The notes under the pieces: generated by a model
What the model was told of the DNA's origin: nothing
Database searches by the model: none
What the model saw: only the letters and a program-made list of their open reading frames with translations
Translations under genes and position numbers: made by a program
Shown here: positions 1-41,923 of the stretch, piece after piece
Layout of the letters: every line of letters begins with the position of its first letter
How positions within the stretch are numbered: the stretch's first letter is position 1
NCBI GenBank assembly: GCA_020051845.1
Contig: JAGVQG010000062.1
Location: 1-41,923 of the forward strand
Direction of reading: 5' to 3'
Source of the DNA: an archaeon
GTDB taxonomy: Archaea; Nanobdellota; Nanobdellia; Woesearchaeales; ARS49
DNA length: 41,923 nt

Positions 1-48
1 TGCAAAGTCTGGGCATACCAACGACTCAAACGCTACGGAGAAACATAA
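1..48 (+). CDS. possible C-terminal tail of an upstream gene (partial)
   Basis: Frame 1 is open from the window edge to a TAA at 46-48 and gives about 15 residues ending WAYQRLKRYGET. The tail is basic and aromatic and could be the end of a protein whose body lies outside the window. It is followed by about 95 bases of A/T-rich sequence and then the ileS promoter, which suits a gene end. The fragment is too short to recognise a family, and it could be chance. Confidence 0.3.
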   Translation, partial: CKVWAYQRLKRYGET

Positions 49-142
49 ATCACATCACACAGTCAAAACTTCGAACGAGTTATGCAACACGGCATATTAA
101 ATTACTAATTCTGTTGTAGTTCTTTCGATATACGCATAAACC

Positions 143-150
143 TTTTTAAA
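143..150 (+). promoter_or_regulatory. TATA-like box of ileS
   Basis: The run TTTTTAAA ends 22 bases before the ATG at 173. That is the archaeal TATA-to-start distance expected for a leaderless or very short-leader mRNA. No Shine-Dalgarno match lies directly before the ATG. Confidence 0.6.
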
Positions 151-172
151 CACGCTTCTGATTCCCGAAGAG

Positions 173-3100
173 ATGGCTGACCAGTACAAGGCGACGGATA
201 TCGAACCCGCCATAATGAACTTCTGGGAAGATAACAAGATCTACCAGAAGGCCAAGAAGAAGAACGCTGGCAAGAAGACATTCTTTTACCTTGATGGCCC
301 GCCCTACACGACCGGCAGGATCCACATCGGTCACGCCTGGGGCAAGGCTTTGCGAGACAGCATCCTGCGCTACAAGCGCATGGCCGGCTTCGATGTCTGG
401 GACCAGCCTGGCTTTGACATGCACGGCTTGCCGATAGAGAAGGCTGTGGAAAAAGAGCTGGGCATCACGAGCAAGAAGGAGATCGTCGACAAGATCGGCA
501 TCGAAACGTTCATCAAGAAGTGCCGCGAGTTCGGCCTGACGCAGATGAAGCCGATGATCAAGGACTTCAGCAGGATCGGCGTCTGGATGGAATGGGACAG
601 GCCTTACGTGACGATCAAGAACGAGTACATCGAAGGCGCCTGGTGGGCTCTTGCGCAGGCGCACAAGAAGGACTTGCTCTATCGTGGCAAGCGCGTGATG
701 ACCTGGTGCAGCACATGCGCTACAGCCCTTGCCAAACACGAGTTGGAATACGAGATGCGCAAGGACCCGTCATTGTTCCTCAAGTTCAAGGTCGAAGGGG
801 AGGACAACGAATTCATAATCGTCTGGACGACGACGCCCTGGACGTTGCCGTTCAACATGGCTGTCATGGCCAATCCTGAATCTGACTATGTGATCGCGGA
901 GATAGAAGATACTAAGGAGAGATGGATCCTTGCCGAGGCGTTGAGCAGCGCAGTCATCGGCGCTGTCGCCGGAAAGCGTTTCAAGGTCCTCAAGAAAGTC
1001 AAGGGTGAAGCGCTCAAGGGGATCAGATACATCCATCCTTTCGCGGATCTTGCGTACCACCAGAACAGGAGGAAGGACACGCCCAACGCGTACACCATAA
1101 TCCTGTCGGACAAATACGTCGGCATGGACGCTGGCACTGGCCTTGTCCATTGCGCGCCTGGCTGCGGTCCCGAGGACTTTGAGGTCGGGAAGGAATATGA
1201 TATCCCCGCTTTCAACGAGATCGATGAGTCAGGCACCTTCCCTAAATCGATGGAATACCTCTCAGGCCTTGTCGCGAAGAAGGACGATGCCAGGTTCGTC
1301 GAGGAGCTGCAGAAGCGCGGCAATGTGCTTGACATAGGCGAGATCGAGCACGAGTACCCGCACTGCTGGCGCAGCAAGGACCCTGTGGTTTTCCGCGCCA
1401 CAGAACAATGGTTCCTTGCCGTCGAACAACTGCGCGAGCAGATACGCACCCTCAACAAGGACGTGAAATGGGTGCCTGAATGGGCAGGTAATAAATGGTT
1501 CGATTCCTGGATGTCATCTTTGCAGGACTGGTGCATCTCGCGCCAGAGGTTCTGGGGCATTCCGTTGCCGATCTGGATGAACAAGGAAGGCGACTACATA
1601 CTCGTCAGCTCGAAAGCGGAGCTTGAGAAGTTGTCAGGCGAGAGACTCGATGACCTCCACAGGCCTTGGATCGATGATATCGAGATCATCAAGGACAAGA
1701 AGAAGTACACTCGCGTACCTGACGTGCTCGATGTCTGGCTTGATTCAGGCGCCGCGCCCTGGGCCACCCTTGATTTCCCGTCCAAGAACGAGCTTGTCGA
1801 GAAGCTCGGCGTGCCTGACCTTATCCTTGAGGGCAAGGACCAGATCCGCGGGTGGTTCAACAGCCTGAGTTGCCTGAGCATGGTCAGCTTCGGCAGGATC
1901 CCATTCAAAGCAGTGTACATGCATGGCTTCGTCAATGACGCGGAAGGCCGCAAGTTCAGCAAATCGCTCAAGACCGGCGTTTCACCCTATGAAGTCGTCG
2001 ACAAGTTCGGCGCTGACACGCTGCGCTACTATACCATAGGCGGCTCGCAGCCAGGCGTCGACCTGAATTACGTTCCAAAGGATGTGGAGCTGAAGTCACG
2101 CAACCTCATCGTGCTCTGGAACCTGCACAACTTCGTGCTTGACCTCGCAGACCAGCTCAAGCAGGACCCTGCGAAGATGGATGAGACAGTGATGCTCACG
2201 CAACTCGACACGGAGGAGCGCTACCTGTTCTCGCGCATAAACAGCACGACGAAGAAGGTCACGCAGATGTTCGAGGACTACGAGCTCAACCAGATCCCGG
2301 GTGTGGTCGAGCAGTTGATCATGGATTTCTCGCGCGTCTACATACAGCTCGTGCGCGAGAAGGCGTCAGGATCGGATGAGGACCGTGCCGTCGTGCTTTT
2401 CACGTCATACCACGCCCTGATGCGCATACTCGAGTTGTTCGCTCCGATATGTCCGTTCATCACAGAGTCGATCTACCAGCGATTGAAGTCGCGGTTCGAC
2501 CTCGTGCACGAGAGCATACACCTGATCAACTGGCCCAAGCCCCAAGAGAAGGCGATCGACTACCCGCTCGAGGACAACATGATGTTCGCGCAGGCAGTCA
2601 TGCAGGCCGCGCTCTGCGGACGAGAGAAGGCGCAGCGTGGCTTGCGCTGGCCACTACCGAGGATCTACGTCGTCACGCAGCAGACAGGGACCATACAGGC
2701 CGTCGAGCAGTTGCGCGACTCGATAAAGAACCAGCTCAATGTCAAGGAGGTCGTTCTGCAGCCCGACATTCCCGAGGTCAAGGAGACCATCACGATCAAT
2801 CCTGCCGCTTTCGGCAAGGCTTTCGGTCCTGCGAGGAAGAACATCGAAGCGGCGCTCGCGAAGAAGAACCTCGCCGCTGTCCTGCGCGAGATCCGCGGAC
2901 AGAGCAAGGTCGAGATCAAGCACGCGACAGGCGTCGCCGAGCTCAACATAGGCCATTTCAATGTCGAGCGCCTTGTGCCTCGGCATCTCATTGAAGTCGC
3001 CTTCCCAGGCGGCCACGTATATGTCGACAACGAGATAAACGACGCACTCGAGGCAGAGGGATTCTCACGCGAGCTGACCCGCCGCCTGCAGCAGATGCGC

Positions 3101-3322
3101 AAGGAAGCCGGCTTGACCAAGAGCCAGCACATCTCAGCCCACATACTGACTGAGACCGCCATGGTCAAGCGCATCGAGCCTTTCGGTGACGCCATCGCGC
3201 AGAAGACCAATGCGTGCAAGCTCTACGTCTCTGACCAGGGCCCTGCCAAGAAGCACAAGCACAACGAAGAGACCAAGATCAAGGACAAGCAGTTCCTGGT
3301 CTCGTTCGATGTCGTTGATTGA
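173..3322 (+). CDS. ileS: isoleucine--tRNA ligase
   Basis: Cytoplasmic class I aminoacyl-tRNA synthetase that charges tRNA-Ile with isoleucine. The 1049-residue length is normal for the archaeal/eukaryotic type of IleRS. The Rossmann catalytic core shows the HIGH signature at residues 51-54 (RIHIGHAWG) and a KMSKS-type loop at 594-598 written KFSKS. Between them lies the inserted CP1 editing domain, with WTTTPWTLP near residues 218-226. An anticodon-binding helical domain follows, and then a C-terminal extension rich in Lys and Glu. A CxxC pair (WCSTC) lies near residue 178. The start is supported by the TATA-like box 22-30 bases upstream. It is transcribed alone and convergent with the small gene at 3350-3580. 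Confidence 0.97.
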   Translation: MADQYKATDIEPAIMNFWEDNKIYQKAKKKNAGKKTFFYLDGPPYTTGRIHIGHAWGKALRDSILRYKRMAGFDVWDQPGFDMHGLPIEKAVEKELGITSKKEIVDKIGIETFIKKCREFGLTQMKPMIKDFSRIGVWMEWDRPYVTIKNEYIEGAWWALAQAHKKDLLYRGKRVMTWCSTCATALAKHELEYEMRKDPSLFLKFKVEGEDNEFIIVWTTTPWTLPFNMAVMANPESDYVIAEIEDTKERWILAEALSSAVIGAVAGKRFKVLKKVKGEALKGIRYIHPFADLAYHQNRRKDTPNAYTIILSDKYVGMDAGTGLVHCAPGCGPEDFEVGKEYDIPAFNEIDESGTFPKSMEYLSGLVAKKDDARFVEELQKRGNVLDIGEIEHEYPHCWRSKDPVVFRATEQWFLAVEQLREQIRTLNKDVKWVPEWAGNKWFDSWMSSLQDWCISRQRFWGIPLPIWMNKEGDYILVSSKAELEKLSGERLDDLHRPWIDDIEIIKDKKKYTRVPDVLDVWLDSGAAPWATLDFPSKNELVEKLGVPDLILEGKDQIRGWFNSLSCLSMVSFGRIPFKAVYMHGFVNDAEGRKFSKSLKTGVSPYEVVDKFGADTLRYYTIGGSQPGVDLNYVPKDVELKSRNLIVLWNLHNFVLDLADQLKQDPAKMDETVMLTQLDTEERYLFSRINSTTKKVTQMFEDYELNQIPGVVEQLIMDFSRVYIQLVREKASGSDEDRAVVLFTSYHALMRILELFAPICPFITESIYQRLKSRFDLVHESIHLINWPKPQEKAIDYPLEDNMMFAQAVMQAALCGREKAQRGLRWPLPRIYVVTQQTGTIQAVEQLRDSIKNQLNVKEVVLQPDIPEVKETITINPAAFGKAFGPARKNIEAALAKKNLAAVLREIRGQSKVEIKHATGVAELNIGHFNVERLVPRHLIEVAFPGGHVYVDNEINDALEAEGFSRELTRRLQQMRKEAGLTKSQHISAHILTETAMVKRIEPFGDAIAQKTNACKLYVSDQGPAKKHKHNEETKIKDKQFLVSFDVVD

Positions 3323-3349
3323 CTATCACTGCCGCGTTTCGTAAGGATT

Positions 3350-3580
3350 CTACGGAGAATATGCAGGCGCTCTTTTCTCGCAATAGACTTCAGGCTCTTC
3401 GGCGTTCGCAGGAGCAGGGGCTGATTTTTGGTACCTTTCCTGGACCTGAGCAGGCTTGGCATTCTCTATCTGTACAGCCTCATAGCGCAGGTTCAATGCG
3501 CTTGCCACCGCTGTCGCGCCCGCAATCAGGACTATGCCTGTGATTCCGAGCTTCATCTGTGAACGTCTTGTCGAGTCCAT
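3350..3580 (-). CDS. small single-TM or secreted protein, unrecognised
   Basis: A 76-residue protein with a basic N-terminus, one hydrophobic segment at about residues 11-28 (GITGIVLIAGATAVASAL), and a hydrophilic tail rich in Pro, Ala and Glu. The hydrophobic segment could be a signal peptide or a membrane anchor, leaving a short exported tail. I recognise no family. It is supported as a gene by a TATA-like box 23-33 bases upstream of the ATG, placed back-to-back with the cyclase promoter, and by a tail-to-tail arrangement with ileS separated by only 27 bases. Confidence 0.6.
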   Translation of the reverse strand: MDSTRRSQMKLGITGIVLIAGATAVASALNLRYEAVQIENAKPAQVQERYQKSAPAPANAEEPEVYCEKRAPAYSP

Positions 3581-3602
3581 GGAACGAGATGATGCCTGCA
3601 GA

Positions 3603-3613
3603 CTATATAAAAA
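3603..3613 (-). promoter_or_regulatory. TATA-like box of the small membrane protein gene
   Basis: On the minus strand the sequence reads TTTTTATATAG, ending about 23 bases before the ATG at 3580. It forms half of a divergent promoter region with the cyclase gene. Confidence 0.55.
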
Positions 3614-3653
3614 TTACTATTTTCACCACTCCAAGGTAACAAAATACCGAAAG

Positions 3654-3663
3654 CTTTATAAAT
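3654..3663 (+). promoter_or_regulatory. TATA-like box of the cyclase operon
   Basis: The sequence CTTTATAAAT lies 33-42 bases before the ATG at 3696. This predicts a leader of roughly 5-15 bases. It heads the closely packed series of genes ending at 7837. Confidence 0.55.
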
Positions 3664-3695
3664 ACAATTAGTATAGTAATCCCGAGTGAAGACAC

Positions 3696-5294
3696 ATGGG
3701 ACTATTCAGCTCTAGGTCGGATAATCTGGCAAAACAGCTTAAGGTACGCACCAGGCAGCTCGATGCGATAAACCGCTTCAGCGCCCTCCGCGACCAGTGC
3801 CAGAACAGCAAGGACTTCCTTGACCAGGCAGCCCATTTCATAGCAAGCGAACTGGCTTCCAGATTCGTGGCCATCGTTCTCATGGAAGGCGAGAAGATGC
3901 AGATCTCCGCATCCACGTTGAATGATGTGACAAACCAGCATTCCGATGTCATCAACCTTCTCGCGCAGAACGCGATGAAGACAGGCAGGAATGTTATCAT
4001 AAACAACGCGCGACCACACCTGCGACTGCGCAACGCCAAGGTCGCTTGCGCGCTCGCCGCCCCATTGCTCTGGAAGAACCAGTACATAGGTGCTGTCGTC
4101 GCCTTCAGGTTCAAGCGTCTTGCCTTCGCGCAACGCTCGCTCCATACCATGCAGACGCTCTGCACACAGCTCCCCCCTGCCCTCGATTATGTGATGGCGG
4201 GCGAGAACGTCACGCAGCGCAACAAGGAACTCAAGATAATCTACGAGATAGACAAGGTCAAGGAGAAGTTCGGCAAGGACACGCAGATGCTCCTCGACGC
4301 GCTTGCCGAGCAGATACAGAAATTCACGAGCGCCAAGTGCGCGTTCATATTCCTCACAGACAACAAGACCAAGGGCACGAAGTTCGCGGCGACAGGGAAT
4401 GCCGCGGCGCACAAGGCCGTCCTCAAGGATTTCGCCGACGAATCAGTCGCACAGGGAGAGATGGTCGAGCAGAACATCAACTCCCACCTCAAGGACGCTG
4501 TCTGCATACCAGTCACCATAGGAGACGACCACGCCGCGTTCGGCATGGCGAACTCCAGCAACCAGGACGGCTTCACAGAGGAGGACAAACGCATCCTCGC
4601 AGCCATAGCAAAGCAGGCGGACAACGCCCTCTTCGAGGACCGCGAACGCAAGAAGATGCGGGACACTTTCTCGCGCTATGTCAGCGGCGACGTGCTCGAC
4701 ATAATCCTCAAGGACAGCGACGCCCTGCGTCCTGCGCGTCACGAGGCCACGCTCCTCTTCTCTGATCTGCGCGGTTTCACCTCGCTTTCGGAGACCATAG
4801 AGCCTGAGAAGGTGGTCGGCATGTTGAACGAGTATTTCACTGTCATGACCGAGATCATAATCAAGAACAAGGGCATGCTCGACAAGTTCGTCGGTGACGA
4901 GATCGTCGCCATGTTCGGCGCGCCGGTCTTCTTCGAGGACCACGCGAAGCGCGGCGTCAAGACAGCCGTCGAGATGCAGAAGGCCTTCAAGGACCTGCAT
5001 GCCAAATGGCGCAAGCAGGGCCTGCCTTCGGTGGGCCTGGGCATAGGCATCGACAGCGGCAACGTCGTCGTCGGAAACATCGGCGGCGAGCAGCGCGCCG
5101 ATTACACCGCCATCGGCGACCACATGAACACCGCGGCACGCCTCTGCAGCCACGCGACTCCGGGCCAGATATTGATCACACAGAACACCTACGATCAGGT
5201 ACGCAAGAGCGTCGTCGCGGACGAACTGCCCGCGTTGACACTCAAAGGCAAGACTTTGCCGGTGAAGGTTTACAATGCAGTCTCACTCAAGTAA
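3696..5294 (+). CDS. GAF-GAF-class III adenylate cyclase
   Basis: A 532-residue predicted soluble signalling enzyme that should convert ATP to cyclic AMP. Two GAF-like sensor domains (about residues 20-165 and 172-320) are joined by a helical linker to a class III nucleotide cyclase domain (about 349-530). The cyclase residues are all present: metal-binding D357 (FSDLRGF) and D401 (KFVGDE), adenine-selecting K397 and D469 (ADYTAIG), and transition-state N478 and R482 (NTAARL). K397 with D469 fits adenylate rather than guanylate cyclase. No transmembrane segment is seen, so the GAF domains probably sense a cytoplasmic ligand or mediate dimerisation. The next gene overlaps its end by 20 bases, which suggests co-transcription. 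Such cyclases are common in bacteria and sparse in archaea, so transfer is plausible. Confidence 0.93.
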   Translation: MGLFSSRSDNLAKQLKVRTRQLDAINRFSALRDQCQNSKDFLDQAAHFIASELASRFVAIVLMEGEKMQISASTLNDVTNQHSDVINLLAQNAMKTGRNVIINNARPHLRLRNAKVACALAAPLLWKNQYIGAVVAFRFKRLAFAQRSLHTMQTLCTQLPPALDYVMAGENVTQRNKELKIIYEIDKVKEKFGKDTQMLLDALAEQIQKFTSAKCAFIFLTDNKTKGTKFAATGNAAAHKAVLKDFADESVAQGEMVEQNINSHLKDAVCIPVTIGDDHAAFGMANSSNQDGFTEEDKRILAAIAKQADNALFEDRERKKMRDTFSRYVSGDVLDIILKDSDALRPARHEATLLFSDLRGFTSLSETIEPEKVVGMLNEYFTVMTEIIIKNKGMLDKFVGDEIVAMFGAPVFFEDHAKRGVKTAVEMQKAFKDLHAKWRKQGLPSVGLGIGIDSGNVVVGNIGGEQRADYTAIGDHMNTAARLCSHATPGQILITQNTYDQVRKSVVADELPALTLKGKTLPVKVYNAVSLK

Positions 5295-5865
5295 CTCGAC
5301 GGGAAACATCACGGTCTACCATGCGACTCCCTGGACGGATAGGATCCTCAGCAAGGGTAGCATCCAGTGCCCTAAGCTGTTCAGGATGGGCTTCACTGAA
5401 AGATACAATGCGTTCTTGAAAGACGAGTTGAAGTCTGTGCTGGACCGGCTCGAAGCAGGTGGGTTCAAGGGTCAGATCAAGGATAACTATGGGCTGGATC
5501 ACGTCCCCGTTGATGGACTGACCAAATTCCACGATTTCCAACATAATTTTTTCGTCTTGCTGGACACACGCATGGATCAGGCCGTGCATAGACTTCCATG
5601 CCATTCCAAAGCGGCTGCGGTCCTCGAACTATCGGTCCCTGAGGACAGACTTGTCGTCCCCTATACTATCACCCACAAAACAGGCACATACACCCCGATG
5701 GACAAGAGAGAAAGCTCAGAACTTCTCGCTCCACTCGAGCTTTCCCTCGAAGGTACGCTTCAAAAGATCCACTTCGCCAAAGGCGTCAAGGAGATAAAGA
5801 AACACTCCGGCCCCTACGAGGCGCAAGGCGTCGAACTCGTCGGGATAATCAATGGGCCGGTGTGA
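5275..5865 (+). CDS. YHAT-family protein 1, unknown function
   Basis: A 196-residue soluble protein that I do not recognise as a named family. Near the N-terminus it has ITVYHATPWTDRILSKGS with H16. A central stretch FFVLLDTRMDQAVHRL is followed by AVLELSVPEDRLVVP, and near the C-terminus comes LAPLELSLEGTLQKIHF. The same three blocks recur in the genes at 5867 and 7334, so the three are paralogues. The opening block resembles the first strand of H-Y-E type ADP-ribosyltransferase-like folds (PARP, DarT, Tpt1), where a His after an aromatic residue contacts NAD. That link is only an inference. The start overlaps the cyclase end by 20 bases, with no alternative ATG before the motif. Confidence 0.75.
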   Translation: MQSHSSNSTGNITVYHATPWTDRILSKGSIQCPKLFRMGFTERYNAFLKDELKSVLDRLEAGGFKGQIKDNYGLDHVPVDGLTKFHDFQHNFFVLLDTRMDQAVHRLPCHSKAAAVLELSVPEDRLVVPYTITHKTGTYTPMDKRESSELLAPLELSLEGTLQKIHFAKGVKEIKKHSGPYEAQGVELVGIINGPV

Positions 5866-5866
5866 A

Positions 5867-6505
5867 ATGGGACTTTTCATCAAGCTCTACCACGTGACTC
5901 CACTCGCGGACTTGGCGCTGATGGGCAGGCAGCTCTCATGCTATGATCTCACAAGCCCACTTTGCTCAGACCATACCTATCTAGCGCTCAAGAAGAAGCT
6001 CGACGACTACGAGCTTCTTCGGGATTACATCGACCTTCCAAAGCTCAGGAAGAACCGCGCCTTGCGTCAGGGCAATGATAGTGACGTCTGCTATCGCGTG
6101 TCCGAACGTTACGGAGAAGGCCTCACGATCGACGCCGCGCTCAAAATGGCCAAAGATCTCGAAAGCGGCACCCACGTCTGGTTCATGAGAGAACGCCAGA
6201 AAGGCAGGCTCATGACAGCATTGGGCGACCAGCCGACGCCGGTGGCGCAACTCGAGGTCGAGGTCGACGCTGAACGCGTCCATCTTCCTGTCGAGGCGCG
6301 CGGCGATGTCGATTGGCCGAAACGCATCATCCCTATCGAGCTGAAGCTCGAGTTCACATTGAGAAAGGTCTATCACCAGTATGAAGAGGATTCCGATCAC
6401 CTTGCAAGACTCATCTATAACCGTTTCCCGCGCTGCACCATTGAGCGCCAAAGCCATAAGAAGATGTACAGGCCGCAAAAGGTCGGTGGTCATGATGGCA
6501 AATAG
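5867..6505 (+). CDS. YHAT-family protein 2, unknown function
   Basis: A 212-residue soluble protein paralogous to its neighbours at 5275 and 7334. It opens with FIKLYHVTPLADLALMG (H9), has a central THVWFMRERQKGRLMTAL, then VAQLEVEVDAERVHLP, and a C-terminal block IIPIELKLEFTLRKVYHQY. I chose the ATG at 5867, one base after the preceding stop, because it puts the YHVT motif at the same distance from the N-terminus as in the paralogues. An in-frame ATG at 5852 would add five residues. The tail is rich in Lys and Arg. Its function is unknown; an ADP-ribosyltransferase-like fold is a hypothesis only. Confidence 0.75.
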   Translation: MGLFIKLYHVTPLADLALMGRQLSCYDLTSPLCSDHTYLALKKKLDDYELLRDYIDLPKLRKNRALRQGNDSDVCYRVSERYGEGLTIDAALKMAKDLESGTHVWFMRERQKGRLMTALGDQPTPVAQLEVEVDAERVHLPVEARGDVDWPKRIIPIELKLEFTLRKVYHQYEEDSDHLARLIYNRFPRCTIERQSHKKMYRPQKVGGHDGK

Positions 6506-7337
6506 CATCGAGACGCTCGCGCTGGGTTATTTCTCGAGGAACCTGATCGGGAATCTCAGGCAAGACAACCTACCCACCTTCAAATATGCCACCAATTCTG
6601 TCCGACCGTACGCCAACCCTTCGGAGAACATCATCGTTCTTCCAGAAAAAGTCCGCAACATCGTCGATGCGCTCTATCAAGCCACTTTCGGTGTCGGACA
6701 GTTAATTTACAGTAAGAAGAATATCAGTACTGGAAGCCTTGAGACCAGCATGGCGCAGCAGACCTTCAGCTCTTTCTGCGGTCTTTGCAACATCGATCTG
6801 CGCATAGCTGAGTGGAGGGAATGTAAGGTCGAGAGCCCGATTCAATCATCCATTCACTCGTTCATGAAACAGTATCTTGATCCGAAGAAAGCCGCGGAGA
6901 ACCAAGCATACTTCGAATTGCGCACTCAACCAGTGATTCCGACATCGATTATCAGGAAGGAAGCGCTGACGCCAGAAGTCGAGAAGAATATCGAAATGCT
7001 AAAGGCGTTTGGTTTGTTCACCGACTTCGAGATAGCTGCGAATTATTTGTTCAATATGGATCGCGTGCGCAGATTGAACACCCTTCAGGGGGATAAAAAA
7101 CATGTCGTCCAGGACGAGACGCTCAACTTGCATCACTCGCTGGCGAAGCACATGTATAACATCGATCCAAAGGAGCTGGCGCACAAAGTGATGAAGATGC
7201 AATGGATCGACGTCTCGGCCGCTGAGACCCAGGTCAACGCGCCATCCGTAAAGGACGATTCAACAAGCGTCATACTGCCGAAAGTCCATGACACGCCCAC
7301 AAGGATAGGCATGCCTGCTGTGGAGGGGAAGAAATGA
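6492..7337 (+). CDS. hypothetical protein of the cyclase operon
   Basis: A 281-residue soluble protein without a recognisable family. It has a cysteine cluster (FCGLCNIDL followed by a third Cys in REC) near the first third that might bind metal, a mixed helical middle, and a Pro/Thr-rich C-terminal tail. The start at 6492 (a second ATG follows at 6495) overlaps the preceding gene by 14 bases. The open frame extends upstream to 6381 but only as a shadow of the preceding gene. It ends in an ATGA overlap with the next gene, so it is translationally coupled inside the cyclase/YHAT operon. It lacks the YHAT blocks, so it is not a fourth paralogue. Confidence 0.7.
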   Translation: MMANSIETLALGYFSRNLIGNLRQDNLPTFKYATNSVRPYANPSENIIVLPEKVRNIVDALYQATFGVGQLIYSKKNISTGSLETSMAQQTFSSFCGLCNIDLRIAEWRECKVESPIQSSIHSFMKQYLDPKKAAENQAYFELRTQPVIPTSIIRKEALTPEVEKNIEMLKAFGLFTDFEIAANYLFNMDRVRRLNTLQGDKKHVVQDETLNLHHSLAKHMYNIDPKELAHKVMKMQWIDVSAAETQVNAPSVKDDSTSVILPKVHDTPTRIGMPAVEGKK

Positions 7338-7837
7338 CGATCACGCTTTACCACGCGACAGATGAAGCAGTCCGTCTGCTCGATCAGAGGGTGATGCTCT
7401 GTAGTGCCCTTGACAGTGCCGATTCTCCCGAGTCGCGTCGTGCCCATGGCCTGCGCATGAAGGATTACATCACAAAGTACGGGCTCTGGAGCCCGAAATG
7501 CGAGTGTTTCCGCGATGAGATGGGAATAGCTGAATTGTACAACCACATCGAACTGAGCACAGACATGCACAACGCCCTTGGTTGCTTGGAGCGTCCCAGG
7601 ACCCACCCCATCGTGTTGGAGCTGGAATTGGCAGACTGCGACGCGAGCATGCCTTTCGAGTTCAAGGGAGCGCAGTCGTCCCTTTGCCGCACACGTCTTG
7701 TCGCTGGCTGGCTTGATCTGAAGCCCGTTCTTCGCTGCGTGTATTACATGAAACCGCAGCAAAGTGGTCCACTGGTGCATGCCATGGAGAGTTATCCTGA
7801 CGCCAAGATGCACACCCCCAAGCAATCTCATATCTAG
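7334..7837 (+). CDS. YHAT-family protein 3, unknown function
   Basis: A 167-residue protein and the shortest of the three paralogues. It opens directly with MTITLYHATDEAVRLL (H7). Its central block is YNHIELSTDMHNALGCL, followed by PIVLELELADCDASMPFEF and a C-terminal LVAGWLDLKPVLRCVYY. It starts in an ATGA overlap with the upstream gene and is the last member of the operon; 43 bases and a new TATA-like region separate it from the next gene. As with its paralogues, the molecular function is unknown. The spacing of an N-terminal aromatic-His-x-Thr, a middle strand and a C-terminal strand is compatible with an ADP-ribosyltransferase-like fold, but the sequence alone does not prove it. Confidence 0.75.
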   Translation: MTITLYHATDEAVRLLDQRVMLCSALDSADSPESRRAHGLRMKDYITKYGLWSPKCECFRDEMGIAELYNHIELSTDMHNALGCLERPRTHPIVLELELADCDASMPFEFKGAQSSLCRTRLVAGWLDLKPVLRCVYYMKPQQSGPLVHAMESYPDAKMHTPKQSHI

Positions 7838-7850
7838 CGTGTTATTTCCT

Positions 7851-7867
7851 TCATAAAACCTATAAAG
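7851..7867 (+). promoter_or_regulatory. TATA-like region of the winged-helix/PRTase operon
   Basis: The sequence TCATAAAACCTATAAAG holds two overlapping TATA-like boxes 14-30 bases before the ATG at 7881. It separates the wHTH-PRTase pair from the cyclase operon as its own transcription unit. Confidence 0.5.
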
Positions 7868-7880
7868 GGACGGCGATAAC

Positions 7881-8351
7881 ATGTCGCTGATGAAAAGAGT
7901 TGCCCGTGAGCTGCCTCTGGCTGAGTTCACATTACGCAAGTACGAAAAGCCTTTCGGTCTTGAAGGCAGGGAACTCACAAGGAAACTCTGCCTTTCATTG
8001 GGTCTTCTGCAGCCGGGCGATTCAAGGGATGGTGTCGTGGATGTCCTGCATTCCATCCTACACTCCAAGGGACCATTGCCTCTCGAACAACTCACTTCTG
8101 AAGTCATCAACAGCCGAAAAAAAGCAGGACTGGATGCCGCAGGCATAGCTCCCTCGAACGTGCGTAGGCACCTGCGCCGCCTCAGATCTTTGTATCTTAT
8201 CGACCGTACTCCTCAAGGCTACCGCGTCCACGAAGGCGCGTCATTGCCTCAGCTTTTCGATGAGAAGATCGAGCAGTTCGTGCTAAAGGCGACGACCCAG
8301 CGCGTGAAGGAGTACATCGTCGCTGTCGAGCAGGCGAGGTTCGTGAAATGA
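7881..8351 (+). CDS. winged-helix DNA-binding protein
   Basis: A 156-residue predicted DNA-binding protein. The middle (about residues 50-115) reads as a winged helix: helices around VVDVLHSILHSKGPLPLEQLTSEV, a recognition helix around IAPSNVRRHLRRLRSL, and a wing ending in YLIDRTPQGYRVHEG. The C-terminal 40 residues are helical and may dimerise. It is translated with the following phosphoribosyltransferase through an ATGA overlap, so the two probably act together, for example as regulator and ligand-binding or enzymatic partner. A close TATA-like region upstream supports the start. The target sites cannot be read from the sequence. Confidence 0.7.
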   Translation: MSLMKRVARELPLAEFTLRKYEKPFGLEGRELTRKLCLSLGLLQPGDSRDGVVDVLHSILHSKGPLPLEQLTSEVINSRKKAGLDAAGIAPSNVRRHLRRLRSLYLIDRTPQGYRVHEGASLPQLFDEKIEQFVLKATTQRVKEYIVAVEQARFVK

Positions 8352-9583
8352 CCGCCGACGTCCTTTTGACTGAGGAGGAAAGGCAGATCGCCGCTGACCG
8401 TGAATACTACAGCCAATACAAGGATGCCATGGTTACGACTCTGATTTCGAGCGGCGCGCTCTTCAGCGACCCTGACAGGAGGATCTACGTGCCAAGCACG
8501 GGCTTCCCGCATGTCTGCCGCATCGACACGAACAAATGCGACGCTTCCGGCCTTGAGACTATCGCTGAACAGTATGCGGTCTACATCGCCAAGCGGCTCG
8601 GTCTTGACCTGCCGTTCTGGAAACGCCGACGGTTCAAATATGTGGCAGCGGACAGTCCGAAGGCGCGCGTGCTGGCAAAGGCGGTTGTTGATTGCTGGGC
8701 CAGACAGGGCGTCAAGAAGAGGCTGATCCACGTTCCTGAGCAATGCCACCAGCTCAAGGGAAACGCAATCATCGTCGACGATGCGGCACGCACAGGAAGC
8801 ACTATCGCGAGGAGCGCGTACACACTCATGAAGGCAGGCGCGACCGTGAGCCACATGTTCTGCGTCTTCAACTACCAATCAGGCACAGACCAGACCTTGG
8901 ATGAGACGTTCAAGGATGTGAAGAGAAAGCCCGCGCTGGACTTCATGCTCCGCCGTGACGACCGTCTGTTTCTTGATAAGATGAAGAAGAATAACGTGAA
9001 ACATAATCCTATGAGAAAGGAAGAGCTCGCGCTCTATTCCGTGCTCTGCCCATACCTGACCGGCGCCATCAGGTACAGCGCCAGGCACATGCACCAGCGC
9101 TACGTCAATGAAAGCAGGCCGCTGAATGACATCATTGTACCGACGAGCGGCAACAACCCCGATGACCTGCATAAAGCGTTCGAACGCGCCATACTGCGCC
9201 TCACCCTCGAAGTTGAGATGTACCCGCACGAGCAGATGCTCTGGTACGAACCCAGCAAGAATGAACGCGTTGAACCAGGGCGACAGGTTTACTCTGGCGA
9301 TCACTTCAAGAACAAGACCGAAGTCATCAAGAGCATGGATGAGGTGCGCGACAAGTTCATCAAGGAGCATTGCCCATCAGGCCTGCCCTGGATGCAGGCG
9401 CTGCCGTTCACCCTTCGCGAGACATTGCAGGACGCTGTCAATCGCAGATATTCCCTGAATAGCACCGGTGTCGAGCACACCCATCACGTGCGCGAGGTGT
9501 TCCGCCTGCTCAAGAAGCACCAGCCCGGGATTCCCTACAACATCTTCGGCCTGCCTGAGTGGGACACGCTCAGTCGTATCTAA
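8348..9583 (+). CDS. phosphoribosyltransferase-fold protein, atypical
   Basis: A 411-residue protein with a type I phosphoribosyltransferase core. The PRPP-binding loop is AIIVDDAARTGSTI at residues 140-153, with the acidic pair D144-D145, which normally contacts the ribose of PRPP. The N-terminal part (SSGALF, then RRIYVPSTGFPHVCRID) recalls the hood region of orotate phosphoribosyltransferases. About 200 C-terminal residues beyond the core are unassigned and have no counterpart in ordinary OPRT or APRT. It is coupled to the winged-helix gene by ATGA. The organism already carries a full OPRT in the UMP synthase at 28729-30147, so a role other than pyrimidine synthesis is likely. The base acceptor is unknown. 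Confidence 0.75.
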   Translation: MTADVLLTEEERQIAADREYYSQYKDAMVTTLISSGALFSDPDRRIYVPSTGFPHVCRIDTNKCDASGLETIAEQYAVYIAKRLGLDLPFWKRRRFKYVAADSPKARVLAKAVVDCWARQGVKKRLIHVPEQCHQLKGNAIIVDDAARTGSTIARSAYTLMKAGATVSHMFCVFNYQSGTDQTLDETFKDVKRKPALDFMLRRDDRLFLDKMKKNNVKHNPMRKEELALYSVLCPYLTGAIRYSARHMHQRYVNESRPLNDIIVPTSGNNPDDLHKAFERAILRLTLEVEMYPHEQMLWYEPSKNERVEPGRQVYSGDHFKNKTEVIKSMDEVRDKFIKEHCPSGLPWMQALPFTLRETLQDAVNRRYSLNSTGVEHTHHVREVFRLLKKHQPGIPYNIFGLPEWDTLSRI

Positions 9584-9870
9584 CGCATCTCGAAACTGCC
9601 GAACATCTCCTTCGGCTTGCGCCAGACCGTGTTGACCGAGTCGACATTGGCGCCGCGCGGGCCAAGATTGCAGAGTTCGATGAATTCCGCCAGCGCGCCC
9701 TGCGTGCCCTGTGCGATGATCCCGACATTACCATCAGGAAGGTTGTGCGCGAAGCCGTTGATTCCAAGCAGCATGGCTGCCTGGACAGCCCAACTTCTGT
9801 AGAAGACGCCTTGCACGCGCCCGCGTATAATAAGGTACACCTCTTCCAAACGCTCACCTATTTTCTGCAA
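9580..9870 (-). CDS. acyP: acylphosphatase
   Basis: Small cytoplasmic enzyme that hydrolyses acyl phosphates. The family signature is clear: GRVQGVFYR with catalytic R25, then GINGFAHNLPDG with catalytic N43 (numbering from the upstream TTG). The ACT-like alpha/beta fold length of about 90 residues is normal. The start is uncertain: TTG at 9870, TTG at 9849 (preceded by GGTGA) or GTG at 9840 are all possible, and 9849 has the best ribosome binding site. A short upstream reading frame of eight codons (ATG at 9884) ends at that binding site. The 3' end overlaps the PRTase gene by four bases in convergent orientation. Confidence 0.9.
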   Translation of the reverse strand: MQKIGERLEEVYLIIRGRVQGVFYRSWAVQAAMLLGINGFAHNLPDGNVGIIAQGTQGALAEFIELCNLGPRGANVDSVNTVWRKPKEMFGSFEMR

Positions 9871-9986
9871 ACTATGTTCGCCATTGTCACGTCCGAAAAC
9901 ACGACTATTGGCGACGTGGTGTTGTATGACAACAATGGATTTAAAACGATTTCCGTAACCAAGACTAAAAAGGTGGTGAGGCAGGG

Positions 9987-10020
9987 GGACGGCAGCGCTG
10001 CTGTCCTTCTGTTATTTTTT
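9987..10020 (+). terminator. hairpin followed by a U-tract
   Basis: GGACGGCAGC followed directly by GCTGCTGTCC forms a 10-bp hairpin with one G-T pair, then TTCTGTTATTTTTT. On the plus strand this has the form of an intrinsic terminator. No plus-strand gene ends nearby, since the closest stop is about 400 bases upstream. It may instead end a short RNA, or act on readthrough from the PRTase unit. The interval 9871-10057 otherwise holds no gene I can support. Confidence 0.4.
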
Positions 10021-10057
10021 AAAAACCCGCTTCTTCAGGATCACTCTGACTTATTAT

Positions 10058-10333
10058 TCACTGCTTTTTGCCAAGAACGCCCTTATCGAAGTGCAGCTTC
10101 ATGAATATGAGTATCGTGGCGAAGAATCCTGTTATGCAGTTGGATATCAGGAATATGGTGTCACCATTCACATATGCATAGGCCACCCATAGCGCGACGC
10201 CGAACGCGATTGATAGAAGGAACATGATAGAGACGTCCTTCATGCTTTTTGTGGCGTATGCCTTCGCGATCTGCGGGATATAGCTGCTGGTGACAAGGAT
10301 TGTTGCGGCCGTCGCGAGTATTTCTTTTAGCAT
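10058..10333 (-). CDS. SemiSWEET/PQ-loop membrane protein
   Basis: A 91-residue integral membrane protein with three predicted transmembrane helices and the PQ-loop motif (SSYIPQIAKAY, P20-Q21) in the first. Single three-helix-bundle proteins of this size are SemiSWEETs, which dimerise to form a small transporter, usually for sugars. The segment LISNCITGFFATILIFMK forms the third helix and carries the conserved Asn. A TATA-like TTAATATA about 27 bases upstream supports the ATG at 10333. The substrate cannot be predicted, and some homologues are annotated only as MtN3/saliva family. Confidence 0.85.
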   Translation of the reverse strand: MLKEILATAATILVTSSYIPQIAKAYATKSMKDVSIMFLLSIAFGVALWVAYAYVNGDTIFLISNCITGFFATILIFMKLHFDKGVLGKKQ

Positions 10334-10401
10334 AGAATCACGTTCAGGAAAGGACTATATTAACATGACGGACCACAATGGTGACCACACTGGATGCGAC
10401 C

Positions 10402-10857
10402 CTAGAAGTCGTCGTCATCGTCAGCTTCTTCGGCTTTGACAGGACCTGATTTCTTCTTCGGCGCTTTCATCTTCTTCGTGACTCCCAACTTCTTGTGGCA
10501 GCTTTGGCACTCGAACACTATGGCTTTGACACCTTCGAAGGTCTTACGCGTGTATGGCGCTGTCGTCTCGCCTGATTTGTTGCAGAAAGGACAGGTGTAG
10601 ACTATATTGGTCGTGAGTGTGACTTCGTACGCCCCTTTTTCGATGGTGTTCTTGCATTCTGGACAGGCATATTCCTTGGCCCTGATTTTCACACCACCCG
10701 TCTTGTCATCGCGCGGCTTTCCCATGATGCCTTTCTTGCACTTGGGGCATTTCTCCTTGAAGACCCATGCCATTGCCTTGCCGTTGAAGTTCTCGCCGAT
10801 AGAGCGACGTGTGAAGTAGACGCATTCATCCATTGATTCGGGTTGTCGTAATGTCAT
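10402..10857 (-). CDS. double zinc-ribbon protein
   Basis: A 151-residue soluble protein with four CxxC knuckles (CPKC, CPEC, CPFC, CQSC), enough for two zinc ribbons, followed by a Lys-rich linker and a very acidic end (EEADDDDDF). Such proteins usually bind nucleic acid or transcription/translation complexes, but no specific family is evident. I use the ATG at 10857 because it is preceded by GGTGAGAAT and a T/A-rich box about 25 bases upstream. The ATG at 10890 lies inside that box. It is a single-gene unit on the minus strand. Confidence 0.75.
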   Translation of the reverse strand: MTLRQPESMDECVYFTRRSIGENFNGKAMAWVFKEKCPKCKKGIMGKPRDDKTGGVKIRAKEYACPECKNTIEKGAYEVTLTTNIVYTCPFCNKSGETTAPYTRKTFEGVKAIVFECQSCHKKLGVTKKMKAPKKKSGPVKAEEADDDDDF

Positions 10858-10936
10858 ATTCTCACCACTATCCTGCCCATTAAAAAACATTGCGGTCAGT
10901 CAGACTGATAGAAGGCAGTGTCACGCAACGTCCTTC

Positions 10937-11899
10937 TCACGCGCGTCTGCGCATCAGGACGCCTGCGAGCACGATGCCCAAGGCAGCCAGGATGGCGAAT
11001 GTCGAGAATTCGGGGACGGGCGCAGGACTGGTTTCGTTCGTGTCCATGATAATGATGAGGCCATTGCCGCCTGTGGCATTGCTGCTGTTGCCACCGTAAC
11101 CTATACGTATCTGATGATCGACATCACTTGTTCTCGGAGGTGTTTCGTTGATGCCTGTTGTGGTTGTGGCAGCACTGACGCCAAAACCATCTATGTAGCC
11201 GGAACCGCCGCCACCGCCGACTGCGTTGCCTACTCCTTCACCACCGCCTCCGCCACCACCGTAATAGCCCGCGCCTCCTCCGCCACCGCCGCGCCAGCTT
11301 CCTCCACCACCAGTACCACCCAAGTTCTTGCTACCCGGAGTTCCATACGCATAACCTGTGATCTCAGTGCCCCCTGAAGTCTGGTTGCCATAATTGATGT
11401 TGACAGCTCCTTCGTAGGCCATGCCGCCAGAACCATTGAGACCGCCGCCAGAACCGCCATAACAACTCGGGCAATTCGCAGCAGTGACTGCTCCGCCACC
11501 GCCGCCTGCGACGACAAGATCATCATTTCCCCTGTAGATTGCAGACCTACCACCGCCTCCACCGCCAGTGATACCACCGCCAGTGCCGCCAGTGCCACCG
11601 CCGCCGAAACCACCCGTGCCACCTGACGTTCCAAGATCGCCGCCTCCGCTGACCACTATGTTGAGAGTTTCTAATGGTGTGACGCTGATGGTGGCATTGG
11701 TGAAACCACCACTTCCTCCGACATTTGTATCGATATCGGCCGCGCCGCCGCCAGCACCCCAGACCTTCACAGTTATTTGCGTGATGCCTGCTGGAACGAC
11801 ATAGGTCTGGTTTACGCCTGTGTAGCTATAGACTGTTTTCGTCGCAAGGACAGAGAACGAACAAGCGAGCAAAAGCACCATCAAAAGCGCCAATCGCAT
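10937..11899 (-). CDS. glycine-rich secreted protein with PEF-CTERM anchor
   Basis: A 320-residue exported surface protein. It has a signal peptide (MRLALLMVLLLACSFSVLA), then a domain beginning TYVVPAGITQITVKVWGAGGG, typical of glycine-rich beta-roll domains. A long body of GGGGG clusters alternates with short hydrophobic strands and N-x-S/T sequons. The C-terminus is a sorting signal: PVPEFS, a hydrophobic helix, then RRR. That is the PEF-CTERM type, recognised by an archaeosortase that removes the tail and attaches the protein to the envelope. The start at 11899 puts the signal peptide at the N-terminus; the frame stays open to 11953. A TATA-like box lies at about 11984-11992. Confidence 0.85.
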   Translation of the reverse strand: MRLALLMVLLLACSFSVLATKTVYSYTGVNQTYVVPAGITQITVKVWGAGGGAADIDTNVGGSGGFTNATISVTPLETLNIVVSGGGDLGTSGGTGGFGGGGTGGTGGGITGGGGGGRSAIYRGNDDLVVAGGGGGAVTAANCPSCYGGSGGGLNGSGGMAYEGAVNINYGNQTSGGTEITGYAYGTPGSKNLGGTGGGGSWRGGGGGGAGYYGGGGGGGEGVGNAVGGGGGSGYIDGFGVSAATTTTGINETPPRTSDVDHQIRIGYGGNSSNATGGNGLIIIMDTNETSPAPVPEFSTFAILAALGIVLAGVLMRRRA

Positions 11900-12002
11900 A
11901 GAGATACCTAAGAGATACGAACGATGACAATCATCCAATCGCACTATCAACACCTCTTGAACGGTTTAAAAGACGTCTTTGCATATATAAAGTTTGTGCG
12001 AA

Positions 12003-12599
12003 TCAAACCTTGCATCGCAATATCGCACTCGCCTTCGCTATCGGCATCTTGCTGAACTTGATTATCTCATCCATTTCCTTGATCCCGCGCTCCTCAAGGA
12101 TTGAAGTGAGATGGTTCAAGAGGTGCGCAGTCGCCATGGCATCTCCCATCGCCCTGTGCGCCTGGCTGTTCGGAATGGATAAATGTTCAAGGATGACCCC
12201 CAATCTTGTGCTTGGCAAATCAGGAAGAAGCCGTTTCGAGAGCCGCCGTGTGCACAGAGCGTTGTTCTGGAGTGGTGTGCCTAAATGCTCCTGCGAATTC
12301 TTGTTCAAGAACCCATGGTCGAATGTCGCGTTGTGCGCCACAAGGATGTCCGATCCGAGGAATTCTAGGAATCCCGGCATCACATCAGATATTTTCGGCG
12401 CGTCCTTGACCAATTCATTGTCTATGCCTGTGAGCGAAGTTATGAAACGCGGGATCCTCACTCCAGGATTGACCAAGCTGTTGAAGTTCCTCCCGATGTG
12501 TCCGTCGCACAATTCAACAGCCGCTATCTCCGTTATCTTGTGGAAGTGTTTGGACAGACCAGTGGTCTCTATGTCGACCACCACATACCTCTTTGACAT
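12003..12599 (-). CDS. DnaQ-like DEDDh 3'-5' exonuclease
   Basis: A 198-residue exonuclease of the DNA polymerase III epsilon type. All DEDDh residues are visible: D9 and E11 in VVDIETTG, D94 in VAHNATFDHGFL, and H148 with D153 in HRAMGDAMAT. It removes 3'-terminal nucleotides from DNA, or possibly RNA, using two metal ions. About 35 residues after the last motif form an extra helical tail. It stands alone on the minus strand, so it is not fused to a polymerase or helicase here. A role in repair or RNA processing is more likely than replicative proofreading in an archaeon, but this is inference. Confidence 0.92.
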   Translation of the reverse strand: MSKRYVVVDIETTGLSKHFHKITEIAAVELCDGHIGRNFNSLVNPGVRIPRFITSLTGIDNELVKDAPKISDVMPGFLEFLGSDILVAHNATFDHGFLNKNSQEHLGTPLQNNALCTRRLSKRLLPDLPSTRLGVILEHLSIPNSQAHRAMGDAMATAHLLNHLTSILEERGIKEMDEIIKFSKMPIAKASAILRCKV

Positions 12600-12642
12600 G
12601 ACCTGCGGGCAGATGCAGGATGTTTAAGTACGTTGCGTTGGT

Positions 12643-13596
12643 TCAAACCAACAATGGCTGCAACGCGTTGATCAGGTAGCCGACAAGGATTATGCTCGCA
12701 GCGACTACACCGAAGAAGATGAGTATCAACCGAAGGTTCATGGCTCTGCGGAGTATGACCGCTTCAGGCAGGCTCAGTGCCACTGTTGCCATCATGAACG
12801 CTAGCGCAGTTCCTAGCGGAACTCCTTTGATGAATAATTCTTGGGCTATAGGCACAAGCGCGGTAGGATTCGCGTAAAGTGGGACTCCAAGCACCACAGC
12901 CACAGGCACCGTGAATATTCCACCTGCCCGCATGACACTTTCAACCGTTGTCTGTGGGACGAAATTGTGGATTATCGCCCCGATGCCTACACCTATCAGT
13001 ATCCAGTACCATAGCCTGCGCACTAGTTTCACGCTTTCCGATAGTCCTGTCATTGCGCGCTGTTTGAATGACGAATATCTCCTCTCTTTCGGAAGCGCCA
13101 GCATGTCTGCGTCCAGATGTTTTTCAAGACGCAAACGCCCTAGAACCATGCCGCCGATTATTCCGAGCAGCATGCCTGCGACCACATACACTGCCGTGAT
13201 CCTCCAACCGAATGTCGCGAGCATCAGCACGACAAGGTATTCGTTGACCAGTGGCGAGGTTATCAGGAATGAGAACGACACTCCAAGCGGCACTCCTGCA
13301 GTTAACAATCCGATGAATATAGGTATCGACGAACATGAACAGAACGGCGTGACTGCGCCGAACGCGGATGCTGCGACGTGCGCCTTGAGCGAATTGTGCC
13401 CAAGCCATCGTTTTAATCTTGTAGGTGGAATGTAGGTCCTTATCGTTCCTATGACGGCCACTGTCAAGAACAACAGCACCAATAGCTCGATCGAGTCATA
13501 GATGAAGTAATGCATTGCCTGCCCAATAGCTGTCGCTGAAGAAAGGCCCATTACGCCGTAGACAAGCCAGTCGACAACACCCGAAATCATGTTCAC
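12643..13596 (-). CDS. ArsP/DUF318-type permease
   Basis: A 317-residue integral membrane permease with about eight to ten hydrophobic helices. The family motif TPFCSCSSIP is present, with C86 and C88, which in ArsP-type transporters participate in binding trivalent organoarsenicals. It probably exports an arsenical or another soft-metal compound. The GTG at 13596 forms a GTGA overlap with the stop of the small Cys4 gene; an in-frame ATG at 13590 is the alternative. Its place directly after an ArsR-type regulator supports a metal or metalloid resistance role. The exact substrate is inferred, since relatives are often just called permeases. Confidence 0.88.
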   Translation of the reverse strand: MNMISGVVDWLVYGVMGLSSATAIGQAMHYFIYDSIELLVLLFLTVAVIGTIRTYIPPTRLKRWLGHNSLKAHVAASAFGAVTPFCSCSSIPIFIGLLTAGVPLGVSFSFLITSPLVNEYLVVLMLATFGWRITAVYVVAGMLLGIIGGMVLGRLRLEKHLDADMLALPKERRYSSFKQRAMTGLSESVKLVRRLWYWILIGVGIGAIIHNFVPQTTVESVMRAGGIFTVPVAVVLGVPLYANPTALVPIAQELFIKGVPLGTALAFMMATVALSLPEAVILRRAMNLRLILIFFGVVAASIILVGYLINALQPLLV

Positions 13597-13682
13597 TTAT
13601 TCTGGCAACAGCAGCACTGCTTCTTTGCTTTCTTCTGCAGTCTCTTGTCCATCGCGTCTATCGCTTTCTTTATGATTCCCAT
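13593..13682 (-). CDS. 29-residue Cys4 microprotein of the ars-like operon
   Basis: Sequence MGIIKKAIDAMDKRLQKKAKK followed by QCCCCQNK. A GGAGG ribosome binding site lies five to eight bases before the ATG, inside the 3' end of arsR. The stop TGA overlaps the GTG start of the permease. The protein has an amphipathic, Lys-rich helix of about 20 residues, then four consecutive cysteines. Such a cluster is well suited to bind a soft metal or arsenite. The position exactly between regulator and permease suggests a chaperone or buffer that hands the ion to the permease. It may be missed by gene callers because of its length. Confidence 0.65.
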   Translation of the reverse strand: MGIIKKAIDAMDKRLQKKAKKQCCCCQNK

Positions 13683-13683
13683 C

Positions 13684-13953
13684 TTATTCCTCCAACAATC
13701 CGTTGATCCTTCGAGGATCCTTGACACGACACATCAGGTACTTGCCTTCGCTCTTCGTGTCAAGGATGCCTGCCGCCTCAAGCAGCTTCACGTGCCTGAA
13801 TATGACTGACTGGTCGCGTTTCGCGACCTTGGCAAGCTCGCATATGCATGTGCACTTCTTCCTGCGCAGGAGTTCCTTGACGATGCACAATCGCACCTCA
13901 TCCCCCAGCGCCTTGAAGAACGCCGCCTTTTCGGCATCATTTGTCATTTGCAT
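13684..13953 (-). CDS. ArsR-family metal-responsive repressor
   Basis: An 89-residue winged-helix repressor of the ArsR/SmtB family. It has the N-terminal KALGDEVRLCIVKELL helix and the metal-binding CTCICEL at residues 34-40 (C34, C36, C38), matching the alpha-3 site of arsenic or cadmium sensors (typical form ELCVCDL). The recognition helix DQSVIFRHVKLLEAAGIL and a short wing follow. It is probably a dimer that leaves DNA when the ion binds. It heads an operon with the Cys4 microprotein and the permease. A perfect palindrome spans the start codon and would serve autorepression. Translation may begin at the ATG at 13953 or at 13947. Confidence 0.92.
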   Translation of the reverse strand: MQMTNDAEKAAFFKALGDEVRLCIVKELLRRKKCTCICELAKVAKRDQSVIFRHVKLLEAAGILDTKSEGKYLMCRVKDPRRINGLLEE

Positions 13954-13966
13954 GATTATGCAAATG
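13945..13966 (-). promoter_or_regulatory. operator palindrome over the arsR start
   Basis: CATTTGCA, a six-base spacer TGATTA, then TGCAAATG: a perfect inverted repeat with 8-base arms. The arsR ATG lies inside it. A TATA-like box (TTAAATAG on the minus strand, 13971-13979) is just upstream. A repressor bound here would cover the transcription start and the first codons, as expected for ArsR autoregulation. Binding is inferred. Confidence 0.6.
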
Positions 13967-13981
13967 AGGACTATTTAAGAC

Positions 13982-14069
13982 TTATGCAGGATGCCCGCTA
14001 AAGAACTCGACGCCAGAGAGTGCTTCGAATTCCTTGTCCTGCTCAAGTGCCTCAGAAGCCACAAAAGTA
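13982..14069 (-). pseudogene. decayed 3' fragment of a PIN-domain toxin gene
   Basis: Read on the minus strand this gives about 28 codons, including ALEQDKEFEALSGVEFF and a stop at 13982. It matches the C-terminal end of the intact VapC at 15646 (LTGDKEFDGLPGVEFVK) at about 12 of 16 positions, and the DNA shares exact blocks of 14 and 11 bases. There is no start codon or PIN core, so it is a remnant of a second vapC. The promoter of the amidohydrolase gene lies at its upstream edge. Confidence 0.6.
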
Positions 14070-14077
14070 TATATACG
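14066..14077 (+). promoter_or_regulatory. TATA-like box of the amidohydrolase lipoprotein
   Basis: AGTATATATACG lies 21-32 bases before the tandem ATGs at 14098 and 14101, at the normal archaeal spacing for a leaderless transcript. Confidence 0.6.
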
Positions 14078-14097
14078 ATATGAGACTGAAAAAATGA

Positions 14098-15579
14098 ATG
14101 ATGAAAAAGTGGTTCATTCTGACAATTTTGTTGGTTTCTCTGATTGTAGTGATGGGTTGCGCTCAACAACCACAAATTGAAAAAACACCACCACAACCCG
14201 AAAGAATAGCACAACCCTCACCGATTGAACAGCCACCCGTCATCCCGACCGCGCCTCCTACGCCTGCTCCGACTCCCGCCCCACCCGCACCGGAGAAGTC
14301 ATGTCTCGGCCAATATACTGACACGGAGCACATGGATATTTTCGATTCCCATGTCCACATAACGTCCAAAATCAGCATGTCTCAGATAATCACCGAGATG
14401 GATAAGGCAGATGTGAGCATGTCGAACCTGTATTCAGGTTCGCTCGAGACCGTATCTAAATACCCTGGTAGATTTGTAACATTCGTAGATACCCCTGACT
14501 CGCCGCAACCCTCAACCTGGTTGACGCAAGGCCAAGCATTTGTAACATCTGTTGAGAAGCAGTTGAGGACAGGAAAATATTATGGCATAGGCGAAGCTAA
14601 CCTGAGGTACTCCAGTGGCCCGGCCTCTCCGATCGTCTATGTTCCGGCAGACACTCCGCTCTGGCTTCAGCTGGTGGACCTGTCCGCCAAATATCACGTC
14701 CCTATCTCATTTCACTTCATACCTGACGACCCTGTTGCGAATGCCGCCTTCGAAAGGATGTTGAGCCACAACAAAGACGCGATGTTGATCTGGGCTCATC
14801 TCGGATTCAACCAGCTGCCGCTCGACATCAACATGCTCAACGACTACCTCTTGCGATATCCCAATCTGTATTTCGACACTGCCGGGATTCAGAACATGCA
14901 AAAGCCTCTGCCGGAAATCAACTCTAATTGGTGGATGCTTGCAAATGAATCCAGTCAAGGACAACAGCAACAACAAGGGCAAAGCCAAGGCGGGATGACT
15001 GAGACCAGTGGTCGATTGAACGAGGACTGGAGGCGGTTCTTTGAGACATGGAACTCCCGCATCTTGTTCGGTTCAGATGCTGGAGGGGGCTCAAATGGCC
15101 TTGAGAGATGGCTCAACTATGTGGGCAAGACAAGTGATGGTGCCCCGGCTGACGCCGTCGGACACTGGACACGTCTCCTTTCCAACATGGAGTACAACGC
15201 CGCTCGCAACATCCTGAGCGGCAATGCAAGAGCGCTCTTAATGAAGGAAAAGAGACCTCCCTACGATTTCGTGGTCTCGTCAGATGGCCAGTGTCATCAC
15301 ATTATCATAAGTTCCACCTCCTCTCTTTCAGCTCTGACGTTCAACAAAGGCACAAAAACCATCACCTTCACGGTTGCCGGCTCCAGCGGGACGACGGGCA
15401 ATGCCGCGATCACCATACCGACAACGCTTCTCAAAGGAAACTTCACCGCTTCTGTGGATGGCAAGAATGTCCAAATCAAAGAGACGTCCGACCCCGCCCA
15501 CACAACCATCAATCTGGACTATGCCGGCGGCATAAGAACGGTCGCTCTTAGCCCAGTCATCACGACAACGACCACGTAG
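14098..15579 (+). CDS. amidohydrolase-family lipoprotein
   Basis: A 493-residue exported hydrolase. A lipobox (VMGC, C21) ends the signal peptide, and a Pro/Thr/Ala-rich linker follows (residues 30-65). A TIM-barrel amidohydrolase of the Amidohydro_2 type then starts at DIFDSHVHI. Candidate metal ligands are H85, H87, E166 (GIGEANL), H206 (SFHFIP), H234 (WAHLG) and D327 (FGSDAGG). About 120 C-terminal residues form a beta-rich extension ending in TTTT. A Gln/Gly-rich insertion lies near residues 285-300. It probably acts on the outer face of the membrane; the substrate is unknown. It is flanked by a PIN-toxin remnant and the intact vapBC, all on the opposite strand. Confidence 0.88.
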   Translation: MMKKWFILTILLVSLIVVMGCAQQPQIEKTPPQPERIAQPSPIEQPPVIPTAPPTPAPTPAPPAPEKSCLGQYTDTEHMDIFDSHVHITSKISMSQIITEMDKADVSMSNLYSGSLETVSKYPGRFVTFVDTPDSPQPSTWLTQGQAFVTSVEKQLRTGKYYGIGEANLRYSSGPASPIVYVPADTPLWLQLVDLSAKYHVPISFHFIPDDPVANAAFERMLSHNKDAMLIWAHLGFNQLPLDINMLNDYLLRYPNLYFDTAGIQNMQKPLPEINSNWWMLANESSQGQQQQQGQSQGGMTETSGRLNEDWRRFFETWNSRILFGSDAGGGSNGLERWLNYVGKTSDGAPADAVGHWTRLLSNMEYNAARNILSGNARALLMKEKRPPYDFVVSSDGQCHHIIISSTSSLSALTFNKGTKTITFTVAGSSGTTGNAAITIPTTLLKGNFTASVDGKNVQIKETSDPAHTTINLDYAGGIRTVALSPVITTTTT

Positions 15580-15645
15580 ACAGTGCCAGAATTGCCGCCT
15601 TAGACGCCTTTCTCCCACAAAGCATTTGAATGGCCGATATGCAAG

Positions 15646-16005
15646 TCACTTGACGAACTCGACGCCAGGCAGCCCATCGAATTCCTTATCTCCTGTCAAG
15701 AACTTGAGATTGTGAACCAGTGCAAGTTGATACCCTATGCAGTCGACAGTGCTGAATTTCTTCTTGATGTGCCGAAACCTAAACTCCATCGCCCGTTTGA
15801 CCGTGTTCAAATCAATCTCGAGAATATCAGGATCAAACGCTTCAGTTATCAATCCTGCCCGGGAAGAGTTTGTCCGCTTCAATAAACCATAATAAAATTC
15901 ACCTACGTTCAATGCGCTCGTGGTTATTTGGTGATTGAAGAAAGCATCATACGCCGGATTCCCTTCATATATCTCGAACAGTGCATAGCTATCGAAGAAG
16001 TACAT
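15646..16005 (-). CDS. vapC: VapC-like PIN-domain toxin
   Basis: A 119-residue PIN-domain ribonuclease, the toxin of a type II toxin-antitoxin pair. Four acidic residues typical of the active site are visible: D5 (FFDSY), E36 (NVGEFYYG), D88 (STVDCIG) and D106 (LTGDKEF). The ATG at 16005 follows a GGAGGGT ribosome binding site and overlaps the antitoxin stop as TGATG, so the two are translationally coupled with antitoxin first. It should cleave RNA, often tRNA or rRNA in this family. A decayed homologous fragment lies 1.6 kb away at 13982-14069. Confidence 0.9.
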   Translation of the reverse strand: MYFFDSYALFEIYEGNPAYDAFFNHQITTSALNVGEFYYGLLKRTNSSRAGLITEAFDPDILEIDLNTVKRAMEFRFRHIKKKFSTVDCIGYQLALVHNLKFLTGDKEFDGLPGVEFVK

Positions 16006-16217
16006 CAACCCTCCAAATCTTCGTCTATCTCCTTCATCAGAGCGGCCACGCCGCCTTTGACCTTGAACTTTCCAAATATATCTTTCACGCGCGTATGACT
16101 TCTGCCTGGCTCAAGATGTATAGTTATCTCTTCGTTCGGACGTATTCCTAATTCTTTAGGTAGTACCACACCTACGCTGTTGCCCCATTTTCTAGTCCTG
16201 GCCTTCAAGTCTATCAT
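16005..16217 (-). CDS. vapB: VapB/AbrB-type antitoxin
   Basis: A 70-residue antitoxin with an N-terminal SpoVT-AbrB swapped-hairpin DNA-binding domain (KARTRKWGNSVGVVLPKELGI), followed by a toxin-binding tail (about residues 42-70). It neutralises the PIN toxin encoded just downstream and probably represses its own promoter. I use the ATG at 16217, giving MIDLKARTRKWGNS, because a TATA-like box and a perfect palindrome lie just upstream. The longer frame to 16259 would run through them. Confidence 0.88.
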   Translation of the reverse strand: MIDLKARTRKWGNSVGVVLPKELGIRPNEEITIHLEPGRSHTRVKDIFGKFKVKGGVAALMKEIDEDLEG

Positions 16218-16220
16218 GTC

Positions 16221-16238
16221 AGTTATACACGTATAACT
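16221..16238 (-). promoter_or_regulatory. vapBC operator palindrome
   Basis: AGTTATAC-AC-GTATAACT is a perfect inverted repeat with 8-base arms and a 2-base spacer. It sits between the TATA-like box at 16239-16248 (CATAAATAAT on the minus strand) and the vapB ATG at 16217. AbrB-type antitoxins commonly bind such sites for autoregulation; binding here is inferred. Confidence 0.6.
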
Positions 16239-16382
16239 ATTATTTATGGTTTGCGGCATTACACTACTGATCAGACAGGGTTTATTATGCGTTCCGTCAG
16301 AAACGCTGGAGGAATTTCGGCAGTTTGAGTGATCAAATGATGGTCCACAAAGGTTTTAACCGGATCAAGAAAAACACCAATA

Positions 16383-17417
16383 ATGAAGTTCCTCATCACC
16401 GGTGGCGCCGGCTTCCTCGGCATCAATCTCGGCCGTTACCTGCTTGACCGCGGCCACAAGGTGCAGTCCATCGATATAGCTGAGTTCAACTATCCTGACA
16501 GGGAAAAGTTCAAGGTTTTCAAGGGTGACATAAGGGACAAAGCAGCTTTGTCGGAAGCGATGAAGGGCTGCGATGTCGTGGTACATACCGCAGCAGCCCT
16601 CCCGCTCTACAAGCCCAAGGAGATCCACAGTGTCGATGTAGACGGCACAAGAAATGTCCTTCAGACAGCGAAAGATCTAGGGATCAAGCGCGTCGTACAT
16701 GTCTCTAGCACCGCTGTCTACGGAATCCCTGACCATCATCCTCTTTTCGAGACAGACAAACTTGATGGCGTCGGTCCTTATGGCAACGCAAAGATCGAGG
16801 CTGAGGATGTATGCGTCGAGTTCAGAAAACAAGGCCTCATTGTACCTATCGTACGTCCTAAGTCTTTCATCGGTCCTGAGCGTCTTGGTGTTTTCGCGAT
16901 TTACTATGATTGGATCAGGCGCGGCAAGAGCGTCCCGATCGTCGGCAATGGAAAGAACAAGTACCAGCTACTTGATGTAGACGACCTTTGTGAGGCGATC
17001 TTATTGTGCGCGACAAAACCAGCCCATGTCGCAAACGACACCTTCAACATCGGAGCTAAGGATTTCACGACGATGAGAGAGGATTTCGGTTCAGTGCTGC
17101 AATACGCGGGTTTCGGAAAGCGCATCGTCGGCACGCCTGCGACGCCGACAATCTGGACACTACGCACCCTTGAAGCATTGCATCTTTCACCTTTATACAA
17201 GTGGGTCTATGAGACCGCTCCGCACGATTCTTTCGTCTCGATAGAGAAGGCCGAGAAGATCCTTGGATTCACTCCAAGATATTCCAACAAGCAGGCATTG
17301 ATACGAAACTATCAATGGTATCTGCAACACCACAAAGAGTTCGAGAACCAGACAGGCATCAGCCACCGAGTGCCCTGGAAGCAAGGCATACTGAAGGCAA
17401 TCAGCTGGTTCTTCTAG
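16383..17417 (+). CDS. NAD-dependent epimerase/dehydratase (extended SDR)
   Basis: A 344-residue cytoplasmic Rossmann-fold enzyme of the extended short-chain dehydrogenase type. It has the nucleotide-binding TGGAGFLG at residues 6-13, the SST segment (VHVSSTAVYG) and the catalytic YxxxK (YGNAK). These enzymes act on nucleotide sugars or related substrates, for example UDP-glucose 4-epimerase or sugar dehydratases. The C-terminal 90 residues are helical and end in a short hydrophobic motif, ISWFF. It stands alone between a toxin-antitoxin module and a lipoprotein, so context does not fix the substrate; a sterol dehydrogenase-like activity is also possible. A T/A-rich GGTTTTAAC box lies about 25 bases upstream. 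Confidence 0.88.
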   Translation: MKFLITGGAGFLGINLGRYLLDRGHKVQSIDIAEFNYPDREKFKVFKGDIRDKAALSEAMKGCDVVVHTAAALPLYKPKEIHSVDVDGTRNVLQTAKDLGIKRVVHVSSTAVYGIPDHHPLFETDKLDGVGPYGNAKIEAEDVCVEFRKQGLIVPIVRPKSFIGPERLGVFAIYYDWIRRGKSVPIVGNGKNKYQLLDVDDLCEAILLCATKPAHVANDTFNIGAKDFTTMREDFGSVLQYAGFGKRIVGTPATPTIWTLRTLEALHLSPLYKWVYETAPHDSFVSIEKAEKILGFTPRYSNKQALIRNYQWYLQHHKEFENQTGISHRVPWKQGILKAISWFF

Positions 17418-17449
17418 TCAAAGCACACTTTACGCTCATCCCAAACAGT

Positions 17450-17821
17450 TTAGATTGGCGTTATTTGCAGAGTCACGCTGCCACTGGATTGACCAGGCCG
17501 GAATCCTCCGATGCCTGTCTTTGTCCGGATATTCTTGATCATGTATCCACCGGCGTTCGTCTCATTGCCGACCGCGAGCGTTTCTTTCACACTGTTTGTC
17601 TGCGCCTCTGAGGGATCATTAGCTTCCACGAGTATTGCGAGGGCGGCGGAATTCTCCAAAACACTGATAACGCCGATGCGCAGATTTCCATTACGGTATT
17701 GCGTGCCTTGCGCGATGGTGACCGTCTGTTCACCTAGAACAGCACTCTCAACAATAATCGCTGGTTGCGGCACGCAGCCAACTATGAAGAATGCGAACAA
17801 TAATAGGAAGTATATGCGCAT
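17450..17821 (-). CDS. small lipoprotein, unknown function
   Basis: A 123-residue protein with a lipoprotein signal (MRIYFLLLFAFFIVGC, cysteine at residue 16) and a small beta-rich exported domain of about 105 residues. I recognise no family. The ATG at 17821 is chosen because it starts the signal peptide directly and a TATA-like GTATTTATTC lies 25-30 bases upstream. The frame stays open to 17944 but the added residues would bury the signal. It is convergent with the epimerase gene, 32 bases away. Confidence 0.7.
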   Translation of the reverse strand: MRIYFLLLFAFFIVGCVPQPAIIVESAVLGEQTVTIAQGTQYRNGNLRIGVISVLENSAALAILVEANDPSEAQTNSVKETLAVGNETNAGGYMIKNIRTKTGIGGFRPGQSSGSVTLQITPI

Positions 17822-18015
17822 ATATGACCAACAGCGCCTTCTGAATAAATACGTTGTTCTTTCGTCGGCTATGACGACATACGTATTAAGAGACTGTTGT
17901 GGATATGACTTTTCTGTCCCACTTATATTCTCCAGACCATACATTTCTTTAATAGTATAAAAAGCCTAATAGTGCCTAGTATGACAAAAAGGTCACATAT
18001 ATCACAGTGATAAAC

Positions 18016-18426
18016 ATGAAAGAAGACAAACAATACGTGGAAAAGCCTGGCTACCAGGCGAATAAGCAAGCAAAACCCGGATACAAGGGCAAGGACACAA
18101 AGGCAGAGATGGCAAGACAAGCAACCCCCGCAACCTACAACCTCCGGCCTTCACAGACACCTCCATTGACAGATATCCTGGACAAGTCCCAATACGAGAT
18201 GCCGCCGATGCGGGACATGCAAGCATTCCCGACAATGACTGAATTCATCGCCGCTTTGATGATGAAGACCGTCGAACTCGCACATACATACATGAAACTC
18301 GCGAGCGCGATCGAACAAAGATACGGCGCAATGCAAGGGATGCAGCCAGCGTATGCACACGGCAAAACCCCGGCATACGGCCAGAAGCAGTACGCTGCTC
18401 AATCAAGCAAACAGAACAAAGGGTGA
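18016..18426 (+). CDS. disordered protein opening the NTase/metalloprotease operon
   Basis: A 136-residue protein, mostly low complexity. The N-terminus is rich in Lys, Gly, Tyr and Gln (GYQANKQAKPGYKG), residues about 70-105 form a Met-rich helix (TEFIAALMMKTVELAHTYMK), and the C-terminus is rich in Tyr, Gln, Ala and Gly. No family is recognised. The ATG at 18016 is preferred to the GTG at 18007. A TATA-like TATAAAAAG lies at about 17953-17965. Only five bases separate it from the next gene, so it is the first gene of a four-gene unit ending at 21336. A scaffold or substrate role is possible but speculative. Confidence 0.6.
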   Translation: MKEDKQYVEKPGYQANKQAKPGYKGKDTKAEMARQATPATYNLRPSQTPPLTDILDKSQYEMPPMRDMQAFPTMTEFIAALMMKTVELAHTYMKLASAIEQRYGAMQGMQPAYAHGKTPAYGQKQYAAQSSKQNKG

Positions 18427-18431
18427 AAGAA

Positions 18432-18635
18432 ATGGCAGGAAAGGATGAACAGATCGGATTCCACAAGGGCAGTCTTACGACGCTCGCGAAGGAACGTGAG
18501 GAATTCATGAAGGTGCTCGGCATCGTCGAGCAGCTCATGCAGATGCACATCAAGGCCCTCAAGGACCTTGGTGTCGACCTCGAAGCAGAAGCTAAGAAGA
18601 CACCTGGCAAGAAGAGTCTTGAAGGAGCGCTCTGA
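18432..18635 (+). CDS. small helical protein of the NTase operon
   Basis: A 67-residue, almost entirely helical protein (KEREEFMKVLGIVEQLMQMH, then IKALKDLGVDLEAEAKK) with heptad-like hydrophobic spacing suggesting a coiled coil or helical hairpin. No family is recognised. The ATG at 18432 is preceded by GGGTGAAAGA, a good ribosome binding site overlapping the previous stop. The frame could also start at GTG 18423. It sits between the disordered protein and the metalloprotease-like protein and is probably part of one complex with them. Confidence 0.6.
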   Translation: MAGKDEQIGFHKGSLTTLAKEREEFMKVLGIVEQLMQMHIKALKDLGVDLEAEAKKTPGKKSLEGAL

Positions 18636-18637
18636 AA

Positions 18638-19438
18638 ATGTACGGCTGCGGCGGCTATTGCGGAGGGGGAAGCTCTTACACGGGCAGTTCCTCTTCGCAG
18701 AGCTACGTGATGGCAAGTCCGCTCGAGCAGATGGCGTCTGACGCGACATCTTACTCGACAAGCTCGTCATCGAACTCATCGTCGTACTCAACGCAATCGG
18801 CTTCCGCTTACAGCAATTCGACGACAGGAGTATACGGCAACGCATCGACAGGAATGCACTACTTCGCTCCGCAGGAGACGATGGCAGCGGCTTTCAGCGC
18901 CGACGAATTCCTCGACCCGTTCAGGCCCCCGACGCCTTTTGTCGGAGACGCCGAGACAGTGAGACCTTTTGTCGAGGAAGCGTTCAAACAGCTTATGGGC
19001 ACCGAGCTTCCGCGTGACATCATCATAAGGATCGGCACGACAGAACAGTTGGCGCGTGCATATCCTGGTCAGTGGGATTCGTCAATCGCTGGCTTCGCGC
19101 TCAACAGGGTCGGCTGGGGAACAAGCGAGATATTCGCACGCCACGACAACATGGACAGGCTTTTGCTCACCATCGGCCACGAACTGGGCCACGTGATGAG
19201 CGAGCCGCTTCCAGTCATACACAACGAAGAGGCGAAGGCGTTCGCCTTCAGCCTCGCGTGGATGAAGACTATCAAGGAGAATAATATCGCAGGCATCGGC
19301 CACGTCATCAACCCGATGCCGGCGGCTAACGGCCTGCACGACAAGGCCTTCGGCTTCGTGGCCGACCTTGTCGAGGGCGGCAAGATGGCGATGGACGTGT
19401 TCGCTGAACTGGTCCACAAAGTCATAGCAGTGAGGTAA
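18638..19438 (+). CDS. HExxH metalloprotease-like protein
   Basis: A 266-residue protein without a signal peptide. Residues 1-65 are a low-complexity Gly/Ser/Tyr segment starting MYGCGGYCGGGSS. The rest is a compact domain with a zinc-peptidase motif HELGH at residues 181-185 and, about 12 residues later, NEEAKAFAF, a plausible third-ligand glutamate as in gluzincin-type peptidases. It may therefore be an intracellular zinc protease. It follows the helical gene after two bases, with GGAG upstream, and precedes the NTase gene by five bases. The target could be an operon partner; this is inference. Confidence 0.75.
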   Translation: MYGCGGYCGGGSSYTGSSSSQSYVMASPLEQMASDATSYSTSSSSNSSSYSTQSASAYSNSTTGVYGNASTGMHYFAPQETMAAAFSADEFLDPFRPPTPFVGDAETVRPFVEEAFKQLMGTELPRDIIIRIGTTEQLARAYPGQWDSSIAGFALNRVGWGTSEIFARHDNMDRLLLTIGHELGHVMSEPLPVIHNEEAKAFAFSLAWMKTIKENNIAGIGHVINPMPAANGLHDKAFGFVADLVEGGKMAMDVFAELVHKVIAVR

Positions 19439-19443
19439 TCACC

Positions 19444-21336
19444 ATGGCAGAAAAAAAGAAGAAATCAGAGTCCAAGGAACACCCGAAGGAGAAACAGGAA
19501 TACAAAACTCCAATCAAGGGCCAGACAGAATCCCCTCATATGCCTGCTGGTGTACCCGCGCTCCCTCCTGAAGTCGAGGAGAAGCTCAAGGTCATCAAGG
19601 GCAAGATCGACAAGTTCCAGAAGGAGCTCGTCGGCAAGTTCGACAAGTACATCATGGGCGTTGGGCTATTGCCTCCGCCACAGCCAATCCAAGGCGAACA
19701 GGTCAAACCCGAGCAGAAGGACGAGGTCCATCTACTCATCCTGATAGACGACAGCGACAGCACGAAGATGACCAAGGATGAGCTGAAGGACAAGCTCACG
19801 ACAGTCATCAACAATGTCGCAAAGGAGATCGAGCCGAATTTCGTGCCGAACGTCCTTATTCTCAGCGAAGTCTGGCAGTCGTGCTACGACGGAAAGAACG
19901 ATCTTCTGCAGATGATCGCGCTGTGCGCTCCTGTCTTCGACCGTGGAATGCTCAGCGCCATAAAGATCGCCGAAGTCCACAAGCAGATGGTCCTCAAGAA
20001 GTTCGAGAAGTACATCGTGGCCTACGTGCTCGCCGGCTCGCTCGTGCAGGGCAAGGCCACTCCCGAGTCCGACGTCGACGTCTGGATAGTCATAGACGAC
20101 ACCGACGTTAAGAAGATGACCCGCGCCGAGCTCAAGGACAAACTGCGCAGCATAATCATCGGCATGGGCTTCGAAGCGGCCCAGATGACAGGCATCCAGA
20201 ACAAGATCAACATCCAGGTCTACATCCTGACCGACTTCTGGGACATGATGCGCGAGGCGAACCCTATCGCCTTCACCTTCCTGCGTGACGGCATCCCGTT
20301 CTACGACCGCGGAATCTTCATGCCATGGAAGCAGCTGCTCAGGATGGGCAAGATCAAGCCAAGCACCGAAGCCATCGACATCTACATGAGCTCGGGCGAG
20401 CAGGGTCTTGACCGCGTGCGCCTCAAGCTGAAGGACATCGGAATGGAGGATGTATTCTGGAGCATACTCACGCCTTCGCAGGCCGCTCTGATGCTCTACG
20501 GATTGCCTCCGCCCACTCCGAAGGAGACTCCTGAGGTGATGCGTGAGATCTTCGTCAAACGCGAGAAGCTCCTGACAGAAGCCGACGTGAAGATCCTGGA
20601 GGACACCATAAAGGTCCGCAAGGACATCGAGCACGGCACAAAGAAGGAGATGACTGGTAAGGAAGTTGATGAGTTGGTGGAGAACGCCGACAAGTACCTC
20701 AAGCGCATCAAGCGCCTCTTCACGCAGATCGAGAGCATCGTCGAGAAGGAGACCTTGGTCCACCTCTACGACGGAGTGATCAGCGCTGTGCGCGACGCGT
20801 TGCGTCTTGCGGGCGAGCGCGAAGTGAGCGAGGATGACATGCTTGAGACGTTCGAGAAGCGTCTGATAAAGACAGGCAAGCTGCCGCATTCGCTGATCAA
20901 GCCGCTCGACAATCTCATCGAGGCCAAGAAGGGCTATGACAAGGGCAAGCTCACAAGGACAGAGGTCGATGAGGCCCGCAAGGCAGCGACAGAACTGCTG
21001 CGCAGCATCATCGAGTTCGTGCAACGATCACGCGGCCGAGAGCTTGAGCGCGCGAAGGTGCGCGTGAAGTACGGCAACAAGTTCGCCGAACTCACCCTGC
21101 TCGAAGGCCAGGCCTTCATCGTGCACGACCTTGACGAGGAGCCGAAGCGTCTTAGCAAGGCCAAGGTCATGCCTGACGGCTCACTTGGAACACTTGGCGA
21201 CACGACCCAGGAAGAGTTCGAGAAGGCGCTCGCGAACGCGGTCGTCCCTCCACGGACCTTCATCCGCGAGAAGCTCTTCGAGAACCTCAAGAAGATCTTC
21301 GGCAGCGATGTCGAAGTGCTCGTGAATTTGGGCTAG
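19444..21336 (+). CDS. duplicated nucleotidyltransferase-like protein with helical tail
   Basis: A 630-residue soluble protein. After a Lys/Glu-rich leader come two tandem copies of a small NTase-like domain. The second (about residues 185-310) keeps the polymerase-beta motif: G198-S199, then the acidic pair D210 and D212 (ESDVDVWIVID). The first (about residues 60-175) aligns with it over KFDKYI, LILIDDSDSTKMTKDELKDKL and VFDRG but has lost GS and the acidic pair, so it looks inactive. Residues 360-540 are helical and include R392-x4-H397, a spacing seen in HEPN RNases. A beta-rich end closes the protein. It may modify a nucleotide, tRNA or protein. Confidence 0.75.
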   Translation: MAEKKKKSESKEHPKEKQEYKTPIKGQTESPHMPAGVPALPPEVEEKLKVIKGKIDKFQKELVGKFDKYIMGVGLLPPPQPIQGEQVKPEQKDEVHLLILIDDSDSTKMTKDELKDKLTTVINNVAKEIEPNFVPNVLILSEVWQSCYDGKNDLLQMIALCAPVFDRGMLSAIKIAEVHKQMVLKKFEKYIVAYVLAGSLVQGKATPESDVDVWIVIDDTDVKKMTRAELKDKLRSIIIGMGFEAAQMTGIQNKINIQVYILTDFWDMMREANPIAFTFLRDGIPFYDRGIFMPWKQLLRMGKIKPSTEAIDIYMSSGEQGLDRVRLKLKDIGMEDVFWSILTPSQAALMLYGLPPPTPKETPEVMREIFVKREKLLTEADVKILEDTIKVRKDIEHGTKKEMTGKEVDELVENADKYLKRIKRLFTQIESIVEKETLVHLYDGVISAVRDALRLAGEREVSEDDMLETFEKRLIKTGKLPHSLIKPLDNLIEAKKGYDKGKLTRTEVDEARKAATELLRSIIEFVQRSRGRELERAKVRVKYGNKFAELTLLEGQAFIVHDLDEEPKRLSKAKVMPDGSLGTLGDTTQEEFEKALANAVVPPRTFIREKLFENLKKIFGSDVEVLVNLG

Positions 21337-21385
21337 GCCTAATCTTTTCGATTGATTTTTATTCTTCTTTCATTCACTTGGTAGA

Positions 21386-21808
21386 ATGAAGCATATTGTC
21401 CTCACACTGACCCTTCTGATCCTCACTGCCTGCGCTGTCCAGAATATCCCGACATCGACGACAACGCAAACGAGCGATGAGCGACCGTCAATGACTGTCG
21501 CACAGTTCAAGCTTGGCGACACCCAGCAAGCGAGTGTGGATGCCTTCGTAGTCAAGGTCTACACCTGCCCGCCATGCCCTGCTGGAGCCATGTGCAAGCC
21601 GTGCATGGGAGACAACATAGTGATTTCGGACGATCAGAAACAGATGGGCACATACACGTTGACTGACAATGACATCATTGTCTTCACCGACAAAACCAAG
21701 GATTTCACCACAGGCAAGAAATACACGTTCACCATCCGCCTGACCGACAGTAAATCCACGATGGACACCATAAACGACGTCGAACTTGTCGACTACTCGC
21801 CACGCTAG
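21386..21808 (+). CDS. small lipoprotein with CPPCP motif
   Basis: A 140-residue exported lipoprotein. The signal MKHIVLTLTLLILTAC ends in a lipobox cysteine at residue 16. A Thr/Ser-rich linker leads to a small beta-rich domain containing TCPPCPAGAMCKPCMG, a four-cysteine cluster that may form disulfides or bind metal. No named family is recognised. A T-rich stretch (GATTTTTATTC, about 21353-21363) just upstream may both terminate the previous operon and serve as the TATA region. It is convergent with the EEP gene, overlapping its end by four bases. Confidence 0.7.
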   Translation: MKHIVLTLTLLILTACAVQNIPTSTTTQTSDERPSMTVAQFKLGDTQQASVDAFVVKVYTCPPCPAGAMCKPCMGDNIVISDDQKQMGTYTLTDNDIIVFTDKTKDFTTGKKYTFTIRLTDSKSTMDTINDVELVDYSPR

Positions 21809-22770
21809 CGCTTCTGCGAATTCTGCTTCTTCGCATTCTGCGTCGTCAAACGCTTAAGCAACCTTCTCTCAGCACGCCACGACCTGTATTTCTCGACGCC
21901 TTGCTTGATATCATCCTTGGCTTCGTGCATCCAGCGCGTGTAGTGGTATGATTTCTTGAACTCCGGTATCGGAGTGTGCCACTCATGCGGTTCGTCATGG
22001 TGCAATGGCATGACTTCGAAGTCGACCTCGAGCGGCAGGTGGTCCGAGAACTTGAAGTTCAAGACATGATAATGGCGGACGTGTATCCTTGAGCTTGTCA
22101 ATACATAGTCAAGCCTTCTTGACGGATGGACCGCAGGCTCTGTGTAGGCCTCATTGGGAGATAATCTCCATCTGTGGTGCAGATGCGTGTGCTTGAGCAG
22201 GTAAAGTATCTCACTTTCACCGTGGAATGTGTTGAAGTCACCCATCAGGATCACCGGATTGTGTATGGAGTTGACTATGCCGACAAGCTCGTGTATCTGT
22301 TCACGTCGGGTTTGAGCGCCTAGTGCGAGGTGCGCGACCAGAAGTGTGAGCCGTTCAGGCACATGGACAGTGACCTCGATTATCACCCTCTTCGTGCCTT
22401 CATGGAAGACATGGTACCTGACATCCGATATCCTGTACTTGGATATTATCGCATTTGCCTGCTTGTTGAGTATGGGCACGTGATGGAACAGTCTCAACCA
22501 GCCTTGCAACGGGTACTTGACCGCTTCTATGAAGTTTTTGTATCCCAATTCTTGGGCGAAGAACTTGACCTCGTCTTTCTTGGCGCGGAAGGAGCCTGTG
22601 TCGACCTCGACAAGTGCCAGTATCCCTGGATTGCGTGTCTTGAGCGCCTTGATGATCCTTTGATCCAGATGTGGTGGCGGGCTGAATGTGCGCCAGAACT
22701 TGAGGTATTCCCACCAATCACCAAGCATGCCTTCACAATACTCGACGTTGTAGCAGATGAGACGTACCAT
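21805..22770 (-). CDS. endonuclease/exonuclease/phosphatase (EEP) family protein
   Basis: A 321-residue metal-dependent phosphodiesterase of the EEP fold (exonuclease III, DNase I, sphingomyelinase and related). The catalytic set is present: N8 (CYNVE), E55 (ALVEVD), H147 (VAHLALG), D178 and N180 (MGDFNTF), and D243-H244 (SDHLP). After the core, about 70 residues form a His- and then Lys/Arg-rich tail ending AKKQNSQKR, which could bind nucleic acid or acidic lipids. There is no signal peptide, so it probably acts in the cytoplasm. Substrate is undetermined: DNA, RNA or a phosphoester. A TATA-like GTTTAAATAG lies about 40 bases upstream. Confidence 0.88.
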   Translation of the reverse strand: MVRLICYNVEYCEGMLGDWWEYLKFWRTFSPPPHLDQRIIKALKTRNPGILALVEVDTGSFRAKKDEVKFFAQELGYKNFIEAVKYPLQGWLRLFHHVPILNKQANAIISKYRISDVRYHVFHEGTKRVIIEVTVHVPERLTLLVAHLALGAQTRREQIHELVGIVNSIHNPVILMGDFNTFHGESEILYLLKHTHLHHRWRLSPNEAYTEPAVHPSRRLDYVLTSSRIHVRHYHVLNFKFSDHLPLEVDFEVMPLHHDEPHEWHTPIPEFKKSYHYTRWMHEAKDDIKQGVEKYRSWRAERRLLKRLTTQNAKKQNSQKR

Positions 22771-22885
22771 GATACCTCTTTTTCTAATGATTCACACCGA
22801 CTTTACTATTTAAACGCTTTGCAGGGAAGCCTGGGGAAACATATAAAAGCGCACCAAACGTCAATACCACAAAAAAGAGGTCATC

Positions 22886-23905
22886 ATGCGTCGCGGTCAG
22901 ATCACGCTGTTCATAATTCTTGGTCTTGTGTTCGTGATTATAGTCTCTTTGACGCTTTACTTGATAGATGTGCAGCAGCGCGAGCAGGAGAACGCCGCTC
23001 TAAGCGCGCTTGATCGAGCGCCGATCCTGAAGGATGATTGCGAGGACGGCACCAAGAACGGCCAGTGCGGGAAGGACAGGCCTTTGCAGTGCAGGAACGG
23101 CGTCATGAAGCCGATGTGCAGCGACTGCGGCTGTCCGACGAACGAGTTGTGCAACGTGGATGGGACTTGCAAAGGCAGGGCTGAGCAGGCGAAGTCCAAC
23201 TTCACTTTCTACATCTTGCCGGTCGGCTACGCTCCTGACGACCGCGAGTTCCTTCTGCGCGCAGAGGTCCTGAAAGCAGGGATGTTCGCGACCATGCCGT
23301 TCACTGACGAAAATTTCGTGATAGTCGAGAACACCTATCCTGATGGAGATTGCCTCACTATCACGCGCGGTTTCGACAGGCACGTGCAGGAGTGGTTGCA
23401 GAAGCAGACAGGCCATGGTTTGTCTGGCGTGCGTTTCGAGGATGGGATCCCGCTCTACAGCTACAGGATAATCGGCATCAGCGAACAGCCCCAGGATGAG
23501 GCGCGCTGCGGCTGCGCGCATTCGTTGATGTACAGCCCCAATGTCTTTGTCGGTGGTTCATCGTGCGGGTTCTCGCCGCATGTTGTGTTGCACGAACTAG
23601 GCCACACGATAGGGTTGTGCGACGAGTACGACACTTGCGTCTATGACGAGACCAACAAGTACATGAGCCAGGGCTTCGGCCATCCCTGCCTCAACGGAAA
23701 ACCAACTGCGGACAACAGCGACTGCACGGATATCTGCTGCAGCAAGGACGCTGCCTGCTGCGATGGCAGATTCGCGGACAAGAAGACGGATGGCTTCTTC
23801 AACATCATGGGCAGCGGCGACGTGCCGCCTTCGCGCAGACTCAACAGCCAGACCCAGGCTGTCTTCTGGGTGTACTTCTGCGGCAAGTTCGGGGTGTGCC
23901 CATGA
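22886..23905 (+). CDS. membrane-anchored HExxHxxGxxDE metalloprotease-like protein
   Basis: A 339-residue protein with an N-terminal anchor starting MRRGQITLFIILGLVFVI, so the rest should face outward. A Cys-rich segment (residues about 50-95) precedes the catalytic region. The zinc motif is HELGHTIGLCDE, with H236, E237, H240, G243 and D246, a metzincin-type arrangement with Asp in the third ligand place. Many further cysteines suggest disulfides. The N-terminus resembles that of the protein at 39836. GAGGT lies five bases before the ATG, and a TATA-like CATATAAAAG is about 38 bases upstream. The next gene overlaps by ATGA. Confidence 0.85.
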   Translation: MRRGQITLFIILGLVFVIIVSLTLYLIDVQQREQENAALSALDRAPILKDDCEDGTKNGQCGKDRPLQCRNGVMKPMCSDCGCPTNELCNVDGTCKGRAEQAKSNFTFYILPVGYAPDDREFLLRAEVLKAGMFATMPFTDENFVIVENTYPDGDCLTITRGFDRHVQEWLQKQTGHGLSGVRFEDGIPLYSYRIIGISEQPQDEARCGCAHSLMYSPNVFVGGSSCGFSPHVVLHELGHTIGLCDEYDTCVYDETNKYMSQGFGHPCLNGKPTADNSDCTDICCSKDAACCDGRFADKKTDGFFNIMGSGDVPPSRRLNSQTQAVFWVYFCGKFGVCP

Positions 23906-24516
23906 GACGTATCATTGTGCTGCTGGCACTGATCCTGCTCTCGACCATCGTCGTCGCCCAGGACACCGCGTTGCTGGTCGACATCACTTTCCTTCCTGAT
24001 GGTTCGGCGAGGTTTGATGACGTGCAGGCGACTTTCGCAGGTATCGACCACGAATCAGGGAAGCCTTTGGCTGACGGAATCAAGATGGAGGTCGACGGCA
24101 CGACCTACTACCAGACCTATGTGCCTGTGACCTTTGTGCTGATGGACGCGCGCGAAAGGATGCCTGAGATGGGCGTGACGCGCAGACTGCCATATTTCGG
24201 CAATCGCGGCGGGATCATCATCACACATGACGACAAGACCGTGGCTTCCTTCGACCTTGCGCAGTTGTGCAATAATGACGGACGCTGCGACCGTTTCGAG
24301 AACGGCATCAGTTGTCCTGCCGACTGCGAGATACGGGTCGCTGACAAGGTATGCTTACCCATACAGGATGGCGGTTGCGATCCTGACTGCGGCCAAGGCC
24401 TTGACCCTGATTGCGGCAAACGCGCAGAACCTGCTCCGCTCTCACTCTACTTGTTCGGCGTGATGATGGTGTTGGTCGCGCTTTACTGGCTCTACTACCT
24501 CTTCTGGAGACGGTGA
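23902..24516 (+). CDS. Cys-rich type I membrane protein
   Basis: A 204-residue protein with a signal peptide (MRRIIVLLALILLSTIVVAQ), an extracellular beta-rich domain, a Cys-rich module (CNNDGRCDRFENGISCPADC, then CDPDCGQGLDPDCG) and a C-terminal transmembrane helix followed by RR. The Cys module resembles the short disulfide or calcium-loop modules common on archaeal surface proteins. It overlaps the metalloprotease stop by ATGA, so the two are made together; the protease may act on it or with it. No enzyme motif is seen. Confidence 0.75.
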   Translation: MRRIIVLLALILLSTIVVAQDTALLVDITFLPDGSARFDDVQATFAGIDHESGKPLADGIKMEVDGTTYYQTYVPVTFVLMDARERMPEMGVTRRLPYFGNRGGIIITHDDKTVASFDLAQLCNNDGRCDRFENGISCPADCEIRVADKVCLPIQDGGCDPDCGQGLDPDCGKRAEPAPLSLYLFGVMMVLVALYWLYYLFWRR

Positions 24517-24588
24517 ATTTTCCGGTCACTGGACAGCTCCGCGTGAAGCTTATAAGCTGAAACATCCACACATAAACCTGAACTTGAA

Positions 24589-25464
24589 ATGGACAAAGAC
24601 AACGCACTTGTGGTTTTTGAGGATAAGAAGATCAGGAGAATCTGGCATAATAACGAATGGTTTTTTTCAATAATTGATATTATTGCTGTTTTAACTGATA
24701 GTTCAATTCCGCGAAGATATTGGTCTGACCTTAAGATAAAGCTTAATGAAGAAGGTTTTGAGTTGTACGAAAAAATCGTACAACTGAAGTTACCATCTTC
24801 TGACGGCAAATATTACGACACTGATTGCGCCAGTACTAAATCACTCTTCAGGATAATACAGTCAATTCCATCAAGAAAGGCAGAGCCATTCAAAGTATGG
24901 CTTGCCCAAGTTGGTTATGCGCGAGTCCAAGAGATCGAGAATCCTGAACTGGCTCAAGAACGTATGAAAGAGCTTTATGAGCAGAAAGGATACTCTAAAC
25001 CATGGATAGACAAGAGACTTAGAGGGATTGCGGTAAGGCAGGATTTGACGGATGAATGGAAAAAGAGAGGCATTGATAAAAATACGGAGTTTTCAATTCT
25101 TACTGCCGATATCTCAAAAGCGACATTCGGGATGACTCCGACAGAATACAAGAAGTTCAAAGGAATCGATAAAGAGAACCTTCGCGACCATATGAACGAT
25201 CTCGAAATCATATTCACTATGCTTGGTGAAGCATCTACTACCGAAATAGAAAGGGTCAAAGAACCTAAATCGTTCCCTGAACACAGACAAGTATCTAAAG
25301 AAGGAGGAACAGTAGCGAAACATGCAAGAACAGAACTTGAACACAAGACCAGAAGAACTATCATGAGCAAGGAGAACTACTTGGACGAACCCGAGAATGA
25401 GAAGCGAAAAAGACTAAAGAAACCCAATCCTGAAACGGACGAAATTCCGTCAACAAAGAGTTGA
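24589..25464 (+). CDS. BRO-N family protein (antirepressor-like)
   Basis: A 291-residue protein of the BRO/prophage-antirepressor type. The BRO-N DNA-binding region covers about residues 5-110 (KKIRRIWHNNEWFFSIIDII, then a YWSDLKIKL segment). The conserved tail segment GGTVAKHARTELEHKTRRTI lies near residues 240-260, and the C-terminus is Lys/Glu-rich. Such genes travel with phages and mobile elements. The base composition is visibly richer in A/T than the flanking genes and the codon use differs, suggesting recent transfer. The palindrome AGCTTATAAGCT (24547-24558) lies 31 bases upstream and may be promoter or operator. Confidence 0.85.
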   Translation: MDKDNALVVFEDKKIRRIWHNNEWFFSIIDIIAVLTDSSIPRRYWSDLKIKLNEEGFELYEKIVQLKLPSSDGKYYDTDCASTKSLFRIIQSIPSRKAEPFKVWLAQVGYARVQEIENPELAQERMKELYEQKGYSKPWIDKRLRGIAVRQDLTDEWKKRGIDKNTEFSILTADISKATFGMTPTEYKKFKGIDKENLRDHMNDLEIIFTMLGEASTTEIERVKEPKSFPEHRQVSKEGGTVAKHARTELEHKTRRTIMSKENYLDEPENEKRKRLKKPNPETDEIPSTKS

Positions 25465-25493
25465 CATTACCACTTCACAATATCTCGACCGGC

Positions 25494-25506
25494 AATATTT
25501 ATAAAC
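25494..25506 (+). promoter_or_regulatory. TATA-like box of metG
   Basis: AATATTTATAAAC lies 22-34 bases before the ATG at 25528, which fits a leaderless or near-leaderless transcript. Confidence 0.6.
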
Positions 25507-25527
25507 AACTCCCCGTGAATAGTCGCT

Positions 25528-27498
25528 ATGTCCAAGTACTACATCACGACGCCGATATACTACGTGAATGACGTGCCGCACATCGGTCACGCCTACACCA
25601 CGATAGCGGCTGATGTTCTTGCACGCTATCACCGTCTCAAGGGCGAGAAGGTCTTCTTCCTCACTGGGACAGATGAGCACGGACAGAAGATAGCCGACGC
25701 CGCTGCTAAGGCAGGCAAGAAGCCGAAGGATTTCGTCGATGGATTGATCCCGTCGTTCAAGGACGCGTGGAAGCTTCTCAACATCAGCTATGATCATTTC
25801 ATCCGCACGACAGACGACCACCATCAAAAGGCGGTGCTTGAGATAATCAAACTCTGCGAGAAGAACGGCGACATCTATCTGGGAGAATACGAGGGTCTTT
25901 ACTGCAAGGGCTGCGAGAGGTATTATCTCGAACGCGACCTTGTCGACGGAAAATGCCCTATGCATCTTACCGCGCCGATACATATGAAGGAGGAATCCTA
26001 CTTCTTCAAGCTCGGCAAATACCAGGACAAGCTTCTGGAATTCTACAAGGCGAATCCTGGATTCCTTTCGCCGTCATATCGTGCAGAGGAGATAATCAAC
26101 CGTGTGAAGGAGGATCTCAAGGATCTGAGCGTCTCCCGCACCAACCTCTCATGGGGCATTCCATTCCCTGTCGGGACAGGCCATGTCACCTACGTCTGGT
26201 TCGACGCTTTGACGAATTACATCAGCGGCATCGGCTGGCCGCAGGACATGAAGAAGTTCAACCAATTATGGCCTGCTGACTGCCATCTGATCGCCAAGGA
26301 CATCAGCTGGTTCCACGAGGTCATCTGGCCCGCCATGCTGATGAGCGCAGGGATAGAACTGCCGAAAAAGGTCTTCGTACATGGCTTCCTGACTGTCGAA
26401 GGCCAGAAGATGAGCAAGTCCCTTGGTAATTTCATAACGCCGCAGGAGCTTGTCGGCCGCTTCGGTGTCGACCCCACACGTTATTTCCTGCTCAGCTACA
26501 TCCCGTTCGGCCAGGACGGGGATTTCAGCGAGGCACAGTTAGTCACAAGAGTCAATGGCGAAATAGCCGACGCCTATGGCAATCTGCTCAGCAGGGTGGC
26601 AACACTCGTCGAGAAGAATTTCCAGGGCCAGTGGCCCGCGTCAGGCAAGTTCACCGAACTCGAGAATGACATCGAGAAAGCGGCTAACGAGCTTGAATCA
26701 CAGGTCGACAAATCATTGGCAGGACTGGAGTTCAACAAGGCGCTGGAGCAGATCCTCGGATTCCTTCGCGCTGTCAACAAGTACATGACAGAGACGCAGC
26801 CGTGGAAGATAACCGACAAGGACCGCCTTGGCACGGTGCTGTACACAGTGCTTGAAGGGTTGCGTGTCGGCACGAACTATCTCGCTCCTTTCATTCCAGC
26901 CACAACAGAGAACGCTGCGAAGCAACTCGGCCAGAAGATCTCGCTTGAGCACGCCAAGTTCGACCGCGACACGAAAGGCGTTGTGAAAAAAGGCGAAGTC
27001 CTGCAGAAGAAGCTCGAGGCCAAGAAGCAGGACAGCCCTTTCGCGAAGCTCAACCTGCGCGTTGCGCATGTAGTCACAGCCGCTCCGCATCCTGACGCCG
27101 ACAAGCTTCTCGTACTTAAGATCAACCTCGGCAATGAGGAGCGCACGCTTTGCGCAGGCCTCAAGGCGTTCTACAAACCAGAGGAACTCGTCGGGAAGCA
27201 TATCGTGGTTGTATCGAACCTAAAGCCCGCGAAACTGCGCGGCATCGTCAGCCAGGGGATGCTGCTTGCCGCTGACAAGAACGGCGTGGTCAAGGTGCTT
27301 GAGGCGCCTGGCGCAGAGCCCGGCGCTCCTGTCACGTTGCCCGGAGTCAAGCCCAATACCCAAGAGATCACCATCGATGATGTCATGGCCATCAAGCTCA
27401 CCACGAGGATGAAGAAAACGGTGTTCGACGGCCAGCAGCTTGTGACTCCGACAGGCGACGTCGTCGTCGACATCGAGGACGGCGCGACGATCAGATGA
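25528..27498 (+). CDS. metG: methionine--tRNA ligase with C-terminal Trbp111-like domain
   Basis: A 656-residue class I synthetase that charges tRNA-Met. HIGH is at residues 18-21 (PHIGHAYTT) and KMSKS at 294-298. The connective peptide has one zinc knuckle, C126-x2-C129 and C143-x2-H146. After the anticodon-binding helices, a linker leads to an OB-fold tRNA-binding domain (about residues 545-650: FAKLNLRVAHVV, PHPDADKLLVLKI, SNLKPAKLRGIVSQGM). This compact core with a fused Trbp111/EMAPII tail is the bacterial-type arrangement and suggests ancient or recent transfer. The next gene overlaps by ATGA. Confidence 0.97.
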   Translation: MSKYYITTPIYYVNDVPHIGHAYTTIAADVLARYHRLKGEKVFFLTGTDEHGQKIADAAAKAGKKPKDFVDGLIPSFKDAWKLLNISYDHFIRTTDDHHQKAVLEIIKLCEKNGDIYLGEYEGLYCKGCERYYLERDLVDGKCPMHLTAPIHMKEESYFFKLGKYQDKLLEFYKANPGFLSPSYRAEEIINRVKEDLKDLSVSRTNLSWGIPFPVGTGHVTYVWFDALTNYISGIGWPQDMKKFNQLWPADCHLIAKDISWFHEVIWPAMLMSAGIELPKKVFVHGFLTVEGQKMSKSLGNFITPQELVGRFGVDPTRYFLLSYIPFGQDGDFSEAQLVTRVNGEIADAYGNLLSRVATLVEKNFQGQWPASGKFTELENDIEKAANELESQVDKSLAGLEFNKALEQILGFLRAVNKYMTETQPWKITDKDRLGTVLYTVLEGLRVGTNYLAPFIPATTENAAKQLGQKISLEHAKFDRDTKGVVKKGEVLQKKLEAKKQDSPFAKLNLRVAHVVTAAPHPDADKLLVLKINLGNEERTLCAGLKAFYKPEELVGKHIVVVSNLKPAKLRGIVSQGMLLAADKNGVVKVLEAPGAEPGAPVTLPGVKPNTQEITIDDVMAIKLTTRMKKTVFDGQQLVTPTGDVVVDIEDGATIR

Positions 27499-28148
27499 AA
27501 AGCATAGGTCATTCCGCGGTCATAATCATAATACTTCTTCCAATCGTCCTTTCGCTCATATCGACTACCCTGATCGTGCACGCAGGACCGCTCATGCATT
27601 CGCTTATCGACAAGGACTCTCGCGACCCTAAGAACGCGCACGACACCCTCACCTACTATTATTCATACATCATCACCGACACGGATGAACTGCCGAAGAT
27701 CCCAGGTATGACTGACGCTGAGCTGCAGCACCTCCGTGATGTACGCCATGTCTGGCGCACAGGCCTTTTGTCGATGGCCACCGGCGCGCTTCTTCTCGCA
27801 GGGTTGATGATCTATTCCTGGCGCAAGAAGACATTGCACGTCGCGCTCGAGTGGGGCAGTCTAGTCACCATAGCTTTGATGATAATCGCGGGCTTCGTGC
27901 CGTTCGATTCGCTTTGGGTCTGGTTCCACTCGCTCGCGTTCCCGCAGGGCAACTGGGTGTTCGAATACAACAGCAGGATAATCCAGCTCTTCCCGCCCGC
28001 TTTCTTCCAGGACGCTGCGTTGCGGATCGGGCTTCTCTGCCTTTTCTTGGCCATAGTGACCTATGGCGTCGCCATGGTGCTGCGCTGGCTGGCGAAACGG
28101 AAGATGAAGACGACTGAAGAAGCGAAGGACGTCACAGAACCTGCTTGA
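27495..28148 (+). CDS. DUF1461 family integral membrane protein
   Basis: A 217-residue membrane protein with about four or five hydrophobic helices. The spacing of a first helix, an outside loop with LTYYYSYI, later helices, and the segment FHSLAFPQGNW then LFPPAFF matches the uncharacterised DUF1461/TIGR01906 membrane family. No catalytic residues can be assigned. It overlaps metG by ATGA and so is co-transcribed; the functional link with the synthetase is not obvious. Its 3' end overlaps the nucleotidase gene by 17 bases in convergent orientation. Confidence 0.8.
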   Translation: MKSIGHSAVIIIILLPIVLSLISTTLIVHAGPLMHSLIDKDSRDPKNAHDTLTYYYSYIITDTDELPKIPGMTDAELQHLRDVRHVWRTGLLSMATGALLLAGLMIYSWRKKTLHVALEWGSLVTIALMIIAGFVPFDSLWVWFHSLAFPQGNWVFEYNSRIIQLFPPAFFQDAALRIGLLCLFLAIVTYGVAMVLRWLAKRKMKTTEEAKDVTEPA

Positions 28149-28719
28149 TATATGCCATCAATTCAGGCCAGTCAGCGACACGTTTTATCGACGAATGGAC
28201 ATTCTCCTTGTTGTAGGGGTAATGGCCGAAGATCACCGTCGGTATGCCTTTCTCTGCGCAGTCCTGGCAGTGCCAGTGGAGGTCGTCGACGAAAAGCGCT
28301 GCCCCTGCGTCCTTGCATAACTGGCTTTTGGAGAATCGCGCTGTGTGGAAGCTGTCATTGTCCGTGAACAAGACATCAGAGAAGGAATCGCCGAAATGAA
28401 GTTGCAGCCATTGCCTTGTCACCTGCCGCATGGCGTTCTGGCGTGATGTGACAGCGATTAGCGTGTGCTGCTTCGCTAGTTCCTTGATGCCCGAAACAGC
28501 GCCAGGAATCGTCTTTATCGCAATCATCCTCTCGTCCGACTCGAACTCGTTGACGCGTTTTCTCTCCTCTGCGTGGTCGCAGTCCCAGATCTTGCTCAAA
28601 GAATAATTCCATACGTCGGCGTACCGCAGCGATGTGCCATACTTGGCATTATGCCACAAAAGCAAGTCCACGATGTAGGCTGCCAGCACTTCATCTATGT
28701 CGATGCAGATGACGGACAT
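28132..28719 (-). CDS. HAD-family 5'(3')-deoxyribonucleotidase-like protein
   Basis: A 195-residue HAD phosphatase of the NT5C type. Motif I is DIDEV with D7 and D9, motif II is AVTSR, and motif IV is LFVDDLHWHC. The family removes phosphate from (deoxy)nucleoside monophosphates. It begins nine bases after the UMP synthase gene with a GAGGAG ribosome binding site, so the two are co-transcribed. That suggests a role in balancing pyrimidine nucleotide pools. The exact nucleotide preference cannot be read from the sequence. Confidence 0.85.
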   Translation of the reverse strand: MSVICIDIDEVLAAYIVDLLLWHNAKYGTSLRYADVWNYSLSKIWDCDHAEERKRVNEFESDERMIAIKTIPGAVSGIKELAKQHTLIAVTSRQNAMRQVTRQWLQLHFGDSFSDVLFTDNDSFHTARFSKSQLCKDAGAALFVDDLHWHCQDCAEKGIPTVIFGHYPYNKENVHSSIKRVADWPELMAYIKQVL

Positions 28720-28728
28720 CTATACTCC

Positions 28729-30147
28729 TCAAAGCTTGCTCGTGTGTTCCAACGCAGCAGCCTTCATGTCCTTGGCAGCGTAGATGCCACGACCGACTAT
28801 GGCATGCCAGTTGTCGCCAGCGACCTGGGTGGCATCGCTTATCTTGCCGCCCTGCGCCACGAATCCTGGCGCGCCGAATACAGGCTTGACGCCTTCTGCC
28901 TCGACGACTTCGCGCACAGTCTTGATTACGTCCGGCTTGTTGCCTGGCACGATGAAATGGTTCACACCTGCGCGTGCCGCAATCTTGTACATCTCGAGCG
29001 CGCCCTCGTCGGTGATGAAGCCGCCTTCGCTCTGCGCATAGGCAGGATGCGTCATGCGGCCGCCGACGAATACGCCGAGATCCTGGCACAACGCCCTGTA
29101 TATCCAGGCGCGTTCTGTCTCAGGTCCTGCCTGCGGGAAGAATATCACGACATCGACTCCTGCCTGCTTGCAGACACGCGCGAATGCCGCGCCAGTATCA
29201 GGTATGTCTGTGCCTGCCTTCTGGTGGTCGTAGATTACCTTCTTTCCTGGAGCTTTGTCCTTGATTGTCCCGACGACCCTAGGCAATCCATATGCAAGAC
29301 CTAGTTCGAAGCCGATCTTGTAAGCTGAGATCTTCGGGTTGTCTGCCGTAGCCTCGACGATCTTCTCCAGATCCTCGAGCGTGGCGACATCGCAAGCAGG
29401 TATTACTCCGCGCTGGACATCGAATATCTGCTGTCCACGCTCGGTCTTCAGAGATTCGTGTGCCGCCTTTGTTCCATAGACGCGGACATAGGTGGCCATG
29501 CGGCGCAGATCATCTTCTGACGCGCCTTTTGTCTCTGAAAGATGTTGATATATCTCTGAAGCGGTCAGTATCGACTTCACAGGCACATTGGTCGCGCGAG
29601 TGAAAGATTCCACTGCGCTGACACCGTCGATTCCGACTTCCTGCCTGTCGACGGCGATCACGCAGTACGGGACGTCGACCTTCGCTATCTTGGCAAGCAG
29701 TTCCAATGCCTCGTTCTTCGTGCCACCCGTGGTGAGCACGTCGTCTATGAGCAGCACCCTGCTGCCATCCTTGACCTGTGCGCCGACAAGTATCTGTTTG
29801 GCAAGGTCCGCGCCTGTGGCGTCACCGTGCGTCTTGACCTCCTTTCGATCGAAGGTGAAGCCCACATTGGTTTCATGATTCTGCGCAAGAGCGATTGATG
29901 TCATGACCGCGAGCGGCACTCCCTTGTAGGAAGGCCCAAAAATAGTGTCGACCTTGCAGTCAAGCGAGGCTATGGTCGCGGCGTATGCTTTTCCGAGAGC
30001 CGCGGCGTCCGCGCCAGTGTTGCAGTCGCCCATGTTGAGGAAATAGGGCGATGGTCTGCCTGACTTGAGTGTGAATTCACCTGTCTTGAAAATCGCACGG
30101 GTCTTCAAGAAATCTATCAATTCTCGCTTGTATGGTTCAATCGCCAT
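28729..30147 (-). CDS. UMP synthase: fused OPRT and OMP decarboxylase
   Basis: A 472-residue bifunctional enzyme for the last two steps of UMP synthesis. Residues 1-205 are orotate phosphoribosyltransferase, with the PRPP loop VLLIDDVLTTGGT (D135-D136) and the dimer-loop residues K102, K105 and H107. Residues 235-472 are orotidine-5'-phosphate decarboxylase, with K277, the catalytic D307/K310/D314 (YDHQKAGTDIPDTG) and the phosphate-binding VGRGIY (R453). The order OPRT-OMPDC is that of eukaryotic UMPS. In OMPDC the usual pattern is DxKxxDIPN; here two additional residues and Asp for Asn are seen. GTGAGGTG before the ATG is a good ribosome binding site. The equivalent separate genes are pyrE and pyrF. 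Confidence 0.94.
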   Translation of the reverse strand: MAIEPYKRELIDFLKTRAIFKTGEFTLKSGRPSPYFLNMGDCNTGADAAALGKAYAATIASLDCKVDTIFGPSYKGVPLAVMTSIALAQNHETNVGFTFDRKEVKTHGDATGADLAKQILVGAQVKDGSRVLLIDDVLTTGGTKNEALELLAKIAKVDVPYCVIAVDRQEVGIDGVSAVESFTRATNVPVKSILTASEIYQHLSETKGASEDDLRRMATYVRVYGTKAAHESLKTERGQQIFDVQRGVIPACDVATLEDLEKIVEATADNPKISAYKIGFELGLAYGLPRVVGTIKDKAPGKKVIYDHQKAGTDIPDTGAAFARVCKQAGVDVVIFFPQAGPETERAWIYRALCQDLGVFVGGRMTHPAYAQSEGGFITDEGALEMYKIAARAGVNHFIVPGNKPDVIKTVREVVEAEGVKPVFGAPGFVAQGGKISDATQVAGDNWHAIVGRGIYAAKDMKAAALEHTSKL

Positions 30148-30183
30148 TTTCGCACCTCACTGATATTCGATATTATGGACGGG

Positions 30184-30210
30184 AATTAAAAAGAAAAAAA
30201 GAATAAAAAC
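30184..30210 (-). terminator. U-tract terminator after the Ig-repeat lipoprotein
   Basis: On the minus strand the sequence reads GTTTTTATTC, a run of seven T, C, then five T. Poly-U stretches without a hairpin are typical archaeal terminators. Its 3' part, TTTTTAATT, may double as the TATA box of the UMP synthase gene just downstream. Confidence 0.5.
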
Positions 30211-30223
30211 AATCGTTTAGCGT

Positions 30224-31477
30224 CTATCCGAACGCTGCCGGATCGAAGACAGGCGCCCTGTTGACGTGGACGACGGTGACCTTGATGGTCTTCTTGGCGC
30301 TGTTGCCCGCCGCGTCTGTCGCTGTCAGGGTGACTTCGTTGGTTCCTGCGTCTCCGGATGCCGTGGCCTTGGTCGCCGAGGTCATCCATCCTGTGAAGAT
30401 GAGTATGACCTTGTCGTTCTCAGGATCAGTGACCTTGGGCACGAGCTTCACCGTCTCGCCTTCGTTGACGCTGAGGTCGACGAAGTCGGAGATGACAGGC
30501 GCAAGGTTGAGCTTGACCACTGTCACGCTGACGTTCTTGCTGTCGGTCGCCTTGCCGTCAGATACCGTGACTGTCGCCGTGTAGCTGCCTGCGTCGCCTT
30601 TCTTGGTCTGCCAGACGCCGCTCGCGTCAAGCGGCTTGCCGTATGTGAAAGTCAACGTATCCGAGTCTGCGTCGGTCGCCTTTGGCACGACCGTCATCTT
30701 GTCACCTTCGGTCGCGGTGACAGCGTCTATCGCGCTCAACACCGGCGCCCTGTTGACATGGACGACCTTCACTGTGACGTTCTTCGTCGTGGTGAGCTTG
30801 CCGTCGGTAGCGGTGACCATGACCACATGGTCTCCTGCGTCGCCTGCTACGGTCGCCTTGATCTGCTGGTTCATCCATCCGGAGTAGGTCGCGGTGACCT
30901 TGTCTCCGTCAGGATCGCTCAGTTCCTGTGCCAGCGCGACGTTCTCGCCTTCGTTGACTGTTATGGTCGATGGGCCGGATACCACTGGCGGCCTGTTTCC
31001 TGGCTTGACGATGACCGTCACCTTCTGCGAGACGCTGTTCTTGCCGTCGCTTGCCGTTATCGTGACGACATATTCGCCCGCGTCCCCTGATTTGGTCTGC
31101 CACTTGCCATCTTTACCTAGAGGCGCAGCGAACGTGTAAGTTATCGGGTCTCCGTCAGGGTCAGTGGCCTTGAGGTTCGGGAATGAGACGATGTCGCCTT
31201 CTGTGACCGTCTTGGTGACAGTGTCCTTTGGTGCGGTCGTCGGTTTGGTCGTGGTTTCTGGCTTAGCGACAGGTTTCGTCATATCAGCCGCCACAGGTTC
31301 GGTGCCCAGGACAGCGGTAGCCGCGTCGATGCCGTCTCCCACTCCTATCTCATCTATCTCAGGCAGTGTGCCGTTTGTGTCGCACGATGCCGTCGTGCTG
31401 CTACGCGGCGGCACAGAGCATGCGGCCAGAGCCACCAATAGAACTACTGACAGAACGAACGCGATTTTTCTGACCAT
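30224..31477 (-). CDS. lipoprotein with four Ig/cadherin-like repeats
   Basis: A 417-residue exported lipoprotein. The signal MVRKIAFVLSVVLLVALAAC ends at C20. A Thr/Pro-rich linker leads to four repeats of about 80 residues, each with VNEG or a relative (TEGD, NEGE), then D-P-[DE]-[GN]-D, GDAG and a closing TVTV/VKVV strand. They resemble cadherin-like or PKD-type Ig domains with a calcium-like DPDGD loop. Repeats 1 and 3 share G-x-WQTK-x-GDAG, while 2 and 4 share GWM and AT-x-x-GDAG, so a two-domain unit was duplicated. It probably serves adhesion or envelope structure. GAGGTG lies six bases before the ATG at 31477, and a GTATATAAATTC box is about 50 bases upstream. Confidence 0.85.
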   Translation of the reverse strand: MVRKIAFVLSVVLLVALAACSVPPRSSTTASCDTNGTLPEIDEIGVGDGIDAATAVLGTEPVAADMTKPVAKPETTTKPTTAPKDTVTKTVTEGDIVSFPNLKATDPDGDPITYTFAAPLGKDGKWQTKSGDAGEYVVTITASDGKNSVSQKVTVIVKPGNRPPVVSGPSTITVNEGENVALAQELSDPDGDKVTATYSGWMNQQIKATVAGDAGDHVVMVTATDGKLTTTKNVTVKVVHVNRAPVLSAIDAVTATEGDKMTVVPKATDADSDTLTFTYGKPLDASGVWQTKKGDAGSYTATVTVSDGKATDSKNVSVTVVKLNLAPVISDFVDLSVNEGETVKLVPKVTDPENDKVILIFTGWMTSATKATASGDAGTNEVTLTATDAAGNSAKKTIKVTVVHVNRAPVFDPAAFG

Positions 31478-31619
31478 TAGACACACCTCAAACCTTTTTG
31501 TTGTCATTCAAAAATGGTGCATTCGTATATAAATTCTTCGGTAGTTAATACCTAGGAGGATGACCGTTTCTCGTCGATAAATATATCACCGTCCTGTGAC
31601 AAACCTACCAAGAAAACAG

Positions 31620-32264
31620 TCAGACCAGCCCGTACTTGACGAGCTTCCTATGTAATGTCTCGTAGCGTAGCCCTATCTTGCGTGAGACAGCTACGGGCGA
31701 TGGTCCGTGCTCGGCAAGGGCTTTCTCAAGGTACTTCCGCTCCCAGACAAGCTCGGCCTGCTCAAGTGTCGGAAGCTCCAGGGGCAGTTCTTTGGCTATG
31801 TTCTTGCCGAGCTTGGGCGCGTGCTCATAGAACGCCTGGTATTTCTCCGGAGCGAGCGATTCCTTGAACTGTATCGTGCTCTCCTGGATTATGGACTGCA
31901 CCTCTCCCTGGACGTAGAATTCCTGACGATGCAACTCCTTGCGGAACCGGTCAGCTCCCACGCCGAACTCCTTCATCAACCTGTGCACGCTGCGGCGATC
32001 GATGCCTGATATGCGCGCGACCTGGGCGATATTGCCGAAGTGCAGCTGCGCAAGGCGGGCAAGATAGTGTTTCTTGAACGCGAGCTTCGCTTTCTTGAAC
32101 GGTATCGATATGTCGACAGGTATCTCGAGCAGTGGGCTGCGCTTGAGCTTGTCCGAGACCTCTGAAGTGAGCTCGTCGATGCGGACGCCGAGATAGGTGC
32201 GCATGGCATCATCGAGCATGGGCTTGACTTTCTTCTCGACGACAGAATCGAGGGATTCCATCAT
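31620..32264 (-). CDS. protein with two Fis-type helix-turn-helix motifs
   Basis: A 214-residue putative DNA-binding protein. One motif lies near residues 65-105 (HYLARLAQLHFGNIAQVARI, then SGIDRRSVHRLMKEFGV) and the second at the C-terminus (KYLEKALAEHGPSPVAVSRK, then IGLRYETLHRKLVKYGLV). Both follow the pattern of the Fis/NtrC C-terminal HTH: Leu-rich helix, GN or GP, VA, GI or GL, a recognition helix, and an ending YG or FG. Archaea lack sigma-54, so the partner is not an ordinary NtrC system. ATGA overlap with the upstream gene makes it the last gene of the giant-protein operon. The exact start (32264 or 32261) is uncertain. Confidence 0.7.
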   Translation of the reverse strand: MMESLDSVVEKKVKPMLDDAMRTYLGVRIDELTSEVSDKLKRSPLLEIPVDISIPFKKAKLAFKKHYLARLAQLHFGNIAQVARISGIDRRSVHRLMKEFGVGADRFRKELHRQEFYVQGEVQSIIQESTIQFKESLAPEKYQAFYEHAPKLGKNIAKELPLELPTLEQAELVWERKYLEKALAEHGPSPVAVSRKIGLRYETLHRKLVKYGLV

Positions 32265-33070
32265 GCCCTCCTCGGCACCGGATCGTGCGCCAACAAAGAG
32301 AGCCATACCCTGCAGAGCGCGATCCAACCAAGCATGACAATGACCGCAATGAGGCTGAACAGGTAGCCGTAGGCAGCGACAGTGACCATGGCGACGCCGC
32401 AAAGCACCATCACGGCAAAGCCCATTATTATCACGACGATGAATCGCTTGATGTTCTTGACCGCCTGCACAAATGATGTGCGCAGTGGCGCGGGATGGGT
32501 GATGAACGCGAACGAGACCATGGCGAAATAACCGACTATGGACAACAGCGCGAACGCGGTGTACTGGTATGCCTTTGGCCCGATTATCGGCACCGGCGCG
32601 ACAGCACTTTGCTGTCCAAGCCATGCCATGAGGAATATGATCCCTGCGGACAGAAGCGCCCACAAAAGGTTCAGGCGCAGCGAACGCCAAAGGATCAGCA
32701 AGAATCCCGATCTTTCACCCTCTTCCCTGTGCGCGATCCACCAATTCATTCCCTGCGAGATCGCGAAGATCACGTAGAACGTGCCGATGATGTACGCGAT
32801 GCCCCAGAGTATCGCATGATAGTGGTCGAGCGCTTCCGGCATCAGGGTGAGCGCCTCAGGGTTCTGCGTGCCGACGAAAGCGCCCGTCTGCTCTGCGAGT
32901 ATCCTGTTGAATGCGTCGACGTGGTCTGCGGTGTCTGCGAAGAGATTGGTGTATATCATGCCGTATGACACGATGAACACCAGATCGATTATGATCGCGA
33001 CAAGAAGCAGCAGCCAGTGCTTCGTCACTGTCTTTGACGCTTTTTTGAGCAAGGAGAATACTGTCCGCAT
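32261..33070 (-). CDS. six-TM membrane protein, unknown family
   Basis: A 269-residue integral membrane protein with about six hydrophobic helices: residues 19-40, 86-108, 125-150, 170-190, 205-225 and 230-255. Short charged loops include IAHREEGERS. No transporter or enzyme motif is recognised. It starts seven bases after the giant surface-protein gene, with GGTGG before the ATG, and overlaps the Fis-HTH gene at its end. Co-expression with a secreted multidomain protein suggests a role in its export, anchoring or assembly, but this is inference. Confidence 0.7.
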   Translation of the reverse strand: MRTVFSLLKKASKTVTKHWLLLLVAIIIDLVFIVSYGMIYTNLFADTADHVDAFNRILAEQTGAFVGTQNPEALTLMPEALDHYHAILWGIAYIIGTFYVIFAISQGMNWWIAHREEGERSGFLLILWRSLRLNLLWALLSAGIIFLMAWLGQQSAVAPVPIIGPKAYQYTAFALLSIVGYFAMVSFAFITHPAPLRTSFVQAVKNIKRFIVVIIMGFAVMVLCGVAMVTVAAYGYLFSLIAVIVMLGWIALCRVWLSLLAHDPVPRRA

Positions 33071-33077
33071 GATCCAC

Positions 33078-36000
33078 CTATACCAGGACTGTCGTGACAG
33101 TGTCCTTCACGGTGAGCTGGAGCTTCAGTTCCGGCGTTGAATACAGCTTTGCGCCTTTTTCATCGGTGACATCGAATGTTATCGAATACGATCCTGCCGT
33201 TGCCGTGAATGCGTAGCTGACGTCGAGCTGGTCTTGACCTTCTTTCGTGGACCTGATCGGCGTGATCTTTCCTCCAGGATTGGGGATCGACGCGACATTG
33301 ACCAAAGCACCTTTTGGTCCTAGAAGCGTCGCCTTGACAGTGACTAGTCCCGGGGACATCTTGAAGGTCTTCGTCAACAATCCTGCTTGTGTGGAGCCCG
33401 CTTCCTTGCAGATGAAACATATCGGTTCAACACCTTGTGGTTCGACTGTGAGTCTCAATATCCTTGAATCGTAGCCGCCTGCCGTCGGTGTCGGCGCCGT
33501 CGTCACAGGTGTTGTCGTCGTCTTCGGCACCGGCTTCTGTCCAGCGGTGTTTCTGCACACCCTGTCCTTTGTGGCGTCATCGTCCGGATATACGCAGAAG
33601 TTTCCGGATTGTCCTAGGCCGCAGTTGACCAGGTCTTTCCGCGTCGGGTCAGCGGCCAGTTTCCTGTTGGCCTCATCGAGTCCTGCTTTGTTTCCGCAAT
33701 AACAGGCGATCAATGCCTTGTTGAGGTCAAGTGTGGGGTCGTCCGGGCATGCTTGTACGCTGCCGCCTTTGCCGCCGACAGAATCAGCGCATACTATCTG
33801 GAATGGTATGGTGGCTTTCTGGATGTCTCCTGTGCTCGGGTCGACTGTGGGCTGGTTCGGGTTGAACTCATATGATGATCCGCCTGCGACCGGCGTGCTG
33901 TCAAACATCGAGAAGGTGACTGTCCAGTTGGCAGGATTGGTGGCGAACTGTTCACATATGGTCGATGTCGTGCCTATCTGCTGCGCGACGTTGCGGCCGA
34001 TGTAGTACTCCGCGGCAGGGTCTGTGAGCTTGAAGTTCTGCCGTATGGTAAGCTCTATTGAGTCTCCATGGACCCGTTTGGAATCGTGACCGACGATGGT
34101 GTAGGTCGCCAGTGGCTTGTTGTCTGTCTTCTTCCACCATCCCCACTCACCCACCTTCGCCCTTGGATCAGTCCTGTTCATGTAATCGGTGACTGGCAGT
34201 GGATCCGTGCTTGCTGCCTTGAAGACCTCGACATTGTAGGTCGATAACGCTTCAGTGGGCGTCACCACGAGGACGAGCGCTTCTTGTATCTCCTTGATTG
34301 TACGGATATCAGAGACGAATGTGGCGCTCTGGCCTTTCCCTGCTGTGGCGCCTGTCGATAGTGTCTGAACAAAAGAGAAGCTTTCCGATCTTGGACTCCA
34401 GGTCGTGGTCACGACGTTCTTCGTCTCGCCATTGGCCTCGACCTTCAGGTGGCTGTTGCTCGTGATCTCGCCGGCCACGGCCTTGAAAGGTCCAAGGACT
34501 GTCTGTCCTTGCTGGTTCTTTATCTCATAGTCGACCCATTTGGTGTATGGGCATGTGCCGCTGACGCAGCCGCTCTCTTGCTGCAGGTTCGACGGGTATT
34601 GGAGATTGACCGAGTACTCGAAGACAAGTGGTTTGCCTGTCGTGAACGCTGCCTGGTTGTCAGGATATAACGCTCTTGGCGTGTCGCTGAAGCGCGCTCC
34701 TGTGTAGTCGCCGATGCCGATGTTGCACCTGTACACCAATGCCAATGGATCGAACTGGCAGATGTTCGGCGGGCTGTCACCGACCCTGTGGATAGGCACT
34801 TCCTTCTTGTCCCTGATCACCTCGCCGCTCGAGGGGTTGACCGATTCCCAGCTCAATATGGCCGTGTCATAGCGCACTCCGCTCGCAGGATCAGCGCCTT
34901 GTATGGTGTAGAACACCTCGGTGTTGAGGATGTCGTTCTTCTTCAGCATGCCGCTACCCATCTCTGGCGTGCCGACGAGGATGACCTGTTCCCTGCGTCC
35001 GAAGCAGTCGCACTTTCCGCTGACGAATCCATCCTTTGGCTCGCAGCGCAGCGAATTGCTGCACTTGAGCTCGAGGGAATAGCGTAGTTCGTCTCCTGCT
35101 ATCAATCCGACGCCGAAGTGGTAGGTGAATGTGGGCAATCCTGATGGCCGCGTCACAGGGTTGTAGCTGATGAAGCGCCTGTCTGCAGGGTAGAGGAATC
35201 CCTGGCTCTTGATCGGTATTTCATTGACTGTCTGCGCGTACATGCCGCTCATGTCAAGGTCCCAGGTTCCTGTGAATGCGAAGGCGCATACGCTGTGGAG
35301 CAGCTTCCGCTCGACGAACATGCTTCTCCACAAGGCAGTGTCTCCGTAGCGTGAGTTGATGGAGCGCTGCATGTCGCCTCCTGCGGCCGAAAGCGAGCCG
35401 AGGACGTCACCTATGCCGCCGCGTCCGCTGAACTGCGTGCCTGATCCTGGCGTGCTGTACTTCTGCGTGAAGCAGGATAGCACGTCGAAGAGCATGTCGC
35501 AGACATATTGTGACAGCACTGCCTGGCATACTCCTGCCGATGCGTCGCCCGTTATCTTCACCGTCTGGAAGCAGTTGCGCACAGCCCCGAGGATGTTCTT
35601 CCAGAATGTCAGGTAGCTTGTGACGGCAGGCAGGCACATGCACTGCGTGCTTCGTACGACGCCGTCGCGGTCAGGCCGGACGATGTAGGTCTTGTCGGTT
35701 ATGCCTAGCTTCGACCTTATGTTGAGGTATATGGTCCTCGCGCGGGTGCTCTCGCAAATACCTGTTTCCTGCGCATTGACGCACAATGCCTTTGCGAATC
35801 CTGGCGGCATCTCGCCTGACTTGACAAGCACTTGCGTCTGGGTGCCATCTGCATTGGTTATCGTGTTCTGGCCTTCCATGAAGTACATGGACAGGTCTTC
35901 TTGTCCGTCGGTGTCTGGCACGAAGTCAAGTTCGGCGTTTAGGTAGAACTGGCCTTTGTTTTCCGTTGTCTTGTCCTTGCGTAACTCTTCGGTTTTCGCC

Positions 36001-39000
36001 GTCTCCTTCGCGATCTGCGCGGACTTGTCCTGGCTTACGCGCTGCCTTGCGATGCGCTCTGCGATGTAGCCGCGCGCGATGACATACTGGTTGTTGTCAG
36101 CTCCGACAGGCTCGATACGCACGTAGATCTCGTTGTTCTTGGGAGCCGCGAGTTCCTTGCGCTTGAGCTCATTATATGTCAGTCCTGTCGCGATGTCATC
36201 GCCAACAGGCATGCCGCTTCCTGGCTCGCAGAATCCTGCGACAGCGTTGAATAGGCTCTTGCACTGTATTTGAGTGGGATTTGTCGGGTTCTTGGAAGCC
36301 GCCTCCTGCAGGTCTGGAATCCTGTTGGCGTTCTGGGCCGCGAGGCACGCGCTTTCCTTTATCTCATCGAATGTCTCAAGGACGCCAGGTATTCCGCAGG
36401 CGCTGCCCCATTCCTGGTAGTACTCGTAGCCGCAGCATTCCGGATTCGACGGGTGCAGTCCTGCGCAGTTGATCTTTGTCGCGCCTGCTCCGATGACAGT
36501 CGTGCCCGCTGTGGCAACAGATGCCACTGAACTGCCTTCAGTGACCGGCTTGTCCTTCTTGTGCGTCAGGTAGTCAAGGTATACTTCCTTGACACCTTTC
36601 TCTGCGTAAGAGACCGATAATGTCTGATCTATCTTGAAATCCTTGCCCGCACCCTGAGCGGCAAGTATGGCTGCCTCGTTGGCGTTGACTGGTCCTGTCT
36701 TAGCAACCGCCACGGTAGAAGTTGCGGTGGTTGTTGTTGCGGTCGCAGCCGGCACTGAGGTTACCGTCGCAGGCGTAGCCGCAGGCGTCGCAGGCATCAC
36801 CTTGCCCCAAACCGGCTGTTTTTTGTCGTCCAATGACGTGACCTTGAATGCCAAGTCCGGAAGTGAGATTCCTGAGTAGCCTGTTCCGAGCGTGGCTCCT
36901 CCCTGTCCTTTGAATGAGCAGCTGCTGCCCGTATACAAGAGTCCTTGTACATTGTTGGGCACTGCGGCGTACGCGAAGTCAGGCACTCCTGGCCCGAGCT
37001 TCACCTGCCGCGGCGGCGTCTTCTGGTTCTCCTTGATGTATGTCTGCACTGTCGGAGCGCTTGGGCACGCGACACGGTCGCAGACGACGCGCATCTTCTG
37101 CTCGAGCGACTTGCGCCTGGAGATCGCGTCCTGGCATTTCTTGCAGGCAGCATAGGCGCCTGCGCGGTCCTGCGCCGGTTGCGTTACACCTGCGCCTCCT
37201 GACGTCACACCAGGCACCTTGATCGCGCCCGAAGCGTCCTTGAACACCGACTCACACATGCCTATCTCTGCCACGTCGCGTATGTTGTTGCCTTTGCCCA
37301 GCACGCTCTGCAAGCCTGCGATTATGCCGCCGTCCTGTATCGAGGCGAACTCGCAGCTCATGCGTTCTGAGAAGAACATGCCGAAGAGCACGCCGTTCAT
37401 GGCCATGCAGCCGTAGGTGGTGTAGGTGCCGACAGTTATCATCGGGTCAAGCACCTTGTCGATGATCTCGGTGACGCCGTCTATGAACTCGATGCTGTTC
37501 TCCAGGAACTTCTTGGGTATGTTCTGACTGAGCGGTATCGCGCGGTCTATCTGCAATTCCACGTCGACGCAAGTCCTTTGGGAGACGTCGTTGAGTAGGA
37601 AGTTCTCTGCTGTTATCTGCGAGCCAGGATCGCCGCTGTACATCTTCGGGATCTTCTCCTGTGCCTTGACCTCTACCTCAAGCATCAAGCGCACGCAGCC
37701 GAATCCCGGCACTTTGCACTCGCCGAGCCTGTGCTTTGAAAGCTCGACTTCCTGGCCTCCGATCGTCTTGTTTGATGACGGCGCGTTGGCTGGCTGCTGT
37801 GGCTGGAATGTGAGCTGCACATAGCCGCTTGTCGGATTGCGCGGGTCGCGCAGGAAATCGACGCGGACCATATCGTGGTCATACTTCTTCTGCTCGGTGT
37901 TCGACAAAGTGAGCGGCCTTATGGTGACTGTGCCCTGGCGCGCGAGATCGCGTCCTCCACGATAGCTGGCGTTTAGCGAGAATCCTGCCTGCTGCACTCC
38001 CTGGATGACAAGACGCGGCGTGACCACATCTGGCATGGGCTTGCCGAGCGTTATCTGGAATGTGGAGCCGTAGCCGCAGAGCGCGTATGTCACAGGCACA
38101 GGCCCGACAGTCACCTTTCTTCCTGCGAGGTCGACTGCTTCGAGCTTGACATTGTTTTGCCAGCCCTCTGCCATTTCGCCTGTCACGGATATCGGGTTCT
38201 TCGTCTTCTTCAGCTTGGCGTCGCGCGAAAGCTCTATCTGCTTGCTGAAGCCGCCGTTCTTGTTGGTGAGCACCGCTATCGGCTTGTCATCATTGATGTA
38301 GATGAAGACCGTTCCCTGCTTGTTGAGCTTGCCGCGCACCTCGACCAGCGGCCGGTATGTCGGGCTGAGCTGGTTCAGGTTCTCCTCGAGGAATTGCGGA
38401 GGCACGGTGTCGACGGTGGTCATGTTGCTGATCCGCACGACGTTGCCGCCTTTGTCGACGAACTCGAGCACGACCCTGTTCTCGCCTTCCGCTAGCTGGA
38501 TGGAGAAGCTGAACGTTCCAGAAGCCTTGAGAGATTGCTTGCCTGCTCCGCACGTCAGGGGGATCTCTTGCGGCGTTATGTTCATGCGCAAGCCTTCAGG
38601 GTTCGTCTGTACCGTCGTTGTCTCGGACAAACTGCCTTCCTGACAGCCCTTGCCTATGCCCGATACGCGGTACTTGTAGACCTCGCCTGCGCTGACGCTG
38701 TCGGTGTAGCGGACGTCGTTGACTATGGCGACGCGCACGCCGTTGCGGTATACCGCGTATCGCGTGGCGTCGTTCTTCGTCCATTGGAGGTCCACGCTGT
38801 TGCCTGTGACCTTGGTTGCCTGCATTTCAGTGACGCGTTCTGGCGCAGCGCCTGTCTGCTCTGTGCCATAGTTTATCGTGACAGGCTCGCTCACCGAGCC
38901 GCTCACGGTAAGACTTGTCGAGGCCGCGAATTCGGGTATGCCCTGTGTGAAGGTCACGAGAGGTGGCACGTTGTCGACGACCACCTTGCCGTTCTTCTCC

Positions 39001-39839
39001 AGCATCGCTCCTGCGGAGTCGCGCGCGCTGACGATGAAGTTCGATTCTGTGCCTTCTACCGCGACGTCCTGGAACAGGAAACCGCCGTCTGATCCGGCGA
39101 TCATCGCGCGCACGGCCTTGCCATTGACGCTCAACCGCACTTCAGCGCCAGGGACGGTGTTGCCTTTGACGTCGACCTTGCCGCTGCGGGTGAATTCGGG
39201 TATGCTGACGTTGAGCGGCATGCCTGATCCTGAACTGAAGAAGCCGGACGTGGCGTTGACGCAGTTGTCGCTCGCGTCGCAGCCGCCGACTACCAGCACA
39301 TAGGCCGTGTTCTTCGTGACCTCAAGCTGCATTTGGTGGTTCAGAGCCAGGTTTTCGTCCGAGACTTGCTTGGATGGTGTGCGCTCGCCGTATGAGACCA
39401 GGGTGGTGGATGGTTTGTCGGTCATCCAGCGGACCATGGCCGTCGTCTCGGCGCTCTCGACGGTGATATTGGTCACGCGTGGCGGCGTGTTGTCCGCCTT
39501 CGCGCGCGTCGATATGAAATAATAATCGCCGTTGTTGTCGTCTATCTTCGGGAATTCGCCTGGCGCTATCGAGACGATGTTGTAGTAATATTTCGTGTTC
39601 GGCTGGAGGCGTTCTATGAGTATCGAGTGCGACTTGGTCTGCGTGTTGTTCTGCACCTGCAGTGTGGGCGGGGTCGAAGTGCCGTAGTTGATCGCTCCGA
39701 TCGACGCGTTGTCGGTCGTCCATCTGACGACGAATGAATCTTCCGTGGCCGAAGCAGGGTTGGGATCGTGGAAAACCATCAGGCCGTTCGCGCTGGCGAC
39801 AGCCAGGATGATCGCGATTACCAACAGCGCGCGTCTCAT
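33078..39839 (-). CDS. giant secreted multidomain protein with FN3-like modules
   Basis: A 2253-residue exported protein. A signal peptide (MRRALLVIAIILAVASANG) is followed by two fibronectin type III-like domains (about residues 20-205, with FVVRWTTDN, NTKYYYNIVS and TAMVRWMTD), an Ig-like part, and a third FN3-like domain (about 330-410). Long unassigned beta-rich and Cys-rich regions follow (about 45 cysteines in pairs and clusters), a Thr/Ala/Val spacer near residue 1030, and a closing Ig-like domain ending TVTTVLV. No C-terminal anchor is seen. The ATG at 39839 forms an ATGA overlap with the upstream gene; ATG 39845 is also possible. Likely a cell-surface or attachment protein. Confidence 0.85.
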   Translation of the reverse strand: MRRALLVIAIILAVASANGLMVFHDPNPASATEDSFVVRWTTDNASIGAINYGTSTPPTLQVQNNTQTKSHSILIERLQPNTKYYYNIVSIAPGEFPKIDDNNGDYYFISTRAKADNTPPRVTNITVESAETTAMVRWMTDKPSTTLVSYGERTPSKQVSDENLALNHQMQLEVTKNTAYVLVVGGCDASDNCVNATSGFFSSGSGMPLNVSIPEFTRSGKVDVKGNTVPGAEVRLSVNGKAVRAMIAGSDGGFLFQDVAVEGTESNFIVSARDSAGAMLEKNGKVVVDNVPPLVTFTQGIPEFAASTSLTVSGSVSEPVTINYGTEQTGAAPERVTEMQATKVTGNSVDLQWTKNDATRYAVYRNGVRVAIVNDVRYTDSVSAGEVYKYRVSGIGKGCQEGSLSETTTVQTNPEGLRMNITPQEIPLTCGAGKQSLKASGTFSFSIQLAEGENRVVLEFVDKGGNVVRISNMTTVDTVPPQFLEENLNQLSPTYRPLVEVRGKLNKQGTVFIYINDDKPIAVLTNKNGGFSKQIELSRDAKLKKTKNPISVTGEMAEGWQNNVKLEAVDLAGRKVTVGPVPVTYALCGYGSTFQITLGKPMPDVVTPRLVIQGVQQAGFSLNASYRGGRDLARQGTVTIRPLTLSNTEQKKYDHDMVRVDFLRDPRNPTSGYVQLTFQPQQPANAPSSNKTIGGQEVELSKHRLGECKVPGFGCVRLMLEVEVKAQEKIPKMYSGDPGSQITAENFLLNDVSQRTCVDVELQIDRAIPLSQNIPKKFLENSIEFIDGVTEIIDKVLDPMITVGTYTTYGCMAMNGVLFGMFFSERMSCEFASIQDGGIIAGLQSVLGKGNNIRDVAEIGMCESVFKDASGAIKVPGVTSGGAGVTQPAQDRAGAYAACKKCQDAISRRKSLEQKMRVVCDRVACPSAPTVQTYIKENQKTPPRQVKLGPGVPDFAYAAVPNNVQGLLYTGSSCSFKGQGGATLGTGYSGISLPDLAFKVTSLDDKKQPVWGKVMPATPAATPATVTSVPAATATTTTATSTVAVAKTGPVNANEAAILAAQGAGKDFKIDQTLSVSYAEKGVKEVYLDYLTHKKDKPVTEGSSVASVATAGTTVIGAGATKINCAGLHPSNPECCGYEYYQEWGSACGIPGVLETFDEIKESACLAAQNANRIPDLQEAASKNPTNPTQIQCKSLFNAVAGFCEPGSGMPVGDDIATGLTYNELKRKELAAPKNNEIYVRIEPVGADNNQYVIARGYIAERIARQRVSQDKSAQIAKETAKTEELRKDKTTENKGQFYLNAELDFVPDTDGQEDLSMYFMEGQNTITNADGTQTQVLVKSGEMPPGFAKALCVNAQETGICESTRARTIYLNIRSKLGITDKTYIVRPDRDGVVRSTQCMCLPAVTSYLTFWKNILGAVRNCFQTVKITGDASAGVCQAVLSQYVCDMLFDVLSCFTQKYSTPGSGTQFSGRGGIGDVLGSLSAAGGDMQRSINSRYGDTALWRSMFVERKLLHSVCAFAFTGTWDLDMSGMYAQTVNEIPIKSQGFLYPADRRFISYNPVTRPSGLPTFTYHFGVGLIAGDELRYSLELKCSNSLRCEPKDGFVSGKCDCFGRREQVILVGTPEMGSGMLKKNDILNTEVFYTIQGADPASGVRYDTAILSWESVNPSSGEVIRDKKEVPIHRVGDSPPNICQFDPLALVYRCNIGIGDYTGARFSDTPRALYPDNQAAFTTGKPLVFEYSVNLQYPSNLQQESGCVSGTCPYTKWVDYEIKNQQGQTVLGPFKAVAGEITSNSHLKVEANGETKNVVTTTWSPRSESFSFVQTLSTGATAGKGQSATFVSDIRTIKEIQEALVLVVTPTEALSTYNVEVFKAASTDPLPVTDYMNRTDPRAKVGEWGWWKKTDNKPLATYTIVGHDSKRVHGDSIELTIRQNFKLTDPAAEYYIGRNVAQQIGTTSTICEQFATNPANWTVTFSMFDSTPVAGGSSYEFNPNQPTVDPSTGDIQKATIPFQIVCADSVGGKGGSVQACPDDPTLDLNKALIACYCGNKAGLDEANRKLAADPTRKDLVNCGLGQSGNFCVYPDDDATKDRVCRNTAGQKPVPKTTTTPVTTAPTPTAGGYDSRILRLTVEPQGVEPICFICKEAGSTQAGLLTKTFKMSPGLVTVKATLLGPKGALVNVASIPNPGGKITPIRSTKEGQDQLDVSYAFTATAGSYSITFDVTDEKGAKLYSTPELKLQLTVKDTVTTVLV

Positions 39840-41779
39840 GGCCATGCCTCTGGCGCGAGCCGCGCCTGGTAATCAGTGCCATAGAGATATGTCGTCAGCT
39901 TGGATTGATAATCATCTGTGAACCCGACAGGCCGTCCTTCGAGGACGTGGAAGGTCATGGTTCCTGATGTGCTGTCTATCGGCAACGCTTCCTGCACGAA
40001 TCCTCCTGTGAGGCCGCCGAACTGGGACAGGAGCAGGTTGACGTCATAGGTGCCTTCTCCGTCGAGCAATTGTATCGTGTCATTGGCAGGGTATAGCACG
40101 AACTGGTCGAGCGATCCGTCCTTCAGCGAGATGCGGATGCTCACGTTCTCGACGCTGCCGAGCTGCAAAGGCTCTCCCCATATGCCTGATGAGAGCTCAT
40201 AGGGATGCTTGAGCACCTTGATCTTGACGTCGCGCAATTCCTTGAGCTGCAGGGTTAGCTTGTCGCCCTCTAGCTGGCTTGTCGCCGTGAGGAATCCGCT
40301 CTTGCTTGCGACTATCGTCGGTCTCTGGCAGGCGACCGGCAGTTGCGTGCGCAGCCTGTATGCTCCTTCGTCGGCCGTCGATGATCCTAGTGGGCATTCC
40401 CTGCCTACGCAGCGGAGCGTGAACTGGACATCGTCAAGCTCTGAGCCGATCGTGTCTCCTGGCATCACGCCCTCGGCGCGCAGGTCGACCTGCTCGTCGC
40501 CGAGCTCGTCGCAGAACGCCGTGCCGATGTTGAATCCGCGGAAGGAGCGTATGCCGAAGGTCTGCCTGTTGGGGCTGTTGGTCTTGATGAGCACCGGGAA
40601 TGCCATCTGGAAGGTGGCGCCGGTCCCAGTGAACGCCTTGTCGTCGCGGACAGTGAACAGCACAGGATATACCACGTCATAGGTTATGTGGTAGGTGTTG
40701 ATGCACATGAAGTTCAGGTATCCTGCCCCTCCACGGCTGACGCGGCTTTCGAGCACGCCGTTGTCGTTCGGGTTGCCTGTGAGCGCCATGCCCCAACGGG
40801 GCTGGTAACTGAACGCGGCGCGCAGGTCTTTGGCACTGACCCCTGTGTCCCAGAAAAGGTGCAGGTACTCGTAGGAATCGTCAGGTATATCCTTGGGCAT
40901 GCGGCCTGCGTTGACGTCAGCCATACCATATCTCTTGAGGTTCTCGTAGACTCGTTCCGGCTCGTTGAACGCGGGATAGTTCGTGTTCTTGATGCGTATC
41001 GTCGGCAGGTTCGTGCGCAGCACTCCCTGCACCTCGGTCTTGACTTCGCCCAGCGTCCAACGTTTGGGCGTGCAGTCGAAGGTGAGCGCGTCCATGGGCA
41101 CGCCAGGATCTATGGCCATCAGGTCTATGGTGGCGTTCTCGAGAAGCAGGTCCCTGTTCTCCGCGACCAGCGTGGCGTTGGCGAGCTCCCACATGCGGAG
41201 CAGCTTTACGTCGAGGAAGGTGTTGAAGTCAGAGTAGTCGACCTGCTTGCCCGCGGATACCCACTGCAGGGGATAGTTCATGCGCACGACGACGTTCTCC
41301 TTGGCGAGCGTGACATTGACTGTCATGTTTCCCTTGGGTTCGATGGCGAACTGGTCGCGCAATGAGGCGAAACCGTCGATGCACGCAGGCATCCCCGCGA
41401 TTATCTCCTCGCCGATTTGGCGTTCCATGAAACCTATCGTCGGCGTGCGGTCCTCGCCGTCGTAATACCAGAGAGGCACTTTCAGCGCGGCGTCCTCGTC
41501 CATCGCGAGGTATGCGGTCGGGTTGTGCATGATTTCAGGCGGGAAGTCGAGGTATCCGCCTTGCGCGCCCAGCCGTCTGATGGCGTCTTGGCCCAGTTGC
41601 TTTGCGCAGTCGTTGATTACGTCGTAGACCGGCCTCACTTCAGCAGGCACGAGCGGCAGCGCATCACGCTGCGGTACGTTGAACGTGAGGAAGAGCACTA
41701 GACTGGTGACTACTAGCAGCAGCAGTCCTACCATTATGAAGACCGTTATCTGGGCCCCTCTGCCAACCCCTCTTTTCAT
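39836..41779 (-). CDS. membrane-anchored surface protein heading the giant-protein operon
   Basis: A 647-residue protein with an N-terminal anchor (VGRGAQITVFIMVGLLLLVV) and a large exterior part. RGAQIT followed by a hydrophobic stretch resembles the start of the protease-like protein at 22886 and recalls class III (prepilin-type) signals, although no +5 Glu is present. The exterior is beta-rich, with scattered cysteines and several N-x-S/T sequons (for example NMTVNVT, NATLV). No named domain is recognised. It is transcribed first, from a TATA-like GTATTTAAAT box 24-33 bases upstream, and overlaps the giant gene by ATGA. The pair probably functions together on the cell surface. Confidence 0.8.
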   Translation of the reverse strand: MKRGVGRGAQITVFIMVGLLLLVVTSLVLFLTFNVPQRDALPLVPAEVRPVYDVINDCAKQLGQDAIRRLGAQGGYLDFPPEIMHNPTAYLAMDEDAALKVPLWYYDGEDRTPTIGFMERQIGEEIIAGMPACIDGFASLRDQFAIEPKGNMTVNVTLAKENVVVRMNYPLQWVSAGKQVDYSDFNTFLDVKLLRMWELANATLVAENRDLLLENATIDLMAIDPGVPMDALTFDCTPKRWTLGEVKTEVQGVLRTNLPTIRIKNTNYPAFNEPERVYENLKRYGMADVNAGRMPKDIPDDSYEYLHLFWDTGVSAKDLRAAFSYQPRWGMALTGNPNDNGVLESRVSRGGAGYLNFMCINTYHITYDVVYPVLFTVRDDKAFTGTGATFQMAFPVLIKTNSPNRQTFGIRSFRGFNIGTAFCDELGDEQVDLRAEGVMPGDTIGSELDDVQFTLRCVGRECPLGSSTADEGAYRLRTQLPVACQRPTIVASKSGFLTATSQLEGDKLTLQLKELRDVKIKVLKHPYELSSGIWGEPLQLGSVENVSIRISLKDGSLDQFVLYPANDTIQLLDGEGTYDVNLLLSQFGGLTGGFVQEALPIDSTSGTMTFHVLEGRPVGFTDDYQSKLTTYLYGTDYQARLAPEAWP

Positions 41780-41802
41780 TGATGCAACCGAACCTGCGAT
41801 GG

Positions 41803-41812
41803 TATTTAAATG
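41803..41812 (-). promoter_or_regulatory. TATA-like box of the giant-protein operon
   Basis: On the minus strand ATTTAAATAC ends 23 bases before the ATG at 41779. This is the normal distance for archaeal leaderless transcription of an operon of about 10 kb. Confidence 0.6.
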
Positions 41813-41854
41813 TTATGTGGGTACTGGCTTAGTAGAAAGTCATTAAAGTAAACG

Positions 41855-41912
41855 CCGCCCAATAGCGTCTGAGAAGACGCAATGGGCGGGTGGCGGAGGT
41901 ACTAGCTCCACC
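41855..41912. other. strong paired hairpins at the window edge
   Basis: CCGCCCA pairs with TGGGCGG around an inner stem GCGTCT-GAGA-AGACGC, giving 13 base pairs with a small internal loop and a GAGA tetraloop. Directly after, GGTGG can pair with CCACC. An A/T-rich CATTAAAGTA (41841-41850) precedes them on the plus strand. This could be the 5' part of a structured RNA cut by the window edge, or a terminator region for a minus-strand gene. I do not recognise an RNA family. Confidence 0.4.
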
Positions 41913-41923
41913 ATGCAAAATAA

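Follow-up and report, generated by a model that had tools for sequence, protein, structure and literature searches.

A predicted GAF-linked class III adenylate cyclase heads a probably co-transcribed cluster of lineage-specific orphan genes in a nanoarchaeon

What does a nucleotide cyclase do at the head of a train of genes that resemble nothing known? The question is raised by a contig of a nanoarchaeal (DPANN) genome of 1.33 Mb in 68 contigs, which was analysed over its whole length of 41,923 nucleotides and is hereafter called the window. No other species of its genus is among those sampled. A preliminary description had proposed that a class III cyclase tightly coupled to four unfamiliar genes, here called Y1, Y2, X and Y3, may mark a second-messenger or defence system. 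Very few class III adenylate cyclases have been described in archaea (PMC8646023). The features of the locus are collected in Table 1.

Table 1. Features of the cyclase locus and of the gene pair that follows it (window coordinates)
Feature	Position	Strand	Description	Basis
TATA-like box (CTTTATAAATA region)	3655..3665	+	Candidate archaeal promoter, ~30-40 b upstream of the cyclase ATG	Matched to the consensus by eye only
Cyclase	3696..5294	+	532-aa class III nucleotide cyclase with two GAF domains; K397 and D469 predict specificity for ATP	Pfam domains and residues
Y1	5275..5865	+	Orphan protein, 196 aa, N-terminal ITVYHATP...ILSKGSIQC	No family match
Y2	5867..6505	+	Orphan paralogue, 212 aa, N-terminal IKLYHVTPLADLALMGRQLSC	Paralogy by sequence comparison
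X	6492..7337	+	Orphan protein with no relation to the Y genes; 280 aa if started at ATG 6495	
Y3	7334..7837	+	Orphan paralogue, 167 aa, N-terminal TITLYHATDEAVRLLDQRVMLC	Paralogy by sequence comparison
Winged-helix-like protein	7881-8351	+	First of the following gene pair (7881..9583)	
Phosphoribosyltransferase-like protein	8348-9583	+	Second of the following gene pair (7881..9583)	

Pfam matched GAF twice and Guanylate_cyc once (residues 349-519, E 4.5e-25); the score of 88.7 bits for the latter, against a curated cut-off of 21.9, places the protein in class III. All six catalytic or adenine-site residues named in the preliminary description were confirmed on the sequence, as was the complete GAF-GAF-cyclase architecture. 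The two metal-binding Asp and the transition-state Asn and Arg of class III enzymes are D357, D401, N478 and R482, and the adenine-selecting Lys and Asp/Thr positions are occupied by K397 and D469, the adenine-type pair of class III cyclases. The best match among solved structures was the bacteriophytochrome-adenylate cyclase chimera 6fht, and the nearest structures were class III adenylate cyclases, including CyaB (3r5g); on alignment, 2w01 has a Glu where the window cyclase has K397. The protein is predicted to be a working, cAMP-making enzyme, and probably is one. By its sequence, it is a GAF-linked class III adenylate cyclase, that is, an enzyme of a known kind in a domain of life from which few have been described. 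Like the cyanobacterial GAF-GAF adenylate cyclases of the CyaB1/CyaB2 type, it has GAF domains in tandem, then a linker helix, and a cyclase domain of class III with ATP-type residues. In those proteins, a PAS domain sits between the GAF and cyclase domains; the window cyclase, in contrast, is archaeal and no PAS domain was found there with Pfam.

Y1, Y2, X and Y3 lie directly behind the cyclase gene and are tightly packed on the same strand (5275-7837). Read on the sequence, the cyclase and Y1 overlap by 20 b (5275-5294), Y1 and Y2 are separated by 1 b, Y2 and X overlap by 14 b if X starts at ATG 6492 or by 11 b if it starts at ATG 6495, and X and Y3 share an ATGA. These are the junctions given in the preliminary description, the alternative start of X aside. 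Because four successive junctions overlap or leave a gap of a single base, co-regulation of the cyclase with the Y and X genes is suggested, and the five genes are probably co-transcribed as one polycistronic message. The gene pair that follows is probably a separate unit, since a second TATA-like element (CTATAAAGG, by eye) lies ~20 b upstream of it, within the 43-b gap after Y3. A sigma-70 type promoter scan was uninformative, as expected for an archaeon. Neither a tRNA gene nor a convincing flanking repeat was found at the orphan cluster.

The four downstream genes look coding: their codon adaptation index was 0.64-0.73 in frame versus 0.48-0.57 in six fixed frames over the same stretch. 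Values for the other genes of the window ranged from 0.51 to 0.81 and thus included those of the four. A recent foreign origin of the Y and X genes was considered and was not supported, their codon usage being normal for the window. Smith-Waterman comparison against shuffled sequences gave z values of 4.1 for Y1-Y2, 3.5 for Y1-Y3 and 1.6 for Y2-Y3, and at most 1.2 for X against any Y. The Y proteins have YHAT (Y1 and Y3) or YHVT (Y2) near the N-terminus, and among 320 distinct ORFs from the loci compared only these three carry YHx[ST] within their first 25 residues. In their common pattern, I-x-[LV]-Y-H-[AV]-T is followed by a Cys 14 residues past the Thr; after a middle part that varies come LE[LV], a Pro and, at the end, L-x-L...L..[VI][YH]. 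These comparisons support the claim that three of the four proteins are paralogues, the relationship being a remote one.

None of the four proteins resembled a known effector. Searches against PADLOC and PHROGs at E up to 10 gave no match, and those against Pfam and NCBIfam, at the same limit, gave chance-level matches only. No cNMP-binding, TIR or other domain was matched, no nucleotide-binding fold was recognised, and no stretch resembled a membrane span (maximum 19-residue hydropathy 1.23). The absence of a known cyclic-nucleotide effector from the train, first noted by reading the translations, thus held up against domain libraries and hydropathy analysis. AlphaFold2 models reached a pLDDT of 31 for Y1 with its paralogues and 40 for Y3 alone, values too low to read a fold.

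We then looked for Y and X elsewhere. Y1 was not found in 116 order-level relatives, nor was X, chance-level matches aside, in these or in ~270 phylum genomes; the matches to X lay inside much larger frames or contained stops. A profile of the Y proteins found no relative in up to 378 sampled genomes of the class or in 270 genomes of the phylum. Its weak matches were set aside: L006 falls in a ribosomal-protein cluster, L007 has internal stops, and in L005 no relationship to Y was recognised. Pattern or tblastn searches of GTDB contigs and viral contigs gave no match to Y or X; phages, searched with Y2 and Y3, and plasmids, searched with Y1 and Y2, gave none either. Pattern scans catch close relatives only, and a search with a single sequence overlooks very remote ones; at that sensitivity, Y and X appear to form a lineage-specific orphan cluster, absent from the genomes sampled. 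A young or fast-evolving set of effectors could escape sequence searches.

The cyclase, in contrast, has relatives. Other nanoarchaeal genomes (G040, G109, G392, G309 and G117) yielded five full-length GAF-cyclases, with 29-37% identity over their full length. These genomes belong to the same order or class as the window and are moderately distant from it; those of the same order are Candidatus Woesearchaeota by record title. All six residues, D357, K397, D401, D469, N478 and R482, are conserved in the five cyclases. Their neighbours differed each time. In Ca. Woesearchaeota CG11 43_8 (G040, locus L038), a convergent ArsR-like HTH gene lies downstream. In Ca. Woesearchaeota B72_G16 (G109, L039), the cyclase has three GAF domains and stands between IF2, upstream, and an MBL-fold protein (phosphodiesterase) of Apyc1-like type, 37 b downstream. 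The G392 cyclase (L063) lies between a convergent and a divergent gene, near a secretion ATPase; that of G309 (L064) is followed by a 115-aa protein and neighboured by a divergent trypsin-like peptidase; and that of G117 (L065) is flanked by a proteasomal ATPase on one side and by eIF1A/KH genes on the other. A six-frame search of these five loci with HMMER filters off revealed no relative of Y, X, P0006 or P0007, the best scores being E 0.022 for P0007 and E 0.4 or worse for Y or X. Genomes of the same family gave cyclase-domain matches only, at the thresholds used. A class III cyclase match was carried by 29 of the 116 order-level relatives, and the GAF-cyclase family appears patchily distributed in nanoarchaea.

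These observations bear directly on the proposal of a second-messenger or defence system. The comparison of gene order that the preliminary description had itself named as its test went against it: the relatives lack Y and X, and their neighbours are different and partly housekeeping genes. Co-occurrence cannot be shown, Y and X being found in no other genome searched. No defence gene was recognised beside the five relatives (Pfam and reading of ORFs), and no recurrence of Y or X beside defence genes in several genomes, as in a defence island, was found. Thus, the description was right that a cyclase heads a tight train devoid of recognised effectors; its view that such a train points to a second-messenger or defence system was not supported and has a low probability. 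The missing linkage in the relatives does not disprove a coupling in the window, because all five are distant.

The reading we favour, and hold to be reasonably probable, is that of an adenylate cyclase under GAF control, from a nanoarchaeal family of patchy distribution, which probably shares a transcript with an orphan cluster specific to this lineage that joined it secondarily. A small ligand is predicted to bind the two N-terminal GAF domains, which would switch the homodimeric ATP-cyclising domain of a soluble cyclase that makes 3',5'-cAMP. The cyclase gene would head a probable polycistronic message that also encodes the unrelated protein X and a small soluble protein in three divergent copies, Y1, Y2 and Y3. 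Most likely, cAMP would act as a global signal and the Y/X cluster would have been joined to the cyclase secondarily. cAMP as the product, control by a GAF ligand and co-transcription are what we infer from the domains, the residues and the gene junctions. Direct control of the Y and X proteins by cAMP is possible, though less likely than a global signal with secondary joining, and a functional coupling of the cyclase with these proteins is likewise possible, if unsupported.

What the Y proteins might do is a separate matter. Motif I of the H-Y-[EDQ] ADP-ribosyltransferases is Hx[ST], on strand 1 (PMC7955679), and the N-terminal YHx[ST] of Y1-Y3 lies in a segment that, by eye, resembles a strand. 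A stretch of the form ILxxGxxxC, helix-like by eye, then follows in Y1, and the later LE[LV] and final L-x-L...[VI][YH] segments can be read as parts of that fold. The Y proteins could accordingly be divergent members of the H-Y-E superfamily (PARP, DarT, DUF952), perhaps self-modifying or toxin-like, with or without cAMP. Unlike that superfamily, however, they have no conserved catalytic Glu, a motif-III Glu being placeable in Y1 only, and no significant profile or structural support was obtained. No ADP-ribosyltransferase family of Pfam matched even at E 10, and hhalign against DUF952, the one such family covered by profile-to-profile comparison, gave a probability of 0.5% over 14 columns (the DUF952 proteins were collected with a consensus query checked against Pfam). 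The AlphaFold2 models were unusable on this point. DarT (PF14487) itself was absent from the window's own genome and hardly present in the class. We regard the idea as tentative and rather doubtful. It could hold true alongside either of the other readings, and our confidences therefore do not add up to one.

Another possibility is that the cyclase senses a signal through its GAF domains and that the cAMP it makes from ATP activates at least one of the Y and X proteins in defence or stress, in the manner of Pycsar or CBASS. The tight gene train would fit such a module, and three tandem diverged paralogues would fit a fast-evolving effector family. The host genome adds a further point: it encodes two class III cyclases, the second being a CHASE2-cyclase, and no CRP-type cNMP-binding domain was found anywhere in it (E 0.01), so the receptor for cAMP must be something else. 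(The best match to an Apyc1-type phosphodiesterase in this genome scored 23 bits, far below the cut-off of 50.) Against this stand the finding of Y and X with a cyclase nowhere else, the housekeeping or unrelated genes that adjoin the cyclase relatives, and the lack, in Y and X, of any PADLOC defence match and of a recognised nucleotide-binding fold. We consider such a module unlikely. Its most elaborate form is highly improbable: a counterpart of Pycsar that works with a purine and has a new class of effector, in which the GAF-sensing cyclase switches, via cAMP, three diverged effectors resembling ADP-ribosyltransferases and a further protein from the same message.

A true Pycsar system, that is, a pyrimidine cyclase with unusual effectors, is the least credible reading, and we give it next to no weight. 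Like the window, Pycsar (PycC with PycTIR or PycTM) has a class III cyclase adjoining other genes, and PycC models of PADLOC matched the window cyclase with a best E of 4.4e-26. These models, however, gave similar matches to the CHASE2 cyclase that this genome also encodes and to the GAF-cyclase relatives, so the match shows class III membership only. For Pycsar clades B, D and E, the residues that select pyrimidines are known from published work (PMC11224242); in a comparison covering these three clades, they were absent from the window cyclase, which has K397 (D401-4), V399 (D401-2), V404 (D401+3) and D469 at the adenine site. Unlike Pycsar, the window thus combines ATP-type residues with neighbours among which there is no TIR effector, no membrane effector with a cNMP-binding domain and no link to defence genes.

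The GAF-regulated adenylate cyclase with a secondarily joined orphan cluster is thus the reading we retain. Given two cyclases and no CRP-type domain in this genome, and cyclase matches in about a quarter of the order-level relatives, cAMP signalling through a receptor of non-CRP type could be widespread among these tiny archaea. Four concrete candidates are offered by the orphan cluster, and gene order alone points to them.

Upstream of the GAF-GAF-class III cyclase lies a divergent small ORF, whose product bears a single hydrophobic stretch and which has a TATA-like sequence of its own. Past the orphan genes that follow the cyclase comes a two-gene unit. Its phosphoribosyltransferase-like product weakly resembles PRTase-CE; a search of the 116 genomes of relatives from the same order found no relatives of this protein. 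Further along, a Bro-N antirepressor-like gene is probably virus-derived, given its domain together with a GC of 0.40 and a CAI of 0.51 in a contig of 54% GC. The GC of the PIN-domain gene was also low (0.44), and its product is possibly the orphaned toxin of a toxin-antitoxin pair.

Features within the window and at two compared loci (L039, in Ca. Woesearchaeota B72_G16; L044, on contig C37 of the window's own genome)
Feature	Position	Strand	Remark
Small ORF, 76 aa	window 3350-3580	-	divergent relative to cyclase
Two-gene unit	window 7881-9583	+	ATGA overlap; winged-helix-like, then phosphoribosyltransferase-like protein
PIN-domain protein	window 15646-16008	-	PIN domain match
Bro-N antirepressor-like gene	window 24589-25464	+	Bro-N match
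Triple-GAF cyclase and MBL-fold protein	L039:9985-12877	-	Ca. Woesearchaeota B72_G16
Class III cyclase, own genome's second	L044:404-2362	-	CHASE2 sensor domain

At L039, the MBL-fold gene starts 37 b downstream of the cyclase gene. Its product scored 53.5 bits against Pfam Apyc1, above the cut-off of 50, and is probably a cyclic-nucleotide phosphodiesterase. The two proteins perhaps form a complete archaeal pair, both making and degrading the nucleotide. Class III cyclase matches were found in 29 of the 116 relatives, many of the matches lying in long frames of similar size, which suggests that such cyclases are more numerous in this order than the "very few" described in archaea (PMC8646023) implies.

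Follow-up and report, generated by a model that had tools for sequence, protein, structure and literature searches.

What do four tightly packed genes of a Woesearchaeales archaeon do together? In the window, by which we mean the whole 41,923-nucleotide stretch analysed (contig JAGVQG010000062.1), four same-strand open reading frames occupy positions 18016-18426, 18432-18635, 18638-19438 and 19444-21336 of the forward strand, with gaps of 5, 2 and 5 bases, in agreement with the two to five bases given in a first-pass annotation of this DNA. Its description of the products was also borne out: the first is a Tyr/Gln-rich, low-complexity protein (136 aa from its ATG), the second has 67 aa, the third carries HELGH and a Ser-rich leader, and the fourth is NTase-like with 630 aa. 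Judged by eye, none of the four N-termini has an obvious hydrophobic segment, which fits the claimed absence of export signals. Our best reading, with a probability of about 0.4, is that the operon encodes a Woesearchaeales module for proteolysis and nucleotidylation that acts inside the cell and is controlled at the level of transcription. That the genes form one module under common control, taken as a single joint claim, we consider probable.

The arrangement is more than chance, and the order of genes 2-3-4 is conserved. In the Woesearchaeales family of the source genome, the order HELX-MPRO-NTL (helical protein, protease, NTase) is kept in 20 of the 22 protease-bearing genomes, a count tallied by eye from tables that includes the L102 copy with its broken reading frames; in the remaining two, the contig stops just past the protease gene. 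The long NTase, HELX and the protease are also missing together from the same three family genomes. Gene 1 (18016-18426, forward strand), the first gene behind the operator pair, has homologues in its own genome only (1/57) and none in the 56 others, and was ruled out as a conserved operon member. Conserved gene order, the check proposed in the first-pass annotation, thus holds for the trio and fails for the disordered protein. The same applies to the intracellular modification and cleavage system it proposed: the protease and an NTase with the exact MntA signature are conserved as a unit, of which gene 1 is not a member.

Scattering of the genes in relatives had been named as evidence against a joint system, and outside the family they do lie mostly apart, but their linkage exceeds expectation. 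An NTase-HEPN gene is found less than 5 kb from the protease in 13/45 loci and HELX in 6/45, and neither lies inside 5 kb in 30/45 (n = 45 after L328 and L337, without a protease call, were dropped). Gene calls beyond the window came from our own ORF/4-mer script, and the genomes are related, so the counts are not independent. Across the phylum, the long form of NTL was found in 338, HELX in 260 and the protease in 77 of 371 genomes. Since NTL and HELX occur without the protease in many families, neither requires it.

Gene 3 (MPRO, 18638-19438, forward strand; alignment A2, model m258f2e633c3d) encodes a gluzincin-like zinc protease of 266 aa, with a disordered leader (residues ~1-87), HELGH at 181-185 and EE at 197-198. 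The HExGH motif is present in all 68 distinct copies, the frame-broken L102 fragment without it having been dropped, and a downstream Glu motif follows 15-16 residues later in 65 of them, as in gluzincins. The core has a zincin fold (VIA Z 10.8, rmsd 4.2, 165 residues aligned to oligoendopeptidase F, 2h1n), and zinc peptidases dominate the VIA list. Foldseek alone returned nothing with E <0.001, and a PDB sequence search gave no useful match. The IrrE/ImmA Pfam family matched neither the window protein (E up to 1) nor any of 20 members (E up to 0.1); IrrE/ImmA is also not among the matches listed by VIA, an absence that excludes nothing. The leader is Ser/Tyr/Gly-rich in the window, and MPRO leaders average 10.2% Tyr and 17.9% Ser against a background of 3.6% and 6.0%, with at least 6% Tyr in 65/67. 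The Tyr-rich candidate for modification is this leader, not the two small proteins that the first-pass annotation had suggested as targets.

Gene 4 (NTL, 19444-21336, forward strand; 630 aa) is a fusion of a pseudo-NTase (~70-187), an NTase (191-300) and a HEPN domain (304-432), followed by coiled helices and a C-terminal beta domain, as assigned from model m139dd651c587, fold matches and residue conservation. The NTase matches Pfam NTP_transf_2 (E 8.5e-6) and Polbeta (E 4.7e-6). Its GSX10DXD signature (198-212) is nearly invariant, with G198, D210 and D212 in 118/118 and S199 in 115/118 distinct proteins; no conserved third catalytic acid was found in the strand at 255-263. The HEPN RX4H motif (392-397) keeps its R in 107/118 and its H in 110/118. 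Position 399, where HepT has its acceptor tyrosine, is T, E, D, K or S in 103/118, and Tyr does not rank in the top five there. The folds match MNT (8xeo, Z 10.3) and HepT (7ae9, Z 12.0). A PDB sequence search found nothing with NTL alone and weak HEPN/MNT matches with its profile, NCBIfam gave generic NTase similarity only, and PADLOC yielded only generic MNT models, with PDC-S09 weakly matching the NTase (best E 8e-6). As a side observation, TYW3 recurs as a neighbour of a short NTase paralogue.

The closest known relatives of NTL help to place it. In the type VII HepT/MntA system, as outlined in PMC7641770, MNT carries GSX10DXD, HEPN carries RX4HXY with the Tyr as AMP acceptor, and the two genes are separate, adjacent and patchily distributed. 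NTL shares the exact GSX10DXD, the RX4H and the folds; unlike HepT/MntA, it is one fused chain with an additional pseudo-NTase and C-terminal domains, lacks the acceptor Tyr after RX4H and is near-universal. Proteins of its kind have already been flagged in print: the DPANN cluster cls.004259, with NEQ050, is described in PMC6393860 as an MNT fused to HEPN, DPANN-specific, unusually conserved and in a housekeeping context. NTL is such a phylum-wide MNT-HEPN protein, and either NTL or the short paralogue is a candidate counterpart of NEQ050, although the tandem pseudo-NTase, the protease operon and the operator are not part of that description. Among the literature matches listed for NEQ484 or NEQ050, only this paper concerns archaea. 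In its tandem nucleotidyltransferase and helical units, NTL also resembles GlnE in fold only (3k7d, Z 9.2, rmsd 7.7 over 280 residues), but it has a single intact NTase active site and no glutamine synthetase context was seen. GlnE is the glutamine synthetase adenylyltransferase, an enzyme that modifies a protein.

Gene 2 (HELX, 18432-18635, forward strand; alignment A3) encodes the 67 aa helical protein with an invariant GFHxGxLxTLxxERxE and is present in 51/57 relatives. Outside the family it lies amid translation genes in 30/45 loci (n = 45 without L264, which had no call), beside genes for DUF371, PUA/Tma20-like and RsmF-type PUA proteins and aIF5B. A PDB sequence search gave no useful match, and the Pfam matches (tRNA_NucTran2_2, HTH_11, RIH and others) were weak, differed between members and were set aside as chance. 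The few DPANN-specific priority unknowns described in PMC6393860 include an MNT-HEPN fusion and an alpha-helical protein, of which NTL and HELX are, by description, candidate counterparts. Our analysis links two phylum-wide proteins, an MNT-HEPN enzyme and a helical one, with a new family of zinc proteases, with a candidate regulator and with a compact signature in the promoter; what they do can therefore be tested directly, using purified proteins and short pieces of DNA. The first-pass annotation knew of no described system with this set. Our literature searches for Woesearchaeales with nucleotidyltransferase and HEPN, or with operon and metalloprotease, found nothing, and the accessible text of the DPANN family paper PMC8204110 does not mention the operon genes. 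Within these searches the claim stands for the set as a whole; an NTase of this kind is already in print.

The promoter of the operon carries two palindromes of the form TATGAC-N6-GTCACA that flank a TATA-like box. The predicted upstream site O1 (TATGACTTTTCTGTCCCA, 17904-17921) matches TRTGAC-N6-GTCNCA exactly and forms a phased pair with the predicted downstream site O2 (TATGACAAAAAGGTCACA, 17980-17997), which fits the consensus at 12/12 positions; between them, a script scan places the TATA-like element at 17949-17961, at offset 27 of the inter-site segment (all on the forward strand). The whole genome (1.33 Mb) has just three exact consensus matches, and this promoter accounts for two. The predicted double operator is conserved: among 42 distinct pairs, a spacing of 53-54 bp occurs in 12 and one of 73-76 bp in 15, while a single pair has 64 bp and 14 have other distances. 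Across relatives, the two sites of such pairs lie roughly 5 or 7 turns of the helix apart. A TATA-like element lies inside 24/28 phased pairs, at an offset of 26-28 in most pairs 74-76 bp apart. Consensus and spacings were picked after the upstream regions had been viewed, and the operator was found in part of the data later used for testing it; statistics on these features are descriptive. Outside the family, 5/43 protease genes have the operator against 33/2462 other genes, the 33 including genes that lead these same operons or diverge from them. Single sites upstream of NTL (9/130) and of the short NTase paralogue (1/28) are weak evidence. Upstream of HELX outside the family the operator is mostly absent; because that set includes family contig copies (at least L164, L198, L223 and L235), only L116 and L322 are clear outside cases. 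A perfect palindrome at 18000-18012, TATCACAGTGATA, was not seen in the listed upstream regions of the other operons and was thus excluded from the proposed mechanism. A conserved trio behind an unusual double DNA switch points to an undescribed regulatory system.

The candidate regulator is HTH8, a 214 aa protein of Fis-type double-HTH kind encoded at 31620-32264 on the reverse strand, about 10 kb from the operon. Profile A6 matches it at 31626-32261 (E 7.5e-67), and its homologue L072:5942-6586 matches Pfam HTH_8 at E 1e-12 (48 bits, cut-off 22). HTH8 is present in 27/30 genomes with the protease against 8/27 without, and outside the family in 6/6 operator-bearing genomes against 11/31 overall; the tables for these Fisher/hypergeometric tests were tallied by eye from lists. 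It adjoins the protease in L270 and L321; the region upstream of the window HTH8 gene yielded no operator site. TyrR boxes, as described in PMC4374768, are 18-bp palindromes with a 6-bp spacer used in pairs (TGTAAA-N6-TTTACA). The operator shares the paired palindrome layout with N6, and its TGTGAC form retains G-N14-C; it differs in the other arm letters and in flanking the TATA of an archaeal promoter, and HTH8, unlike TyrR, has no ligand or ATPase domain that we could see. From co-occurrence and site layout, we put binding of HTH8 to the paired predicted operators at slightly better than even.

The same association could reflect another circuit, in which a signal makes the protease cleave HTH8, or HELX, and thereby derepress its own operon, with NTL as a co-regulated effector and the protease not nucleotidylated. 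Co-occurrence and adjacency with HTH8 and the operator on outside-family protease genes agree with such a switch, and IrrE is described as cleaving and inactivating DdrO. Like IrrE/DdrO and ImmA/ImmR, the operon has an intracellular HExxH protease with genetic ties to an operator and to a regulator of HTH type. However, it shows no sequence-family match to them and adds a Tyr/Ser-rich leader, left without a role by this circuit, and an NTase partner. Regulators of IrrE/ImmA-type switches are of the XRE HTH type, whereas ours is HTH_8. We regard this alternative as possible but doubtful.

It is rather unlikely that NTL and HELX instead belong to a translation factor set whose targets are tRNA, rRNA or ribosomes (for NTL, perhaps via the RX4H site of its HEPN domain), with the protease as a quality-control partner in some families. 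The translation genes around HELX, the near-core spread of both proteins, the RX4H kept by most NTL and the TYW3 beside the short paralogue would suit it, but within the family HELX has left the translation context, its outside-family genes mostly lack the operator, and HEPN domains are usually inactive when fused, as stated in PMC3710099. A little less likely still are independent housekeeping genes that have only their promoter in common and do not work together: most outside-family protease loci stand apart and NTL and HELX lack the protease in most genomes, yet re-association is repeated in several families and the trio is jointly absent from three family genomes. A toxin-antitoxin or anti-virus module is very improbable, because NTL is near-universal, chromosomal and fused and no relatives of the protease or HELX were found in the viral contigs searched; the MNT/HEPN fold matches (Z 10-12) and the weak PDC-S09 match are what speak for it.

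In the favoured reading, a proteolysis-and-nucleotidylation module, a regulator, most likely HTH8, would bind both palindromes on one DNA face around the TATA box and most likely repress by looping or blocking; if true, the helically phased pair would offer a clear model for how archaeal promoters are controlled. NTL may be a domesticated MNT-HEPN fusion in which HepT's cis acceptor tyrosine has been lost, and would then transfer the nucleotide in trans. The likeliest acceptor would be the protease's own disordered, Tyr-rich leader; tagged there, the protease would be switched or localised. We hold this step to be unlikely. HELX may serve as a helical adaptor, probably translation-linked. Against the favoured reading count the many families in which NTL and HELX occur without the protease, the translation context of HELX outside the family, the protease loci that stand alone there, the lack of a conserved third catalytic acid in the NTase, and the roughly 10 kb between the operon and an HTH8 gene that has no operator site upstream. 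A fully closed loop, in which NTL would tag tyrosines of a prion-like leader, the protease would cut HTH8 and HTH8 would loop the TATA of its own operon, appears distinctly improbable. The leader is kept in its Tyr-rich composition and not in its sequence, which would, in our judgement, be unusual for prokaryotes.

Four open reading frames lie close together on one strand: gene 1 (18016-18426), encoding a Tyr/Gln-rich protein, HELX (18432-18635), encoding a small helical protein, MPRO (18638-19438), encoding a zinc protease, and NTL (19444-21336), encoding a nucleotidyltransferase-HEPN fusion. The intergenic gaps are 5, 2 and 5 bases, and the four-gene set claimed in the first-pass annotation is thus present as described. 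For conservation, we used the source genome (1.33 Mb, with the window as contig C24) together with its relatives, 57 genomes in all, 26 of them belonging to one family; the named relatives are nearly all MAGs of Candidatus Woesearchaeota or Nanoarchaeota. NTL had a match in all 57 genomes, but for some solely to a short paralogue, while HELX was found in 51, MPRO in 30 and gene 1 in one. Of 22 family genomes that carry MPRO, 20 have the genes in the order HELX-MPRO-NTL, as tallied by eye, and in the other two the contig stops after MPRO. MPRO was missing from four family genomes (G001, G013, G014 and G022), the last three of which also lacked HELX and the long NTL. The same order was seen again in another family (loci L072 and L315), and locus L374 showed a HELX-NTL arrangement. 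Across 371 genomes of the phylum, the long NTL (E up to 1e-60) was present in 338, HELX in 260 and MPRO in 77. As a conserved unit, the proposed set therefore holds for the ordered trio and fails for gene 1, which is a lineage-specific passenger. The operon is real, conserved and probably regulated, and is assembled from parts of known kinds.

Related layouts were also observed. HELX and NTL are 11-15 bp apart at loci L064 and L198 and about 750 bp apart at L179, with MPRO missing, which suggests that the protease was lost from an earlier trio. In other families (L062, L163, L167, L224 and others), the region downstream of NTL encodes a CBS-domain protein and tandem copies of an uncharacterised protein (about 170-200 aa) for which no Pfam family passed the cut-off. 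At L097, L272, L351 and L073, operons with the same promoter type carry an extra small gene between the operator and HELX or the protease, in the position that gene 1 takes here.

The AlphaFold model of NTL (43-sequence alignment, mean pLDDT 79) contains two tandem NTase-like units and a HEPN domain, after which come long helices and a beta domain. No catalytic motif could be read off the aligned sequence of the first unit (~70-187), and the second (191-300) bears GSX10DXD at 198-212. Fold comparison matched the HEPN domain (304-432) to AF0298 (Z 15.2, rmsd 2.4, 120 aligned), and NTL further matched MNT and HepT structures (Z 10-12), kanamycin and streptomycin NTases (Z ~10), HalB (Z 9.8) and GlnE (Z 9.2). 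Among 118 distinct NTL sequences, G198, D210 and D212 are invariant, S199 is found in 115, R392 in 107 and H397 in 110. The acceptor Tyr of HepT sits in RX4HXY (PMC7641770) and is not retained in NTL. Since the HepT-type AMP-receiving motif is incomplete and the donor motif is intact, the comparison suggests that the acceptor of NTL lies in trans. Fused MNT–HEPN proteins are described in the HEPN survey (PMC3710099) as usually without the RNase residues and turned into protein-modifying regulators; unlike these, NTL mostly retains RX4H. The short NTase-HEPN paralogue (G000:C55:26439-27134 and locus L112; 267 aa as called) has the HEPN His in 22 of 28 distinct copies, and Arg is outside the five commonest residues at the RX4H Arg position; it is frequently near TYW3 and HTH8, the Fis-type candidate regulator.

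MPRO had no family match in Pfam, NCBIfam or PDB sequence searches. In a model built from a five-sequence alignment, the core (88-260) was obtained with mostly high confidence and residues 1-87 had pLDDT <50. The fold matches were mainly zinc peptidases, the best being an oligoendopeptidase F (Z 10.8, rmsd 4.2, 165 aligned). HExGH is present in all 68 distinct copies, a count that leaves out one frame-broken fragment (L102), and a Glu motif follows 15-16 residues later in 65. The leader, defined as up to 100 residues ahead of HExxH, averages 10.2% Tyr and 17.9% Ser, where the figures for all called proteins are 3.6% and 6.0%. Tyr reaches at least 6% in 65 of the 67 leaders that are 30 residues or longer. 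In a 20-sequence alignment Y2 is invariant and Y7 is at least 90% conserved; beyond these, composition is conserved and sequence is not. Elsewhere in the window, two proteins (22886-23905 and 39836-41779) start with membrane segments that resemble each other (GQITLFIILGL and AQITVFIMVGL); the former protein contains HExxH and is weakly similar to M6.

HELX, 67 aa and helical by inspection, has G8, F9, H10, G12, L14, T16, L17, E20 and R21 among its invariant residues (22 sequences). HELX was called at 45 loci outside the family; at 30 of these, genes named from Pfam as DUF371, PUA (which we take to be Tma20-like), RsmF-type PUA or aIF5B lie within six genes. Makarova and colleagues (PMC6393860) list a DPANN-specific MNT–HEPN fusion (NEQ050) and likewise the DPANN-specific alpha-helical protein NEQ484, each of them in a housekeeping context, and HELX may be this published helical cluster. 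In the literature searched, which covered few subscription papers, neither this protease family nor the operon, its paired operator or the HTH8 link came up.

Outside the family, 47 MPRO loci were picked, and MPRO was called in 45 of them. Within 5 kb of MPRO, 13 of these had an NTase-HEPN gene, 6 had HELX and 15 had either one, against our estimated chance expectation of about 1 for genomes of ~1.2 Mb. An HTH_8 gene was often between or beside these genes (L270, L321, L325, L188, L226, L227, L256, L265 and others), in a sample biased by picking loci around the other genes.

The 150 nt that precede the HELX genes of the family contain palindromes of the form TRTGAC-N6-GTCAYA. With a threshold of at least 11/12 consensus positions, sites were found at 16/25 HELX operons, 5/43 MPRO alone, 9/130 NTL and 3/19 HTH8 genes versus 33/2462 other genes; several of these 33 head one of the operons in question or are transcribed divergently from it, and gene 1 is such a case here. 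The source genome has three exact TRTGAC-N6-GTCNCA matches in all, two of them at the operon promoter; with one mismatch allowed, the count is about that of the control. An exact search of the 57 genomes placed 14 of 20 family-genome sites at the operon promoter, tallied by coordinates. The sites are paired: 42 distinct pairs have their two sites no more than 130 bp apart, spaced by 53-54 in 12, 64 in one, 73-76 in 15 and other distances in 14; the main spacings correspond to roughly 5 and 7 turns of the helix. Of 28 distinct phased pairs, 24 have a TATA-like element in the intervening DNA, mostly starting at offset 4-5 for spacing 53-54 and 26-28 for spacing 74-76, so that its distance to the downstream site is steady at ~31-32 bp. 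Given the usual placement of archaeal TATA boxes relative to the transcription start, the downstream site would sit near that start. A perfect palindrome, TATCACAGTGATA, at 18000-18012 immediately precedes gene 1 and was absent from the other operons' upstream regions inspected. On contig C9 of the source genome (L398:7744-7840), three or four operator-like sites cluster upstream of two minus-strand genes, a possible second regulon member; their products (203 and 271 aa) are coiled-coil and HTH-like by eye, and their homologues are encoded close to the protease gene in L267, L330, L335 and L346.

The window's HTH8 copy (31620-32264, minus strand) overlaps the end of the preceding gene and, on inspection, contains two HTH motifs of the Fis type. 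HTH8 was found in 35 of 57 genomes (E up to 1e-10), namely 27/30 with MPRO versus 8/27 without (Fisher 2.8e-6), and outside the family in 7/8 versus 4/23. All six non-family genomes with operator sites near these genes carry HTH8, versus 11/31 overall (p 0.0006), three of the six also counting a site at HTH8 itself. TyrR is an HTH_8 protein as well. The operator layout is like that of TyrR boxes (TGTAAA-N6-TTTACA, G-N14-C essential; PMC4374768).

Architecture, motifs, linkage and operator are observed; for binding, repression, acceptor and substrate, we infer that HTH8, or another regulator, would loop across the TATA box of the operon, that NTL would nucleotidylate the Tyr-rich leader of MPRO and that HELX may serve as an adaptor. 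The co-occurrence of MPRO and HTH8 would be explained equally well if MPRO cleaved HTH8 in an IrrE-like manner, a reading that we consider somewhat less likely than the first. A minus-strand ORF of 2255 aa (33078-39845) lies upstream of the gene preceding HTH8.
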